Assembly: GCA_022821585.1 (NCBI GenBank)
Contig: JAJEDI010000032.1
Span: 1 to 64,000, forward strand
Source of the DNA: Caldilineaceae bacterium
GTDB taxonomy: Bacteria; Chloroflexota; Anaerolineae; Caldilineales; Caldilineaceae
Direction of reading: 5' to 3'
Length of the DNA: 64,000 bases
This document shows, one piece after another, positions 1 through 64,000 of this stretch. Positions within the stretch are counted from its first letter, which is position 1. Each line of letters starts with the position of its first letter. The position numbers were made by a program, and so were the translations under genes. Under the pieces are notes generated by a model, which was not told the DNA's origin, did not search any database, and was given only the letters and a program-made list of their open reading frames with translations.

Positions 1-64
1 TGTTTGGGCCACTTTTCGCGATTGCCGCCACCGGGTCTAGGTGGCTTTTTGTTGGTGTGGGGGG

Positions 65-236
65 GTGGGGGGGGCGGCCCCCCCCCACAAGGGAGGGCCG
101 AATAGGCCCGACCGCCCAAAAGCGAGGAGAGTGTGGAGATAGTGCTCTGATCGGCCCAGAGAGATCAGTTCGTGAACCGGAGGCGGCTTAGTCCTCAACT
201 GAGACGCGAGAAAGTTCGCCTCCATTTTGGGATGCA
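65..236 (+). repeat. MITE-like dispersed repeat, copy 1 (left part beyond window or degraded)
   Basis: GTGGGGGGGG-CGGC-CCCCCCCCAC hairpin, ACAAGGGAGGGCCGAATAGGCCCGACCGCCC, right end CCATTTTGGGATGCA. Confidence 0.65.
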
Positions 237-462
237 GGCTCGATGCCGGCGATGCTTGAGAGCGGGGTGTATTTGGGGACGGCGCGCTTGGTAACTCACG
301 TAAGGGCACCCACAAGGGGCGCCCCTACAGGTAGGAGAAACAGACAGTGCGGTTCAGGGAGTGGTTTGAAACCGTATGGCTGGGAAAGACCGGGGGTACT
401 GGGTGAATTCGGTCGGGTTTCTCGGAGGGGGACGATGGGGCGGGGACTGAGGCTGTGCAGGC

Positions 463-1575
463 TTAGAGCCCCTCTATTGTTTCGGCGACGAGGTGGTCGA
501 CGACGGCTTTGACGTCGCCGCCGGTTTCGTTGTAGACGCGCAGCTGGCGGTCGGCGCTGGTGCCGTTGGCGAGGATCTGCTCGATGGGCGCGATCTCTTT
601 TTCGATGCCCAGTTCGGCGATCTCTTCGCCGACGAGGTCGACCAGTTCGCGCATGAGGGAGCGGGCGGGCAACTCGGCCTGCTTGCCGAAGTCGATCATT
701 TTGCCGTCGAGCCCGTAGCGGGCGGCGCGCCATTTGTTTTCGTCGATCAGTTCTTTGGTGTAGACGCGGAAGGTGACATTACGCTGGCGCAGCTTCCAGT
801 GCCAGAGCACGAGGGCCTGGCAGAGCGCGGCGATGGCGATGGCTTCGTCAGCGCGCGGGCAGAGATCACAGATGCGGAATTCGAGCGTTGGATAGAGGTG
901 ATGGGGGCGCACGTCCCACCAGATCTTGCTGGAGTCAGGGATGCAGCCGGTATTGGACAGGGTCCGGATCAGCCCCTCATAGGCGGCTCGGTTGGGGAAG
1001 ACGTCGGGTATTCCGCTGCGGGGGAAGTCTTCGAAGACGACGGCGCGGTAACTCTTGAGCCCGGTTGGCTGGCCCTGCCAGAAGGGGCTGCTGGTGCTCA
1101 GGGCGAGGAGATGGGGCAGCATGTAGCGGAGGACATTCATGGTGTCGATGGCAAAGTCAGGATCCTCCAGGCCGACATGAATATGCATGCCGAAGATCAG
1201 AAGACGCTGGGCGAGCAGCTGCATTTCTTCGAGCACGCCCTGGTAGCGCGGGAAGGGCGTCACCTCCTGTTCAGACCAGCGGCTCATGGGATGCGTGGCG
1301 GCGGCGGCGATTGACAGCCCTCTTTCGTGGGCGAGGCGGCTTATGAAGTCCCGTTGCCGCAGGAGCTCCTCCTTCAGTTCAGCGGGTGTGGCGCAGACCG
1401 GCGTTCCCAACTCCACCATCGACTGGTGCAGCTCCGCTTTGATCTCCCTCTCCACCATCATTATCTTGCCATTTTCGATGAACTGGGTGATGAAGGAACG
1501 CAGTTCGCCGCTCTCCGGATCGATAACCTGGTATTCTTCTTCGATGCCGAGCGTCAGTTGTGGTCGTTCAATCAT
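463..1575 (-). CDS. GCS2/YbdK-family carboxylate-amine ligase (glutamate-cysteine ligase-like), copy 1
   Basis: [28 protein letters not shown]..., typical GIEEEY/D-P N-terminus; ORF track start (1842) is too far upstream, in-frame ATG at 1575 overlaps the stop of the next gene (ATGA). Confidence 0.88.
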
Positions 1576-2783
1576 AGGCTCTGCTCCGTCTGCGAAACGA
1601 GGAAGTCGACGACTGCTTTGCCGTCTTCGCCGCTCTGCCGCCAGACCTGACGCTGCTGTTCGGAACTGGCGCCGCGCTGCATGATGGTGTGGACGTGGGC
1701 GACCTCCTCGCGGCAGTTGAGGCGGTCCAGGACCGGCTCGACGCGTTCGAGAAGCTCGTGCAGCAGATTTCGAATGGGGACATCCTGTTCGATGCCGAAA
1801 TCGAGCAGGTTTCCTTGCAGACCGTAGCGTACGGCCCGCCACTTGTTTTCGGCGATGAGCGTGCGGTCGTAGAGGCGGAAGGACATGTTGCGATGGCGCA
1901 GGTCGACCAGCCAGGCAACGGTTGCCTGAATCAGGGCGGCTACGGCGAGCACGTCGTCGATGTCGGGCAGGGCGTCGCAGACCCGGATTTCCAGGGCGGC
2001 CTGTTCAGCAGCCGGCGACTTGGACCGGGAGTTTGGTCCGGTTTCGGTGCGGGGGCGCGAGCGGTCCTGCTGTTGGGAGTGGGGTCGGATGTCCCACCAG
2101 ATGGCTTCAGGATCGGGGATGCTGTTGGTACGCAGGAGGGTATCGACGTAGCCGAGATAGTCGCTGAGGCTGCGGAAGGCATTGGGGATGCCGGTGCGGG
2201 GGAGGGCGTCGAGGAGGACGGAGCGGTAGCTGGCCAGCCCGGTATCGAGTCCCTGCCAGAAGGGCGAGGCGTTGGCAAGGCAGAGGATGTGGGGGAGCAG
2301 GTAGCGCATTGCGTTCATGACGTCGATGGCCAGATTCCTGTCGTCGATACCGACGTGGACGTACATGCCGAAGGCGAGCAGACGGCGGGCGATGAACTGC
2401 GTGTCCTCGATGAGGGCGCGATAGCGGGGCGACTCCTCCTGTTCCCTTTCCCAGTAACTGAAGGGGTGGGCGCCGGCCGCCATTATTTTGAGGCCGTGGG
2501 AGGCGGCCAGTTTTCTCATTTCACGTCGGATTCGCAGGAGCTCCTGACGAGCTTGTTTGACATCACGGCAGATGGGAGTACCTGCGACCGGAGCAGGGGT
2601 GCCGGACGGGCCGCCTGTGCGGGGCACGGTCTGTTCACCACTCTCTTTTCCCTGCCCGTGGGCGTCCAGAAGGGTGAGGCCCTGGGCGGTAGCAAAGCCG
2701 CGCAGATCCCTGCTGTCCGGATCGATGAACTGATACTCCTCTTCAATGCTGATGCTAAAGGAAGGTTGGCTGTATTCGGCCAT
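1572..2783 (-). CDS. GCS2/YbdK-family carboxylate-amine ligase, copy 2 (tandem paralog)
   Basis: [30 protein letters not shown]...; same architecture as 463-1575. Confidence 0.88.
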
Positions 2784-2809
2784 AGTTTCCTCTCTTCTGA
2801 CGGGGCCTG

Positions 2810-4189
2810 CTATGCGTCCCTTTCTTCGACCATGAATACCGGGACAATGGAGCCGCCGCCGGCGGTTACGTTGAGGAGTGTCTGGCTGCTCAGGCGGCAG
2901 AGGCAGCCGTGGACGCGCTCACCGCGGAACAGAAACGGGTCCGAGTCCACCAGACGACTATCGATCTCGACGCCGCCACTTGCCGTCATTGCAGGGAACT
3001 CCTCGTAGGCGATCTGTACCCGCTCCTGGACGACCGTCGGTTCGCTTACTGCGGCAGCCAAAGCCTCGTCCCATTCATCCTGCTCCGTCTCCCAGCCAAT
3101 AATGACGCCTTTGCCGCCGTACTCGTCGTTTGGTTTGAGAACCAGCCTTTCGCTGTTGGCGCTTGCCCATGGCAGGAGGTCGATTGGATTGCCGGCCGGG
3201 TCGAGAGTGGAGCGTTCCTCCACGGTGCGGGTCCAGGGGATGTGTTGCTGCACCGCTTGCTGCTCTTCTGCGGTGAGAAGGTGGGCATTGCGCTCATCGC
3301 TGGCGACGGCGAGGCTGGCTTTTTTGTGGAGCAGCTTGCAGGTGAACGGGTTAACAAGGCAGATCGCGCTTGCTTTCAGGGCGTCGACGATGGGATGGTT
3401 GAGGCCGTAGCGCTGGAGTAGCTCGCTGATCAGGACGCGCTTGTAGACGAAGTCAACGGGTGCGCCGGCGGCATAGAGCCGGCCGTTCCTGAACTCCATC
3501 TCTTCAGGGTCGCAGATGACCGCGGTGATACCGTGTTCGGCGAAGTATTCGACGAAGAGGTCGAATTCGCTGGCGGTGGGGACGCCGCGCCAGTCGACGA
3601 TGGCGATGTCGGGCAGTTTGCTGCGGTCGCGGCGCCATTCATAGTAGACGCGCAGGAACTCGTCGAGAGCCGGTTTTCGGCTAAGCAGGGAGTGCACTGC
3701 GTAGTGCCGGCCAAATGCCTGCATGACCGGCATCTCGTGAAACAGCTCGCTGAGAACGCCCGAGTAGGCCATAGAGGCCGGGCTTTCGCCGTTGAACTCG
3801 ACGAAACCGAGGCTGCGGCTGCCGTCCTGGTTGCGGGCAAAAAAACTGTCAAGGCGGGCGGTGGGGATGGTGGTGCGGTAGCCGTGATCGAGAAGAAGAA
3901 GATACTCTTCTTCGGGTGTGGCGTGGATCTGCGCGCGCAGCCCGGCGTCGTCAAGCATGAGGCGTGCCAGGCGGTCGAAGAGGCGGAGAACCAGTTCGGT
4001 GCGATCAACCAGATAGCCCCATTCCTGCGGCGAATAGAACAGGGGGCGCAGTACGGTGCAGAGTGGACGGTCGCCGAAGACCATGTTGCGCTCGGCCATG
4101 CGCGCGGTGAGCAGGTCCCAGCTGTCGCCGGCGAGGCCGGGCCGGGAGAGGAGGTCATGGTAACGGGAGATGGCGGTCAGTGAGTTCAT
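2810..4189 (-). CDS. circularly permuted ATP-grasp protein (glutathionylspermidine synthase/amidoligase-like)
   Basis: [56 protein letters not shown] motifs. Confidence 0.75.
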
Positions 4190-4284
4190 TTGGCCATTGG
4201 CCCTGCTGCGTCTTTTAGCGACCGTGAGAGTCCTTCAGTATACGTCGCGATTGCGGGTGTGCGCCAAGCGATAAATTCAAGCGG

Positions 4285-4680
4285 TTAAGGGCTGCAGTTG
4301 AACCCGTACCCCGGTTCGCCGGCATCGGGGTCGCGGAAGGTCAAGGTCAGGTCGAAGGTCTGACGGTCGACGATCTGGGCGTCCTTGCTCAGTCCGACAG
4401 AGAGCATTGCTTCCACGCGGTAGGTTTCGTCGGGGGTGACAGGGTCTTTGAGGTGCAGGGTGTTGTTGAGGCGGGTATCGGTCTGGGCCAGGAGGACGAG
4501 GCTGTTGTTTTCGGTGCCATCGGGGTTGTAGACGATGAGCTCGACATTGGGGGCATCATCTTCCAGGCGGGCGGGAAGCCAGATGCGCACCCATAGGCGG
4601 CGCAGATCGGGGTAGGGATAGATGAGAATCCGCTCGAATTGCAGCGGCGTGTCCTGCTCGAAGAGATTGATTTGCGTCAT
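4285..4680 (-). CDS. conserved hypothetical small protein (beta-rich)
   Basis: ORF MTQINLFEQDTPLQFERILIYPYPDLRRLWVRIWLP...; same strand just upstream of the ATP-grasp gene. Confidence 0.6.
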   Translation of the reverse strand: MTQINLFEQDTPLQFERILIYPYPDLRRLWVRIWLPARLEDDAPNVELIVYNPDGTENNSLVLLAQTDTRLNNTLHLKDPVTPDETYRVEAMLSVGLSKDAQIVDRQTFDLTLTFRDPDAGEPGYGFNCSP

Positions 4681-4797
4681 ATTCTGGTGGCCGGGGGTTG
4701 CTTGCGCACCCGGCGATGGGAGTTTATGCTTGAAAGCACGGGTGCCGTTCAACTACGTGAATGCTGTTATGCGATAAGTATAGCAGGATCTTTTTTG

Positions 4798-6015
4798 ATG
4801 AGATACCTGAAAATTCTTGCGGACGACCTGACCGGCGCGGCGGACAGCGCGGCCCGCTGCCGGAGGTTCGGGCTGCAGGCAACGATCTTTTTGGATATAC
4901 CGGAACCGCCCTTGCCACCGGGGGCACTGGCCTTTACATCGGACTCCCGTCATCTGGCGGCCGAAGCGGCTGCGAAGGAGACGCGAAACACAGCCGCGTC
5001 TCTGCCCGACCTGGAGGGGCTGTGGTACAAGAAGATTGACTCGACGCTGCGAGGCAACATCGGCAGCGAGGTGGATGCGCTGCTGGACCTGGTGGACGCG
5101 CCGGCGGCGGTGGTCTGTCCGGCCTTTCCGGCTCAGCGACGGGTCTTGCGCAGCGGATTTCTCACGGCCCCCGATCTCGAACCTGAAACCGTCCATCTGC
5201 CGTCACTCCTGCGTGAGCAGAGCTGTCACGATGTGGCGGCGCTCTCTTTGGAGCAGGTGCGCGGCGGAGGGTTGGCGGCGATGATGAAACGAATCGTAGA
5301 GGAGCGGGACGTTAGCCCGGCAGAAGGACGAATGGTGATTGCGGTCGATGCGCTGACTGACGAGGACCTGGACAGTGTGGTAGGGGCGCAGCAGGAGGGC
5401 GTGCCGGGGGCACTGCTGTGCGGGAGCGCAGGACTTGTGGGTGCGCTCGCTCGACGAGCCGGCGCAGAGAACGGGTTTCCTGCCTTGCCCACGGGGCGTC
5501 CGCGCCCTGCGGGGCGGTCGGTCCTTGCGGTGGTGGGCAGTGGCAGCGACGCTGCCCACCGGCAGATCGCCTTCCTGCTGCGCTCTGGGCGCGACGCTCC
5601 TCATTGGGCGGTCAGCCAGCTGATCGTTGCTCCGGAGACCGATGCGACGGCGACAGCCGCCCTCGATCCGGATCAGCCGATCTGGCTATTACAGCAGCCC
5701 CGGCCCCAACCCGGCACTGTTCTGGAAGGCGGTGCGGCGCGACAGCGGGCGGACCATCTGGGGCATGTCAGTTCGGCGGCGCTGGCGCGGCGGCCGGTCG
5801 ATCTGTTGCTTCTGGTGGGCGGAGATACGGCTATGCCAATCCTCAGGAGCCTGGGCGCGGCGCGACTCACGGTTGAGGAGGAGTTGCTGCCGGGGATGCC
5901 GCTATGCAGCACTGTTATCGACGGGCGCCGAATGCTTGTTGTGTTGAAGCCAGGGCATTTCGGGGAAGAGGAGACGCTAGTTGCGTTGTTGGACAGGGTG
6001 ATTGGTGGAGGTTAG
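4798..6015 (+). CDS. four-carbon acid sugar kinase family protein (DUF1537; OtnK/DtnK-like)
   Basis: MRYLKILADDLTGAADSAARCRRFG... N-terminus and C-terminal LLLVGGDTA...VLKPGHFGEEETL typical of DUF1537 kinases. Confidence 0.85.
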   Translation: MRYLKILADDLTGAADSAARCRRFGLQATIFLDIPEPPLPPGALAFTSDSRHLAAEAAAKETRNTAASLPDLEGLWYKKIDSTLRGNIGSEVDALLDLVDAPAAVVCPAFPAQRRVLRSGFLTAPDLEPETVHLPSLLREQSCHDVAALSLEQVRGGGLAAMMKRIVEERDVSPAEGRMVIAVDALTDEDLDSVVGAQQEGVPGALLCGSAGLVGALARRAGAENGFPALPTGRPRPAGRSVLAVVGSGSDAAHRQIAFLLRSGRDAPHWAVSQLIVAPETDATATAALDPDQPIWLLQQPRPQPGTVLEGGAARQRADHLGHVSSAALARRPVDLLLLVGGDTAMPILRSLGAARLTVEEELLPGMPLCSTVIDGRRMLVVLKPGHFGEEETLVALLDRVIGGG

Positions 6016-6032
6016 TGGTCAGAGGACAGTTG

Positions 6033-7208
6033 TTAGTGGAGGGCGGCGATGTTTTGGCGGACTTTGAGGATGGCTTGAAGGATGTCGTCCATTTCGTGCG
6101 GCTCGGCCAGGAGGATGTTTTGGCTGATGGAGACGGTCTGCCGGCAGAGGAGCTCGCTGTTGGGGCAGGGCGTGATGCGGCTGTAGGGTTCGACGAGCGG
6201 GGGCTGGTGGTAGAGGGGGTAGGGATAGAGCGGGCCGACGGGAATGTTTTCGGCGCGCAGGGCGGAGATGAAGGCGCGGCGGGGCAGTCCGGCGAAGGAA
6301 TCGGCGTCGTAGCGCATGAGGAAGATGTGATGGGCGTGGGCGTCTACGCGGGGGTCCCAGCGCTGGGGCGCGAGGCCGTCGATTTCGTCGAGGAAGCCGC
6401 GCAGGCGGCGGGCGTTGCTCATGCGGCGTTGGAGCTGGTCGTCGAGACGGGTGAGGCCGGCGGAGAGGACAGCGGCCTGCCAGCCGCTGAGGCGCAGGTT
6501 GGTGCCGAGGTTGGGATGTTCGTAGCCGTGGCCGTCCGGGCTGCGGCCGCAGTTGGCGATACTCCACATGCGCTCTGCCAGCTGGGGATCGTTGGTCAGG
6601 AGGGCGCCGCCTTCGCCGGCGGTGAGGTTTTTGCTGGCCTGGAAGCTGAATGAACCGGCGACGCCGAGTGCGCCGACGGGCTGGCCGTTCCAGCCGCTGC
6701 CATGGGCGTGGGCGGCGTCTTCGATGACGAAAAGATTGTGCCTTTGCGCGAGTGGCAGCAGGCTGTCGAAATCGACGGGCAGGCCGCCGAAGTGGACCGG
6801 GATTACGGCCTTGGTGCGGTCGCTGACGGCGGCTTCGACGGCAGGGGTTGAGAGATTCCAGGTCTCAAGGTCAACGTCGGCGAAGACAGGGGTGGCGCCG
6901 ACGGTGCGAACCGAGGCGGCGGTGGCGATGAATGTGTAGGGCGGCACGACCACTTCATCGCCGGGGCCGATGTTCAGGGCGCGCAGGGCGGTCTCGAGGG
7001 TGGTCGTTCCGTTGACGGTGGTGACGCAGAATTGGGCGGCGAAGGCGGATTCGAATTCGGTCACGGCTGTGTCGTAGCCGCCCCATTCCCCTCTTTCAAG
7101 TACAGCCAGGAGGCCAGCGCGCTCGGTCTCATCCCACTGGGGCCAGCTGGGCCAGGGTTGGGTGCGGACCGGTTGGCCGCCGTGTAGGGCAAGCTCCGTT
7201 TTTGTCAT
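6033..7208 (-). CDS. DegT/DnrJ/EryC1/StrS-family PLP aminotransferase
   Basis: VTTVNGTTTLETALRALNIGPGDEVVVPPYTFIATA, FVIEDAAHAHGS, FSFQASKNLTAGEGG. Confidence 0.9.
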   Translation of the reverse strand: MTKTELALHGGQPVRTQPWPSWPQWDETERAGLLAVLERGEWGGYDTAVTEFESAFAAQFCVTTVNGTTTLETALRALNIGPGDEVVVPPYTFIATAASVRTVGATPVFADVDLETWNLSTPAVEAAVSDRTKAVIPVHFGGLPVDFDSLLPLAQRHNLFVIEDAAHAHGSGWNGQPVGALGVAGSFSFQASKNLTAGEGGALLTNDPQLAERMWSIANCGRSPDGHGYEHPNLGTNLRLSGWQAAVLSAGLTRLDDQLQRRMSNARRLRGFLDEIDGLAPQRWDPRVDAHAHHIFLMRYDADSFAGLPRRAFISALRAENIPVGPLYPYPLYHQPPLVEPYSRITPCPNSELLCRQTVSISQNILLAEPHEMDDILQAILKVRQNIAALH

Positions 7209-8275
7209 ATTGACCTCTGCACAGGCGGATTAGAGGCGCCTGGGGTGAGCATTTGCGCGCACAGCTTCAGCGCCTGTTTGAGAGCCTGAGGACTGGCTAC
7301 GCCTCTGCCGACGATGTCGAAGGCGGTGCCGTGGGCCGGGGTTGTGATGGGCGTGGAGAGACCGCCGTGGACGGTGACGCCGCGTTCGAAGCCGAGCAGC
7401 TTCATGGCGATCTGGCCCTGATCGTGGTACATGGTGACGACGCCGTCGAACTCGCCGCGGCTGGCGCGCAGGAAGACGGTGTCGGGCGGGTAGGGGCCGG
7501 AGGCGGCGATGTCCTCTTCCTGGGCGGCTTCGACGGCGGGGCGGATGACGTCGATCTCTTCGCTGCCGAAGAGGCCGCCTTCGCCGGCATGGGGGTTGAG
7601 ACCGGCCACGGCGAGGCGGGGGGCCGGCAGCCCGCTACGGCGGATGGTGTTGTGGATGAGGCGGATGGCGGGAAGGATTGCGTCGACGGCTATGTGTTCA
7701 TAGACGGCGCGCAGGGGGATGTGGGAGGTTACGCGCGAGGTCCAGAGTCCGTCCATGGTGTTGACTTCGCCGACGTAGCCGCTGTCGCCGAGGCGTTCGG
7801 CGAAGTAGCGCAGCTCGTCCTCGTGGCGGCTGCCGGCGGCGTGCATGGCCTTTTTGTTGAGTGAGGCGTAGGTGATGCCGTCGACGAGGCCGGCGCGGGC
7901 GAGGTCGGCGGCGTAGTCGAGCGTTTGCAGGACGTAGCGTCCGGCGGCGGGGCTCACGCGGCCGGGCGTGTGTTCTGCCTGCGGGAAGGCTGGGCCGGTC
8001 AGGAGTACGGGGCCGGGGGGCGAAGGGGGCAGATCCTCTGGTGAATTGTAATGGGGCAGTTCGAGCGAGAGACCGGCGCATTGGGCGCCCCAGTCCAGGA
8101 TCCAGGGTTCGCCGATGACGATGATGTTTACACCATCGTAACCGGGGGTGGTTCTGTCCGGTTCCGGTTCTTCCGCCAAGACGCGGGCGACGATTTCCGG
8201 CCCTATGCCGCAGGGGTCGCCAAGAAGGAGGGCCAAGCGGGAGGTGCGCGTCGGTGTTGCTGGACTGGGCGTCAT
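7205..8275 (-). CDS. PdxA/PdxA2-family 4-hydroxythreonine/threonate-4-phosphate dehydrogenase
   Basis: LLGDPCGIGPEIVARVL, GLNPHAGEGGLFGSEE, VTMYHDQGQIAMKLLGFERGVTVHGGL; ATG at 8275 used rather than the longer ORF. Confidence 0.88.
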   Translation of the reverse strand: MTPSPATPTRTSRLALLLGDPCGIGPEIVARVLAEEPEPDRTTPGYDGVNIIVIGEPWILDWGAQCAGLSLELPHYNSPEDLPPSPPGPVLLTGPAFPQAEHTPGRVSPAAGRYVLQTLDYAADLARAGLVDGITYASLNKKAMHAAGSRHEDELRYFAERLGDSGYVGEVNTMDGLWTSRVTSHIPLRAVYEHIAVDAILPAIRLIHNTIRRSGLPAPRLAVAGLNPHAGEGGLFGSEEIDVIRPAVEAAQEEDIAASGPYPPDTVFLRASRGEFDGVVTMYHDQGQIAMKLLGFERGVTVHGGLSTPITTPAHGTAFDIVGRGVASPQALKQALKLCAQMLTPGASNPPVQRSI

Positions 8276-8338
8276 GTGATGGGCGTGCGGTGATGTTCGG
8301 ATCGGGCACTGCGGTTGGCGGTTGAGACTATCGGGCAC

Positions 8339-8375
8339 CGCCCAGTGCTGACTTTGGGGCTGTCAGCATTGGGCG
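8339..8375. other. inverted repeat (14-bp stem, one wobble) between the LarA-like and PdxA-like genes
   Basis: CGCCCAGTGCTGAC-N9-GTCAGCATTGGGCG followed on + strand by GAGTTTTCTTTC. Confidence 0.6.
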
Positions 8376-8393
8376 AGTTTTCTTTCAAGCGGA

Positions 8394-9719
8394 TCAGGCG
8401 TACTCCAGGACCGGCTCCATTTGCCATGGCGTCTGCATGACGCCGTCTGCGAAGGACAGCGGGGTTTCGCCAGTGATGGTGAGACGGGGATGGCTCTCAA
8501 CTTCGGCGCGCAGGCTGGGGCTGACGTAGAAGTCCTCCAAGGTCAGGGTATCACGGATGAAGACCATTTTGGCGGCGTCCTGGGGTTCGGCGCAGATGCG
8601 GAGGGCGACCTCGAGGGCGCGTTCGTCGTCGGCGAAGGTCAGGGGCAGGTGAGAGCGGGTGGCGCTGAAGATGCCGGATGTTACGGCGTTCATGTAGGTG
8701 GCCTGCCAGTCGATTTTGCGGAAGACGCGCTCGGTGGTCACGTTGGCGAGGCCGAGGCCGGAGACGTTGCCGTGGGTTTCTTCAGTCAGGTCGAGGACGG
8801 TGATGATGGCGACGTCGACTTTGCCGAAGTTTTCGGGCTGGCGGGGGATGCTGAGGCGGCTGATGACGTTGGTGTCCATGCCTGTGCCGGAGATGTTTTT
8901 GCCGAGGTCGCGTACGACGAGTATATCGACGGCTTCAAAAGGGATCTGGGCGAGGTAGTCCTTGGCCCTGACCAGCAGATCAGCCTCTACTTTGGTGCCG
9001 ACCTCGGCGGCGGTGAGACCGGCGATGAGAGCGGTGTCCTCAAAGGCATTTTCGACGGGGCAGATAGCGCCGCGGAAATTGGTGTTGGTCTCATAGACGC
9101 GTGCGGCGGGCTCCAGATACATCTGGAAATTCCTGCCGCCGCCGCTGTGCATCATGGATGCGCCGTGCTGTTTGCCCCAGCCGATGACGCACATCTTGGA
9201 GGGGCCGCTTTCAAGGTGGCTGCGGAAGTCTGTGTGCGGCTTGATGCGGCTGACGAGGATGGCGTGGTCGGCGTCGATGGAGTCTTTGCCCTGGCAGACC
9301 GCCGGTCCGTCCGGGATACGGCCGATCTCGGCGACTTCCATGGTTGCCCTGATCTCGGCGCCTATGGCGTCCTCGGTGACGCCCATGCCGGCGAGGATCT
9401 CTTTCTGCCCTTCGACGGTTGCGCCGCCGTGGCTGCCCATGGCGGGGACGACGTAGGGCCTCATGCCGGCTGCCTTGAGGTGATCGACGGCGGCGCGCAC
9501 GATGCTGGCGAGGTTGGCGATGCCGCGGCTGCCGGCGCCGACGGCGACGGAGTCGCCGGGCTGCATGGGCGTCATGATGCCGCTTTCTTTCAGGGCTTTG
9601 CCGACGGCGGCGTGGATGTCATCGACCTGGGGCGTGTCGAAGGTCTGGTGGACGGCCAGGAGTGAGTCGGGCAGATTGGCGGGGAACCGGATGTCCTGGA
9701 TGTCTTGAAGCAGATTCAT
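8394..9719 (-). CDS. lactate racemase (LarA)-domain / DUF2088-like protein
   Basis: PAMGSHGGATVEGQKEIL..., HAILVSRIKPHTDFR..., SGPSKMCVIGWGKQHGA. Confidence 0.75.
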   Translation of the reverse strand: MNLLQDIQDIRFPANLPDSLLAVHQTFDTPQVDDIHAAVGKALKESGIMTPMQPGDSVAVGAGSRGIANLASIVRAAVDHLKAAGMRPYVVPAMGSHGGATVEGQKEILAGMGVTEDAIGAEIRATMEVAEIGRIPDGPAVCQGKDSIDADHAILVSRIKPHTDFRSHLESGPSKMCVIGWGKQHGASMMHSGGGRNFQMYLEPAARVYETNTNFRGAICPVENAFEDTALIAGLTAAEVGTKVEADLLVRAKDYLAQIPFEAVDILVVRDLGKNISGTGMDTNVISRLSIPRQPENFGKVDVAIITVLDLTEETHGNVSGLGLANVTTERVFRKIDWQATYMNAVTSGIFSATRSHLPLTFADDERALEVALRICAEPQDAAKMVFIRDTLTLEDFYVSPSLRAEVESHPRLTITGETPLSFADGVMQTPWQMEPVLEYA

Positions 9720-9807
9720 AGTTCTTCTCCCTTCCTACAGGCAATGCGGACTTAAGCAAGCTATTCTGGTTGAGGCCGTTCCCGGTCGGAGGCGGCTGCA
9801 GATGGGT

Positions 9808-10482
9808 TTATCCTTTGACCTTGGTTACTATCTCTCGAAGCAGGCCTTCAAAGTCGTCGGTGGCGGCGGTGAAGGCGTCGGAGGCGATCACGAGCGGCGC
9901 GCCGAAGACGACGATTTCGGCGCCCATGTCGAGGGTTTCGATGGCCTGTTCGACGGACAGTCCGCCGACGGCCTGCACGGGGATGTCAACGGCTTCGAGG
10001 ATGGGGGGCAGGTCATCGAGGGGGCTGAGGCCGGGGATCATGTTGCGTTCATCGAAGCCTGTGTGGACGATGATTACGTCGACGCCCATGTCCTGGGCTT
10101 CTCTGGCGCGGCCGGGTTTGTCGGCGCAGAGCATGACGTCGCACATGACTTTGCCGCCGAGGCGCTGCGCCATTTTGACCTGTTCGATGATGCTGGCATC
10201 GTGGGCCACGCCCATGACGACGACGTAGTCGGCGCCGGCCTGGAACATCATTTCGGCTTCGAGTCCGGCTCCGTCCATGGTTTTGAGGTCGGCGACGATG
10301 GGATGATCGGGAAAGGCCTCGCGCATGGCGCGGACGCTGTGGAGGCCTTCGGCGAGGATCAGGGGCGTGCCGGCTTCCAGCCAGTCGACGCCGGCGCGTG
10401 CGGCTGCGCCGGCCATGTCGAGGGCTTCGTCGATGGAGGTAACGTCCAATGAGACCTGAATGATCGGTTCTTTTTTTGACAA
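9808..10482 (-). CDS. 3-hexulose-6-phosphate synthase / 3-keto-L-gulonate-6-phosphate decarboxylase family (OMPDC suprafamily)
   Basis: IQVSLDVTSIDEALDMA...DWLEAGTPLI...VADLKTMDGAGLEAEMMFQAGADYVVVMG. Confidence 0.85.
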   Translation of the reverse strand: MSKKEPIIQVSLDVTSIDEALDMAGAAARAGVDWLEAGTPLILAEGLHSVRAMREAFPDHPIVADLKTMDGAGLEAEMMFQAGADYVVVMGVAHDASIIEQVKMAQRLGGKVMCDVMLCADKPGRAREAQDMGVDVIIVHTGFDERNMIPGLSPLDDLPPILEAVDIPVQAVGGLSVEQAIETLDMGAEIVVFGAPLVIASDAFTAATDDFEGLLREIVTKVKG

Positions 10483-10535
10483 AGGTACTCTCCGCGGGAG
10501 ATGAAAATCGGTGGTGTCAGAAGCTCAGTGGCGCT

Positions 10536-11150
10536 CTATGTGCTTGCTTCGGAGAACAGGTCACCAACGTCGACCTTGAATCCTTCCAGAAGTACAGACA
10601 GTGCCGTCTCGCCGGCGACGAACTCGCCGTGAAGCGCGTATTTCCGTCCCTGTAGAGTTAGTACGGTGATGGAGGCTTCGGTGGGATCGACGATCCAGTA
10701 TTCAGGGATCCCGGCCTGCGCGTATTCGCGGCGTTTGGTTACTTTGTCGCGTTCGGGGTCATTGGGGCTGACGATTTCCATGACGAGATCGGCGCCCTGC
10801 CAGAACTGTTCACCCAGTCTGTCTGCGTGTTCGGCGGCCATGAAGACGAGATCCGGCTCTCTGAACTTCCCTTGCCCGAGTTGAATTCGCAGGGGGGCAA
10901 ACATGACGACACCCAGGCCGCGCTCTTCGACAAATCCCGAGAGCAAGCGGTAGAGGAGTGCAACGAGTCTTTGGTGCGAGAAGGTAGGCAAGGGGAGAAC
11001 CTCCATCCGCCCGTGGGAAAACTCGGTGAGGTGGTTGGTATCGAGCGCCAGGTACTCTTCTTCGCTCCATTGGCCCTGGGCGGGAAAGAGCTGGGCGATC
11101 GCCCAAGTCAGTTCGGCTGTTTTGTCCGGTGTTGCCGTGGACAGGACCAT
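10536..11150 (-). CDS. Uma2-family (DUF820) PD-(D/E)XK nuclease-like protein
   Basis: REPDLVFMAAEH...ADLVMEIVSPNDPERDKVTKRREYAQAGIPEYWIVDP. Confidence 0.88.
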   Translation of the reverse strand: MVLSTATPDKTAELTWAIAQLFPAQGQWSEEEYLALDTNHLTEFSHGRMEVLPLPTFSHQRLVALLYRLLSGFVEERGLGVVMFAPLRIQLGQGKFREPDLVFMAAEHADRLGEQFWQGADLVMEIVSPNDPERDKVTKRREYAQAGIPEYWIVDPTEASITVLTLQGRKYALHGEFVAGETALSVLLEGFKVDVGDLFSEAST

Positions 11151-11163
11151 TGCCTTCTTTCTT

Positions 11164-11775
11164 TCAATCTACTTCTGAGAACACGGCGGCCACTTCCACC
11201 GTGAATCGATCCAGCAGTACGGAGGTCGCGGTCTCGCCTGAGACGAACTCGCCGTGAAGCGCGTATTCCTTTCCCTGTAAGGTGAGGACGGAGATGGAGG
11301 CACCGGCGGGATCGACGATCCAGTATTCGGGGATGCCGGCCTGCGCGTATTCGCGGCGTTTGGTTACTTTGTCGCGTTCGGGGTCATTGGGGCTGACGAT
11401 TTCCATGACGAGATCGGCGCCCTGCCAGAACTTATCAGAGCGACGGTCATCATTCTCGGTGCGCATGAACAGGATATCGGGCTCTCTGAATTTACCCGGC
11501 CAGAGTTGGACGCGCATGGGAGCCAGCAGAACAGTACCAAGTTGTCCTTCACGAACAAAGTTACGCAGGAGTTCAAACAGGGCAATAATCAGTAGCTGAT
11601 GCGACTGGGTTGGCGTTGGCAGGACTTCCAACTGACCGTGGGAGAGTTCGATCAGATGATTGGTATCCAGCGCCAGGTATTCTTCCTCGCTCCAGTGGCC
11701 CTGGGCAGGGAAGAGTCGGGCGATCTCCCAGGTCAGTTCGGGCGCTTCTGCGGGTTTCTTCGTCGGGCGGGCCAT
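11164..11775 (-). CDS. Uma2-family (DUF820) protein, tandem paralog
   Basis: near-identical core to 10536-11150 (ADLVMEIVSPNDPERDKVTKRREYAQAGIPEYWIVDP). Confidence 0.88.
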   Translation of the reverse strand: MARPTKKPAEAPELTWEIARLFPAQGHWSEEEYLALDTNHLIELSHGQLEVLPTPTQSHQLLIIALFELLRNFVREGQLGTVLLAPMRVQLWPGKFREPDILFMRTENDDRRSDKFWQGADLVMEIVSPNDPERDKVTKRREYAQAGIPEYWIVDPAGASISVLTLQGKEYALHGEFVSGETATSVLLDRFTVEVAAVFSEVD

Positions 11776-11819
11776 GGTTTGCTTCGCTTCAATCGCGAGC
11801 AGGTTTATTCGATCTCGCG

Positions 11820-12860
11820 TCAGGCGTCCAGACGGAGGACGGATTTCACGTTTTCGCCGTGCTCCATGCTTTCGAAGGCCTCTTCCCAGTCTTCGAGGGG
11901 GTAGATGCCGCCGATGACGGGGGCCAGGTTCACCTGCCCGGTGGAGAGCAGTGTCAGGACGCGCTCCCAGGTTGGGTAGAGGTGGCTGAAGGTGCCCTGG
12001 AGGGTTACGGCTTTGCCGACCAGCGGGTCGAGGCTGAAGTCGAGGGGTTGCGGGCCCCAGCCGATCTTGGTGATGCGGCCGTTGGGGCGTACCAGCTCCA
12101 GGGACTGTTGCAGTGCTTTGCTGACGCCGGTGGCGTCGATGACCAGGTCGGCGCCGAAGCCGTCGCCCAGTGATTCGATGAGGGCCATGGGATCTTCGCG
12201 CTGGATGTTAAGCGTGTAGTCGGCGCCGAGCTCGGCGGCCACTTCCATGCGCCTGGCGTCGGCGTCGGTGCCGAGGACGACGAGGGTGCCGGCGCCGCGG
12301 ATGCGGGCGATCTGGAGGGCCATGATGCCGATGGGGCCGGGGCCCTGGATGACGACGAGGTCACCGGGTTTCATGGCGGTCTTTTCGACGAGGGCGTTGT
12401 AGGCGACGCAGATGGGTTCGGTGAGGGCGGCGTGCTCGTCGGGGACGTTGTCGGGTATGCGATGGAGGATCTGGGGGCGGGCGGCGACGTAGCGGGTCAT
12501 GGAGCCGTCGGCGAGGGCTCCGTAGCCGAGGCGGCTGGGACAGAGGTTGTAGTCGCCGCTGAGGCAGTAGACGCAGGCGTCGCAGACTTCGGCGGCGGTC
12601 TCGACGGCTACTCTGTCGCCCATTTCCCAACCGGAGACTTCGTCACCGACATCGACGATTACGCCGGCGAATTCGTGGCCGAGGACGAGCGGGAGGGTGA
12701 TCTCCCACGACTGCATGTTGCGCCACATGTGGACGTCGGAGCCACAAACGCCGGTGGCTTTGACCTCGACCATGACCTGGCCCGGTCCCATTTGGGGTTC
12801 GGGGACGTCGCGTATTTCGACTTCCTTATCGCCGTAACCGTATTTGGCAACTGCTTTCAT
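11820..12860 (-). CDS. zinc-dependent alcohol/polyol dehydrogenase (MDR family)
   Basis: MKAVAKYGYGDKEVEIRDVPEPQMGPGQVMVEVKATGVCGSDVHMW, LGHEFAGVIVDVG; ATG at 12860. Confidence 0.88.
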   Translation of the reverse strand: MKAVAKYGYGDKEVEIRDVPEPQMGPGQVMVEVKATGVCGSDVHMWRNMQSWEITLPLVLGHEFAGVIVDVGDEVSGWEMGDRVAVETAAEVCDACVYCLSGDYNLCPSRLGYGALADGSMTRYVAARPQILHRIPDNVPDEHAALTEPICVAYNALVEKTAMKPGDLVVIQGPGPIGIMALQIARIRGAGTLVVLGTDADARRMEVAAELGADYTLNIQREDPMALIESLGDGFGADLVIDATGVSKALQQSLELVRPNGRITKIGWGPQPLDFSLDPLVGKAVTLQGTFSHLYPTWERVLTLLSTGQVNLAPVIGGIYPLEDWEEAFESMEHGENVKSVLRLDA

Positions 12861-12979
12861 TGGGGATGGCTCGCTTTGGATTGCGGTCTTGCCGGCCTGC
12901 GCCGGTGCGCAGGACCGGCTGCGATAGCTGATTATACCCGATCTGTGGACGGGCGGGCGAACGCGTAGAGGAGATGGGG

Positions 12980-13330
12980 TACATCCCAGAATTGGGGTAG
13001 GAACAGTCTGGCGGGGAACCCAAGCCAGCGGTGGCTGGATTCTCATACCTGATCTTGGAGAGACGGAGGGCAGCCGCCAAGACTGGCCTTTCCGGGCGGT
13101 CGGTTGACTTGAGGTGCAGGGCTAGCACAAGGCCGGCACCTACGGGGATTTGATGGGACTGGAGGGACCTGGCTGGAAGAAACTCGCTCGATTGGGCACC
13201 AGTCACGAATACCGGCACACGGTCGCCGTGGCTTTTTTTTGGCGGGGGCGTTGGGGGGGCGGAGCCCCCGCACAAGGGAGGCCGCTTGCGGCCGACCGCC
13301 CGGAAATGCAGGGGTTAAGGGCCGGGAGCC
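12980..13330 (+). repeat. MITE-like dispersed repeat, copy 2 (left end present, right end not recognised)
   Basis: TACATCCCAGAATTGG left terminus; GGAACAGTCTGGCGGGGAA...CCAGCGGTGGCTGGA; GCACAAGGCCGGCACCTACGGGG; ...GCGGAGCCCCCGCACAAGGGAGGCCGCTTGCGGCCGACCGCC. Confidence 0.7.
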
Positions 13331-13643
13331 AGTGGTTAGTGGTAAGGAGTGGTTGTGCAGAGGCACGACTCACCTCAAAACCGGGTTGACATCGCTTCCA
13401 TGTATATAATATTATTCAAATACTTTCGTATGCCGATGCGATGGTTTGCGCCAATTGACCGGCATTTGTCTGCCGTGACGAAAAATCTTGAATTTCTGAA
13501 CTTGGCGGCATCCATGAAGACATTCGCTTAGCCTTACTCCCAGATCAAATAGACTGGATGGAGAAGTGACCGACGGCGTCATCATCTGTACCGTAAGTCG
13601 GATGAGAATTCAGTTCCAGAAAGAGAAGTGAGGGATCGACCAA

Positions 13644-14936
13644 ATGGCAGAGCGATTGAAAGAGCTGTTGGAAGTTGGGGATGGCCATCTTGGAGAGGGG
13701 CGTGCCGAAGAGGCGCAGAGCGGTTTGCCAACCATGTTTCCGCGGATCGTCGGTCCGAATTGTCTCAAATATGTTGAGGAGGTCATTTCGGGGGGACTGA
13801 AGGTCAATATGGCTGAGCGCTTTGAGAAGGCGTTTGCGGAGAGGCTGGGCGTGAAACACTGTGTCACGACGCCAGGCTGCACTTCGGCGCTTGCGACTCT
13901 GGCTTCTGCGCTTCGCTTCGAACCGGGAGACGAAGTCATAGTCAGTCCCGTCACAGACTTTGGAACAGTTCAAGGCCTTTGCGTTGAGGGTTACATACCC
14001 GTTTTCGCCGATACCGAGTCCGGCACGGTAAATGTATGCGCGGAGACGATTGAAGAGTGTATTACGGACCGGACGCGGGCGATCCTGGTCGTCCACAAGA
14101 CGGGGCTGGTTTGCGATATGGATCCGATCAACGAGTTGGCACAGAAGCACAATCTCTTTGTTTATGAGGACGCTTGTCAGGCAGCGTTCAGTGAATACAA
14201 GGGGAGGCTGGTGGGCACGCTGGCAGACGCGGCGGCGTTTTCGTTCGATCCGGAAAAGACGATGGGTTCGGACATTGGGGGTTGTGTCGTAACGAACAGT
14301 GATGAGCTGGCGTCACGAATGCGCTTCCTGGCGCATGATCGCGGGGCCGAGTGGATTCCCGGGTTCGGACGCTACCACCATGAAATGGGTTACTCGTATC
14401 GCATGCCGGAGTGTACGGCTGCGATCTGTCTGGGCCAGCTTGAGGTCATCGGTGAGCAAGCTGCGCATCGGGACCGAATCGCACGGATTTTGTGGCCTCT
14501 TTTGGAAGAGATACCCGGCATCACCCCGCTGCCCATACCGGATCATGTGAGTCTGTTTTCGTGCTGGATGGTCGGCTTTCACATGGACCCGCAGCATTTC
14601 CGTTGTACGGCGGAAGAGTTCTCTCAACAGTTGGCAGACGGTGGTATCCCTGGGGCGGGAACTGCCAAGTACTATCTGATGCCTGAGGCCCTTGCCTTCT
14701 TGCAGAAGCGAGCGGAGAGCAAAACGCATCAGTTCTCCATGCCGCCGGCCTCTCGCACTTATGTTTACAATGCTGACACCTGCCCCAATGCGAAGGTGTA
14801 CCTTGAGAACTTTATTCGCTGGGCCTCCATTGGCGAGAAATATCGTCCGGAGCATTGCGAACTCATCGCGGACATAGTGCGGACGGTTGCGGACCGCAAT
14901 CGCGGCCAGGTGCATGTTGAGCCAATAAGGAGGTGA
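13644..14936 (+). CDS. DegT/DnrJ/EryC1/StrS-family aminotransferase
   Basis: KHCVTTPGCTSALATLASALRFEPGDEVIVSPVTD, LFVYEDACQAAFSEYKGRLVGTLADAAAFSF. Confidence 0.88.
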   Translation: MAERLKELLEVGDGHLGEGRAEEAQSGLPTMFPRIVGPNCLKYVEEVISGGLKVNMAERFEKAFAERLGVKHCVTTPGCTSALATLASALRFEPGDEVIVSPVTDFGTVQGLCVEGYIPVFADTESGTVNVCAETIEECITDRTRAILVVHKTGLVCDMDPINELAQKHNLFVYEDACQAAFSEYKGRLVGTLADAAAFSFDPEKTMGSDIGGCVVTNSDELASRMRFLAHDRGAEWIPGFGRYHHEMGYSYRMPECTAAICLGQLEVIGEQAAHRDRIARILWPLLEEIPGITPLPIPDHVSLFSCWMVGFHMDPQHFRCTAEEFSQQLADGGIPGAGTAKYYLMPEALAFLQKRAESKTHQFSMPPASRTYVYNADTCPNAKVYLENFIRWASIGEKYRPEHCELIADIVRTVADRNRGQVHVEPIRR

Positions 14937-15023
14937 GGCAGAGGAAAATGTCTTCGACGATGTACGTGAGGAAGTTGGGCATCCCTACGTTTGCTACCAG
15001 TCAGAGACAGTAAAGGAGGAAAC

Positions 15024-16391
15024 ATGCGTCAGAAAAGACAGATCAGCCGCCGAGGTTTCTTGCGTCTATCTGCGGCCACGGTCGCGGGTGCTGCGGCAGT
15101 GGCCTGTGTGCCGGCCGCTCCGGCGACGGACACGACGGGCGAGGGGGAAGGCGCGCCAGCCGCTGAGATGGTGGAGCTGGTGTACTGGTACGACAACTCG
15201 TACCCCGAAGCGACGATGACTCAGGCTGGGGAGGAGTTCAACGAGTCGCAAACGAATATCTCGATTGAGATGGTACCGTTGCCGTATGGTGAAGCGATTC
15301 AGAAGGTCTATGTTGCGCTGGCAGGCGGTGAGGCGCCCTTTGATCTTACCTTTAACCATCCAATGCAGCGGGCAACCTATGCTGTGCGCGGCGTATTGGT
15401 CCCCTTGAACGACTATATCGAAGCGGACCCTCGAGTTAACGTGGACAACTTCTACCCCGGCCTGGTGGAGAACCTCTCCTGGCAGGGGCAAGTATATGCC
15501 ATCGCCGACGGCGCGCATCCCATGTTTGTCATGTATAACCCCAGGCTGATGGAGGAAGCTGGTCTCCAGGATCCGTGGGAGGTCTATCAGGAAGGCGGAT
15601 GGACGCTGGAAAAATGGGAACGGGAGTACGCCGGCGCGCTGTCTACGGGCGAGGGAGCCGAAAAGCAGTGGGGACGCACACCCATGTCCCGAACGATCCG
15701 ACTTGAAAATCTGTGGATCTGGGGCTTTGGCGGCGACGTATGGAATGAGGACAATACGGCGACCGTAATCAACGAGGCCGAGGCGATCGAGGCGTGGAAC
15801 TGGATGGCCGATACGACAAAGATGGGCTTCACGCCGACTCCGGCAGAAGCGGAGGAGTTCCGCGGCGGCGCCGAAATGATGAACACTGAGCGGGTGGCGA
15901 TGGGTTTCTACCACCGGGAGATTCTTCCCTATTTGCGTGAGGATCTCGTCTTGGGCCAGGTGCCGCTGCCTGAGATGCCAAATGGACCGACGATTACCCG
16001 TAATCCCCCCGAGGGGCCGGGCATCTATACCGGCAGCGAGCATCCCGACGAGGCGTGGGAGTACGTCGCATTCAACACCAATAGAGGGCACGAACTGCTT
16101 ATTATTGCCCACTATGGCGACCCCACTTCACCGGAGGTGGCAGAGTCCGACCTGTGGTTGAAGCAGGGTTTGAAGGACTGGGAGACACCTGAGGTGATCG
16201 ATATTGCAGCTGCACAGGTCACCCGCGTCATCCTTCACATCCCCGGCATCCGCGAGATGGACGCGCTCATCCAAGGCGCCTGGGATGAAATCCTTCTGGA
16301 CCGGAAGACGGCGCAGGAGGCGATGGATGAGGTGAAGCCGGACGTCGACCAACTGATTGCGGAGTATCGAGAAGAGTACGGAGATTTCTAG
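15024..16391 (+). CDS. carbohydrate ABC transporter substrate-binding lipoprotein (Tat-type signal)
   Basis: SRRGFLRLSAATVAGAAAVAC Tat/lipobox N-terminus; SBP_bac_1-like body; AAAGGAGGA RBS upstream. Confidence 0.88.
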   Translation: MRQKRQISRRGFLRLSAATVAGAAAVACVPAAPATDTTGEGEGAPAAEMVELVYWYDNSYPEATMTQAGEEFNESQTNISIEMVPLPYGEAIQKVYVALAGGEAPFDLTFNHPMQRATYAVRGVLVPLNDYIEADPRVNVDNFYPGLVENLSWQGQVYAIADGAHPMFVMYNPRLMEEAGLQDPWEVYQEGGWTLEKWEREYAGALSTGEGAEKQWGRTPMSRTIRLENLWIWGFGGDVWNEDNTATVINEAEAIEAWNWMADTTKMGFTPTPAEAEEFRGGAEMMNTERVAMGFYHREILPYLREDLVLGQVPLPEMPNGPTITRNPPEGPGIYTGSEHPDEAWEYVAFNTNRGHELLIIAHYGDPTSPEVAESDLWLKQGLKDWETPEVIDIAAAQVTRVILHIPGIREMDALIQGAWDEILLDRKTAQEAMDEVKPDVDQLIAEYREEYGDF

Positions 16392-16475
16392 TGCTTGCGA
16401 CTCCGGCCCTGGCCAGCGGCCAAGCTGGAAAACCGTCCCGGAAGGGATATTGTCGCAGGTACCAGGGTTGAAACA

Positions 16476-16521
16476 GGAGTGGCGTCAGCGAAATGGCAGT
16501 GCGCTCGTCTGATGTCACTCC
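16476..16521 (+). other. hairpin in SBP-permease gap (13-bp stem, two G.U)
   Basis: GGAGTGGCGTCAG ... CTGATGTCACTCC. Confidence 0.6.
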
Positions 16522-16581
16522 GCCCTCTACCTGTCAACATTCAGATGCGAGATAATCGAAAACAGGAGCACTTAATCTGAC

Positions 16582-17487
16582 ATGGAAAAGGTACGGTCCA
16601 TGTTGGGAACACGTACGCAGTTGCGGCGCGACGTTCTCGGGTACATGTTCATTGCGCCGTGGCTGGTCGGCTTCATCGTCTTTACCGCCGGTCCGATGGT
16701 GGGCTTAGTCTATCTCGCCTTTACGCGCTATCCCGTCCTATCGCCTCCCACCTTTAACGGGCTGGACAACCTCGACAGGATGCTGGGTGACAGGTTCTTT
16801 ACGATTTCCCTGTGGAATACAGCCTACTTCACCTTTTTGGGCGTGCCGGCGCAGGTTGTATGGGCGCTGATGCTTGCGCTGTTGCTCAACATGCGCGTGC
16901 ATGGCGTGAATCTCTTTCGAACTCTATATTATCTGCCTACCATCATCCCCGGTGTGGCCAGTGTGTTCCTCTGGATGTATATATTCAATCCCGACTATGG
17001 TCTGGCCAACTACATCTTGTCGTTTTTTGGGATTCCGGGTCAGGCGTGGCTCTGGGATCCTGAGCTGTCCAAGCCTTCCCTGATCATCATGGAGCTGTGG
17101 CGGGTGGGAACGATGATGGTTGTGTTTCTGGCCGGGCTGCAGGGCGTGCCGCAGTCGCTTTACGATGCGGCCGCGATAGATGGGGCCGGCAGGATTGCGC
17201 AATTCAGACACGTCACGGTGCCGATGATTACGCCGCTCATTTTCTTCAACCTGGTGGTGGGTATCATCAGCTCCTTCCAGATTTTCACGGCTGCTTACAT
17301 CGCCACGCAGGGCGGCCCGGTTCACACAACGCTTTTCTACGTGCTCTTTGTGTATCGACATGCGTTCGAGAACCTGCGGATGGGCTATGCCTCCCTACTG
17401 GCGTGGGTATTGTTTTTCATCATCTTGGTCTTTACGCTCGTTCAGTTCAGGATGGCGCGGATATGGGTGTTCTACGAGGTGGAATGA
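16582..17487 (+). CDS. sugar ABC transporter permease (MalF-like)
   Basis: membrane protein with EAAxxDGA-like loop (YDAAAIDGAGRIAQFRHVTVPMITP). Confidence 0.9.
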   Translation: MEKVRSMLGTRTQLRRDVLGYMFIAPWLVGFIVFTAGPMVGLVYLAFTRYPVLSPPTFNGLDNLDRMLGDRFFTISLWNTAYFTFLGVPAQVVWALMLALLLNMRVHGVNLFRTLYYLPTIIPGVASVFLWMYIFNPDYGLANYILSFFGIPGQAWLWDPELSKPSLIIMELWRVGTMMVVFLAGLQGVPQSLYDAAAIDGAGRIAQFRHVTVPMITPLIFFNLVVGIISSFQIFTAAYIATQGGPVHTTLFYVLFVYRHAFENLRMGYASLLAWVLFFIILVFTLVQFRMARIWVFYEVE

Positions 17488-18332
17488 GACCTTTCTCATC
17501 CGCTCTTGCGTCCAATACAGTACGCTATGCTCTGTTGATCTTTGGCGGGGTAATTTGCTTCATACCTCTTGGATGGATGCTTTCCACCTCTCTCAAGATG
17601 CCCGGCACCGAGTTCATTTTCCCGCCGAATCTGATTCCGCGGCCGGTCGTATGGAGTAACTACATCGATGCCGTCACGCGCCCAGGACATCCATTTTTTC
17701 TCTATACTCGTAATAGTGTTGTCATCACGCTTACGGCTACATTGGGGACAGTACTGACGAGCTCATTTGTGGCGTTTGGCTTCGCCCGAATCCGCTTTCG
17801 GGGCCGTGACTTCTGGTTCATTATTCTTCTTTCTACGCTGATGCTCCCCGATGTTGTCCGGTTGATCCCATCCTTCATCTTATTCAGAATACTGGGGTGG
17901 ATAGATACCCTGTTGCCGCTGATTGTGCCCTTCTGGTTCGGCGTCAATGCGTTCTATGTATTTCTTATTCGACAGTACTTCAGGACGATTCCCCTGGAGC
18001 TGGATGAAGCGGCGTTGATGGACGGGGCCACTTACGTGCGCATCTACTGGCAGGTCGTTTTGCCGATATCGGGACCGGTTTTGGGGGCTGTGACGATCTT
18101 TTCCGTCCTCAGTCATTGGAATGACTTTCTGGGGCCTCTGATATACACGAATTCGGTTGATCTGCGCACGCTGGCGCTGGGTTTGCGCTTTTTCATGAGT
18201 CGAACAGGCACCGATTGGAACCAGCTGATGGCTGCATCCATTCTGATGCTTGCACCGATACTGGCGCTGTTTTTCTCAATGCAAAGATATTTCATTCGCG
18301 GCATCCACATGACAGGATTTGGAGGGCGGTAG
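17484..18332 (+). CDS. carbohydrate ABC transporter permease (MalG-like)
   Basis: LDEAALMDGATYVRIYWQVVLPISGPVLGAV; ATG at 17484 overlaps previous stop (ATGA). Confidence 0.9.
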   Translation: MRPFSSALASNTVRYALLIFGGVICFIPLGWMLSTSLKMPGTEFIFPPNLIPRPVVWSNYIDAVTRPGHPFFLYTRNSVVITLTATLGTVLTSSFVAFGFARIRFRGRDFWFIILLSTLMLPDVVRLIPSFILFRILGWIDTLLPLIVPFWFGVNAFYVFLIRQYFRTIPLELDEAALMDGATYVRIYWQVVLPISGPVLGAVTIFSVLSHWNDFLGPLIYTNSVDLRTLALGLRFFMSRTGTDWNQLMAASILMLAPILALFFSMQRYFIRGIHMTGFGGR

Positions 18333-18373
18333 TCCTGTCCGGGTAATGTGCGAAAATCCAGGGGGAAGAGAAG

Positions 18374-19624
18374 ATGAAGGGACAAACGGCAGAGCTGGCA
18401 GTTGAGGGAGGGACTCCCGTTTTTTCGGAGCCCATCGGTCAGAATCTGGGCGTGCGCAAAGTCGGCGCGGAAGAGGCGGAGGCAGTGGCTGCCTTGATCC
18501 GCGACGGGATAAGAGGCGATCCAATTGACGCGTTTTGCGAGGCTTTCACACGAGCGCATGGCGTGCGCCACGGGGTTGCTGTAGATTCAGGAACCGCTGC
18601 GGTCCACGTCGGCGTTGTCGCCGCCGGTGTCGAACCCGGCGATGAGGTAATCCTCCCGGCCATCAGCGACGTGGGTTCGGTGAAAGGAATCCTCGCCCAG
18701 AACGCCATTCCGATCTTTGCCGACGTAGATTTGCATACGTTCAACATCGATCCCGCCGACGTCGAGGCAAAGATAACTGACAGGACGAAGGCAATCGTAG
18801 CAGTCCATCTTTACGGTCAGCCAGCGAAGATGGACGAACTGATGGACATTGGCCGGCGCCACGACATTCCGATCATTGAGGACTGCGCGCAGGCGCATTT
18901 CGCTGAATACAAGGGGAGGAGAGTGGGAACAATTGGAGATATTGGCGTATTCAGCTTCATCACCGGCAAACATATGACAACGATTACAGGCGGCATGGTG
19001 ATGACAGATACAGATGAGTTCGCCGAGCGGGCTGCGCTGTTCGCTGTAGGGCGCGGAGAGGAAGAAGGCACCAAGGAGGGTATGTTCTTCCGCACCCACG
19101 TCGGTCTGGGGCTCAACTACCGGATGAATCCTTTGGGGGCGGCGGTGGGAATGGTGCAGCTAAACAAGCTGGACGACATCGTGGCACGGCGCAGAGAGAC
19201 CGGTCAGATGCTCGACCGGTTGATTCACGACATTCCGGGACTCAGCCCGCCGCACATTATAGATGAGGCAAAGCACGCCTACTGGCTCTACGCGGTCAGG
19301 TTGGATGAGGGCGCGTTTACTGCAGACATTTACACTTTTGCTCGCGCCCTGAAGGCCGAGGGCGTGGCTTGCATGCCCAAGTGGTACTATCTCCTCTATG
19401 ATCATCCTGCTTTTTTGAACCCAGAACCGCCGAAACATCCCGAATACGCGTTTCCGCGAGCCGTGTACGACGACCGCGAAAGGTATTACAAGGGCATGTG
19501 CCCCAACGCGGAACGGGGATTGGCAGCGCACCTCGTGATCACGTGGAGCGAATTCTATACGAAGGAGGATGTACTAGGCGTAGAAAGGGCCTTGCGCAAG
19601 GTAGCCGATGCCTATAGGGCATAG
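18374..19624 (+). CDS. DegT/DnrJ/EryC1/StrS-family aminotransferase
   Basis: GVAVDSGTAAVHVGVVAAGVEPGDEVILPAISD, IPIIEDCAQAHFAEYKGRRVGTIGDIGVFSF. Confidence 0.9.
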   Translation: MKGQTAELAVEGGTPVFSEPIGQNLGVRKVGAEEAEAVAALIRDGIRGDPIDAFCEAFTRAHGVRHGVAVDSGTAAVHVGVVAAGVEPGDEVILPAISDVGSVKGILAQNAIPIFADVDLHTFNIDPADVEAKITDRTKAIVAVHLYGQPAKMDELMDIGRRHDIPIIEDCAQAHFAEYKGRRVGTIGDIGVFSFITGKHMTTITGGMVMTDTDEFAERAALFAVGRGEEEGTKEGMFFRTHVGLGLNYRMNPLGAAVGMVQLNKLDDIVARRRETGQMLDRLIHDIPGLSPPHIIDEAKHAYWLYAVRLDEGAFTADIYTFARALKAEGVACMPKWYYLLYDHPAFLNPEPPKHPEYAFPRAVYDDRERYYKGMCPNAERGLAAHLVITWSEFYTKEDVLGVERALRKVADAYRA

Positions 19625-19642
19625 CCTCCCGGTTCGAACTCA

Positions 19643-19670
19643 AAGCGCTGACGCACGTCAGCGCTTCTTT
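19643..19670 (+). terminator. intrinsic terminator after the DegT gene
   Basis: AAGCGCTGACG-CA-CGTCAGCGCTT followed by CTTT, 19 nt after the stop. Confidence 0.75.
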
Positions 19671-19822
19671 GCATCTTCAACATGATTTAATGCAAGTCAA
19701 CGACCCTGAAACTGCGCGTCCGATAAACGCGAGTCAAACGAATTCAGGCACAATGCGCGCACCCTCTCAGCCGCATTGCGGATTGATTGCCCCAACTCTT
19801 GCCGGACTGCATACAAGCTAAC

Positions 19823-21298
19823 CTAGCGCACGTGGATGTCGGCGAAGTCCATGTAGCGTTCCCAGTCGTAGGTGGTCACGTCGTGCTTGCCGGTGCGGAT
19901 GTGGTAGCCGATTGTGCTTCTGACGGGCTGGTTGACGGGCGGGAGCTCGGTGACGGCGATGCCGTCGGTACCGAGGAGCTTGTAGACGGGGTCGGCGTGC
20001 AGTGCGCCCTGGAACTCGCCGTGGGGGTCGGCCCAGAGATCGGCGTCGGCGCTGACGACGTAGACGGGGCGGGGGGCGACGAGGGCGATGAGCATGTGCT
20101 GGTCGACGGGGAGCTCGTCTTCCCTGTCGTTGTAGCGCTTGAAGTTTTCGCAGAACCAGTGGGGATAGGTGACGTTGGCATGGCGGGCGGTTTCGCCGAA
20201 GCGGCGGCGGAAGAGGGCGGTGCCACCGCAGCCGGAGTTGTTGGGGATGACAAGGGCGAAGCGTTCGTCCTGGGCGCCGGCCCAGAGCGCGGTCTTGCCG
20301 AGGCGGGACTGGCCCATGACGGCGACGCGTGTGTGATCGATGTCGTCATCGGTCTCGAGGTAGTCGAGGGCGCGGCTCAGGCCCCAGGCCCAGGCGCCGA
20401 TGGCTCCCCACTCGTTGGCGGCGGGTCGCGTCTGACCGGCTTTGTAGTAGAGGGGATGGACGCCGTTGTGGAAGCCGTCGTCGTAGTCGGGGTCGAGGTC
20501 GCCATAGTAGATTGTTGTGATCGCGTAGCCGCGTTCCAAAATGCGCTCGACCGGCCAGCGGGAGAGAGCGGTGCCACGGCTGGCTTCGGTGGCGCGGTGG
20601 TTGCGTATGCCGCGGTCGATGCGGTTGCGCATCCACTGCTGTGAGAGAGTTATGCCGGGATCGCTATGGATTGAATGGTTGCCCTGAAAGTTGGGGACGA
20701 GGAAGGAGGGCACGGGTTTGGTCTGGTCGTTGGGCTGGTAGACGAGAATGTCCATCCTGTGACCGTCGCGGCGGCCGGTGAAGTAGACGGCGATCTCTTT
20801 GCGCGTTGCCTGGCCGTCGAGGGCGCTCTCGTCGACGGAGGTGACTTCGAAGGTCATGGCCTCGGGGCGGCCGGGCGCTTTGCCGTAGACGTGCTCCTCA
20901 AAAAGGCGCAACAGTTCCGGGCGGCGCACATTGCGCCAGGTTTCGGCATCGGTCACCGTATTGCCATCGAGTAGGCGCAGAGCGTCGGGCAACTGGTAGT
21001 CGGGCACTCTTTCTTCGTCGTAGTTGACATCCTCACATTCCCGCACCTGGTTGTACCAGGCGCTGGCCTGGGCGCGGGTGGGATCCAGTTTCAGGGCATA
21101 TTCGAAGATTTCGGCGGCCAGGGGTTTGTTGTCCTGCAGGCCGTAGGCGCGGCCGAGCACTTCGAAGGTAAAGGAGTGTTCGAGCAGTTCGGGATGGATG
21201 TCCACCAGGTGGGTCAGGCTGGCGATGACGTATTCCGGTGCTTCCCAGGTCGCCATTTCCTCGAGCAGGAGGTTCAGTTGCTCAGATACCTTAGCCAT
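19823..21298 (-). CDS. CE15/glucuronoyl esterase-like alpha/beta hydrolase with N-terminal helical (TPR-like) extension
   Basis: [46 protein letters not shown]-terminal about 80 aa helical repeat-like. Confidence 0.72.
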
Positions 21299-21359
21299 TG
21301 AGATTTCCTTGACTGGATTGCGAGAAGCGTTGTGGCCGGTGAATGGGCAGGAGACAGGC

Positions 21360-22280
21360 TCAGACCTGGAGAACGTCGCGAATATAGTCGCGGCTCTGTT
21401 TGGCGCTTTCGACCGGCGACCAGCCTGGGTCTCGTTGCGAACGGCCTACCGAGTCCTGTTCGACGATCATCCACCCTTGATAGCCTTGTTTGCGCAGCAC
21501 GTCGAAGAAGGCGGGAAAGTCGACAGCGCCTCGACCCAACTCGGCGAAGATGTCCATTGCCCAGGCCTGGCGCATGTGGATCCTTTCTCTTCTCACTTGT
21601 TCCAGTTTTTGCGGCCAGACGTCCTTGATGTGGAGATACCAGATGCGGTCGGCGTACTGCCTGGTTGCTTCGACGACGTCGCCGCCGCCGTAGTGGTAGT
21701 GGCCGGTGTCGAGGCAGAGGCCGACCAGTGCGGGGTCGGTCATCTCCATGATGCGGGCAACCTCGGCGGGGGTCTCGACATAGGTGCCGGTGTGATGATG
21801 GAAGACGGTCTTGAGGTTGAAGCGTTCTTTGCAGAGGGTTGCGACGGCCTCCAGGGTTTTGGCGGCGCGCTGCCATTCTTCGTCGGTCCAGCCGTCGCTG
21901 CCGTCGGCGGCGACGGAGCCGGCGACCTCAAGACGCCTTGGTGTCGTATCTCCGGCGATGATGATTTCCGAGACGCCGAAATAGGCGAGCAGCGCGCCAA
22001 CGCTTTGTACGCGCTCAAGTAAGGGGTCGAGCCCTCCATCCTGCCCGAGGGGCAGGGCCACATAGGAGGAGGCCGCCTTCAGGTCTCTTTGCGCCAATTC
22101 GGCTCGCAACGTCTCCGGTTCGGCGGGGAAAAAGCCGTTGGTGCTGATTTCCGTGCCCTGGTATCCGGCCGCTGCGATTCCGTCCAGCATCTGGGCAAAG
22201 GTGAGGCCGCTGGTCTTGCTGCCGGCAAAGGAAAGGACGTCCCAGCTGATGGGGGCGCTGCCTATCTGCACTTCAAACAT
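21360..22280 (-). CDS. sugar phosphate isomerase/epimerase (IolE-like TIM barrel)
   Basis: [15 protein letters not shown]...[16 protein letters not shown]...[14 protein letters not shown]. Confidence 0.85.
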
Positions 22281-22403
22281 AGTTCCTCACTTGGTGGGTT
22301 TACCGTGGGTGCTCGGGAACCAGCAGACGGTCCGAGTATGGGATAGGCAGGCGTGAAGCGCTACGCAGCCTTACAGAAAAGGCGCCTGAATCGGCGCCAT
22401 GGG

Positions 22404-23492
22404 TCAACGGATGGCTGCACCGGTCTCGTCGTCGAAGAGGTGAAAGCGGTTGAAGGAGAGGCTGAGGACATCTCCCTCGCGCACCTGGGTTGCGGCTACA
22501 TCTTTGACCTTGAGGAGGAGGCCCTCTTTCTCGATGTCAAGAATCGTCTCCGAACCGAGCGGTTCCAGCAGGAAAACCCCGGCTTGATTGGCGCCGTCTT
22601 CATCCATGGTGAAGCGGATCTCTTCAGGGCGAACGCCAAGGGTACAGACGCCGCCGGGGCAGAGTTCGGCGGCTCGGTGGGCCATCTCGTTGTCGACCGG
22701 GATGACGAACTGATCGCTCTTGTGGACGGTTTTGCCGTTCTCCTTCCGGAGGGCGCCGGGGATGAAGTTCATGGGTGTGGAGCCGACGAAACGGGCGACG
22801 AAGTTGTTAGCCGGCATGTCGTAGATTTCGCTGGGCGTGCCCAGCTGTTGCAGCGTGCCTTCGTTCATCACCGCGATCTGGTCGGCCATTGTCATGCCCT
22901 CGACCTGATCATGGGTGACGTAGATCATGGTGGTGCCCAATTCATGCTGCAGGCGTTTAATCTCGGCGCGCATGTAGACGCGGAGAAGGGCATCGATGTT
23001 GGAGAGGGGCTCATCCATGAGGAAGACGACGGGCTCGCGGACGATGGCCCGGCCGAGGGCGATGCGCTGCTGCTCGCCACCGGAGCAGAGGCCGGGCGGC
23101 CGCTCAAGGGTATGGGTTATGCCCAGCATTTCGGCTACATCGCGGACGCGGCGCTCGATCTCATCCTTAGGCGTCTTGCGCAAGCGCAGGGGATAGGCGA
23201 TGTTGTCGAAGGCGGTGAAGTGGGGGTAGAGGGCATAGCTCTGGAAGACGAGGGCGACATCGCGTTCGCGCGGTTCGAGGTCGTTGACGCGTGTCTCGCC
23301 GATGTAGATATCTCCGTAGGTGGGGCGCTCCAGCCCGGCAACGCAGCGCATGGTGGTGGTCTTGCCGCAGCCGGAGGGGCCGAGCAGGACGACCAGGTCA
23401 CCGTCCCTGACGACGAGATTGAGCTGATTGACGGCGCAGGTATCGCCGAAGTACTTTGTCAGACCTTCTATTCTTACTTCCGCCAAAATCAA
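22404..23492 (-). CDS. carbohydrate ABC transporter ATPase (UgpC/MsmX-like)
   Basis: LLGPSGCGKTTTMRCVAGLE, CSGGEQQRIALGRAIVREPVVFLMDEPLSNIDA. Confidence 0.93.
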   Translation of the reverse strand: MILAEVRIEGLTKYFGDTCAVNQLNLVVRDGDLVVLLGPSGCGKTTTMRCVAGLERPTYGDIYIGETRVNDLEPRERDVALVFQSYALYPHFTAFDNIAYPLRLRKTPKDEIERRVRDVAEMLGITHTLERPPGLCSGGEQQRIALGRAIVREPVVFLMDEPLSNIDALLRVYMRAEIKRLQHELGTTMIYVTHDQVEGMTMADQIAVMNEGTLQQLGTPSEIYDMPANNFVARFVGSTPMNFIPGALRKENGKTVHKSDQFVIPVDNEMAHRAAELCPGGVCTLGVRPEEIRFTMDEDGANQAGVFLLEPLGSETILDIEKEGLLLKVKDVAATQVREGDVLSLSFNRFHLFDDETGAAIR

Positions 23493-23586
23493 CTCTCCTT
23501 TGGCTCTCGGAAGCCAACTCTCGGCCGCAAATCCGGCGGCCTGGCGTCGTGAGCTTTACGGTGACACGGAGGCCGTTGGTAAGGGC

Positions 23587-24501
23587 TTACTGGCCGCTGG
23601 CGACGCCGAAGGTCAGCCCGCGCACGAGGAATCTCTGTAAGGTAAAGGCTGCGACCAGCACGGGAAAAACCGCGATGGTGCCGGCGGCGCTGACCACGCC
23701 CCAGTCAAGCTCGTGCTGTGGGATCTGCGCCTGGATCGCAATCGGAAGCGTCATGGTTTTCATGGAGTTCACGAAGTAGAGGGCGATGATGTACTCGTTC
23801 CAGTTGAAGATAAAGAGCAGGATGGCGATGGAAAAGAGGCTGGGGAAGATCAGCGGCAGGAGGATGCGGCGCACGGCGCCGAAACGGGTATCTCCGTCCA
23901 TGAGGGCGGCTTCCTCGACGTCCATGGGGACATCCATAAAGGTGCCGCGCAGGACCCAGACGGCGAAGGCGGTGTTGAGAACAGTATAGAGGATGATCAG
24001 CGTATATTTTTCGTCGATAATTCCAAGATCACTGCCGAGGAGGAAGAGGGGGATGGCGGAGGCGATGGGGGGCAGGAGGGCGACGAGACCCATCAGGCCG
24101 ACGACGATGGCGACGAATTTGAAGGGCAGGCGCATCCTGGTGGCGGCGTAGGCGGCTGGGACTGAAATGACCAGACAGATGATGGTTGCCAAGGTGGCAA
24201 CGACGAGACTGTTATAGACATTTTCGAGGATGCGACGTTCAAAGATGGTCACCCAGGCGTCAAGGCGGGGGTCGGTTGGGAAAAAACGGGGCGGGATGTG
24301 GGCGAGGTCGCGCAGAGATTTGATGGAGGAGATGGCGACCCAGTACATAGGGACGAGTGTCCAGAAGGCGGCGAGGTAGAGGACGATGACAACGAGCAGT
24401 TTTCGCAGGTTGAAACGGCGTTCCTGTACGGCCATTTCAACAGGGAGGGGCACGGTCTCGGTTGTTGCCGTCTCTCTCGCTTCAGATTGTGCCATCAGCA
24501 T
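23587..24501 (-). CDS. carbohydrate ABC transporter permease (MalG-like)
   Basis: VEEAALMDGDTRFGAVRRILLPLIFPSLFSIA. Confidence 0.9.
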   Translation of the reverse strand: MLMAQSEARETATTETVPLPVEMAVQERRFNLRKLLVVIVLYLAAFWTLVPMYWVAISSIKSLRDLAHIPPRFFPTDPRLDAWVTIFERRILENVYNSLVVATLATIICLVISVPAAYAATRMRLPFKFVAIVVGLMGLVALLPPIASAIPLFLLGSDLGIIDEKYTLIILYTVLNTAFAVWVLRGTFMDVPMDVEEAALMDGDTRFGAVRRILLPLIFPSLFSIAILLFIFNWNEYIIALYFVNSMKTMTLPIAIQAQIPQHELDWGVVSAAGTIAVFPVLVAAFTLQRFLVRGLTFGVASGQ

Positions 24502-24529
24502 ATACTCCTTGGGAAAACGACAGTCAAAC

Positions 24530-25495
24530 TCAGCGGCTTCTGCGCTCCACCCACAGATATCTTACAAAGATGGTGCCGGCGATGTAGGTCATCAGCAGCA
24601 TGACGAGCACCGCAGCAGAGGCGTAGTGGGGCTTGAGGCGCTGGAAGGACATACCGTAGATGTACCAGGACAGGTTCCAGGTGGCGCGGCCGGGGCCGCC
24701 CTGGGTGGTGGCGGCGATGGTGCCGATGGTGCGGGTGGACCAGACAAAGACGAGGATGGTGGCGATGGCGAACATCGGCCTGATGTAGGGAAGGGTCATG
24801 TCCCAGAAGGCGCGCCAGCGGGTTGCGCCATCGACGGCGGCAGCTTCGTAGATGTCGCGGGGGACCTGGTTGAGGCCGGCGTAGAGGAGCAGGAATGCCA
24901 AGGGGCTGATGCGCCAGATCTCGACGACACAGAGGGCGATAAAGGCGGTATCGGCCTTCACAAGCCAGATGATGGGTTCCAAGCCGACCGCGGCGAGCGG
25001 CACGTTTACCAGTCCCAAAGTGGGGTGGTACATGATCTTCCACATCATACCGGCGACGATTTCGGATACCATGAGTGGAATAATCAGGATGGAGATCCAG
25101 ATGGCCTTGCGGCCGGCGTAGTCGCTATGCACCAGAAGGGCCAGACCCAGCCCCACAAGCAGGCACATGGGGACGACAACGATGCCCATCTTGAGGCTGA
25201 AGATGAGTGCGCCGTGGAAGATGGTGTCCCTGGTGAGCCGGGAGAGGTTGGCGAGGCCGATCCACTCACCTTTTTCGCTGGTGAGAATCAGCCAGAAGTT
25301 GTAAACGATGGGATAGAACTGGACCAGAATCAGTGCCAGGAGGCTGGGCACGATCAGCAAGACACCGAGGCGGTTGTCGCGAAAGCTGAATAGCTCTGAC
25401 CACATGCCCTGGGGCGGCGGAGGCTGTGTGGTCACGCTGTTTGCGCTTGTCGCGCCCTGGCCAGGCAAGGGACTGACGGTCTGTTGTACGGTCAA
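24530..25495 (-). CDS. sugar ABC transporter permease (MalF-like)
   Basis: YEAAAVDGATRWRAFWDMTLPYIRPMFAIA. Confidence 0.9.
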   Translation of the reverse strand: MTVQQTVSPLPGQGATSANSVTTQPPPPQGMWSELFSFRDNRLGVLLIVPSLLALILVQFYPIVYNFWLILTSEKGEWIGLANLSRLTRDTIFHGALIFSLKMGIVVVPMCLLVGLGLALLVHSDYAGRKAIWISILIIPLMVSEIVAGMMWKIMYHPTLGLVNVPLAAVGLEPIIWLVKADTAFIALCVVEIWRISPLAFLLLYAGLNQVPRDIYEAAAVDGATRWRAFWDMTLPYIRPMFAIATILVFVWSTRTIGTIAATTQGGPGRATWNLSWYIYGMSFQRLKPHYASAAVLVMLLMTYIAGTIFVRYLWVERRSR

Positions 25496-25573
25496 CGATG
25501 CCCTCCTTGGACCGGTTGATCAGTTCGAAGAAGAAGACCTTTTGCGCCCAAGTTCAGAGTATGCGTACAGGGA

Positions 25574-25604
25574 GAGAGGAGTGAGGGGGAATCTCGCTCC
25601 TCTC
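25574..25604. other. hairpin in SBP-permease gap
   Basis: GAGAGGAGTGAG-N7-CTCGCTCCTCTC. Confidence 0.6.
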
Positions 25605-25617
25605 CCGGGAAATCACT

Positions 25618-26961
25618 CTAGTTGGTCACACCTTCCATTTCGAGCCGGATTTCGGCGCCAGCCTGCTCGCAGGCTTCCTGGCCGGTTATGTCACCGGCGC
25701 CGACGGCGCTGAAGGCCGGTCCAAGAATGGCGAGGCTGATACCGGTGGCCTGGGTGCTGCGGGGCCGCCACTTGGGCGGCACCATCAGGGCTTCGAACTG
25801 GGCCGGGAACCAAGGCTTCTCCAGGATCAGTTCAGGGTCGTTGAAGACGGACTTGCGGAAGGGGATGCCGCCGGCGTGGGCGTAGGACAGCGCGTGCTCC
25901 TGGTTGTAGTGCATCCACTCCATGTAGGTCCAGGCGGCGTCCTTGTGCTCGGAGTGGGCATTGAGCACGAGGCCCCAGTGGCCCATCATGGAGACGTGGG
26001 GCGCGCCGACTTCGGAGGCGGGCAGAGGCAGATAGAGCATCTTGCCGGCTACGTCGGAGTCGGTCTCGTCCTCAAAGGCGGCGTAGGCGTCGCCCGGCCA
26101 GCCGATGCCCATCATGGCGCGGCCGGAGACGACCTCAGCGACCATCTCGGTGGTGCCGTAGGTATTGCCGCCCGGCGGCAGGTACTTGCTCAGCTGCTCG
26201 TAGAGCGTGAGGGCATCGCAGCCGGCCTCGTTGTCGAGGATTACGTTGAATTCGTCGTCGAAGATGCCGCCGCCCATGGACCACAGAAGGGCCAGGGCGT
26301 CACTGCCGGCGGCGCCGCGCACGTTGTAGCCGTAGAAGGGCGGGTCGCAATCGGGACAGTGGACTTGTTCAGCGATCGCCAGTACGTCATCCCAGGTTAC
26401 AGGCGCATCGAGTCCGAGTTCGTCAAGGATGTCCTGGCGGATGTAGAACATGATGACGTTGCCCTGGATGGGCAGGGCGTGCAGGTCGGGGCGCTCACCG
26501 GTCTGGAAGTCCAAGGGGATAGGCCCGTAGGGGGGAGGCCAGGAGAAGACGTCGTAGGAGACCTGGGGCACGTCGTCGTCGCGGGTTGCGCCGTAGGCTT
26601 CGGTGAGGTTGACGGAGAGCCCGCCGTCGACGATGTTAGGCATCCAGGGATCGTCGGCGAAGATGACGTCGAATTCACCGGACTCGGTGCGGGCGAGGGA
26701 GATCACCTTTTCGAAGAAGGTCGTCCAGGGGAAGGGCGCCACTTCGACCTTGATGCCCGGGTTTTCTTCTTCGAACTGCGGGATCAGAGCGACGAGGCCA
26801 TCAGCCAGGGGGCCCTGGGCGGTGATGATACTGATGGTGACTTCCTCGGGCATTTCTTCTTCCATGGCCCCGGTCTCTGCCGGCGCCGCGGGCGCCGCGC
26901 AGGCCGACACCATGATAGCCATCACCAGGGTGAAGACGGCGAACAGATAGAGCTTTTTCAT
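25618..26961 (-). CDS. ABC transporter substrate-binding lipoprotein
   Basis: MKKLYLFAVFTLVMAIMVSACAAPAAPAE lipobox; SBP_bac_1-like body. Confidence 0.88.
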   Translation of the reverse strand: MKKLYLFAVFTLVMAIMVSACAAPAAPAETGAMEEEMPEEVTISIITAQGPLADGLVALIPQFEEENPGIKVEVAPFPWTTFFEKVISLARTESGEFDVIFADDPWMPNIVDGGLSVNLTEAYGATRDDDVPQVSYDVFSWPPPYGPIPLDFQTGERPDLHALPIQGNVIMFYIRQDILDELGLDAPVTWDDVLAIAEQVHCPDCDPPFYGYNVRGAAGSDALALLWSMGGGIFDDEFNVILDNEAGCDALTLYEQLSKYLPPGGNTYGTTEMVAEVVSGRAMMGIGWPGDAYAAFEDETDSDVAGKMLYLPLPASEVGAPHVSMMGHWGLVLNAHSEHKDAAWTYMEWMHYNQEHALSYAHAGGIPFRKSVFNDPELILEKPWFPAQFEALMVPPKWRPRSTQATGISLAILGPAFSAVGAGDITGQEACEQAGAEIRLEMEGVTN

Positions 26962-27156
26962 GACTTTGCTTCCTCCTTACTGAAATTGGTTTGGAGAGAA
27001 CTGCACTGGAGTTTCACGGAAATGCGATTCTGTCAGGCACTTGGCAAGGTCAAAGGACGGGGGAGGATCTATTCTGTTGGAAAGGTTTGGCTGGCAGGTA
27101 TATTGGAAGATATTGCGCACTTTGTCAAGTGCCCATATTCGGGGCCTGGCGTGGGT

Positions 27157-27184
27157 AAACTGGTATCTAGGAAGATACCAGTTT
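27157..27184. promoter_or_regulatory. operator-like perfect palindrome upstream of SBP gene 25618-26961
   Basis: AAACTGGTATCT-AGGA-AGATACCAGTTT, 12-bp perfect arms. Confidence 0.6.
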
Positions 27185-27424
27185 CGCGCCATGCGGATGG
27201 GTGCAGCCCATTTTTTGCGCAACGTAGTCGCTATTTGGCCATATGCATTTTGATGGAATTCTGTTCTATACCCGCCTCTCGTCAGAGGCGGCTCTTGGGG
27301 TCAAAGAACCGCGGAATTCCAGTAAAGCGCGCATACCTCAATTAAGTCGGAATAGGGCCAGAGGATCCCAAAAGTAACCATTCATTCTCACCGCCGCAGT
27401 CTTATTTGCCATCGTAACCGTCCC

Positions 27425-27600
27425 TATAATGCGATTCGCCACTTCCCACTTGAACTCCCACATCTAGCGGAATGAGGTCGCCAGACGAGCAAGGGAACGA
27501 AGAGCCGTCTGATTGCGGGGGCCTGCCTAGTCTAGTAGTCTCGCAAGACTCCACATATCAGAAAGCCCGCCAACTGAGTTGTTGGCGGGCTTTCTGTTTC
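27425..27600 (+). ncRNA. candidate orphan small-RNA transcription unit (-10-like TATAAT to terminator)
   Basis: CCCTATAATGCG at 27422-27433, no ORF, terminator hairpin 27560-27595; no family recognised. Confidence 0.25.
27560..27600. terminator. intrinsic terminator (15-bp perfect stem)
   Basis: AGAAAGCCCGCCAAC-TGAGTT-GTTGGCGGGCTTTCT then GTTTC. Confidence 0.8.
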
Positions 27601-27613
27601 ATTCGTGACTCAG

Positions 27614-27847
27614 CTACTCGAAGTAGCTGCGGTCTAAGCGGGAATGTTTGATTATGGCTCTAAGCGTTCCTACGGGGACTTCTGTCTTGTTAGGCACGAC
27701 TACCGTGATGGTAGTCATTCGACCGTCTTCATCTCTAATGCGAGATTGCATCACAATGTGACTGCCTGACTGCCTGTCTTTCTCAAAACCGTGTTCTCTG
27801 AGGATTCTGAGAATCCTGCGCGATGATATCGGACGTAGTCTTGGCAT
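27614..27847 (-). CDS. hicA: HicA-family toxin
   Basis: SSRRILRILREHGFEKDRQSGSHIVMQ...VVVPNKTEVPVGTLRAIIKHSRL; ATG at 27847. Confidence 0.85.
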   Translation of the reverse strand: MPRLRPISSRRILRILREHGFEKDRQSGSHIVMQSRIRDEDGRMTTITVVVPNKTEVPVGTLRAIIKHSRLDRSYFE

Positions 27848-28142
27848 AAGCCAGAGTAACCTCACAAAGTGTTGTGTGGGCTCTCTGATCAATGGGCGTG
27901 AACTGAACCTCCAGGTTTCGCTGAATATCAGTAGGTGTATCTGATTCGAGACGGCTGAGATAGCCCATTACTTCTGTAAAGGAAGCAGCCTCAAGAAACA
28001 ATTGAATCGCTTCTCGAAGATTTTCCTGCGCCTCCTCCAATGTCCTTCCCTGACTTGCTATCTCCAGGCCCTTGCATTCGGTTACATACCAATCATCCTC
28101 ACGCCAAATCGAGCATTCGAGTTTCCACATCGTTGATTCCAT
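27783..28142 (-). CDS. hicB: HicB-family antitoxin (overlaps hicA start)
   Basis: CSIWREDDWYVTECKGLEIASQGRTLEEAQENLREAIQLFLE. Confidence 0.82.
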   Translation of the reverse strand: MESTMWKLECSIWREDDWYVTECKGLEIASQGRTLEEAQENLREAIQLFLEAASFTEVMGYLSRLESDTPTDIQRNLEVQFTPIDQRAHTTLCEVTLAYAKTTSDIIAQDSQNPQRTRF

Positions 28143-28158
28143 CTCTCTCTCTCGTTTT

Positions 28159-28190
28159 GTCGTTGAGTCGTTGTGTCGTTGAGTCGTTGA
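28159..28190. repeat. 8-bp tandem repeat x4 upstream of hicBA
   Basis: GTCGTTGA GTCGTTGT GTCGTTGA GTCGTTGA. Confidence 0.85.
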
Positions 28191-28637
28191 AATACGAAAG
28201 CCTGTGATATTCAGTCGCAGTCACAGGCGGTCCACACAGGGGAGTGGTCCAGGGCTTGAGGCCATGTTTCGAAGAGTTAAATCAAGAAGAATAGCGGTAT
28301 TTTCGTCCCGCTTTACTCAGAAACCCTACACTGAAAACTGCAATTTGTCAACAGTCCCGTTCATGTGGGGCAGGGCAATCGCATCTAATTTTGTGGGCCG
28401 AATTTGTTGAAATCGCGGCCAGAATAAAGCGCGGGTAAGTGGAAATCGTCTTGCGGTCGCTGGTTTGCGAGCAGAATTCGACGCGGCACAGGCCCTCAGT
28501 CGTTGAAATCATTCAGATTTCCCATCTTCGTGCCATCATTCGTGCACTCCCCTACGCCTGATCCCGACCTGGAAGGTAGTTCGGAAGCGTTTCGATGCTT
28601 TGACCAGATTCAGTTGCAATCGCCTTGTCATGTGGCG

Positions 28638-28982
28638 TGCATTCCAGACTTGGGGTGGGAGCGGGCAGGCACAAGGCCGGCACCTACGGGGATCTGATGG
28701 GACTGGTGGGACGTGGTCTGGCTTGACACCTTCGATTAGGCACCTGTTACGAATAGAGACACCAGGTCGGCGAGGCATGTTGTAGGAGAGGGGGCGTTGC
28801 GGGGGCGGAGCCCCCGCACAAGGGAGGGCCGAATAGGCCCGACCGCCCAGAACTGCAGGGGCTGGGGGCCAGGGGTTAGGGTTCAGAAGAGTCGATTTCC
28901 TTGGTTCAGAGTTGATGGCGGACTGGAAACGGCTCTGTTTCTTACGGAGGTGAAGGAGAGTTCGCGCCCATTTTGGGATGCA
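28638..28982 (+). repeat. MITE-like dispersed repeat, copy 3 (most complete, both termini)
   Basis: left TGCATTCCAGACTTGG, right CCATTTTGGGATGCA; internal hairpins GCGGGGGC-GGA-GCCCCCGC and GGGCC-GAATA-GGCCC. Confidence 0.78.
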
Positions 28983-29138
28983 CCTTAATCGGGGGCGTGC
29001 GGGGGTAAACAGGTAGATGGGGAGCTTTCTGCTTCAGTTCTTCCGGTTGGTCCCTTGCGATGGACGGGCCGGGAGGGGTGATGCGGGCGCGCGGTCAGGT
29101 GGAGGACTGGTATTGCCAGAAATACGGGGGGTCTTGTG

Positions 29139-30263
29139 TCAGGCAAGTTCCCAGCGGACGGCGACCACGTACTGGACAATCGGGTTTTCCTGCGTCCACT
29201 CGTGGAAGACGGTGAAGAGGGTGCCGTCGTTGAGCTGGATCGTGGTCGGATAGCCGATGTGCCAGTACAGATTGGGGACTGCTTCCGAGGGTGCGATGCC
29301 GCCGGAACTGATGACAAACTCGTTGGCGGCGTCCCAGCTCAGGCCATCCTCGGAAATGCAGCCGCGGATGCCCCAGGGGTCGCGGCGATGGCCGTAGGTG
29401 CAGAGCATGCGGCCGTCCTGCAGGAGAGTGAGGTCGGCAGGGTATCCCCAGAGGTTGGTCGGTTCGGGCCGGCTCCAGGATTCGCCTTCGTTGCGCGAAT
29501 AGTTGGTCCACATGTGTTGGTGGCGGTTGCGGACGCCGTGCATGGTGCGCATCATGGTGACCAGGGTGCCGTCGGCTGTGCGAGCGAGGGCGGTCTCGTC
29601 GAAGGAGATGATGTTGGCGGGGTCGTAGGCGATGGTGGCGTAGTATTCCCAGTCGCGACCCTTGTTGTCGGAGCGCATGAGGTATGAGCGGACGCGTTCG
29701 TGGAGGCTGTCGGTCTCCATCCAGGCGCGGGCGAACTGGTGCCCGTGGCAGGCCATCAGCAGGGAGCCATTCGGCAACTCCAGGACGCTATCGATGGGCT
29801 GTCCCCAACGCATGGGGGCTACGTTTGCCTTGTAAGCCTGCCCCCAAGTATAGCCGTTGTCCGACGAGGTGATGATGCCGACGCCGTCCACGTCACGGGT
29901 GCCGCGGGGCCTGTCTTGGGGTCCGAAGTCTTCCAGCATGCCCTTCTGGTCGACGAAAGCCCACTGGAAGTAGTTGACCAGGAGGGTCCCGTCTGAGAGT
30001 TGGGTGATGGAGGGTGTGTCGCTGCCGAAGTGATGGGTAGCGGGCCAGACCGTTACAACGGGGGCCTGCTCCCACGACTGGCCGTTATCGGTAGAGCGGA
30101 TCAGAAGAATGCTGTCGAAGTCGGGATGAATGTATCCGCTGGTCTCGTTAAAGACTACGACCACGTCTCCGTTCCGGAGTTGGGCGGCGCCTACCTGACA
30201 GGTGTAGCGGGAAGGGTCGTGATAGAGGGTGAGCTTTTCCGCATTTTTCATTACTTGACCCAT
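29139..30263 (-). CDS. BNR-repeat / sialidase-family protein
   Basis: SILLIRSTDNGQSWEQAP, GIITSSDNGYTWGQ, RSDNKGRDWE, NEGESWSRPE Asp-box-like repeats; ATG at 30263. Confidence 0.82.
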   Translation of the reverse strand: MGQVMKNAEKLTLYHDPSRYTCQVGAAQLRNGDVVVVFNETSGYIHPDFDSILLIRSTDNGQSWEQAPVVTVWPATHHFGSDTPSITQLSDGTLLVNYFQWAFVDQKGMLEDFGPQDRPRGTRDVDGVGIITSSDNGYTWGQAYKANVAPMRWGQPIDSVLELPNGSLLMACHGHQFARAWMETDSLHERVRSYLMRSDNKGRDWEYYATIAYDPANIISFDETALARTADGTLVTMMRTMHGVRNRHQHMWTNYSRNEGESWSRPEPTNLWGYPADLTLLQDGRMLCTYGHRRDPWGIRGCISEDGLSWDAANEFVISSGGIAPSEAVPNLYWHIGYPTTIQLNDGTLFTVFHEWTQENPIVQYVVAVRWELA

Positions 30264-30334
30264 TTTGGCGTCCGCTACCTTTCGCTGTGTCGGTTCAAAA
30301 AACGGATAGTCGAAGATGTGTTGAATATTCGAAA

Positions 30335-31210
30335 TCAGCCCTTGATGCCGACTTGGGTGACCCCTTCGATGAAGTAACGCTGGAGGATGAGAAAGAAGAT
30401 CAGCGTAGGCAAGGCGACGATGGCGACGGCGGCCATGGCTTCGCCGTAGCCGCTCTGTGTGGAGGTGCCCTGAATGTCCAGACGCGTGTAGAACGCCATG
30501 CCCACGGGCAGCGTTTTCCACTCGGTTTTGAAGGCGACCAGCAGAGGCCAGAGGAAGGAGTTCCAGTTGCTGGTGAAGATGAGGATGGCGCCGGCCAGGG
30601 TAGCGGGTCTTGCCAGCGGCAGCGCCACGCGGAGAAAGGTGCCAAGGCGGCTGCAGCCGTCGATGGCGGCTGCGTCCTCCAGCTCGCGCGGAAACGAGAG
30701 AAAGAACTGACGGTACAGGTAGACTGGGAAGACACTGGCCAGGGGAGGAATGATCAGGGAAGTGAAACTGTCCTGGACTTCCAGTCGCAAGACACCGATA
30801 AAGAGTGGAACGATACTCATCTCGGGCGGGATCATCAACGAACTGATCAGCAACCAGAAGATGACGGTACGTCCTGGGAAGTGCATCCTGGCCAGAGCGA
30901 AGCCGGTCAGTGACCCCAACACAAGACTGCCGGCGACGACACAGACAGAGGTCACGATACTGTTGATGAACCAGCGAATAACGGGGGTGTCGGCCACGAC
31001 AGTGCGGTAGTGCTCCCAGGTAATTTCGGTGGGAATCAAGTCCATACCGGCCAGGATCAGCCGGTCCGGCTTGACGGAGGTGTTGAGCATCCAGTAGAGC
31101 GGGAACAGCCAGAGCAGGGCGACAACTGCGCCGGGAAACCAGATGATGAAGGTGCGGATGAATCGCACCGACGAGCGGTTGTAGAGAGTGCTGAGGCCCA
31201 GGTTTGACAT
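30335..31210 (-). CDS. carbohydrate ABC transporter permease (MalG-like)
   Basis: LEDAAAIDGCSRLGTFLRVALPLARPATLAGA. Confidence 0.9.
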   Translation of the reverse strand: MSNLGLSTLYNRSSVRFIRTFIIWFPGAVVALLWLFPLYWMLNTSVKPDRLILAGMDLIPTEITWEHYRTVVADTPVIRWFINSIVTSVCVVAGSLVLGSLTGFALARMHFPGRTVIFWLLISSLMIPPEMSIVPLFIGVLRLEVQDSFTSLIIPPLASVFPVYLYRQFFLSFPRELEDAAAIDGCSRLGTFLRVALPLARPATLAGAILIFTSNWNSFLWPLLVAFKTEWKTLPVGMAFYTRLDIQGTSTQSGYGEAMAAVAIVALPTLIFFLILQRYFIEGVTQVGIKG

Positions 31211-31231
31211 TATCAGAGTCGCGCTTCGGTT

Positions 31232-32161
31232 CTAATTGCTATGTTCCCTTACCAGACGCGCACGAAGAAGCGTAAAGATCAAGATCGTGAGGAAGAGAAG
31301 GAGAGAAAGAGCGGCGGCAAAACCGAGACGGAAGCGGACGAACCCCTCATGGTAGATATAGGAGACGATGGTGGCCGAGTGCCCGCCAGGCCCGCCGCCA
31401 GTCATCAGGTAGACCTGGCCGAAGATACGGAAGGCGCTGATGATTTCGAGGGTGATGACCAGCCCCAACGCCGGAGTCAGGAGGGGAAGGGTGATGCGCC
31501 AGAAGGCCTGCCAGGCTGAGGCACCGTCGATGACGGCGGCTTCTCCCAGTTCGGCCGGAATCTCTTTGAGCCCGGCCAGAAGGATCACCATGTGGAACCC
31601 CACTGCCTGCCAGATGGTGACGAGGGAGATCGACTGAATGACCCACTTGCTTGTCGTCAGCCAACCCTGTTTGGGGATTCCAATGCCGTAGAGTGCCAGG
31701 TTGAGTAGGCCGGTCTCTTTCTCGAAAATCCAGATCCAGATGATGGCGGTGACGGTAATGGCGACGACATGGGGCGCGAAGAAGGCTGTCCGGATGGGGC
31801 CCGAGAACCACTGTTCGCGGTTGATCCAGAGCGCCATCAGGAGGGCAACGATGACGGTTCCCGGCACGACGAGCGCGGCCATCTGGAAGGTATTGCCCCA
31901 GACCTTGGGGATCCAGTCGTCCTGCATTGCTTCGCGGAAGTTGTCGAGCCCGACCCATTCCGGGTCACCGACGATACCCCATTCGTTGAAGCTGATGTAG
32001 ATGCCGAAGAAAATGGGGAGGAGGGTAATGACGATGAAAATGAGGGCGAATGGCAGAATGAAGAGGTACGCCTGCCAGTCAACGCGGCGTCCACGGTATC
32101 TGATTCTGGAGAGTCGGGAAAGCCAACCGTCCGGCGCGGCTCTGTCTACAAGGTGGGTCAT
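31232..32161 (-). CDS. sugar ABC transporter permease (MalF-like)
   Basis: GEAAVIDGASAWQAFWRITLPLLTPALGLV. Confidence 0.9.
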   Translation of the reverse strand: MTHLVDRAAPDGWLSRLSRIRYRGRRVDWQAYLFILPFALIFIVITLLPIFFGIYISFNEWGIVGDPEWVGLDNFREAMQDDWIPKVWGNTFQMAALVVPGTVIVALLMALWINREQWFSGPIRTAFFAPHVVAITVTAIIWIWIFEKETGLLNLALYGIGIPKQGWLTTSKWVIQSISLVTIWQAVGFHMVILLAGLKEIPAELGEAAVIDGASAWQAFWRITLPLLTPALGLVITLEIISAFRIFGQVYLMTGGGPGGHSATIVSYIYHEGFVRFRLGFAAALSLLLFLTILIFTLLRARLVREHSN

Positions 32162-32182
32162 CCACTGAATTCTCGGTTACGG

Positions 32183-32231
32183 GGAGTCCGGGCAGATAGA
32201 CACCCGTCGCTAACCGTTCTGCCCGGACTCC
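32183..32231. other. perfect 14-bp hairpin in SBP-permease gap
   Basis: GGAGTCCGGGCAGA-N21-TCTGCCCGGACTCC. Confidence 0.75.
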
Positions 32232-32240
32232 TGGCATTTA

Positions 32241-33656
32241 TCAGCTGCGATCATCCAGTATCTTCTGCCAAGCCGCTTCCAGATCGGCCAGGCCTTCTTC
32301 GATACTCTTCTCGCGTGCCCAGACCGGATCCATGGCCTTGGGTACGGTTGAACTGCTGCCGGCGTAGAAGGCGAACTCTCCGCCGTCGACCATATTCAGA
32401 TAGTCGAAGAAGCTGTACTCGACGGCTTCGGCAAAGGGTTTGCGCAGTTCCCAGTCAAGGCCGAGTGTCATGTAATCGGGATCGTCGAGAATGGAGCGGC
32501 GGGGCGGGGCGCCGCGTCCTTCGGTCACCCAGAGCATCGAGTTGTCAGAGAACCATTTGATTACCTTGGCTCCGGCGACCAGATGGTCTTCGGTGCGGCC
32601 GTCGGCGGTGAAGAGCGCGAGACCGTACTCGCGGGCTTCGGTTGTCAGCGTGTCGCCGATCAGGGAAACGGGCGCGGTAATGAAGTCAAGGCCTTCGGTG
32701 TTGACATAGCCGAAGAGCGTCCAGGGGCCGGTCCAGAAGATGGACCCCACCTGCTGACCGAATGCGCCGTAGCGGTCGGCAACGTCGCGGGATGACATCT
32801 CATGCTCGTCGAAGGTATCCAGCACCCATTGCGCGGCTGCAATCGGAGCATCGGTATCGTTGAATGTGACTCCTGTGCGGTCTGCGTTGAGAGGCTGCGC
32901 GCCGAGCTGCTGGGCGATGATGCCGAAGACGACGTTGGGCTGTACGCTGGAGCCGGTCATGAGGAACCCTGAGCGTGTGATCTGGTCGCCTTCCTTGACT
33001 GTCATGGCTTTGGACCATTCGATCAGGGAGGGGCCGTCGGCCGGCGGATTGCTGATGTCCAGGCCGGCTTCTTCGGCGTGACCGGAGTTGATCAAGGCGG
33101 CGATAGGCAGAATGTCCATCGTGATGGAGTAGAGTTCGCCGTCGAGTGAAGACCACTCGATGTACTGAGGCAGGAAGTCGTCCAGGTCGAGGCCGACCGT
33201 CTCCATGAGGTCGTCCAGGGGTGTAAGCCCGCCGGCCTGGTGCCAGACGGCGACATCGTTCATGGTGCGGAAGGAGATGTCGGGCGGGTCGCCGGTGGCG
33301 ATAGAGGCCATGATCTTGGTCCCCATTTCACCGCCGCCGACCTGCTCGTATTCGAGGGTGATATCGGGATGATCATTGGCCTCGTTGTAGTTGGCGCAGA
33401 AGCGTTCCCAGACCTGCGCGTCGGACGCGCCGAGGTCGTACCACATGACGATGGTTTCCTGCATTGGTGCGGGGGCCGCTTCCTCATCGCCGCCTTGGTC
33501 GGCGGCAGGCTCCGCGGCCGGCGCGCAAGCTGCCAGTGAGGACACCGCAAGACCGCCAAGGCCTACGGCCATCCCGCGCATAAGGGAACGCCGGCTGAGC
33601 AGTGGCGCACCTGCACTGTCATAACGGACGGTGTCTTTGGATTGTGCCTCTTTCAT
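32241..33656 (-). CDS. ABC transporter substrate-binding lipoprotein (Tat-type signal)
   Basis: LLSRRSLMRGMAVGLGGLAVSSLAACAPAAEP. Confidence 0.88.
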   Translation of the reverse strand: MKEAQSKDTVRYDSAGAPLLSRRSLMRGMAVGLGGLAVSSLAACAPAAEPAADQGGDEEAAPAPMQETIVMWYDLGASDAQVWERFCANYNEANDHPDITLEYEQVGGGEMGTKIMASIATGDPPDISFRTMNDVAVWHQAGGLTPLDDLMETVGLDLDDFLPQYIEWSSLDGELYSITMDILPIAALINSGHAEEAGLDISNPPADGPSLIEWSKAMTVKEGDQITRSGFLMTGSSVQPNVVFGIIAQQLGAQPLNADRTGVTFNDTDAPIAAAQWVLDTFDEHEMSSRDVADRYGAFGQQVGSIFWTGPWTLFGYVNTEGLDFITAPVSLIGDTLTTEAREYGLALFTADGRTEDHLVAGAKVIKWFSDNSMLWVTEGRGAPPRRSILDDPDYMTLGLDWELRKPFAEAVEYSFFDYLNMVDGGEFAFYAGSSSTVPKAMDPVWAREKSIEEGLADLEAAWQKILDDRS

Positions 33657-34125
33657 GGTTGCTCGCCTCCTCTTGTGGGTCTGGACAGATGCTTGCTTTC
33701 AGAGATTCAGGCACGAGTGACGGGTTGACGCACACCAAGCTGATTCTGATCGGTCAGACCCATTATAGTCACTCCGGGATTGACATCAAAACAGTATAAA
33801 TTTGTCTATTTTGCGGCCGGGACGCGTGTGCCTGGAAGGATGAGAGCCTTCGGGAAGGCTGTCAATTAATGGAGAGCAGCAACAGTCTCTGACGGGCTGT
33901 GCTTGCAATGACCGGGGTATTTAGTTTCAGGGCCGGGTAAGGCTGGACTGCTAAGGTTGTTAACGGTGGGAGATAGGAAGAACTGTGCGGCGATGAGGTC
34001 AGGAAGTGAAATAGGATTGTCAAGTCGTGGTCAGGGACTTAGGAGGGCTTACCCAGGAGGCGAATTGCGGAACGCGGGGTTGTGGAGGGGAAAGACAGCG
34101 GCTGGGGGAAACTTCCGTAGCCCGG

Positions 34126-34458
34126 TCACTGTGTTGACGCGGAGCCATTACGGCTCTTGGCGCTGTCGCGGTCGGGCTCGGTACGTTGGAGCAGCTGTTT
34201 GAGGGTTGCCTGGGCTCTCTCGCCTTTGCTCTGTCCTTGAATTACGGCTGAGGTGACTTTTTCTGCAGCCTCTTCGGTTTTGGCGCGGGCCTGGCTGCTG
34301 GCGTTTTGCAGATTCTCGAGGCCGGATTGGGCGCCGCCCAGGACTTTTCTCATGCCATGCACAGCCAGAAATGCGATGGCCAGCGGAATGAGGCAGAGCA
34401 GGAAGAGGTGGATTGAGATCCAGACGACGGACAGATTACGCCAGAATTCAAGTGACAT
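34126..34458 (-). CDS. small membrane-anchored hypothetical protein
   Basis: one hydrophobic segment (IHLFLLCLIPLAIAFLAVHG) then helical charged tail. Confidence 0.5.
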   Translation of the reverse strand: MSLEFWRNLSVVWISIHLFLLCLIPLAIAFLAVHGMRKVLGGAQSGLENLQNASSQARAKTEEAAEKVTSAVIQGQSKGERAQATLKQLLQRTEPDRDSAKSRNGSASTQ

Positions 34459-34746
34459 GGTTTTGCGGGAAGAAGGCCTGACATGACCAGTTGTCGAAGA
34501 CTTAGTTGTGCTTCAAACCAGGCAACAGGCATGCTAAGCGGCAGGAGAATTGTAACAGAGCCGAACGCGCCCGTCCAGACTCGCCTGCTCTCTTCACGAG
34601 GGCCATTTGTTAGCGCTGGCCTTTGCTTTCTGCTACACTGCCAACTGCGGTCACCAGGCGCTGATGTCCGGCGGCTGGGGAAGACGTATTCCATAGGGCA
34701 CGGGGCTCAGGCCACCGGTCTTTTCCTACATATTTGGAGTTTTGAC

Positions 34747-36936
34747 ATGACTGCACGCAGCGATTATCGACATGTATCTTATTTATGGGACGATGAAGTC
34801 GCGGCCGGTCTCGATCCGGTGGGGCGCCTTGTCTATCGTTCCAATCTGCTAGGCCAGGACCTGCGCATCACCAATACGGGAGGAGGCAATACGTCTTCCA
34901 AGTATATGGAGACCGACCCTCTGTCGGGAGAGACGGTCGAGGTGCTGTGGGTGAAGGGGTCAGGGGGAGACCTGCGCACGTCGAAGCGGGAGAACTTCTC
35001 GTCGCTGTACATGGACAAGATCCGGCAGCTGCAGGTGATCTATGACGCGGCCGGCGAGAAGGGGGTCAAGACGCCGATCGAAGACGAGATGGTGGGGAAG
35101 TATCTTCACTGCGTTTACGACCTGAACCCGCGGGCTTCATCGATCGACACGCCGCTGCACGCGTTCATTCCCGCCGCCATCGTGGACCACACGCACCCCA
35201 ACGCGGTCATCGCGATTGCCGCGGCGGAGGATGGCGAGGAACTGACGGCGGAGATATTCGGTGACCAGCTAGGCTGGGTGGACTGGCAGCGGCCGGGCTT
35301 CGACCTTGGGCTGGTGATGGGTGAGGCGGCAAAGGCCAATCCGGCGATGGAAGGCATCATGATGGGTGGGCACGGGCTGATCAACTGGGCCGGGGATGAC
35401 AAGGCCTGCTACGTTTTGAGCCTGGACATTATCGAGAAGGCAGCCCGCTATATTGAGAGCCGGGACAAGGGGGCAGAGACCTTTGGCGGACAGAAGTATG
35501 CGGCGCTTGCCGATGGCGAGCGGGAGGCGCTGCTGGCGGCGTTACTGCCTGCGCTGCGGGGCATGGTCAGCCAGGAGAATGTTTTTGTGGGCACGGTGCA
35601 GGCGGACGAGGCGATATTGCGCTTCGTCAACAGCCATGACGCGGCGCGGCTTGCGGAACTGGGGACTTCCTGCCCCGATCATTTCCTGCGTACCAAGATT
35701 AAGCCGCTCTACGTGGACTGGGAGCCGCGGACGAAGGACGTGGGGGCGCTGCTGGCGGAGCTGGAGAGCGGTCTGGCGAGGTACCGCCAGGACTACGCGG
35801 ACTACTACGACGCGCACAAACATCCGGATTCGCCGGCGATGCGGGACCCGAACCCGACGGTGATTCTGATACCGGGCGTGGGTATGATCGCGTGGGGGAA
35901 GAACAAGAGCGAGAGCCGGGTGACGGCGGAGTTCTACAACTGTGCGGTGGAGGTTATGCGGGGCGCGGAGACGGTGAGCAGGTACGCGGCGCTGCCGAAG
36001 CAGGAGGCCTTCGATATCGAGTACTGGTTGCTGGAGGAGGCAAAGCTGCGGCGGATGCCGCCGGAGCAGGAGCTGGCGCGCAGCGTGGTCGTTGTGGTCG
36101 GCGCGGGCAGCGGTATCGGGAGGGCGATCGCGCACCGGGTGGCGAAGGAGGGCGCGCATGTTGTCTGTGCTGACCTGAACGCGGAGGCGGCGCAGGCGAC
36201 TGCTGATGAGCTGACCGGGATATACGGGGTTGGAATCGGCGTGGCGGGTACGGGCATCTCGGCGTGCGGGCCGGCGATCGGATTGGGCGTGGATGCGGGG
36301 GACCGGGCGAGTGTGCGGGCGCTCTTCGATCAGACGCTGCTGGCCTATGGCGGCATCGACCATTTGGTGATTACAGCCGGGTACTACTACCCGCCGGATG
36401 CGAGCGGGCAGATTCCGGATGAGAAGTGGGACACGACGTTCGACGTGAACGTAAAGGGCGCGTATATCGTTGCGGATGAAGCGCGCAGGATCTGGGAGGC
36501 GCAGGGGCTGCCGGGCTCGCTGGTGATCGCGACGAGCGTGAACGGGGCGGTGGCGAAGAAGGGCTCGCTGGCGTACGACACGAGCAAGGCGGCGGCCAAC
36601 CATCTTGTGCGGGAGCTGGCGATCGAGTTGGCGCCGAATGTGCGGGTGAACGGGCTGGCTCCGGCGACGGTGGTGACGGGCAGCTCGATGTTCCCGCGCG
36701 AGCGGGTCATATCGGGGTTGCAGAAGTACGGGCTGCCGTTCGAAGAGTGGGAAAAGACGGAAGCGCTGCGGGACCGTTTGGCGGCATTTTATGCCGAGCG
36801 GACGCTGACGAAGCAGGCGATTCTGCCGGAGGATCAGGCCGAGGCGGCGTATCTGCTGTTGAGCGGGGCACTTGCGAAGACGACTGGGCAGATTCTCAAC
36901 GTGGACGGCGGGCTGGTGGAGGCGTTCCTGCGCTAG
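34747..36936 (+). CDS. bifunctional class II aldolase / short-chain dehydrogenase (rhamnulose-1-phosphate aldolase/lactaldehyde dehydrogenase-like)
   Basis: N-terminal ITNTGGGNTSSK...WVKGSGGDL, HAFIPAAIVDHTHPNAVIAIAA; C-terminal VVVVGAGSGIGRAIAHRVAKEGAHVV, SLAYDTSKAAANHLVRELAIELAP. Confidence 0.9.
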   Translation: MTARSDYRHVSYLWDDEVAAGLDPVGRLVYRSNLLGQDLRITNTGGGNTSSKYMETDPLSGETVEVLWVKGSGGDLRTSKRENFSSLYMDKIRQLQVIYDAAGEKGVKTPIEDEMVGKYLHCVYDLNPRASSIDTPLHAFIPAAIVDHTHPNAVIAIAAAEDGEELTAEIFGDQLGWVDWQRPGFDLGLVMGEAAKANPAMEGIMMGGHGLINWAGDDKACYVLSLDIIEKAARYIESRDKGAETFGGQKYAALADGEREALLAALLPALRGMVSQENVFVGTVQADEAILRFVNSHDAARLAELGTSCPDHFLRTKIKPLYVDWEPRTKDVGALLAELESGLARYRQDYADYYDAHKHPDSPAMRDPNPTVILIPGVGMIAWGKNKSESRVTAEFYNCAVEVMRGAETVSRYAALPKQEAFDIEYWLLEEAKLRRMPPEQELARSVVVVVGAGSGIGRAIAHRVAKEGAHVVCADLNAEAAQATADELTGIYGVGIGVAGTGISACGPAIGLGVDAGDRASVRALFDQTLLAYGGIDHLVITAGYYYPPDASGQIPDEKWDTTFDVNVKGAYIVADEARRIWEAQGLPGSLVIATSVNGAVAKKGSLAYDTSKAAANHLVRELAIELAPNVRVNGLAPATVVTGSSMFPRERVISGLQKYGLPFEEWEKTEALRDRLAAFYAERTLTKQAILPEDQAEAAYLLLSGALAKTTGQILNVDGGLVEAFLR

Positions 36937-37012
36937 CGGACCGGATCGAGTGGCTGGACCGAAGGCAGTAGTGAATAGGAAGAGCAAAGTTTGCGACACC
37001 GGAGAATAGTTG

Positions 37013-38308
37013 ATGCCTGATAGAGGATTTCCAAGCCCGGCTGCGCTGCGAAGCGGCGAGGTCGATCTGGTTGCGCATGTCGAAGAGGTCTGCGACCGCA
37101 TAGATGCTGAGGACTCGCTTATCCAGGCTTTGCTGCCGGAGCCGGGGCGAAGGGAGCGGCTTACGCGGGAGGCCGAAGCGCTGCTGGCCCGATTCCCCGA
37201 TCCGGCGCAGCGGCCGCCTTTGTTCGGGTTGCTTGTGGGCGTGAAGGACTTTTTTCGCGTGGACGGGTTCCCCACAAAGGCCGGTTCGAAGCTGCCGGCG
37301 GAGCTGTTCGAGGGGATGGAATCGGATGTGGTGACGCGCCTGAAACGGAACGGGGCGTTGATCGCGGGCAAGACGGTTACGACCGAGTTCGCGTACTTTC
37401 AGCCGGGCCCGACGCGGAACCCGCACAACACTGAACATACGCCGGGCGGCTCTAGCAGTGGTTCGGCGGCGGGTGTGGCAGCCGGGTTCTTTCCGCTGGC
37501 GCTGGGCACGCAGACGATTGGCTCGGTCATCCGACCGGCGGCGTTTTGCGGGATCATCGGCTACAAGCCCAGCTATGACCGGATCGATACGGCAGGGATG
37601 CTTTTCTTTTCGAAATCTGTGGACCATGCGGGGCTTTTCAGCCAGGATGTGGCAACGATGCGGCTTGCATGCTCGGCGCTGTTGGGAAGTTGGGACGACA
37701 ACGCTGGTGCGCCGCCCGACGATTTGCCGGCCCTGGCGGTCCCGGACGGCCCCTATCTGGAGGAGGCCGAGGAGGCCGGTTTGGAGCATTTCGAGAAGAC
37801 GTTGGACAGGTTGGCGGCTGCGGGGTTGCGCATCGAACGCGTTCCGTTCTTCCCGAACTATGCCGAACTTAACGTGCGCCACCGCCGTTTGACTGCGGTC
37901 GAAGTGGAGCAGATTCACAGGGAGTGGTACAAGTCGTATTCGGACCGGTACAGCGTACATATGCACGAGATCATGAAGACCGGGGCCACCGTTTCCGACG
38001 AGGAGCGGGACGGGATACGCGCGGACCAGTTGCGATTGCGGCACAAGATGGAGGAGGCGCTGCTCTCTTGCGGGGCCGATCTGTGGGTTGCGCCGGCGGC
38101 GCCGGGTCCGGCGCCGTACGGGATTCATTCGACGGGCAACCCGATCATGAATTTGCCGTGGACGAACGCGGGCGTGCCGGCGCTGGCAGTTCCGTCGGGC
38201 GAAACGGAAAACGGACTTCCTTTGGGCGTGCAGTTCTGCGCTCCCTTCGGAGGGGACGAGCGGTTGCTGGCATGGGGAGAGGCGATCGAAGCGCTGGTGA
38301 GAGGATAG
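37013..38308 (+). CDS. amidase signature family protein
   Basis: LLVGVKDFFRVDGFPTKAGSK, GGSSSGSAAGVAAGFFPLALGTQTIGSVIRPAAFCGIIGYKPSY. Confidence 0.92.
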   Translation: MPDRGFPSPAALRSGEVDLVAHVEEVCDRIDAEDSLIQALLPEPGRRERLTREAEALLARFPDPAQRPPLFGLLVGVKDFFRVDGFPTKAGSKLPAELFEGMESDVVTRLKRNGALIAGKTVTTEFAYFQPGPTRNPHNTEHTPGGSSSGSAAGVAAGFFPLALGTQTIGSVIRPAAFCGIIGYKPSYDRIDTAGMLFFSKSVDHAGLFSQDVATMRLACSALLGSWDDNAGAPPDDLPALAVPDGPYLEEAEEAGLEHFEKTLDRLAAAGLRIERVPFFPNYAELNVRHRRLTAVEVEQIHREWYKSYSDRYSVHMHEIMKTGATVSDEERDGIRADQLRLRHKMEEALLSCGADLWVAPAAPGPAPYGIHSTGNPIMNLPWTNAGVPALAVPSGETENGLPLGVQFCAPFGGDERLLAWGEAIEALVRG

Positions 38309-38312
38309 AACT

Positions 38313-39317
38313 GTGATCAGAATTCAATCAGCCGCGTTGTCTGTCTTGCAGACGGCCGCGGCTGTTCTGCTTCTGGGGGCCTGTGCGGTTGGTCAGTTTC
38401 CGGCCGAGCCCTCTTCCGCGGAGGCTCCTACCGCCGTAGCGGCTGAGGGGCCGGAACGGTTAGACATTTGGCAGAGCGGGGCGGTGATGCCGACGGCGCG
38501 CTCGGAGATGCGGGTGGCGGTTGTGGACGGGATCTTCTACGTTCCGGGCGGGTTTGGCGGGTTGACCAGTTTTGAGGCGTACGACCCGGCGCATGACAGC
38601 TGGACGGTGCTGGCGTCGATGCCGGAGCCGGCGCACCATATGATGGTGACAGGCTACGATGGCAGGGTCTATGTTTTTGGCGGCGGGCCGGATTTAAGCT
38701 GGCAGGCTACGGCGTCGATCCTGGTCTACGATCCGGCGACCGACGCGTGGGCGGAGTCCGGTCAGATGCCGGAGCGGCGCATGAGCGGGGAAGCGGTGTT
38801 GCTCGGGGATTTCATCTATCTTGTGGGCGGCACGGGGGGTACGACGGCACTGCTTCGTTTTGATCCGGCGGAGGAGTCGTGGACGGTTTTGCCGGGTCCG
38901 TCTCAGGCGCGAGAGCACGTGGCGGCGGTGGCTTTCAACGACGAGTTGTGGGTTATCGGTGGACGCTGGGGCGGGACGGGCGCACTGGCGACAGTTGAGA
39001 TTTTCGATCCGGCCAGCGGTGCGTGGCGGGACGGTCCGGAGATGATCGAGGCGCGCAGCGGGTTCGGTGCGGCGGTGGTGGGAGACGGCATCGTGGTTGC
39101 CGGGGGCGAGATCCTGGGTGCGCGTCCGTGGACGGCGCTGGCGAGCGCGGAGGTGTATGACGCGGAATCGGGTGCGTGGAGGCTTTTGCCGGAGCTGCCG
39201 GCGGGCATTCATGGGATGCCTGTGGTGGGTTACGGGGGGACGGCGTATGTTCTTGGTGGGTCGGACCGGGCTGGTGGGATTGATAACCGGGGACGGGTGT
39301 TGAAGTTGAGCCCGTAA
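38313..39317 (+). CDS. kelch-repeat lipoprotein
   Basis: AAVLLLGACAVGQ lipobox; repeated GGxxxxxxxxxxxxxYDPxxDxW kelch motifs; GTG start. Confidence 0.8.
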   Translation: MIRIQSAALSVLQTAAAVLLLGACAVGQFPAEPSSAEAPTAVAAEGPERLDIWQSGAVMPTARSEMRVAVVDGIFYVPGGFGGLTSFEAYDPAHDSWTVLASMPEPAHHMMVTGYDGRVYVFGGGPDLSWQATASILVYDPATDAWAESGQMPERRMSGEAVLLGDFIYLVGGTGGTTALLRFDPAEESWTVLPGPSQAREHVAAVAFNDELWVIGGRWGGTGALATVEIFDPASGAWRDGPEMIEARSGFGAAVVGDGIVVAGGEILGARPWTALASAEVYDAESGAWRLLPELPAGIHGMPVVGYGGTAYVLGGSDRAGGIDNRGRVLKLSP

Positions 39318-39446
39318 GGAAGCAGAATGAAGAAATAGGAGTCGTTGACATTTCTTTGAGACGGAGCATATTCAACACGAACGGAACGGATTCAAGCCAG
39401 TAGGGGATATATCTCGGTTGAATCTTGCAATAAACAACACCGATTG

Positions 39447-39482
39447 ATCCGCGAAGACACGCGAAGGGGCGCGAAGAACACC
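39447..39482 (+). repeat. 36-bp CGCGAAG-triplet repeat, copy a
   Basis: ATCCGCGAAGACACGCGAAGGGGCGCGAAGAACACC. Confidence 0.85.
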
Positions 39483-39571
39483 TTCCCTATTGCACTACTT
39501 CGCCGCAACTGCGTGAAGCGGCAGACTGGTAAGACCATTGCCTTCTGCTACATCCAAGGAGAATCATAGCC

Positions 39572-40627
39572 ATGTTCCCGGACCTGCAACCTGGTGACTA
39601 CCAGCCCGATCTGCCCTCTGATCTGGGCTATGGCATTGGCTTCATCGGATGCGGCAACATCGTCCTCAGATCGCAGATGCCCGCTTACAAGAGGGCGGGC
39701 TACCGTGTGGTGGCTTGTTGCGATAAGACGGTGGAGAAAGCGCACAACATAGCAGCCAATTTCAACAATCCCCTGGTTACAGCCTACGCGGAAGAACTGC
39801 TTGCGCATCCTGAGGTGCAGATCATTGATCTGGCAGTACATGCTTACCAGCGACTGCCTCTGGTCGAGAAGATCGCTGCCGCGGGCAAGCACATCTTTTC
39901 ACAGAAGCCCCTGGCTCCCAGCTTGGGCGAGGCGGAGCGCATTGTTGAGATTTGCCGAGACGCGGGGGTGACGCTGATGGTCAATCAGCAGGCGCGGTGG
40001 GCGCCGCCGCACCGGGCACTCAGGTTGCTGGTCGAACGGGGCGTGTTGGGGCATGTCTACTCCATTACCCACTTTCATCGGGCTTATCAGGACTATGGCT
40101 GGTACGCTGAGCATGAGGATTTCAACATCGTCGATCATGGCATCCACTATGTTGATTTGAGCCGATACTTCAGCGGCCACACACCGCTGCGGGTGAAGGC
40201 GACAACCACGATGGTGCCGGGCCAAAATGCGGTCTCCCCGATGATCTATACGATCCTCTTTGAATACGAGGCGTCGTCCCAGATCATGACGACTCTGCAT
40301 TTTAACAACATCGTTACGGCGCCCGCTCTGCATGATCATCTGTGGTTCCTGGATGGCACGCGGGGGAGCGCGCTGCTCAGCAATCCCATGGGAACGGCCA
40401 AGCTAAGCCTGTCGTTGAAGGATTCGCCGGAACAGGTACAGTCTTACGAAATCGCCGGCACCTGGGGATATGAGGGGTTCGCGGGTTCGATGGGAGAGAT
40501 GTTGCGCGCTATGGAGGAAGGGCGCGAGCCGGAATGTACAGGCCGCGACAATCTGGAGAGCATACGAATGGCCGTCGCGGCGGTTGAGAGTGCCAGCTCA
40601 GGCGAGAGTGTCGGATTAGGGCGGTAG
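39572..40627 (+). CDS. Gfo/Idh/MocA-family oxidoreductase, paralog 1
   Basis: YGIGFIGCGNIV...VVACCD...GKHIFSQKPLAPSLGEAERIVEIC. Confidence 0.9.
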   Translation: MFPDLQPGDYQPDLPSDLGYGIGFIGCGNIVLRSQMPAYKRAGYRVVACCDKTVEKAHNIAANFNNPLVTAYAEELLAHPEVQIIDLAVHAYQRLPLVEKIAAAGKHIFSQKPLAPSLGEAERIVEICRDAGVTLMVNQQARWAPPHRALRLLVERGVLGHVYSITHFHRAYQDYGWYAEHEDFNIVDHGIHYVDLSRYFSGHTPLRVKATTTMVPGQNAVSPMIYTILFEYEASSQIMTTLHFNNIVTAPALHDHLWFLDGTRGSALLSNPMGTAKLSLSLKDSPEQVQSYEIAGTWGYEGFAGSMGEMLRAMEEGREPECTGRDNLESIRMAVAAVESASSGESVGLGR

Positions 40628-40675
40628 GGAGCCCAATACAGCAACCCTTATCACTGCCAACAGGAGCGTCCGGCC

Positions 40676-41500
40676 ATGCGGATATGCAGCGGCTTCTATC
40701 GCTGGTCTCAGCATTACGGATGGCACTTTCTGACAGCGCGGATTGACGAGGTTGCGGCGGGCTTAGCCCAGGCGGGATACACCTACTTTGAGGGACTTCT
40801 CGATCCCTTAGAGGGGGAAGGGGACTGGTCGAGCCGCTGGCATGCGGCTCTGGACAGACATGGGGTGCGTCTGGCGGGTGCATACGTGCATGCGTTGCTG
40901 CACGAACCAAGCATGCAGGCGCAATCGATTGAAGCAATCGTTGCGAGAGCGCGGTTGTTGCGACCGATGGGGGCAGAGTTTGTCAATGCCAATCCTCAAC
41001 CTATTGGTGAGCGCAAGACCGACGAGATGCTGGCGGTCCAGGCCGAGGGGTACGCTCTGCTGGGCGCGGCGTTGAGGGGTGAGGGTTTGCGTCTCGTTGT
41101 GCATCATCATTTGCCAGAACTGGCTGAGAATGGTCGTGAGTTGCGTCACTTGCTGGAGCATACCGACGCAGGGGACGTGGGTCTGACAGTGGACGCCGAT
41201 TGGATGTGCCGAGGGGGCCAGGATGCGGGGGCGTGGATTCGGGAATTCGCGTCCAGGCTTGAGATCGTGGAACTGCGGAGTTCGTATGAGGGCGTTTGGA
41301 AAGAAACTTTGGGCGATGGTGAACCCGATTGCCAAGCGTTGGCGCGTACGCTTGGCGAGGTAAGTTTTGACGGGTGGCTCATGGTCGAGTTGGCGCGTGA
41401 AGAAGGTACTCCCCACACAGTTGATCTGATCCAGGCCCACGGACACAGCCTGGCATACGTGCGCGATGTATTCGGCAGGCACGGCCATATTCCTGCCTGA
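40676..41500 (+). CDS. sugar phosphate isomerase/epimerase-like TIM barrel
   Basis: VHHHLPELAENGRELRHLLEHTDAGDVGLTVDADWMCRGG... Confidence 0.75.
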   Translation: MRICSGFYRWSQHYGWHFLTARIDEVAAGLAQAGYTYFEGLLDPLEGEGDWSSRWHAALDRHGVRLAGAYVHALLHEPSMQAQSIEAIVARARLLRPMGAEFVNANPQPIGERKTDEMLAVQAEGYALLGAALRGEGLRLVVHHHLPELAENGRELRHLLEHTDAGDVGLTVDADWMCRGGQDAGAWIREFASRLEIVELRSSYEGVWKETLGDGEPDCQALARTLGEVSFDGWLMVELAREEGTPHTVDLIQAHGHSLAYVRDVFGRHGHIPA

Positions 41501-41584
41501 CCAGGTCGGCTTCAGCAGAGACGCAGAGCACAGTATTTTCTGCGAATGCTGTGAATCCTCTCGGTTGTTCAAAGAAGCGAGTAA

Positions 41585-41935
41585 TCCAATTTGGGGCGAG
41601 AAGGGTCAGGTGTGAAGGCGGCACTTGGCGGCGGTCCTGGGCAGGCACAAGGCCTGCCCCTACGGGGACTTGATAGAACTGACGGGACGTGGTCTGGCGA
41701 AACACTTTCGATTGGACACCTGTCGCGAATGTCGGCACCAGGTCGACGAGGCATGTTGTTGAAGGGGGGCGTTGCGGGGGGAGTCCCCCCGCACAAGGGA
41801 GGCCGCTTGCGGCCGACCGCACAACTGCAGTGGTCAGTGGGGGCGCTTTCCTTGCCTTGGCGTGGATGCGGACGGGAAACGGCACTGGTGCTTCCCGAGG
41901 GACAAGAGAATTCACCTCCATTCTGGGATACATGC
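41585..41935 (+). repeat. MITE-like dispersed repeat, copy 4
   Basis: GGGCAGGCACAAGGCCTGCCCCTACGGGG; GCGGGGGG-AGT-CCCCCCGC; GGCCGC-TT-GCGGCC; right end CCATTCTGGGATACA. Confidence 0.72.
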
Positions 41936-42471
41936 CCAGAAAAAATAAGGTTGCCAACGGCCTGATTTTCCCTTATTATAATGACATATTCATGTTTCCC
42001 AGCCGTTGACCAAAGATGAGTCATAGCGAAACGGCGCAGCGCATTGACAGGGAATTGCGCCAGTGCGTTGCGGCATACCTTGTGCGCAACCCGTTTTGCT
42101 TGCGCCATGCCCTAGTTGTATTCCAGGGTGTACGGGCTGGGTATATGCGTTCCAAGATTTACACGTCAAAGTTGTGCTGCCGGAAAGGGTAAGAGCTCAT
42201 ATCAGAATTTGAAAGCGCATGCGGGCGATTCGGAATTGTTCGTTGTGGAGCCTACATGCCCGACAATGTGCAGCGAAACGAGACTGAGCAGATCTGTTCT
42301 TTCCGGCACAAACAGATACAGAAGCCGGTCTTGTGTCTGTGTATCATGCGAGTCTGTCGCGAGGTGGACTTACAAAAGGGGGTGATAACCAGCCAAAACC
42401 AATGAGTACTCGGTACCAAACGTGTATCGTACCTAACGCTCTCTATCTGTTCACAGAAAGGAGATCAGGAG

Positions 42472-44166
42472 ATGAACCCGTTTCGTGTACGAATTGGTCA
42501 CAGTCGTTCTCTGATTTTTGCGGCTGCACTGATCATTGCAGCCCTGATGTTCGCTGCTTGCGTACCTGTGGCTGCGCCGGCGGCCGACGCCCCGGCGGCA
42601 GCGGAAGCCGAAACTGATGAGGGGGGCACCCTCACGATCGGCTCGGTACAGGGCAGCGCCGCCATCCCCACTTTCCTTCCCTGGAAAGCGCACAGCAGTG
42701 CGCAGTCATTCCACTGGAACCTGTTCATGAACTCGCTGGTGATGCAGGAGCACAGCACGCTCGAGTGGGTTCCGGACCTGGCCGAGAGCTATGAGATCAG
42801 CGACGACGGCCTGACGTACACCTTTCACCTGCGGGAGGGTGTGACGTGGCATGACGGCATGCCTTTCACCGCTAACGACGTTTCATTCTCCTTCCATGCG
42901 GCTCTGCTGCCGGAGGGCGGATCGACGGCGTCCGGCGGGCTGAAGGATGCGATCGTAGGGGCAATTGACTATCAGGAAGGCAATGCCGAGAGTGCGGAGG
43001 GGATCCAGGTCCTGGACGATTACACGATCCAGTTTCAGTTGACCCAACCGCAGGTGACGATCATCGAGCGGTTCGCTATGCGAATTGCCCCGGCCCACGT
43101 GTTCGAAGGGCTTGCGCCGGAGGAGTGGCTGCAGACCGAATTCGCGACGACGTTGCCGTTCGGGACAGGTCCGTTCGTGTTCAAGGAGTACATTCCCGAT
43201 CAGCACACGATCTTCGAGCGCAACGAGAGCTACTTCAAGGGCGCCCCCTTGCTCAAGAACGTCGTGATTCGATTCTACGGTGACAACAGTGTGATGATCA
43301 TCGCCCTGGAGAAGGGTGAGATCAACATGGTCGGTTTCCTGAACCCGAGCGCTGACGAGTTTGACAAGGTCACGAACCTACCCGGCATCGCCTGGGAGTA
43401 CCAGGACAAGTTCCCGGCATACTTCTTCTCGATCACGTTCCAGGACGAGGCACTGGCGGACAAGCGGTTCCGGCAGGCGTTCCTGTACTCGATCGACCGT
43501 GCGGAGATTGCCACCCAGCTCTGGGGCAACGCGGACCTGACGAAGGTACAGCCGGTGTCGCAGTGGGCTCCTCCTCCGGGTGTTGAGCTGGACATTGAGG
43601 AGTACGCTTACAACCCCGAAAAGTCCAAGATGTTGCTGGAAGACATGGGCTGGGACTTCGACCGCGTCGTCGAGATTGTCTGGTTTGGCACGGATATGCC
43701 CGATCAGCTGCCGATTCTGCAGCAGTTCATCGAAGGCGTGGGCATCAAGACCAAGCTGGTACAGACCGATGGGGCCAGGGGTCTGGAGGTCTTCTACGAG
43801 ACCGGCGACTATGAGATCAGCTGGGTGGGAGGCTGGGGCAGGTCCTACTATCCCGATACGACGGTTGTCGGGTGCGACCGCGTCTATCCAAACGGTTACA
43901 ACTCAAGCCGCTACTGTAACGAGGAGCTGGATGCGCTTTACAATGAGGCCCTGGCTACGGTGGACGACGACGCACGCAACGAGTTGTACACGCGTGCCAC
44001 CGCGATCTGGAATGATGAGTTGCCGTGGATACCTCTGTATGCGCCACAGTCTCTGTTGCTGATACACGAGAATGTCAAGGGATGGCGTGACAGCCTCATC
44101 GGGCCTGAAGGATCGGCCACGATTGGCGCTGTTACCGATCTTGAGAAGTGGTACATTGACGAGTAG
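42472..44166 (+). CDS. Dpp/Opp-type ABC substrate-binding lipoprotein (SBP_bac_5)
   Basis: IIAALMFAACVPVAAP lipobox; PDLAESYEISDDGLTYTFHLREGVTWHDGMPFTANDVSFSF. Confidence 0.92.
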   Translation: MNPFRVRIGHSRSLIFAAALIIAALMFAACVPVAAPAADAPAAAEAETDEGGTLTIGSVQGSAAIPTFLPWKAHSSAQSFHWNLFMNSLVMQEHSTLEWVPDLAESYEISDDGLTYTFHLREGVTWHDGMPFTANDVSFSFHAALLPEGGSTASGGLKDAIVGAIDYQEGNAESAEGIQVLDDYTIQFQLTQPQVTIIERFAMRIAPAHVFEGLAPEEWLQTEFATTLPFGTGPFVFKEYIPDQHTIFERNESYFKGAPLLKNVVIRFYGDNSVMIIALEKGEINMVGFLNPSADEFDKVTNLPGIAWEYQDKFPAYFFSITFQDEALADKRFRQAFLYSIDRAEIATQLWGNADLTKVQPVSQWAPPPGVELDIEEYAYNPEKSKMLLEDMGWDFDRVVEIVWFGTDMPDQLPILQQFIEGVGIKTKLVQTDGARGLEVFYETGDYEISWVGGWGRSYYPDTTVVGCDRVYPNGYNSSRYCNEELDALYNEALATVDDDARNELYTRATAIWNDELPWIPLYAPQSLLLIHENVKGWRDSLIGPEGSATIGAVTDLEKWYIDE

Positions 44167-44259
44167 CTGCGCGGTAGCGCCATCTGAATAAAATCGGATC
44201 CGCCTGGCGTAGTGGTGTCAGGATTCCGATGATGGGCCTACTCTCCTACGGGGAGCATC

Positions 44260-44293
44260 GGTGGTGGGGCCGGTATGCGCCGACCCCACCGCC
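44260..44293 (+). other. hairpin in SBP-permease gap (10-bp outer stem)
   Basis: GGTGGTGGGG-N14-CCCCACCGCC. Confidence 0.5.
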
Positions 44294-44338
44294 TCCCTCC
44301 CACCCTTCAGACGCTGGTTGAACCGAGGGGGTTGCACG

Positions 44339-45298
44339 TTGGGACGCTATATCTTACGGCGTATCTTGATCTCGTTCCCGGTATTATTCGGCATCACGAT
44401 CGTTACGTTCACATTCGCGAACTTGGCCCCGGGCGATCCGGTTACGGCGATGATTGACCCGATGAGCGGGATTGAACCGGGTGAGGTTGAGAAACTCAAA
44501 GAGGCGCTGGGCATCAACAGGCCGATTCACGTTCGTTATGTGATCTGGCTGAAGGAGGTACTGGGCGGCAACCTGGGCTACTCATACGTGACGCACAGGC
44601 CGGTGGCCGTCATGATCGCCGAACGGCTGCCGCAGACGTTGCAACTGATGTTTACGGCCCTGAGCATCAGCATTTTACTGGGCGTTTCGCTGGGCATCTA
44701 CGCTGCTTTCAACCAGTACTCACTCCTGGACAATGTGTTCACGCTGCTGGTGTTCATTGGCATATCGGTGCCGGCGTTCTTTTTCGCGTTGCTGGCCATT
44801 TACATGTTCTCATTCCGGATACCTCTCTTTCCGACTTCGGGCATCAAGGAACCTTTAAGCACTCTCCCTCCAATCATCGACCGTCTCCATCACCTGATTC
44901 TTCCGGCCACCGTTCTGGGGATTGAAGGAGTGGCAGGTTACCTGCGCTACACACGTTCGAGCGTTCTGGAGGTAATGCGCCAGGATTATGTAACCACTGC
45001 GCGGGCTAAGGGGCTGCGCGAACGCGCTGTCCGTATTGGTCACGTACTGCGCAATGCGCTGTTGCCGCTGGTGACGATTGTCGGTTTGAGTCTGCCAAGC
45101 TTGATAGGCGGGGCACTGTTCATCGAAGTCCTTTTTTCCTGGCCCGGCATGGCCCGTATGGCGATCGAGCACACGCTGGGCCGGGATTACCCTGTAATCA
45201 TGGGAATCGGTCTGGTTTCGGCGACGATGGTCCTGTTCAGCAACCTGATTGCAGACATTGTTTATACAGTCGTGGACCCGAGAATCCGCTATGAGTAG
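44339..45298 (+). CDS. Dpp/Opp-type ABC permease (DppB-like); start codon uncertain (TTG 44339 or upstream GTG)
   Basis: LGRYILRRILISFPVLFGITIVTFTFANLAPGDPV, YLRYTRSSVLEVMRQDYVTTARAKGL. Confidence 0.88.
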   Translation: MGRYILRRILISFPVLFGITIVTFTFANLAPGDPVTAMIDPMSGIEPGEVEKLKEALGINRPIHVRYVIWLKEVLGGNLGYSYVTHRPVAVMIAERLPQTLQLMFTALSISILLGVSLGIYAAFNQYSLLDNVFTLLVFIGISVPAFFFALLAIYMFSFRIPLFPTSGIKEPLSTLPPIIDRLHHLILPATVLGIEGVAGYLRYTRSSVLEVMRQDYVTTARAKGLRERAVRIGHVLRNALLPLVTIVGLSLPSLIGGALFIEVLFSWPGMARMAIEHTLGRDYPVIMGIGLVSATMVLFSNLIADIVYTVVDPRIRYE

Positions 45299-45366
45299 TC
45301 CGGTCCAGGCTGGACCAAGGGAGCGGAGAATCCGGCGGTAGACCTCATTCCCGGATAGAGGAAGAA

Positions 45367-46302
45367 ATGGAAGGCGAGGCGAAAGAGACGGCAAGGCAGG
45401 CGTTATTTGTCAGCGAAGACCTGCAACATATGGTGCGCGGGGGGGCAGTCGTCGGTCTGCGCGAGCTCATCTGGCGCCGCTTCAGCCGGCACCGACTTGC
45501 GCTGGTATCGATTGCCATCATGTTTGTGCTGGCACTTTCGGCCATTTTTGCCCCCTTGCTCAGCAGACCCAATGATCCTTACACGGCCGACCTTCAGAAC
45601 CTGCGGGCGCCACCCAGTTCTGAGCATATTCTGGGGACCGACCGCTCCGGACGGGACATGCTGGCCCGTATTCTGCACGGCGGCCGCGTATCGCTTTCGG
45701 TGGGCCTGATAGCGACATCGATCTATATTTCCATCGGCACGATCCTGGGTGGGGTGAGCGGTTACCGGGGCGGGGTGACCGACTTTGTCATTATGCGCGT
45801 TACCGACATCGTGATGTGCTTCCCCAGTTTACTCATCATCCTGACTCTTGTCGCGGTCATAGGGCCCAGCATCTTCAATATCATGATCATTCTCGGTCTA
45901 TTGGGGTGGCCGAGTATCGCGCGCCTGGTGCGGGGCGAGTTTTTGTCGCTCAGCGAACGTGATTTCGTGATGGCGGCGCGCTGTTTGGGGGCGACGGAGC
46001 AGGGTATCATCTTTCGTCATATTCTTCCGAACGTGGTGGGCCCCCTTGTGGTGGCCGCCACCTTCGGTATTGCCGGGGCCATCATGGCGGAGGCAGGGCT
46101 GAGCTTTTTGGGGCTCGGGGTGCAGGCGCCGAGGCCGAGTTGGGGCCAGATGTTGAGCGCGGCGACGTCGCTGACGACGCTGGAGAGAAGGCCCTGGATC
46201 TGGATGCCGCCGGGCGCGATGATTGCCATCACTGTGTTGAGCATCAATTTCATTGGCGACGGTTTGCGCGACGCGCTCGATCCGCGCACGATGCTGGATT
46301 AG
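45367..46302 (+). CDS. Dpp/Opp-type ABC permease (DppC-like)
   Basis: HILGTDRSGRDMLARILHGGRVSLSVGLIAT, LSERDFVMAARCLGATEQGIIFRHILPN. Confidence 0.92.
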   Translation: MEGEAKETARQALFVSEDLQHMVRGGAVVGLRELIWRRFSRHRLALVSIAIMFVLALSAIFAPLLSRPNDPYTADLQNLRAPPSSEHILGTDRSGRDMLARILHGGRVSLSVGLIATSIYISIGTILGGVSGYRGGVTDFVIMRVTDIVMCFPSLLIILTLVAVIGPSIFNIMIILGLLGWPSIARLVRGEFLSLSERDFVMAARCLGATEQGIIFRHILPNVVGPLVVAATFGIAGAIMAEAGLSFLGLGVQAPRPSWGQMLSAATSLTTLERRPWIWMPPGAMIAITVLSINFIGDGLRDALDPRTMLD

Positions 46303-46410
46303 GTCATGTTGACGTTTAAGGAAGGCCGGTCAGGATTCAGAAAGTATGGAAGCCTGTAGGGCTGTTCGGGAAGATTCCCGCTTGCGTGTTGTGATAAACG
46401 GAACCAATCG

Positions 46411-46446
46411 ATCCGCGAAGGCACGCGAAGGGTCGCGAAGAACACC
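46411..46446 (+). repeat. 36-bp CGCGAAG-triplet repeat, copy b
   Basis: ATCCGCGAAGGCACGCGAAGGGTCGCGAAGAACACC. Confidence 0.85.
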
Positions 46447-46494
46447 AGGGGCGTGTTGAGTTCTTGGATGCGGGTTGCTTACGGAGAGAGAACA

Positions 46495-48180
46495 GTGGCA
46501 GAGGCCATTTACTTGACCGACATGTCAGAGTGTCTGCCTCAGGACGTACTGTCGACGACGCCGGAAAGGCACAAGTGGCAGGTGGTGGAGTACACGGCTG
46601 AGGAAGGCCTCGCCGGCAAGATGACCTTCGCGCATGCGCTCTACGAGACGCCGGCTATCACGTTGCCTCTGAACGTGGAGGGATGGCATGCGTTCAGCAT
46701 CGGCTTCTGGCCCGGGGTGGAGCAGGAACACACAAGCCTGGTCAAGTACAGGCTGTCCGGTGAGTCCGTGTACACGGTTGCTGAGAACTATGTACAGAGC
46801 CCATCGTTACCGGGGAATTTCTGGGACAGAACGGAGCTCGTCGAGACGTTTCCCCGGTACGCCGACCTGACAGGGCAGGAGCTGCTGTTCAGCAAACAGA
46901 ATACCGCTCATCCTCCGACCCTGGCTTGTGTGGCCTACGTCAAGCTGGTGCCGCTCACGCAGGCGGAAGTGGAAGAAATACAGCGCGACAGGGAGCAGAG
47001 AGAGACACGCAGGGTCGTTGGCATGATCGACGGCGAAGGCCTTTTTCACCAGAGGTGTCCGACGACGAGAGAGGAGCTCCTGGAGCAGATTGAGCCATTT
47101 CGGTATGCGGATGTTGGAAGGGTGCTGTGGGGCGTCAACCTGAGCGATTTGACCTACTATCACTCCAAGGTGGGACGATTCTTTGGGACTGAGGACGGTG
47201 TGAGTCCAGTGTTGCGCCACGAACATGCGCTCAGGAGCCATAAGGCGCTGGCAGATCAGGGTATCGTCCCGTTTGCGGCGGCGATGGAATACGCCCATGA
47301 GCTGGGCTTGGAGTTTCACACGTACTACCGGCTGAGCATCGTGGACAAGGCCCAACCCTACTTTTTCTTCTCGACGGAGACCAGATTTGTCCGGGACAAT
47401 CCGGATTGCCGAATTGTGGCCAAGGATGGCTCGCCGCTGATGAAGGCCAGCTATGCGTTCCCGAAGGTGCGGGATTTCATGGTCTCTCTCATGGAGGAGG
47501 CGATGGAATACGACATTGACGGGGTACACCTCTGCTTCACGCGCGGGCCGGAGTATATCGGCTATGAGCAGCCGGTGCTGGACGAGTTCATGCGGCTCTA
47601 TGGGGAGGATGCGCGAGAGGTAGCTGATGACGATGAGCGGCTGTACAGGGTCAAGGCGAGTTTCCTGACGGAGTTTGTGCGAGCTGTGCGGAAGACGGCA
47701 GGCAAGTACGGGGACAAGAGAGGGCGCAAGATGCAGGTGTCGGCGATTTTTGAGGGCGGCAAGGAGGACATGCGCTATTTCGCATACGATGCCTACACGT
47801 GGGTAGAGGAGAAACTGGTCGACTTCATCATCACGAATCCTCCTTCGGACCTGGTCAGGCTGGCCAAGGAGAACGGATGCAAGGTGTACATATTCGCTAC
47901 GAAAGATGACAAGGTGCTGACGATGAAGCACGCGTACGCCGGCGGAATGGACGGGATGGCCATTTGGGACATCAACACGACGCGTCCAGAAACGTGGGCG
48001 ATAGAAAGCAGATTGGGTCACCGCGACGAAGTCGTGGATCTACCGAAGCCGGAACGGTATCCGAAGATGAAGCGGACCAGGTTGATCACGATTCGGGGTC
48101 GGGATTTCTCGCAGACGGTAGACAAGAACGTTCCCTCAGGATGGCCCCCCGAACTGCTTGTCATCTACACGGGGGGATAG
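46495..48180 (+). CDS. large protein of unclear function, possible glycoside hydrolase-like TIM barrel, paralog 1
   Basis: long coding ORF paralogous to the next gene; GTG 46495 preceded by GGAGAG; C-terminal barrel-like EEKLVDFIITNP...GMDGMAIWDINT. Confidence 0.75.
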   Translation: MAEAIYLTDMSECLPQDVLSTTPERHKWQVVEYTAEEGLAGKMTFAHALYETPAITLPLNVEGWHAFSIGFWPGVEQEHTSLVKYRLSGESVYTVAENYVQSPSLPGNFWDRTELVETFPRYADLTGQELLFSKQNTAHPPTLACVAYVKLVPLTQAEVEEIQRDREQRETRRVVGMIDGEGLFHQRCPTTREELLEQIEPFRYADVGRVLWGVNLSDLTYYHSKVGRFFGTEDGVSPVLRHEHALRSHKALADQGIVPFAAAMEYAHELGLEFHTYYRLSIVDKAQPYFFFSTETRFVRDNPDCRIVAKDGSPLMKASYAFPKVRDFMVSLMEEAMEYDIDGVHLCFTRGPEYIGYEQPVLDEFMRLYGEDAREVADDDERLYRVKASFLTEFVRAVRKTAGKYGDKRGRKMQVSAIFEGGKEDMRYFAYDAYTWVEEKLVDFIITNPPSDLVRLAKENGCKVYIFATKDDKVLTMKHAYAGGMDGMAIWDINTTRPETWAIESRLGHRDEVVDLPKPERYPKMKRTRLITIRGRDFSQTVDKNVPSGWPPELLVIYTGG

Positions 48181-48202
48181 GAAAGGATTGAGGAGGGTTC
48201 CG

Positions 48203-49867
48203 ATGTGTGCAGAACGCAAGGCCATTTACATCTCCGATATGGGCCGCTGTGAGCCTGGATCGGCCATTTCAGAGACGGCCAAGCATGGTCACTGGCGGGC
48301 GATCCCATACGAAGCGGAGGGCGTGTCGGGCACGATGATAACGGCCGGCATCGAGTGCAAGGCGCCCACGCTTACCCTTCCCCTGGAGGTGGAAGGATGG
48401 TATGCCATCCACCTGGGTATCTGGACCAATTGGGTGGACAGGGTGACCCGGGTGAAGCTGACGGATGACCCCTGCTTCAGTACGGCGACGACGCTGTATC
48501 CGGACATAAAGAAGACGAATTATTTTGCAAGTATCGGCGAGGTGTTCTGGAAGTGCGCTGATCTGACGGGCCAAGCGTTGCATATCGGCCAGCAGAGCCA
48601 CGGCACGCCGTGGGCGTCGGGAATCGCCTATGTGAAGCTGGAGCCTATGACCCCTGAAGAGGTTGCTGCGATCCAAGAAGAGCGAGCCGGGAGCGAAGCG
48701 AAACGACTGGTCGCCTACAACGACGCGTGGAGCGTTTTCGGGGAACGAACGCTGTATACGGAGGAAGATATCATCGAGGAGGTAGAGCCCTTTCGGGATA
48801 CCGACTTCCAGAAACTTTTATGGGGAATCGGCGCGGGGAGCATGGTGCAGTATCTGTCCGACGTGGGCGAACTTGCTGAGAAGGAGGGGATGAGCGACTT
48901 TTCGCGGTACTGCGACCGCCAGGCAGCAGAGAGTTTCCGTATGCTGAAGGAGAGGGGGATCGACCCTCTGAAGACGGTGATCGACCATGCCCACGATCTG
49001 GGTATCGAGCTGCATGGCACGTACCGCGTGGGCGGGTGGGTTTTTCCGCCACCGGATGATTTTGAAGACGGGCTTTACCGCCAGCATCCTGAATGGCGCT
49101 GTGTGAACCGGGACGGCCGGCCCGTCGCCCGCCTGAGTTATGCCTTTGCGGGCGTCAAGGACTTTGTGATCTCGCTGTTTCGCGAGGTGGCAGAGCGGGG
49201 GGCGGACGGTGTCAATATGGCCTTCATTCGCGGACTGCCGTGTGTCCTGTACGAGCAGCCGATCGTGGAAGGATTTCAGCAGTTGCACGGACAGGATCCG
49301 CGAGAGCTGGCGGAGGATGATCCGAGGTGGCTATCCTACAGAGCGACTTGGATGACGTCATTCATGCGGGAGCTACGCGAGGAGATGGACCGGGTGGGCG
49401 AACGGCAGGGGCGACACATTCAGGTATCGGCTTACGTTATCGAGACGCTGCCGTACAATCTTCAGTATGGGCTGGATGTGGCAGCCTGGGCTGAAGAAGG
49501 GCTGGTTGATTTCATTATTCCCAACCCGTGGCACGGCGATATGGACGTTGATATTGCCTCGTTCGTGGAGGTGACGCGCGGCACCGACTGCAAGGTCTAC
49601 GCCGACATTTTGCCGCGACGGATGGCGACGGGCGAGTACCGGGAGCGGGCACTGGAGTGTTACGCAGCAGGTGTGGACGGACTGGCTTTCTGGGACACGA
49701 ACAGCCGTTACCCCTTCCTGGACGAGTGGAGCATGATACGGCGGTTGGGTCATGAAGAGGCGTTGCAGGAGTGGGCGGCTGACGAGTGGCCTGCGTACCG
49801 GCTGGTGCCTCTGCACAGTTTGGGGGGGCACCATATGGGTAGTTATTCGCCTTACTGGTCGGCTTGA
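48203..49867 (+). CDS. large protein of unclear function, possible glycoside hydrolase-like TIM barrel, paralog 2
   Basis: MCAERKAIYISDMGRCEPGSAISETAKHGHW...; AEEGLVDFIIPNP...GVDGLAFWDTNSRYP matches paralog 1; AGGAGGG RBS. Confidence 0.78.
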   Translation: MCAERKAIYISDMGRCEPGSAISETAKHGHWRAIPYEAEGVSGTMITAGIECKAPTLTLPLEVEGWYAIHLGIWTNWVDRVTRVKLTDDPCFSTATTLYPDIKKTNYFASIGEVFWKCADLTGQALHIGQQSHGTPWASGIAYVKLEPMTPEEVAAIQEERAGSEAKRLVAYNDAWSVFGERTLYTEEDIIEEVEPFRDTDFQKLLWGIGAGSMVQYLSDVGELAEKEGMSDFSRYCDRQAAESFRMLKERGIDPLKTVIDHAHDLGIELHGTYRVGGWVFPPPDDFEDGLYRQHPEWRCVNRDGRPVARLSYAFAGVKDFVISLFREVAERGADGVNMAFIRGLPCVLYEQPIVEGFQQLHGQDPRELAEDDPRWLSYRATWMTSFMRELREEMDRVGERQGRHIQVSAYVIETLPYNLQYGLDVAAWAEEGLVDFIIPNPWHGDMDVDIASFVEVTRGTDCKVYADILPRRMATGEYRERALECYAAGVDGLAFWDTNSRYPFLDEWSMIRRLGHEEALQEWAADEWPAYRLVPLHSLGGHHMGSYSPYWSA

Positions 49868-49942
49868 GGCGTGCGGGCGCGGGCGAGGGTGGTGAAGAAG
49901 CAGATCTTTGGTCCACGGAAGGCTATGGAGAACACCTTTTCT

Positions 49943-49978
49943 ATCCGCGAAGGCACGCGAAGGGCCGGGAAGAACACC
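49943..49978 (+). repeat. 36-bp CGCGAAG-triplet repeat, copy c
   Basis: ATCCGCGAAGGCACGCGAAGGGCCGGGAAGAACACC. Confidence 0.8.
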
Positions 49979-50185
49979 TGAGGCGGACCGAATTTTCTTC
50001 GCATGGCTGCGCGGTTCTGTGCAGATTAGCCGCACTTTGCTTCCCCAATTCCCTGTTCTAACAGACTTCAACGAACCCGAAAGACACCCCAACAATCTGA
50101 CCTACGTTTTCCTTCCACTCTTCGGTATGAGGCGGCGATTTATCACATTCTTCGCCTTGAGCTACCTCGAAGGAGTAGCTTAGCC

Positions 50186-51241
50186 ATGTTTGTGGACATG
50201 CAGCCTGCGGACTATCAGCCGGTAGTGCCTTCAGACCTAAACTACGGAATTGGCCTGGTTGGATGCGGCATCCTCGTCGAGGGCTTGGAGATGCCCGCCT
50301 ACAAGAAGGCCGGCTACCGCGTCGTCGCCTGCTGCGACAAAATCGAGGAGAGGGCACACATCGTGGCAGCCAGTTTCGGCAGTCCACTTGTTACAACGGA
50401 CTTGGAGGTACTGTTATCGCATCCTGAGGTGCAGATTGTTGACCTGGCGGTACATGCTCACCAGCGCCTGCCCTTGGTCGAGCAGATCGCCGCGGCAGGG
50501 AAGCACATTTTTTCGCAGAAACCTCTGGCTCCCAGCTTGCGGGAGGCCGAGCGTATGGTGGGGATTTGCCGTAACGCCGGGGTAACGCTGATGGTCAATC
50601 AACAGGCGCGTTGGGCGCCCCCACATCGGGCACTGAAGCTCCTGATTGACCGAGGTGTGTTGGGGCATGTCTACGCCATTACCCACTTTCATCGGGCTTA
50701 TCAGGACTATGGCTGGTATGCGGAGCGGGAGGACTTCAACATCGTTGATTATGGGATCCACTATGTTGATTTGAGCCGCTACTTCAGCGGTTACACACCG
50801 CGGCGGGTGAAAGCGACAACTGCGATGGTGCCCGGCCAGAACGCGGTCTCGCCGATGATCTATACGATCCTCTTTGAGTACGAGCCTTCGGCCCAGGTGA
50901 CGACGACCCTGCACTTTAACAATATCATTTCAGCACACGCTCTCCATGATCAAGTGTGGTTCGTGGATGGAACGCGGGGGAGCGCACTGTTGAGCGATCC
51001 CGCGGGAGCGGCCAGGTTGAGCGTGTCGTTCAAGGATTCTCCTGAACGGGTACAGAGTTTCGATAGCGCTGGCACGTGGGAGTTTGAAGGGTTTGCCGGT
51101 TCGATGGGCGAGATGTTAATGGCAGTGGAGGAGGGGCGGGAGCCTGAGAGTTCGGGTCGGGAGCATCTGGAGAATTTACGAGTGGCGTTCGCGGCGGTGG
51201 AGAGTGCCAGGTCGGGTGAGAGTGTGGAGTTGAGGAGGTAG
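50186..51241 (+). CDS. Gfo/Idh/MocA-family oxidoreductase, paralog 2
   Basis: same length (351 aa) and collinear with 39572-40627 throughout. Confidence 0.9.
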   Translation: MFVDMQPADYQPVVPSDLNYGIGLVGCGILVEGLEMPAYKKAGYRVVACCDKIEERAHIVAASFGSPLVTTDLEVLLSHPEVQIVDLAVHAHQRLPLVEQIAAAGKHIFSQKPLAPSLREAERMVGICRNAGVTLMVNQQARWAPPHRALKLLIDRGVLGHVYAITHFHRAYQDYGWYAEREDFNIVDYGIHYVDLSRYFSGYTPRRVKATTAMVPGQNAVSPMIYTILFEYEPSAQVTTTLHFNNIISAHALHDQVWFVDGTRGSALLSDPAGAARLSVSFKDSPERVQSFDSAGTWEFEGFAGSMGEMLMAVEEGREPESSGREHLENLRVAFAAVESARSGESVELRR

Positions 51242-51316
51242 GGTGTAGCTGGCCGCGAAGTCGGACTATGGGGGTCGGGTCGGTTGGGAAGTAGGGGATA
51301 TTGAAAGCCAGATGAC

Positions 51317-51889
51317 TCATCCAGATGCGCGGTCCTCGAGTTCGGCGTGCAGTCGATCAAGCCCAGACAGCAGAACCTGGAAACTTTTCGAATTGTTTCT
51401 TTCTCGCGTAAGAAGACCAGCCATCGCTTTGGCGCCGCTGACTTTCCGGAAGCCAGGGATGAGCCTCCTTAAGGCCTCGGAGGGCTGCTGCACTGCATCC
51501 GGATCGCGGAAACCCGCCCTGCGACCGATGCCTCGCAGTCTCTCGTTGTCGAAGGCTTCCGCCAGAGCGTCAGGTTCACCCAGATACCAGGCTTCCAATT
51601 GCTGGCACACGATTCTCACGAGCGTGTCAGCCCGGCCTGCTTGACGGCAAGATTGCAGAAGCCGCCTCTTCAGACGCAGACAGTCGCCGCCATCGTTGTC
51701 TCGCAGGATGACAAATCGAACGCCTGGCTCGCGCCATGCTCGCAGCTTGCGCGGGATGCTCCTATCCAGGTCGCTCTTCCCTTCGTGCACCAGGTATTCG
51801 AATACCATATTGGGGTATAGGCGGGGAAGCAGTCCAACGAGCAGGTCGCGCATGGATGCCTCTTCCAGCAAGAATACGACTCTGTTCAC
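51317..51889 (-). CDS. DUF4276-like (Toprim-like) protein
   Basis: FLLEEASMRDLL, FVILRDNDGGDC, QLEAWYLGEPDALAEAF. Confidence 0.75.
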   Translation of the reverse strand: MNRVVFLLEEASMRDLLVGLLPRLYPNMVFEYLVHEGKSDLDRSIPRKLRAWREPGVRFVILRDNDGGDCLRLKRRLLQSCRQAGRADTLVRIVCQQLEAWYLGEPDALAEAFDNERLRGIGRRAGFRDPDAVQQPSEALRRLIPGFRKVSGAKAMAGLLTRERNNSKSFQVLLSGLDRLHAELEDRASG

Positions 51890-53109
51890 TCGAGCCGGGC
51901 ACCATCGCGATCTTCTTGCCTCCAGTGCAGACCGGGCAAGTCGAATACTCCTTGTCTCCAGAGCGCGCCCGGCAGGTCGCCTTCGTGGACCAGGTTGCGC
52001 AGCAGCTCGCTCTCCGACGCCCGGCGGACCTTAGTGAAACCGTCCTCCTTGACCAGCCAGCGTATTTCGTCGAGTTCGGCGCCGTTCAGAAAGTCGGGGG
52101 AATGGGTAGACACGAAAACCTGGCCGCCGCGCTGGGCGTAGTCGTGAAACTCTTCTGCAAGCTCCCGCATCAGAGCGGGATAGAGTTGATTCTCCGGTTC
52201 TTCGACCGCCAGCAGAGGGTGTGGATTGGGGTCGTAGAGAAGGACGAGATAGGCAAACATCTTGATGGTCCCGTCCGATACATACGGGGCGATGAAGGGA
52301 TCCTGGAAGTTGTCATCCTGGAACCGAAGAACCAGCCTTCCGTCCTCGGTGGGCTTTGCTTCCACGTCACTCACGCCGGGGACGCGCTGGCGCATGGCCT
52401 GGAGTACTCTATTGAAATGCCGGGGATGGTTTTCATAGAGGTATTTCGCTACCAAAGCGACGTTTTCGCCGCGCGTGGATAGATGCTCGGCGTAACCGAA
52501 GTCTGCGCTTGGCCGCGCGTCGGCAATTTGGAAGTCGGAGATATGCCAATTCTCGATAAATTTGCGGAACTCCGAAACAATCGGAAACTCCTGGAGTTGG
52601 CCAAAGCTCTTGATTGCCAATGTGCTGGGGTCATCAAGCTTGAACTTCCTCTTTTTCTGGTCTGCGTCTTTCATAGCGGACACACCGTACTCGGACTCGT
52701 TGGTGATCACTTCGCCCTCTCCGCGGCGATTGTCGACGAAGCGCCACCCCCAGCGGCCGCCCTGCCCTTTGCGATAACTCAGCGCCTCGTGCTCCACCTC
52801 TGCACGATCTCGGGCCTGAGTTATTTTCAACTGGTATGTCGCCAGCCGACCGCCGCTCTCGCGAAACTGCAAGGTGATCTCCAGCGGCCCCGCCTCTCCG
52901 CGGGTGACCAGTTCACGATATCCACCGCGTTGCGCCACCGCTGCGGCGACGTTTTGCGTCAGGGCATCTTTTAGAAAAGTGAACACATCGAACAGCGACG
53001 ACTTGCCCGAGCCGTTTGGACCCACAACTATTGTCATGCGCGTCAGTTTATCGAGCGTGATGTCGCGAAGGCAGCGGAAGTTCCTGACGGCAATGCTTTC
53101 GATCTGCAT
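51886..53109 (-). CDS. AAA ATPase, SMC/RecF/OLD-like
   Basis: IESIAVRNFRCLRDITLDKLTRMTIVVGPNGSGKSSLFDVF, LLAVEEPENQLYPALMRELAEEF, FVSTHSPDFLNG; start 53109. Confidence 0.88.
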   Translation of the reverse strand: MQIESIAVRNFRCLRDITLDKLTRMTIVVGPNGSGKSSLFDVFTFLKDALTQNVAAAVAQRGGYRELVTRGEAGPLEITLQFRESGGRLATYQLKITQARDRAEVEHEALSYRKGQGGRWGWRFVDNRRGEGEVITNESEYGVSAMKDADQKKRKFKLDDPSTLAIKSFGQLQEFPIVSEFRKFIENWHISDFQIADARPSADFGYAEHLSTRGENVALVAKYLYENHPRHFNRVLQAMRQRVPGVSDVEAKPTEDGRLVLRFQDDNFQDPFIAPYVSDGTIKMFAYLVLLYDPNPHPLLAVEEPENQLYPALMRELAEEFHDYAQRGGQVFVSTHSPDFLNGAELDEIRWLVKEDGFTKVRRASESELLRNLVHEGDLPGALWRQGVFDLPGLHWRQEDRDGARLE

Positions 53110-53147
53110 GGGGCCTGGCAATTGAAATCGTCCTCGGATTCTCAAGT

Positions 53148-53729
53148 TCAGGGCCGGGAGAGAAATATCTCGTCCAGAAGGGCAGAGAATCCCTCCAACA
53201 CCGGAGAAGTCAGAGTCTGCCCCTCGGTGTAGGTAGCTCTTTCAGCGTAGCCGTCCGCGCCCAACAGTAGAACGGTGATGGTCCTGGCTTCAGGGTCCAC
53301 CAACCAGTACTCACGCACCCCATATTCGGCATACAGTTGGCGTTTGCGTGTCTCGTCGCGCTCGGCGGTGGAGTCGGAGCGGATCTCGACGAGCAGGTCG
53401 GGGGCGCCCTGGATGTTGGCAGATGTGACTATGCCGGCCCGAACTGAGGAGATGAACATCAGGTCGGGTTGGACTACGTGGGTTTCAGAAAGGACAACGT
53501 CGGTGGGGGCAAAGTAAACAACTCCCAGTTTCCTCTCTTCAACAAATGTGTCTAGCCGCGTCGCTAGTTTCATGGCTACGTGCTGATGGGCTATACCCGG
53601 GGCGGGTGGAATGAACAGTTCTCCATCCAGAAGTTCGTAGCGTTCATCTTCGGAGGTCTTCAGGTAGTCCTCGTATGTGAGTTTGGTCGTTATTGGACTG
53701 CCGTTAGGACCAAGATTAGTTCTTATCAT
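53148..53729 (-). CDS. Uma2-family nuclease-like protein
   Basis: KLTYEDYLKTSEDERYELLDGELFIPPAPG..., PDLLVEIRSDSTAERDETRKRQLYAEYGVREYWLVDP. Confidence 0.88.
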   Translation of the reverse strand: MIRTNLGPNGSPITTKLTYEDYLKTSEDERYELLDGELFIPPAPGIAHQHVAMKLATRLDTFVEERKLGVVYFAPTDVVLSETHVVQPDLMFISSVRAGIVTSANIQGAPDLLVEIRSDSTAERDETRKRQLYAEYGVREYWLVDPEARTITVLLLGADGYAERATYTEGQTLTSPVLEGFSALLDEIFLSRP

Positions 53730-53873
53730 CTTTGCTTTCCAGTCCTGACTAAAGTGACCGGCCCCAGCCATCCTTTGAACACATGTTCTCGTACTTGACC
53801 GGCATTGTCAAATGAATGTTTCCTAAGGGATACAGTTAATTCTCTCACGAGTCTAGGCGCGTCTCATAAGTGG

Positions 53874-54195
53874 TGCATCCTGGATTTGAGGCGGGAACAG
53901 TCTGGCGGGGAAGTCGTGCCAGCGGTGGCTGGAGTTGTTTACCAGCTTTTGGAGTGACGCAGGGCAGGAGGCAGGGCGAGGAGAGTGCGGAGAGGATTGA
54001 GTGCCACAGTTTGGGTTGGGTGAGATTGGATTGGGGACTGGCGGGGCGTGGTCTGGCGAAGCACTTTCGACTGGGCACCTGTTACGAATATCGACACCGG
54101 GTCGGCGAGGCATGTTGTTGGCCGGGGGCGTTGCGGGGGCGGAGCCCCCGCACAAGGGAGGGCCGAATAGGCCCGACCGCCCAAAACTGCAGTGG
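53874..54195 (+). repeat. MITE-like dispersed repeat, copy 5
   Basis: left TGCATCCTGGATTTG; GGAACAGTCTGGCGGGGAAG...CCAGCGGTGGCTGGA; GCGGGGGC-GGA-GCCCCCGC; GGGCC-GAATA-GGCCC. Confidence 0.75.
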
Positions 54196-54228
54196 TTAGT
54201 GGTCAGTGGTCAGAGGGTGGGGAGGGGC

Positions 54229-55125
54229 TCAGCCTTTGAGACCGGTGAGGACGACGCCTTCGATGATGAAGCGCTGGACGGCGATGAAGAGGGCGAGGAT
54301 GGGGACGATGGCGAGGCTGGCGCCGGCCATGATGACGCCGTACTGGTTCCAGAATTCGCCGACGAAGGTTGCGAGGCCGACGGTGATGACGTATTTGTCG
54401 TGGCTGGAGATGACGACGAGAGGCCAGAGGAAGTCGTTCCAGTTCCACATGAAGTAGAAGGCGATGAGGGTGAAGAGGGCGGCGCGGGAGAGCGGGATGA
54501 TGATGCGGTGGAAGATGTACCACTCGCCAGCGCCGTCGATACGGGCGGCGTCGATCAGCTCTGTGGGGATGGTGTACATGAACTGGCGGAACATGAACAT
54601 GGCGTAGATTGTGAAGATTTCGGGGACGATGAGGGCGGTATAGGTATCGGCCCAGCCGACCTGGACGGTCATGAGGTAGAGGGGGATGAGATAGACTTCG
54701 AAGGGGATTATCCAGGTGCTGAGGAGGATGTAGAAGATGATGTCGCGGCCGCGGAAGACGAATTTGCCGAAGATGTAGCCGAGGAGCGCGCTGGTGTAGA
54801 TGTTGAAAATGGTCTTGATGACGCTTATGAAGGTTGTATTCCAATAGAGGCGGCCCATGTTGGCGCGGTCGAAGACGTCGATGTAGTTGGAAATCGTGGG
54901 GTTGATGGGGAAGAGACGGGGCGGGAAGGAGACGGTCTCGGCCTGGGGTTTGAAGGAGGTGCTGATCATCCAGATGAAGGGGACGACCATCAGAATGGCG
55001 CCGGCGCCCAGGACAAGGTAGTTGATCAACAGGCCGCGGCGCAGGCGCTGGAAGTCGGTTGCGCCGCGGTTGAGAGCCCGCGTATCGACCTGGCTGGGTA
55101 TACCAACAAAGTCCTGGTTAGCCAT
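54229..55125 (-). CDS. carbohydrate ABC transporter permease (MalG-like)
   Basis: IDAARIDGAGEWYIFHRIIIPLSRAALFTL. Confidence 0.9.
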   Translation of the reverse strand: MANQDFVGIPSQVDTRALNRGATDFQRLRRGLLINYLVLGAGAILMVVPFIWMISTSFKPQAETVSFPPRLFPINPTISNYIDVFDRANMGRLYWNTTFISVIKTIFNIYTSALLGYIFGKFVFRGRDIIFYILLSTWIIPFEVYLIPLYLMTVQVGWADTYTALIVPEIFTIYAMFMFRQFMYTIPTELIDAARIDGAGEWYIFHRIIIPLSRAALFTLIAFYFMWNWNDFLWPLVVISSHDKYVITVGLATFVGEFWNQYGVIMAGASLAIVPILALFIAVQRFIIEGVVLTGLKG

Positions 55126-55188
55126 GCGTTTCTCCAGAAAGAGACCAGGTCAGACAAGGGGGATGACAGCGTCGGGTTTGAAAGCAGC

Positions 55189-56106
55189 TCATAGTTCCCA
55201 GTCGACCCGTTGCAGTTTGAACTGGACGAGAGTAAGGATGAGAACGATTGCGAAGAGGACGAAGGACATGCTGGAGGCCTGGCCCATGAACATGCGCTGG
55301 AAGGCGTAGTCGTAGATATGGAGCGCCAGCACCCTGGTGGAGTCGAGCGGGCCGCCGCCGGTCATCATGTAGATAGCCTGGAAGCCGCCGCTGAAGCCGC
55401 CGATGACGCCGGTGATGAGGACGAAGGAGACGACAGGTTTGAGCAGAGGCAGTGTGATCCTGAAGGCCAGCTGGAGGCTGCTGGCGCCGTCGATTTCGGC
55501 GGCCTCGTAGTAGTCTTTGGGGATCCCTTTCAGTCCGGCGAGATAGATGATGACGGTAAAGCCGATCCCGCCCCAGATTCCCATGACGATGATGCTGGGC
55601 ATGGCCCAAGTGGTGGACTGGAGCCAGGGGACAGGTTGGATGCCCACAAAGCTGAGGAGTTGATTGAGCAGGCCGAAACGGGTCTGCAGCATCCATTTCC
55701 AGATGGTGGCGCTGGCGATAACGGAGGTCATGACGGGCAGGAAGTAGAGCAGACGCAGGAGGATGCTGCCGCGCTTGATTGGGTTGAGGATGAGAGCGAC
55801 GATGAGGGAACAGAATGCGCCGAGGAAGGTGCCGGCGAAGGTGCGGTACATGGTGTTCCACATGACTTTGTAGAAGAGCGAATCCTTGGCAAGGAGGACG
55901 TAGTTGTCGAGACCGACAAAGGGTGAGACGTTGCCGAAGAGGCTCCATTCGTGCATGCTGATGAAAAAGGAGAAGAAGATAGGGTAGAACTTGACTATGG
56001 CGTAGAAGAGGATGGTGGGAACGAGGGCAATGATGATGAAGCGGTGCTCGGCGGCGCGCAGGGTGGAGCGGCTACCTGTGAATTTCTGTGCGATATTTTG
56101 AATCAT
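55189..56106 (-). CDS. sugar ABC transporter permease (MalF-like)
   Basis: YEAAEIDGASSLQLAFRITLPLLKPVVSFV; ATG at 56106. Confidence 0.9.
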   Translation of the reverse strand: MIQNIAQKFTGSRSTLRAAEHRFIIIALVPTILFYAIVKFYPIFFSFFISMHEWSLFGNVSPFVGLDNYVLLAKDSLFYKVMWNTMYRTFAGTFLGAFCSLIVALILNPIKRGSILLRLLYFLPVMTSVIASATIWKWMLQTRFGLLNQLLSFVGIQPVPWLQSTTWAMPSIIVMGIWGGIGFTVIIYLAGLKGIPKDYYEAAEIDGASSLQLAFRITLPLLKPVVSFVLITGVIGGFSGGFQAIYMMTGGGPLDSTRVLALHIYDYAFQRMFMGQASSMSFVLFAIVLILTLVQFKLQRVDWEL

Positions 56107-56342
56107 CACATCGTCTCTAAAGGGGCGTTCGCGGTGTTTTGTGCGGGGGCCGGCGAACAGATTGTGCAAAGGTGGTGCGGATTGCAGCAGAGCAGATTTG
56201 AGAGCGGACGCGGGTCACCCGGACTGGTGGCGATCCTTGCGGCCGGCGAGAGCACCGGGGCGGAATACAGGTCTCTTTCGCGAACGTCCTGCCTAGCCCT
56301 ACGGGCCAGGCAATTCGGATTCCCGGACCAGTTGAACATCAG

Positions 56343-56385
56343 ATGTGTAACTCCCACGCCTATAGCAGGCGTGGGAGTTACACAT
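56343..56385. other. perfect 18-bp hairpin in SBP-permease gap
   Basis: ATGTGTAACTCCCACGCC-TATAGCA-GGCGTGGGAGTTACACAT. Confidence 0.85.
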
Positions 56386-56422
56386 TCGATAGATAGCCTG
56401 CAGTGCATGCCGGCTGTCCGGT

Positions 56423-57739
56423 CTAGACCCAATACTTTGCCAGGCCCTCGTCGATGAGCTTCTGGATTTCGGCGTCGCCGTACTCCAGGGCCTCGGCCAC
56501 CGACCGTCCCTCATTGACGATCAGATGCAGAACGTCATTTTGAACGGCGCCGGCGCGTTCGGGCACGGCGGCGTAGTTGCGTTCATGGGGATTGACTTCA
56601 GAGGCCTCTTTAAGGCCGGGTGTTTCCAGCAGCCTGGGGTCGGACATAAGGTCGGCGCGCTCGGGCACGAGCGAGATCAGTTCGCACAAGGCCCAGTAGG
56701 CATCTTTGCCGCCGTCCTTGTAGAGGAACTCCATGAACTCCCAGGTGTCGCCATCGTTTTCGGGGTGGCCGGTTACGGCAGAGATAGAGGTTACCGTGTC
56801 CTTGTAGCCATAGAGCGGGTCGGGTTCGCCGGTTGGGGTAGGCGGGTGCGAGTAGCCGATGTGGGGGTACATATCGGGATAGGTGTTGACGTACTCGCCG
56901 ACCACCCAGGTCTGTTCCTCGGTCATGGCGGCGAGACCGTTGCCGATGGAGTCGAAGTTGGGGAATCCGGAGTCCCAGACTTCGTGGACGAGGGACAGGT
57001 CGGTGATGTAGGTGAAGGCCTCATGGACTTCGGAGCTGGTCATGAGAGAGATCTGTTCATCGCCATTGTTCTGGATGACGTTGCCGCCCAGCTGATAGAT
57101 CTGGCTCAACACGGGCCATTCGCCGGTGAGGGCGAAACCGGCGCGTGAAATGGCACCTGTTCCGTCCTTTTGTGTGAGCGCTTTGGCTGCTGTGGTGAAG
57201 TCGTCCCAGGTCTTGGGTGGCGACTCCGGATCGAGGCCGGCCTCTTCGAACATCTGCTTGTTGTACATCAGGAGGGTACAGGTGGTGCCGGTGGGAAGTA
57301 CATAGCGCCCGTTGGTCTTGATGTCAAAGAGGGGATAGGCCTCTTCAAACCAGCTGGGCGGGAAGATGTCTTCAGGGAACTCAAGGACGAGATTTTCTTC
57401 GCGCATCTGGTGCATGAAGGCAAGGGAGCGCATTTTGATCATGTTCGGCCCGGTGCCGGCTGCGAGTGCTGAGTAGAGCTTTTCGACATATCCGCCGGCA
57501 ATGGACTGGACATCGACGGTGATTCGATCGTTTTGTTCAGCGAATTTGTCAGCGACGCTGCGGTAGAGATCCATGCGGATATCCCACCAGCCCCAAAGGG
57601 AAAGCTCGACCGGTTCTTCGTCGGCGGCTCCCTCCATACCGGGCGCGGCTGCGGGAACGCAGGCGGCCATGGTCAACCCGAGGCCGGTGAGACCGGCTGT
57701 TTTGAGAAACTGACGTCGGCTAGCGTTTGGCATTTTCAT
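56423..57739 (-). CDS. ABC transporter substrate-binding lipoprotein (Tat-type signal)
   Basis: MKMPNASRRQFLKTAGLTGLGLTMAACVPAAAPG; RBS CAGGAGGG on minus strand. Confidence 0.9.
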   Translation of the reverse strand: MKMPNASRRQFLKTAGLTGLGLTMAACVPAAAPGMEGAADEEPVELSLWGWWDIRMDLYRSVADKFAEQNDRITVDVQSIAGGYVEKLYSALAAGTGPNMIKMRSLAFMHQMREENLVLEFPEDIFPPSWFEEAYPLFDIKTNGRYVLPTGTTCTLLMYNKQMFEEAGLDPESPPKTWDDFTTAAKALTQKDGTGAISRAGFALTGEWPVLSQIYQLGGNVIQNNGDEQISLMTSSEVHEAFTYITDLSLVHEVWDSGFPNFDSIGNGLAAMTEEQTWVVGEYVNTYPDMYPHIGYSHPPTPTGEPDPLYGYKDTVTSISAVTGHPENDGDTWEFMEFLYKDGGKDAYWALCELISLVPERADLMSDPRLLETPGLKEASEVNPHERNYAAVPERAGAVQNDVLHLIVNEGRSVAEALEYGDAEIQKLIDEGLAKYWV

Positions 57740-58105
57740 GCTATTCCCTCCTGGAATTGGGTTGTATAGAGGTGTTGGGACATGAGGACTAATCAGACCG
57801 TTTTCCGTCTCAAATTCGACCGCCGGGAGGCAAAGAGACGGATCAGGACATTTTTCTTTTGCCATATAGTTGACATGTAGCCGGTGGGTGTAAGCTAACA
57901 CACGGGAAATTCATTGTCAATGCGGTACCTCGTTTGGACACAGGTCAGTATAGAGGTGAGAGCCCGGATGTTTACCAAAAGAGTGAGCAGGCTGCGCGAT
58001 CTGTTCGGGCAGGTGGCCACCAGGGGACATTTGGTCAAGAAGGAAGGATCAGAGGGCACGCACAAGGGGTGCCCCTACGGGGATGTGCGGAAGGGCAGGT
58101 CCGGA

Positions 58106-58705
58106 TCAGGTGGTCATTTCCTCTGAATCAAGGTCTGGAAACAGGTCGTTCAAATTGATAAATAGGCCATGCAGCATGGGAGAATTCAGAGTCTGGCATA
58201 AAGTGTAGGTAGCTGCCTCCTCGTAGCCATTCTCGCCCAGCAATAGAACGGAGATGGTTGCGTCTTCAGGGTCGACCAGCCAGTACTCCTCAACACCACA
58301 GTCTGCATAGAGCTGACGTTTGAATGACTCATCGCGCTCGGCGGTGGAATCGGAGCGAATTTCGACGATGAGGTCGGGTGCGCCCTGGATGTTGGCGGGG
58401 GTGATGATGTCGACCCGCTCGGATGATATGAACAGCAGGTCGGGTTGGACGACGTCGGTGCGGGAGAGTACGACGTCAGTGGGGGCGAAGAAGAGATGGC
58501 CGAGTCCGCCCTCTCTGATAAAGCGAGCCATCCGCCATCCTAACTCGGCCTGAACTGACTGATGGGCTGTATTCGGAGCAGGCGGCACTATCAGAGCTCC
58601 GTCCAGAAGTTCGTAGCGTTCATCATCGGGGGTTTTCAGGTAGTCCTCGTAAGTGAGTTTGGTCGTTGCAGGACTGTTTTGAGAAACAGGTTCCGCTCTC
58701 AACAT
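58106..58705 (-). CDS. Uma2-family nuclease-like protein (paralog of 53148-53729)
   Basis: KLTYEDYLKTPDDERYELLDGALIVPPAPN..., PDLIVEIRSDSTAERDESFKRQLYADCGVEEYWLVDP. Confidence 0.88.
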   Translation of the reverse strand: MLRAEPVSQNSPATTKLTYEDYLKTPDDERYELLDGALIVPPAPNTAHQSVQAELGWRMARFIREGGLGHLFFAPTDVVLSRTDVVQPDLLFISSERVDIITPANIQGAPDLIVEIRSDSTAERDESFKRQLYADCGVEEYWLVDPEDATISVLLLGENGYEEAATYTLCQTLNSPMLHGLFINLNDLFPDLDSEEMTT

Positions 58706-58890
58706 TGTTGCCCTCCTGTCAGAACAACTTTGACCGGCCAGAGCCGTCATCTGAACACATGTTCTCGTAGTTGCCCGACTTTGTCAAACGGGTTTTGCCA
58801 GGGAAAACAGCTGATCTGCTCGCGGTGATGCGCAGTTGCTTCAGGACAATGCCTGAAGCAAGACATGCGGTACTACGAATCACCGGCCAC

Positions 58891-60300
58891 TCACACTTGC
58901 GCCACCGGCCACTCGCTACCTGGATCGATACCAAGCCGATGGGCGCGTCGGGCGACCGACGCGGTCACTGCCTGGCCTATCTCATGCTCGTCGACGCGGG
59001 TGGAGCGGCCGCGGCGGAGTACGATTTCGCCGTTGACGAGGACGGTGTCGACGCTTCCGGCGCCCAGCGTGAGGGCGAGGAGGTGAACGGGGTTGTTGGT
59101 GGGGTAGGCGCCAGCGGCGCGAGGGGAGCGGACGACGACGTCGGCGCGTTTGCCCGGTTCGAGGCTGCCGAGCTCGGCCTGGAGGCCGGCGGCGGCGGCG
59201 GCATTCAGAGTCTGCATTTCGAGGAGGTCGGAGGGGGATACGGGGTCGTCGCCTACGCGTGCGGCGAAATGTGCGGCCTGCATGAGCTCGGCGGGCGTGC
59301 AGTCGAAGGCGCCGTCTACGGCGAGGGATACGGGGATGCCGCGGCGGTGGCGTGCGGCCATTCGGAAGTCGGCTGTGCGGGCGATGCCGAGAGAGAAGAA
59401 GGAGATTGGGGACCATATGATCTGGCAGCCGCTGTCCCGGATGGCGGCCTCTTCGTCGTCGTCCAGCAAGTTGGCATGGACGATGAAGGTGTTCTCATCG
59501 AGGACGCCGAGCTCGTGCAGGTGGACAAGCTGGCTGAAGCCTGTTATTGAGCGATAGATTTCGCCTTCGCCGGGGGCGTAGCCGGCGTGCAGGTGGAGGG
59601 GGACGTTGCTGGCGCGGGCGCAGGCGTGGGCGGCTTGCAGCAGTTCGGGGGAGGCGGTGCCGACGCCATATACGAAGACGAAGCCGCGTACCAGTGCATC
59701 GAGGTCCTGATTTCTGTGCAGCTCGGCGTCGAGGAGTCCGAGCGCGCGGTCGCGGTCGACCGGGGCGCGGGCCATGAGGCGGGGGCTTTCGAGGCCGGGC
59801 ATGGCGGCGAGCGTTTCGCGGCGGTCCCAGATGTAGGGCGGGGCGAAGAGCGCCCTCATGCCGACTCGCTCGACTGCTTCGGCGGCGGCTCCGGTTGAGA
59901 AGAGGGTGCCGGGCTCGATGAACATGGTGAAGCCGCTTTGCAGCATTTCGAGGGAGGCCATGGCGGTGGCGGCAGCTTCGTCATCGGATGTGACATCGGC
60001 TTTCCAGTCGGCGAATTTGATTGTGGAGGCGTCTACGTCGTGGATGTTGCCGAAGACGCCGCGGCAGGTGGTGTGCACGATGTGGTTGTGGGCGTCGATG
60101 AAGCCGGGATGGACGATGGCGCCGGCGGCGTCGATGGTTTCGCCGGCGTCATATTTTGGGCGCAGTTCGGCGTCGGCGCCGACCTCGACAATGCGCGAGT
60201 TTGTGACGGCCACGGCGCCGGAGGGGTAGATGGTGCGGGCAGCGTTCATAGTGACGAGTTGCCCGTTGTGGATGAGAATGTCGCACCGGTTCTTGTTCAT
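58891..60300 (-). CDS. amidohydrolase family protein (cytosine/MTA deaminase-like)
   Basis: IVHPGFIDAHNHIVHTTCRG, PLHLHAGYAPGEGE, FIVHANLLDDDEEAAIRDSG, LEPGKRADVVV. Confidence 0.9.
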   Translation of the reverse strand: MNKNRCDILIHNGQLVTMNAARTIYPSGAVAVTNSRIVEVGADAELRPKYDAGETIDAAGAIVHPGFIDAHNHIVHTTCRGVFGNIHDVDASTIKFADWKADVTSDDEAAATAMASLEMLQSGFTMFIEPGTLFSTGAAAEAVERVGMRALFAPPYIWDRRETLAAMPGLESPRLMARAPVDRDRALGLLDAELHRNQDLDALVRGFVFVYGVGTASPELLQAAHACARASNVPLHLHAGYAPGEGEIYRSITGFSQLVHLHELGVLDENTFIVHANLLDDDEEAAIRDSGCQIIWSPISFFSLGIARTADFRMAARHRRGIPVSLAVDGAFDCTPAELMQAAHFAARVGDDPVSPSDLLEMQTLNAAAAAGLQAELGSLEPGKRADVVVRSPRAAGAYPTNNPVHLLALTLGAGSVDTVLVNGEIVLRRGRSTRVDEHEIGQAVTASVARRAHRLGIDPGSEWPVAQV

Positions 60301-60304
60301 TGGA

Positions 60305-60985
60305 CTAGCCGGCCTTTCCCTGGCGCAGTGCCAGCCGCAACAGTTCGCTTTCGGTCAAGTAGGGCTGGATGCTGGCGGCGAAATCTGCCACGGACTCGGC
60401 TACCGTCGCGGTTGATGTGTCCAGCCTGAATTTCTGACGTATAAGCGAGTGATCGTACTCTTCTTCGAAGCGCTGGATGATGTGCTCGACATCCGGTTCG
60501 GGCACGACGGGGTAGGGATGGGGGGCATCCTGCATGCGCTGGCGGATCACGTCGGGCGCGGCCTCCACGAGGATGAGGACGGCGTCGGGCCTGAACTGGA
60601 GGATGCGCTGTTCGAGATTGCGGGAGATCACTGTGCGGTCACCGTCCTGGCCGCGGCCGCCGTATCCGTAGTACTTGGTGGCGTAGACCAGCTCGTCGAA
60701 GTAGAGGCCGATGCCCATGAAGTTTTCGTCGGAGCCGGAGGCCCAGGGCGTGTGATAGTAGAGGTTGTGCCGCTGGATTACCTCGGTGAGGCGGGGGCTG
60801 AGCTGCTGGAAGGCGGCGATATCTTCGGGCGTCAGCTCGGGGCCGTGCGGCTTGGTATCGGGCAGCTTGTTATGGTCGTGAATCAGTTTGAACTCGGTAC
60901 CCAAGGACTCTTGGGCCCAGTCGTTGATGGCGTGGGCGAGGGTTGTTGTGCCGGCGTATTCGCAGCCGATGAGAATCAGGTACAT
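60305..60985 (-). CDS. P-loop NTPase/nucleotide kinase-like protein
   Basis: MYLILIGCEYAGTTTLAHAI P-loop-like N-terminus. Confidence 0.65.
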   Translation of the reverse strand: MYLILIGCEYAGTTTLAHAINDWAQESLGTEFKLIHDHNKLPDTKPHGPELTPEDIAAFQQLSPRLTEVIQRHNLYYHTPWASGSDENFMGIGLYFDELVYATKYYGYGGRGQDGDRTVISRNLEQRILQFRPDAVLILVEAAPDVIRQRMQDAPHPYPVVPEPDVEHIIQRFEEEYDHSLIRQKFRLDTSTATVAESVADFAASIQPYLTESELLRLALRQGKAG

Positions 60986-61044
60986 GGTAGGTTTCTCCGA
61001 AAATGTCGCTGTCCAGGCAGCTGGCGGTGTTGGAATTGGCGGGT

Positions 61045-62058
61045 CTAGTTTATGTCGAGTGTCTGAAGAAGTCCTTTTATGTAGCCGGCGGCGTAAAGGA
61101 GTCCGTGGTGGACTCGCTCGTTGTCATAGATGGTGTGAGGGAAGTGGCCGGGGATGAGCGCGCCGGAAAAGCCCACTTCTCTGAATGATTTGAAGATCTC
61201 CAGAAAGTCACAGTCGGCCTCTTCGAGGAAGCATTCGCGGAAGTCGGGGGAAGCGCCCTGAACGCCCTGAACGTGGCCGTAGACTATCTGGCCGCGGCTG
61301 CCGAAACGGCGGATGGCGGCGTGGATGTCGACGTTCATGGCGGTCCAGTTGCCGAGGCAGAAGTTGAGGCCGCTTGCGGGGCTGTCGGCGATGTCCATGG
61401 CGCGCTGGAAGCCGGCAGGACTGCAGAACAGGCGCGGGATGCCGCCCAGCTTTTCGACGGGCGGGTCGTCAGGGTGGAGGGCCAGTCTGACGCCTGCTTC
61501 CTCGGCCACGGGGATGATGGCCTTGATGAAGTATTCGTAGTTGCTCCACATTTCCTCGTGACTGTACTCGCGATCGCGGAAGAGGGGGCCGCGATCTGCC
61601 ACATCCTGTTCAAACCTGCTTACCTGGGCGTTGCCGCGGCCGGGCGTGGTGAGCGAGGTACGCCATGAGTTGCGGGTGACTCCAGGTTGATTGACCATCC
61701 AGTGGTAGCCGTAGACCGGGATGCCGGCGCGGCCCATGTTGCGAATGGTCTCGGCGACGTTTTCGATCTGCTGGTCGCGGCCGTCCTGGCCGAGGACGAT
61801 CTTTTCGTAGCACCAGTTGGGCAGTGGGTTTTCTATGGAGACGACATTGAGGCCGGCGTCTTCGCACTGGGTGCGCGCCCACAGCAGGGTCTGGAAGTCC
61901 CAGAAGGCGCCCGGTTTGTCGGCGGCATCGGGTGAGAAGCGCGTCCGGTGATCGGGATGGCAGGTGGAACTGAGGGCGACGTCGAGGATGTCGTACTGTT
62001 TGAGAAAGCCGAGAAAGTTGTCGTGGTCGGGCAGGGCTACGTAAACGCATACTCTCAT
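61045..62058 (-). CDS. mannonate dehydratase-like (UxuA family) protein
   Basis: EEAGVRLALHPDDPPVEKLGGIPRLFCSPAGFQRAMDI...GLNFCLGNWTAM...YGHVQGVQG. Confidence 0.82.
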   Translation of the reverse strand: MRVCVYVALPDHDNFLGFLKQYDILDVALSSTCHPDHRTRFSPDAADKPGAFWDFQTLLWARTQCEDAGLNVVSIENPLPNWCYEKIVLGQDGRDQQIENVAETIRNMGRAGIPVYGYHWMVNQPGVTRNSWRTSLTTPGRGNAQVSRFEQDVADRGPLFRDREYSHEEMWSNYEYFIKAIIPVAEEAGVRLALHPDDPPVEKLGGIPRLFCSPAGFQRAMDIADSPASGLNFCLGNWTAMNVDIHAAIRRFGSRGQIVYGHVQGVQGASPDFRECFLEEADCDFLEIFKSFREVGFSGALIPGHFPHTIYDNERVHHGLLYAAGYIKGLLQTLDIN

Positions 62059-62169
62059 GTTTGGCTCCGGTTCGATTCAGGATGAAAGATGTGAAAGCGG
62101 TTAGTCGAAGGGCGCTGCATGATGAACTGGCGCTTGTCGACGGGCCGGGCGGGCGCGTCACTCGGGCTG

Positions 62170-63177
62170 CTAGGGCAGGCGAAAGACAATCTCCGGTTGG
62201 GCGGTCTGCATTTTGGTCGGCGGCAGGCCGGCGAGCATGGTTTCGAGGTCATCGACGACCATGCGCCCGATGGTGTGCATGTCCTGCCAGACGGAGCCGG
62301 CGCGATGGGCGGAGAGAATGGTATTGGGGGCGGTGCGAATGGGATGATCGGCGGCCAGGGGCTCCTGGGGGAAGACGTCGATGGCGGCGCGGAAGCGGCC
62401 CTGATGCAGAAGGTCGGTGAGGGCGTCGAAGTCGACGAGGTGGGAGCGGCTGATAAGGAGGAGGACGGCGTCGGACCTGATCAGCGAGAGCAGTTCGCGG
62501 TCGAGCATGGCTTTGTTCTCATTGGAGGGGATTGCCAGGACAAAGATGATGCGTGCTTCTGAGAGCAGGTCCTGGAGGCTGACCGGTGTGCAGCCGCGTT
62601 CGCTGATGAAGCTTGGGGGCAGCCAGGGATCGTAGACCTGAATCGGACAGCGAAAGGGGGCCAGCAGCGGACGGAGAGATTGGGCCAGACCGCCGAAGCC
62701 GATAAAGCCGACGGGCTGGTCGTAGAGTGTGAAGGCGGTGCTGTTGCTGGGGTAGAGATAGAGCTCTTCGCCGGCGACGAAGTCGTTGTGTGCGCTGACG
62801 ATGCCGCGGGCGGCGGCGATGGCCATGCCGAGCGCCATTTCGGCGACCATGGGGCCGTAGGCGGGTGCGCAACTGAGGACGCGGATGCCGCGGGCGAAGC
62901 AGGTCTCGTAGTCCAGGTGAGCGGGGCTGGGATGGCGGCCGCCGGTCTCCATAATTGCGCGCAGGTTGGGCATGTCGTCCAGTGATCTGGACCGCCAGGA
63001 GGAGGTGATAAAGGCGTAGGCGTCGCCACAGGCGCGGGCGAACTCGGATTCGGGAATGTCTTCGTCCTTGCCCCAAACGACGTCGACCAGATCGTGGAGT
63101 CGTTCGGCGTCCTGGTTGGACATGACCATATCGAGGGGGCGGGGGAATGGATTCAGAATTACTTTTTGTTTTGGCAT
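62170..63177 (-). CDS. D-2-hydroxyacid dehydrogenase (NAD-binding) family protein
   Basis: QPVGFIGFGGLAQSLRPLLAPFRCPIQVYDP; AEMALGMAIAAARGI; RAAIDVFPQEPLAADHP. Confidence 0.85.
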   Translation of the reverse strand: MPKQKVILNPFPRPLDMVMSNQDAERLHDLVDVVWGKDEDIPESEFARACGDAYAFITSSWRSRSLDDMPNLRAIMETGGRHPSPAHLDYETCFARGIRVLSCAPAYGPMVAEMALGMAIAAARGIVSAHNDFVAGEELYLYPSNSTAFTLYDQPVGFIGFGGLAQSLRPLLAPFRCPIQVYDPWLPPSFISERGCTPVSLQDLLSEARIIFVLAIPSNENKAMLDRELLSLIRSDAVLLLISRSHLVDFDALTDLLHQGRFRAAIDVFPQEPLAADHPIRTAPNTILSAHRAGSVWQDMHTIGRMVVDDLETMLAGLPPTKMQTAQPEIVFRLP

Positions 63178-63352
63178 TGCAGGAAATTCTCCGCGTTGGC
63201 GTTGTGGTGGGGCGCCAGTGTCCTGTGCTGCGCCCGGCGCAGGCCTTTGCGCAAGAGATGGGAACTGCCGTAGACTAGCTAGAGTTTCGAAACCGCTCCA
63301 GACGCCCCGCCGGCATTGGTTCGAAAACTACGGGAAAGAGGTCCCAGACGCT

Positions 63353-64000
63353 ATGTGTGAGCAACAAGAGTATGCAGAGTTTCCGAGTCACACGGTCTCT
63401 TATGAGATTATGACCAATGCAGACGATGAAGACAAGGAGCGCAGCTTTACGGTGCTGGCAACGCCGAAAGAGATAGAGCAGCTGGGCAGGCAGGGTTACT
63501 TGATCCGGGAGGCGCTATTTCGCGGCGAGCAGTTGGCGCGGCTGCGGGGGGCGCTGGACGAGGTTGAAGCTGCTGAAGTGGCAACCTACCCTCGCTCAGA
63601 CGGCGAAGAGGCAGCACGGTCCCCTGCTATCAGCCGTTCAAAAAGATTCGGCGGCTGGTTTCCGCGTTATCTGATGGACAAGCACCCGGCTTTTCTGGAA
63701 CTGATCGACTTTCAGCCGACTCTGTCGGTGGCGCGTGCGGTGTTGGGGCCGTTTGTGCGCATCCGCCAGTTGGGCGGGCGGGTCAGTTATCCGGGCGAGC
63801 CGAACCAGGAGACCCAATGGCACCTGCACCGGCGCACCGTTCCCAAACCGCTACCGGCGTTTTTCTCCTTTCCCCACACTTTGGACAGTCTGATGTATCT
63901 TGATGAACTGAACGACGCAAATGGTACGCTGGCAGTTGTACCGGGATCGCATTTGCGGGTCCACAATCCGCTGCCGGCCGATTGTTTCGACGACCTGCCG
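63353..64000 (+). CDS. phytanoyl-CoA dioxygenase (PhyH)-like protein, truncated by window end
   Basis: manual translation MCEQQEYAEFPSHTVSYEIM...TQWHLHRRTVP...LMYLDELNDANGTLAVVPGSHLRVHNPLP; absent from ORF track because no stop lies in the window. Confidence 0.75.
   Translation, partial: MCEQQEYAEFPSHTVSYEIMTNADDEDKERSFTVLATPKEIEQLGRQGYLIREALFRGEQLARLRGALDEVEAAEVATYPRSDGEEAARSPAISRSKRFGGWFPRYLMDKHPAFLELIDFQPTLSVARAVLGPFVRIRQLGGRVSYPGEPNQETQWHLHRRTVPKPLPAFFSFPHTLDSLMYLDELNDANGTLAVVPGSHLRVHNPLPADCFDDLP

Follow-up and report, generated by a model that had tools for sequence, protein, structure and literature searches.

The ATPase gene and the adjoining DUF4276 gene described here probably form a two-gene defence module, in which an OLD/PARIS-like ATPase and its Toprim nuclease are split over two proteins, while the Uma2 gene in front of them is a lineage-specific passenger or accessory. 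We assign a probability of roughly 0.7 to this reading. It is based on the match of both proteins to the models of the catalogued defence candidate HEC-01, the predicted Toprim fold of the small protein with its conserved acidic residues, the recurrent pairing of the two genes, the location of some relatives in Hma loci or, on plasmid pSYSM, among phosphorothioation genes, and the patchy presence of the pair. The genes are located in a stretch of 64,000 nucleotides from a Caldilineaceae bacterium (contig JAJEDI010000032.1), which is referred to as the window.

Gene organization

An earlier note on this DNA had described three genes on one strand, in the order Uma2, ATPase, and DUF4276. All three are open at these positions on the minus strand (Table 1), and the motifs that had been read in their products (GPNGSGKS, LLAVEEPE, STHSP, LLEE, and RDNDGGD) were found in the window proteins. 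A further Uma2 copy claimed at 58106 was likewise confirmed (58106–58750). The small gene, by contrast, had wrongly been given an ATG start and an ATGA overlap. The junction of the two genes reads CTC GAG TGA, and the small gene begins inside it with GTG AAC AGA; the 4-bp overlap is therefore GTGA.

Table 1. Positions of the pair, the preceding Uma2 gene, and the key motifs in the window
Feature	Position	Strand	Remarks
DUF4276 protein, HEC-01 small subunit	51317..51889	-	190 aa; GTG start; predicted OLD-type Toprim nuclease
HEC-01 ABC-type (OLD/RecF/Rad50-like) ATPase	51886..53109	-	407 aa; possible true start TTG 53121
Uma2 gene (PF05685; PADLOC PDC-S03), predicted PD-(D/E)XK nuclease	53148..53729	-	Lineage-specific neighbour
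RDNDGGDC, DUF4276 residues 63–70, Toprim DxD (D64-N-D66)	51680..51703	-	Conservation in relatives
First acidic residues of the Toprim domain, E9-E10, end of strand 1	51860..51865	-	Conservation; strand E3–8 in the model
ATPase motifs: Walker A GPNGSGKS, signature SDGT, Walker B LLAVEEPE, H-loop STHSP	within 51886..53109	-	

Comparison with orthologues suggests that translation of the ATPase may start four codons further upstream. An ATG is found 12 bases (4 codons) before the proposed start in three orthologues (L071–L073), at the position where the window has TTG (53121), and a Shine-Dalgarno-like stretch precedes it (GAGGA in the window, GGAGGA-type in the orthologues). If TTG 53121 is the start, the gap between Uma2 and the ATPase shrinks to about 26 bp; the 38 bp given earlier hold for the annotated starts. 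The Uma2 gene has an alternative ATG at 53771.

All three genes are under purifying selection, as dN/dS values lie between 0.10 and 0.49. In comparisons with three orthologous loci and with an additional copy located elsewhere, dN/dS was 0.10–0.14 for the ATPase and 0.12–0.22 for DUF4276. Uma2 gave 0.15–0.49 in the same four comparisons and is under weaker constraint than the pair. The neighbourhood of the three genes in the window is metabolic, with sugar ABC transporters, an oxidoreductase, and glycosidases; it is not a defence island.

Both proteins of the pair match a catalogued defence candidate

The small protein was assigned to DUF4276 (PF14103; E 1e-11, 45.8 bits vs. a cut-off of 30.2), the ATPase to AAA_21 (PF13304; E 6e-34) with a match to AAA_15 as well, and the product of the first gene to Uma2 (PF05685; E 3e-38). 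Defence models were searched in PADLOC-DB 2.0.0. The small protein matched HEC-01A (PDLC04143; E 2.3e-56) and the ATPase matched HEC-01B (PDLC04144; E 1.4e-159, residues 1–390 of 407), and the two Uma2 proteins of 53148–53729 and 58106–58750 both matched PDC-S03. Because both proteins of the pair match the HEC-01 models, the pair is a known entry of the defence catalogues, where HEC-01 is listed as a candidate. The earlier proposal of an uncharacterized defence module holds with regard to the mechanism, but not with regard to the catalogues.

In PADLOC-DB 2.0.0, HEC stands for Hma-embedded candidate and HEC-01 for Hma-embedded candidate 01; Hma denotes a putative system of helicase, methylase, and ATPase (PMC8565338). 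A paper of 2026 (PMC12988326) states antiviral activity for several HECs, HEC-06 among them, with reference to Payne et al. 2024. No statement on the mechanism of HEC-01 or on phage protection was found in the literature covered, to which the source preprint (10.1101/2024.01.29.577857) did not belong. A search for HEC-01 by title and abstract returned unrelated papers only, and DUF4276 gave no match in the literature searched. The genes of the window are adjacent and both products match the models, as in HEC-01, some relatives of which lie between HmaB- and HmaC-like genes; the window copy differs in being located outside any Hma system and in having a Uma2 gene in front. Judged by the model matches, the window pair is a probable member of HEC-01, and the mechanistic proposal of a split ATPase-Toprim module is what is added here.

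The DUF4276 protein as a predicted Toprim nuclease

Searches of the DUF4276 protein against PDB sequences with phmmer and with a profile gave no meaningful match, and no OLD protein was found, so that a comparison of folds was needed. The AlphaFold2 model, created from an alignment of 78 DUF4276 proteins, reached a pLDDT of 96.8 and a pTM of 0.91. It consists of alternating strands and helices in the order b-a-b-a-b-a-b, with the DxD motif at the end of strand 3. The best three PDB matches obtained with Foldseek were the C-terminal (Toprim) regions of OLD proteins (6nk8 and 6njv; E 2e-4 to 1e-3, probability 1.00, TM 0.49–0.57). The next match was a designed protein (E 0.014), and the PARIS structure was a weak match at rank 47.

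Multiple alignment of the relatives revealed E9, D64, and E99 as invariant (78/78 each), followed by E10 (77/78) and D66 (75/78). Position 97 is occupied by E in 75 of the 78 relatives and by Q in the window protein. In the OLD protein of Burkholderia, the ligands of metal A are E400, D455, and D457, and those of metal B are E404, T506, and E508 (PMC7049728). Assigned by motif order rather than by superposition, E9, D64, and D66 fit the ligands of metal A, and E99 fits E508 of metal B. The suggestion that the small protein is Toprim-like is thus supported at the level of prediction by the topology of the model, strong PDB matches exclusively to OLD proteins, and the conservation of E9, D64, D66, and E99. 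We predict that the DUF4276 protein represents a Toprim domain of the OLD type, in which the metal-binding acids are conserved. No match to it was found in phage records at E 1e-5, so that nothing indicates the presence of a close relative in sequenced phages.

The ATPase and comparison with known systems

In an alignment of 73 ATPases, Walker A, the SDGT signature, the EEPE Walker B motif, and the H-loop histidine are all kept. The structural model of the window ATPase (pLDDT 87.9) matched PtuA of Septu best (E 7e-15), and matches to Rad50 heads, SMC heads, and OLD 6p74 were obtained as well. The former label SMC/RecF-like is fair with regard to these fold matches, although OLD-type ABC ATPase is more exact (naming according to PMC12839542). 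The model places the protein among ABC ATPases of the OLD/Septu/Rad50 kind. It also scored against the AriA models (1e-32) and AbiLi (6e-28) of PADLOC-DB 2.0.0. In one relative (L127:1048-2982), the ATPase frame comprises 644 aa and is extended N-terminally by about 245 residues, which may represent a fused upstream domain.

PARIS (AriA ATPase and AriB Toprim; class 4 OLD) also consists of an ABC ATPase gene and a separate Toprim nuclease gene. However, the small protein of the window is a 190-aa DUF4276 protein whose structure resembles the Toprim of OLD class 2 more than the PARIS entry in the PDB, and no AriB model was among its PADLOC-DB 2.0.0 matches up to E 1. Membership in PARIS was ruled out, as the second gene is not AriB. 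OLD proteins of class 1/2 and GajA of Gabija share the Toprim fold with its E...DxD...E acids and the ABC ATPase partner, but combine both domains in one protein, whereas the window pair is made up of two genes. No GajB helicase adjoins the pair in the window; this and the separate ATPase and Toprim genes ruled out Gabija. Despite the match of the whole ATPase to PtuA, Septu was excluded as well, since its nuclease is an HNH protein (PtuB) and the partner in the window is a Toprim protein (DUF4276). The resemblance to AbiL is confined to the score with AbiLi, whereas the small protein has no AbiLii match in PADLOC-DB 2.0.0.

Distribution and neighbourhood of the pair

A search of species genomes with the small protein provided the 80 best relatives, from many phyla, in which recurrence of the pair was assessed. 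ATPase sequence was found directly upstream of DUF4276 in 78 of them. In a phylum sample, 30 of 35 DUF4276 loci had such an ATPase within about 1.5 kb in the stretch examined. Among immediate neighbours on the same strand, HmaB was upstream in 8/50 and HmaC downstream in 8/46 of the loci scanned. Six loci from several phyla (L080, L081, L086, L090, L093, and L119) have HmaB-like and HmaC-like genes on both sides, a count that was made by sequence cluster and not by identification of every single member, and an HmaB-like or HmaC-like gene on either side was found in 11 loci. Many relatives of the pair have housekeeping genes as neighbours.

The laboratory strain Synechocystis PCC 6803 carries a HEC-01 pair on plasmid pSYSM (25994–27735; L217) and provides an experimentally accessible example. 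This pair is preceded by cysteine desulfurase and toxin-antitoxin genes, and downstream of it follow a small DUF433 gene, an annotated phosphorothioation-associated methyltransferase gene, and an HNH gene. Some relatives of the pair are thus located within or next to defence loci (Hma, phosphorothioation genes of pSYSM), in support of this part of the earlier interpretation. On the conjugative plasmid pGLE121P3, a more distant ATPase and a following small gene are found among transfer genes.

A Uma2 gene linked to the pair in one lineage

Uma2 lies directly upstream of the pair in 4 of the 80 relatives (L070–L073), all of them Caldilineaceae, and in none of the other 76, as counted with a profile for which the Uma2 proteins of the window served as seed. 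A Pfam scan of 50 upstream neighbours detected Uma2 in L070 and L073 only, because L071 and L072 had dropped from the set through ORF choice. For HEC-01 as a whole, Uma2 is clearly not a general component. The reservation about Uma2 that the earlier note had voiced was justified, yet the linkage is real within the genus. Among 46 genomes of the order, close copies of the pair were found in ten genomes of the window's genus, eight of them with Uma2 upstream. The two copies without Uma2 are those of G406 (L213) and of G416, the latter at a contig end.

The loci L070–L072 occupy the same chromosomal site as the window, whereas L073 lies at an unrelated site, where the homology to the window essentially comprises two tandem Uma2 genes and the ATPase-DUF4276 pair. 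As homologous DNA extends from Uma2 to DUF4276 at two unrelated sites, the unit moved as one piece. Uma2 and the pair are thus together in 8/10 close copies and at two unrelated sites, but separate in G408 (L207), which has kept Uma2 at 92% identity and lost the pair, and in G406. The window's genome contains 24 Uma2 matches, only one of which (53184–53672) adjoins the pair. The window gene clearly belongs to the Uma2 family (PF05685; PDC-S03), which PMC2701414 describes as probably a solo gene that is frequently found in paralogue cassettes; here, in contrast, it adjoins HEC-01 in one lineage. A universal third gene was ruled out by the 4/80 count and by the separation in G408 and G406. Uma2 is best read as a passenger or accessory nuclease that is specific to Caldilineaceae, rather than as a core subunit.

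The corresponding site in sister genomes

The site in the window is bounded by the oxidoreductase (50186–51241) and a permease (54229–55125). At this site, G408 retains Uma2 and roughly 27 bases from the beginning of the ATPase gene, while the rest of the pair is absent; this remnant points to deletion of the pair. In G403, G415, and G417 (L208–L210), a TcmP-like and a DUF5131 gene are present instead. The two genes of L208 match PDC-M41A/B; in L209 and L210 they read almost identically. No module occupies this site in G406 and G409, which also lack this copy of the oxidoreductase. Elsewhere, the Uma2-Uma2-ATPase-DUF4276 unit of L073 adjoins a PDC-M41 pair, the ATPase of L214 lies near a PDC-M41B gene, and the pair of L213 is about 0.6 kb from a SoFic gene. 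In G414, a stop is found at ATPase codon 4 and DUF4276 is broken, and in G411 the ATPase is frameshifted; some of these lesions may be assembly errors.

Within one genus, the HEC-01 pair shows the behaviour of an accessory module. The site may be a small exchange site for defence candidates, at which HEC-01 with Uma2 alternates with PDC-M41. The more far-reaching reading that HEC-01 of Caldilineaceae took up Uma2 as a functional third component and that the oxidoreductase/sugar-transporter site exchanges HEC-01 plus Uma2 against PDC-M41 (TcmP and DUF5131) appears unlikely.

Proposed mode of action and alternative explanations

In the proposed mechanism, the ABC ATPase would assemble with the small Toprim nuclease and keep it inactive until an infection signal changes the state of the ATPase. 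Triggers in related systems are a phage protein, nucleotide depletion, or DNA structure. The released Toprim protein would then cut nucleic acid (DNA or RNA) with two metal ions, and cleavage would stop either phage growth or the infected cell. OLD and GajA target DNA. AriB of PARIS cuts tRNA (PMC12409363). HEC-01, a widespread defence candidate, would thereby gain a testable mechanism with E9, D64, D66, and E99 as candidate catalytic residues.

The metabolic neighbourhood in the window, the housekeeping neighbours of many relatives, Q97, and the rank of the PARIS structure count against a defence module. The pair might instead be a housekeeping ATPase-nuclease of DNA repair or the cell cycle, comparable to Cran1, an archaeal member of the OLD family that acts in the cell cycle and not in defence (PMC12796447). 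Such a non-defence OLD class has been published, the ATPase fold is close to Rad50 and SMC heads as well as to defence proteins, and the neighbours are often housekeeping genes. A housekeeping role is nevertheless ill-suited to a pair that is patchily present, replaced at its site by PDC-M41, apparently pseudogenized in some genomes, and completely lost from others within one genus, and that occurs on plasmids and is embedded in Hma loci of several phyla. We consider it quite unlikely.

Within a defence function, Uma2 could be a working second nuclease or regulator that is transcribed together with the ATPase and required for full activity in Caldilineaceae, which would make the module a true three-gene system. 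The position of Uma2 immediately in front of the ATPase in eight of the ten close copies within the genus, where the gap is short and a Shine-Dalgarno-like stretch is conserved, the joint movement to two unrelated sites (window/L070–L072 and L073), and purifying selection on Uma2 are consistent with this. Its absence from the other 76 loci, its survival in G408 after loss of the pair, the pair without it in G406, the many Uma2 genes elsewhere in the genome, and its weaker constraint make such a system rather improbable. It is very unlikely that the module, intact in sequence, is no longer active in the lineage of the window and on its way to loss. Q97 in place of a nearly invariant E, the broken genes of G414 and G411, and the deletion in G408 suggest decay in the genus. 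However, isolated stops or frameshifts in a draft genome can result from errors of sequencing, and the genes in the window have their full length, retain every other motif, and show low dN/dS values for the pair (0.10–0.22). The two-gene module with Uma2 as passenger or accessory remains the preferred reading.

Further observations in the window and its genome

The genome of the window contains another, divergent HEC-01 pair (G000:C89, L064), located a few kb from a type IIG restriction-modification gene and a GmrSD-type gene. Tandem Uma2 genes at 10536–11150 and 11164–11775 of the window are members of the 24-match family. Directly upstream of the Uma2 gene preceding the pair, a dispersed repeat of about 165–250 bp was found (53950–54200), with other copies in the window at 28699–28879, 41678–41840, 12978–13317, and 26–121. 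In the genome, 40 copies with 80–93% identity were scored out of 265 first-look candidates, and the repeat is possibly MITE-like or REP-like.
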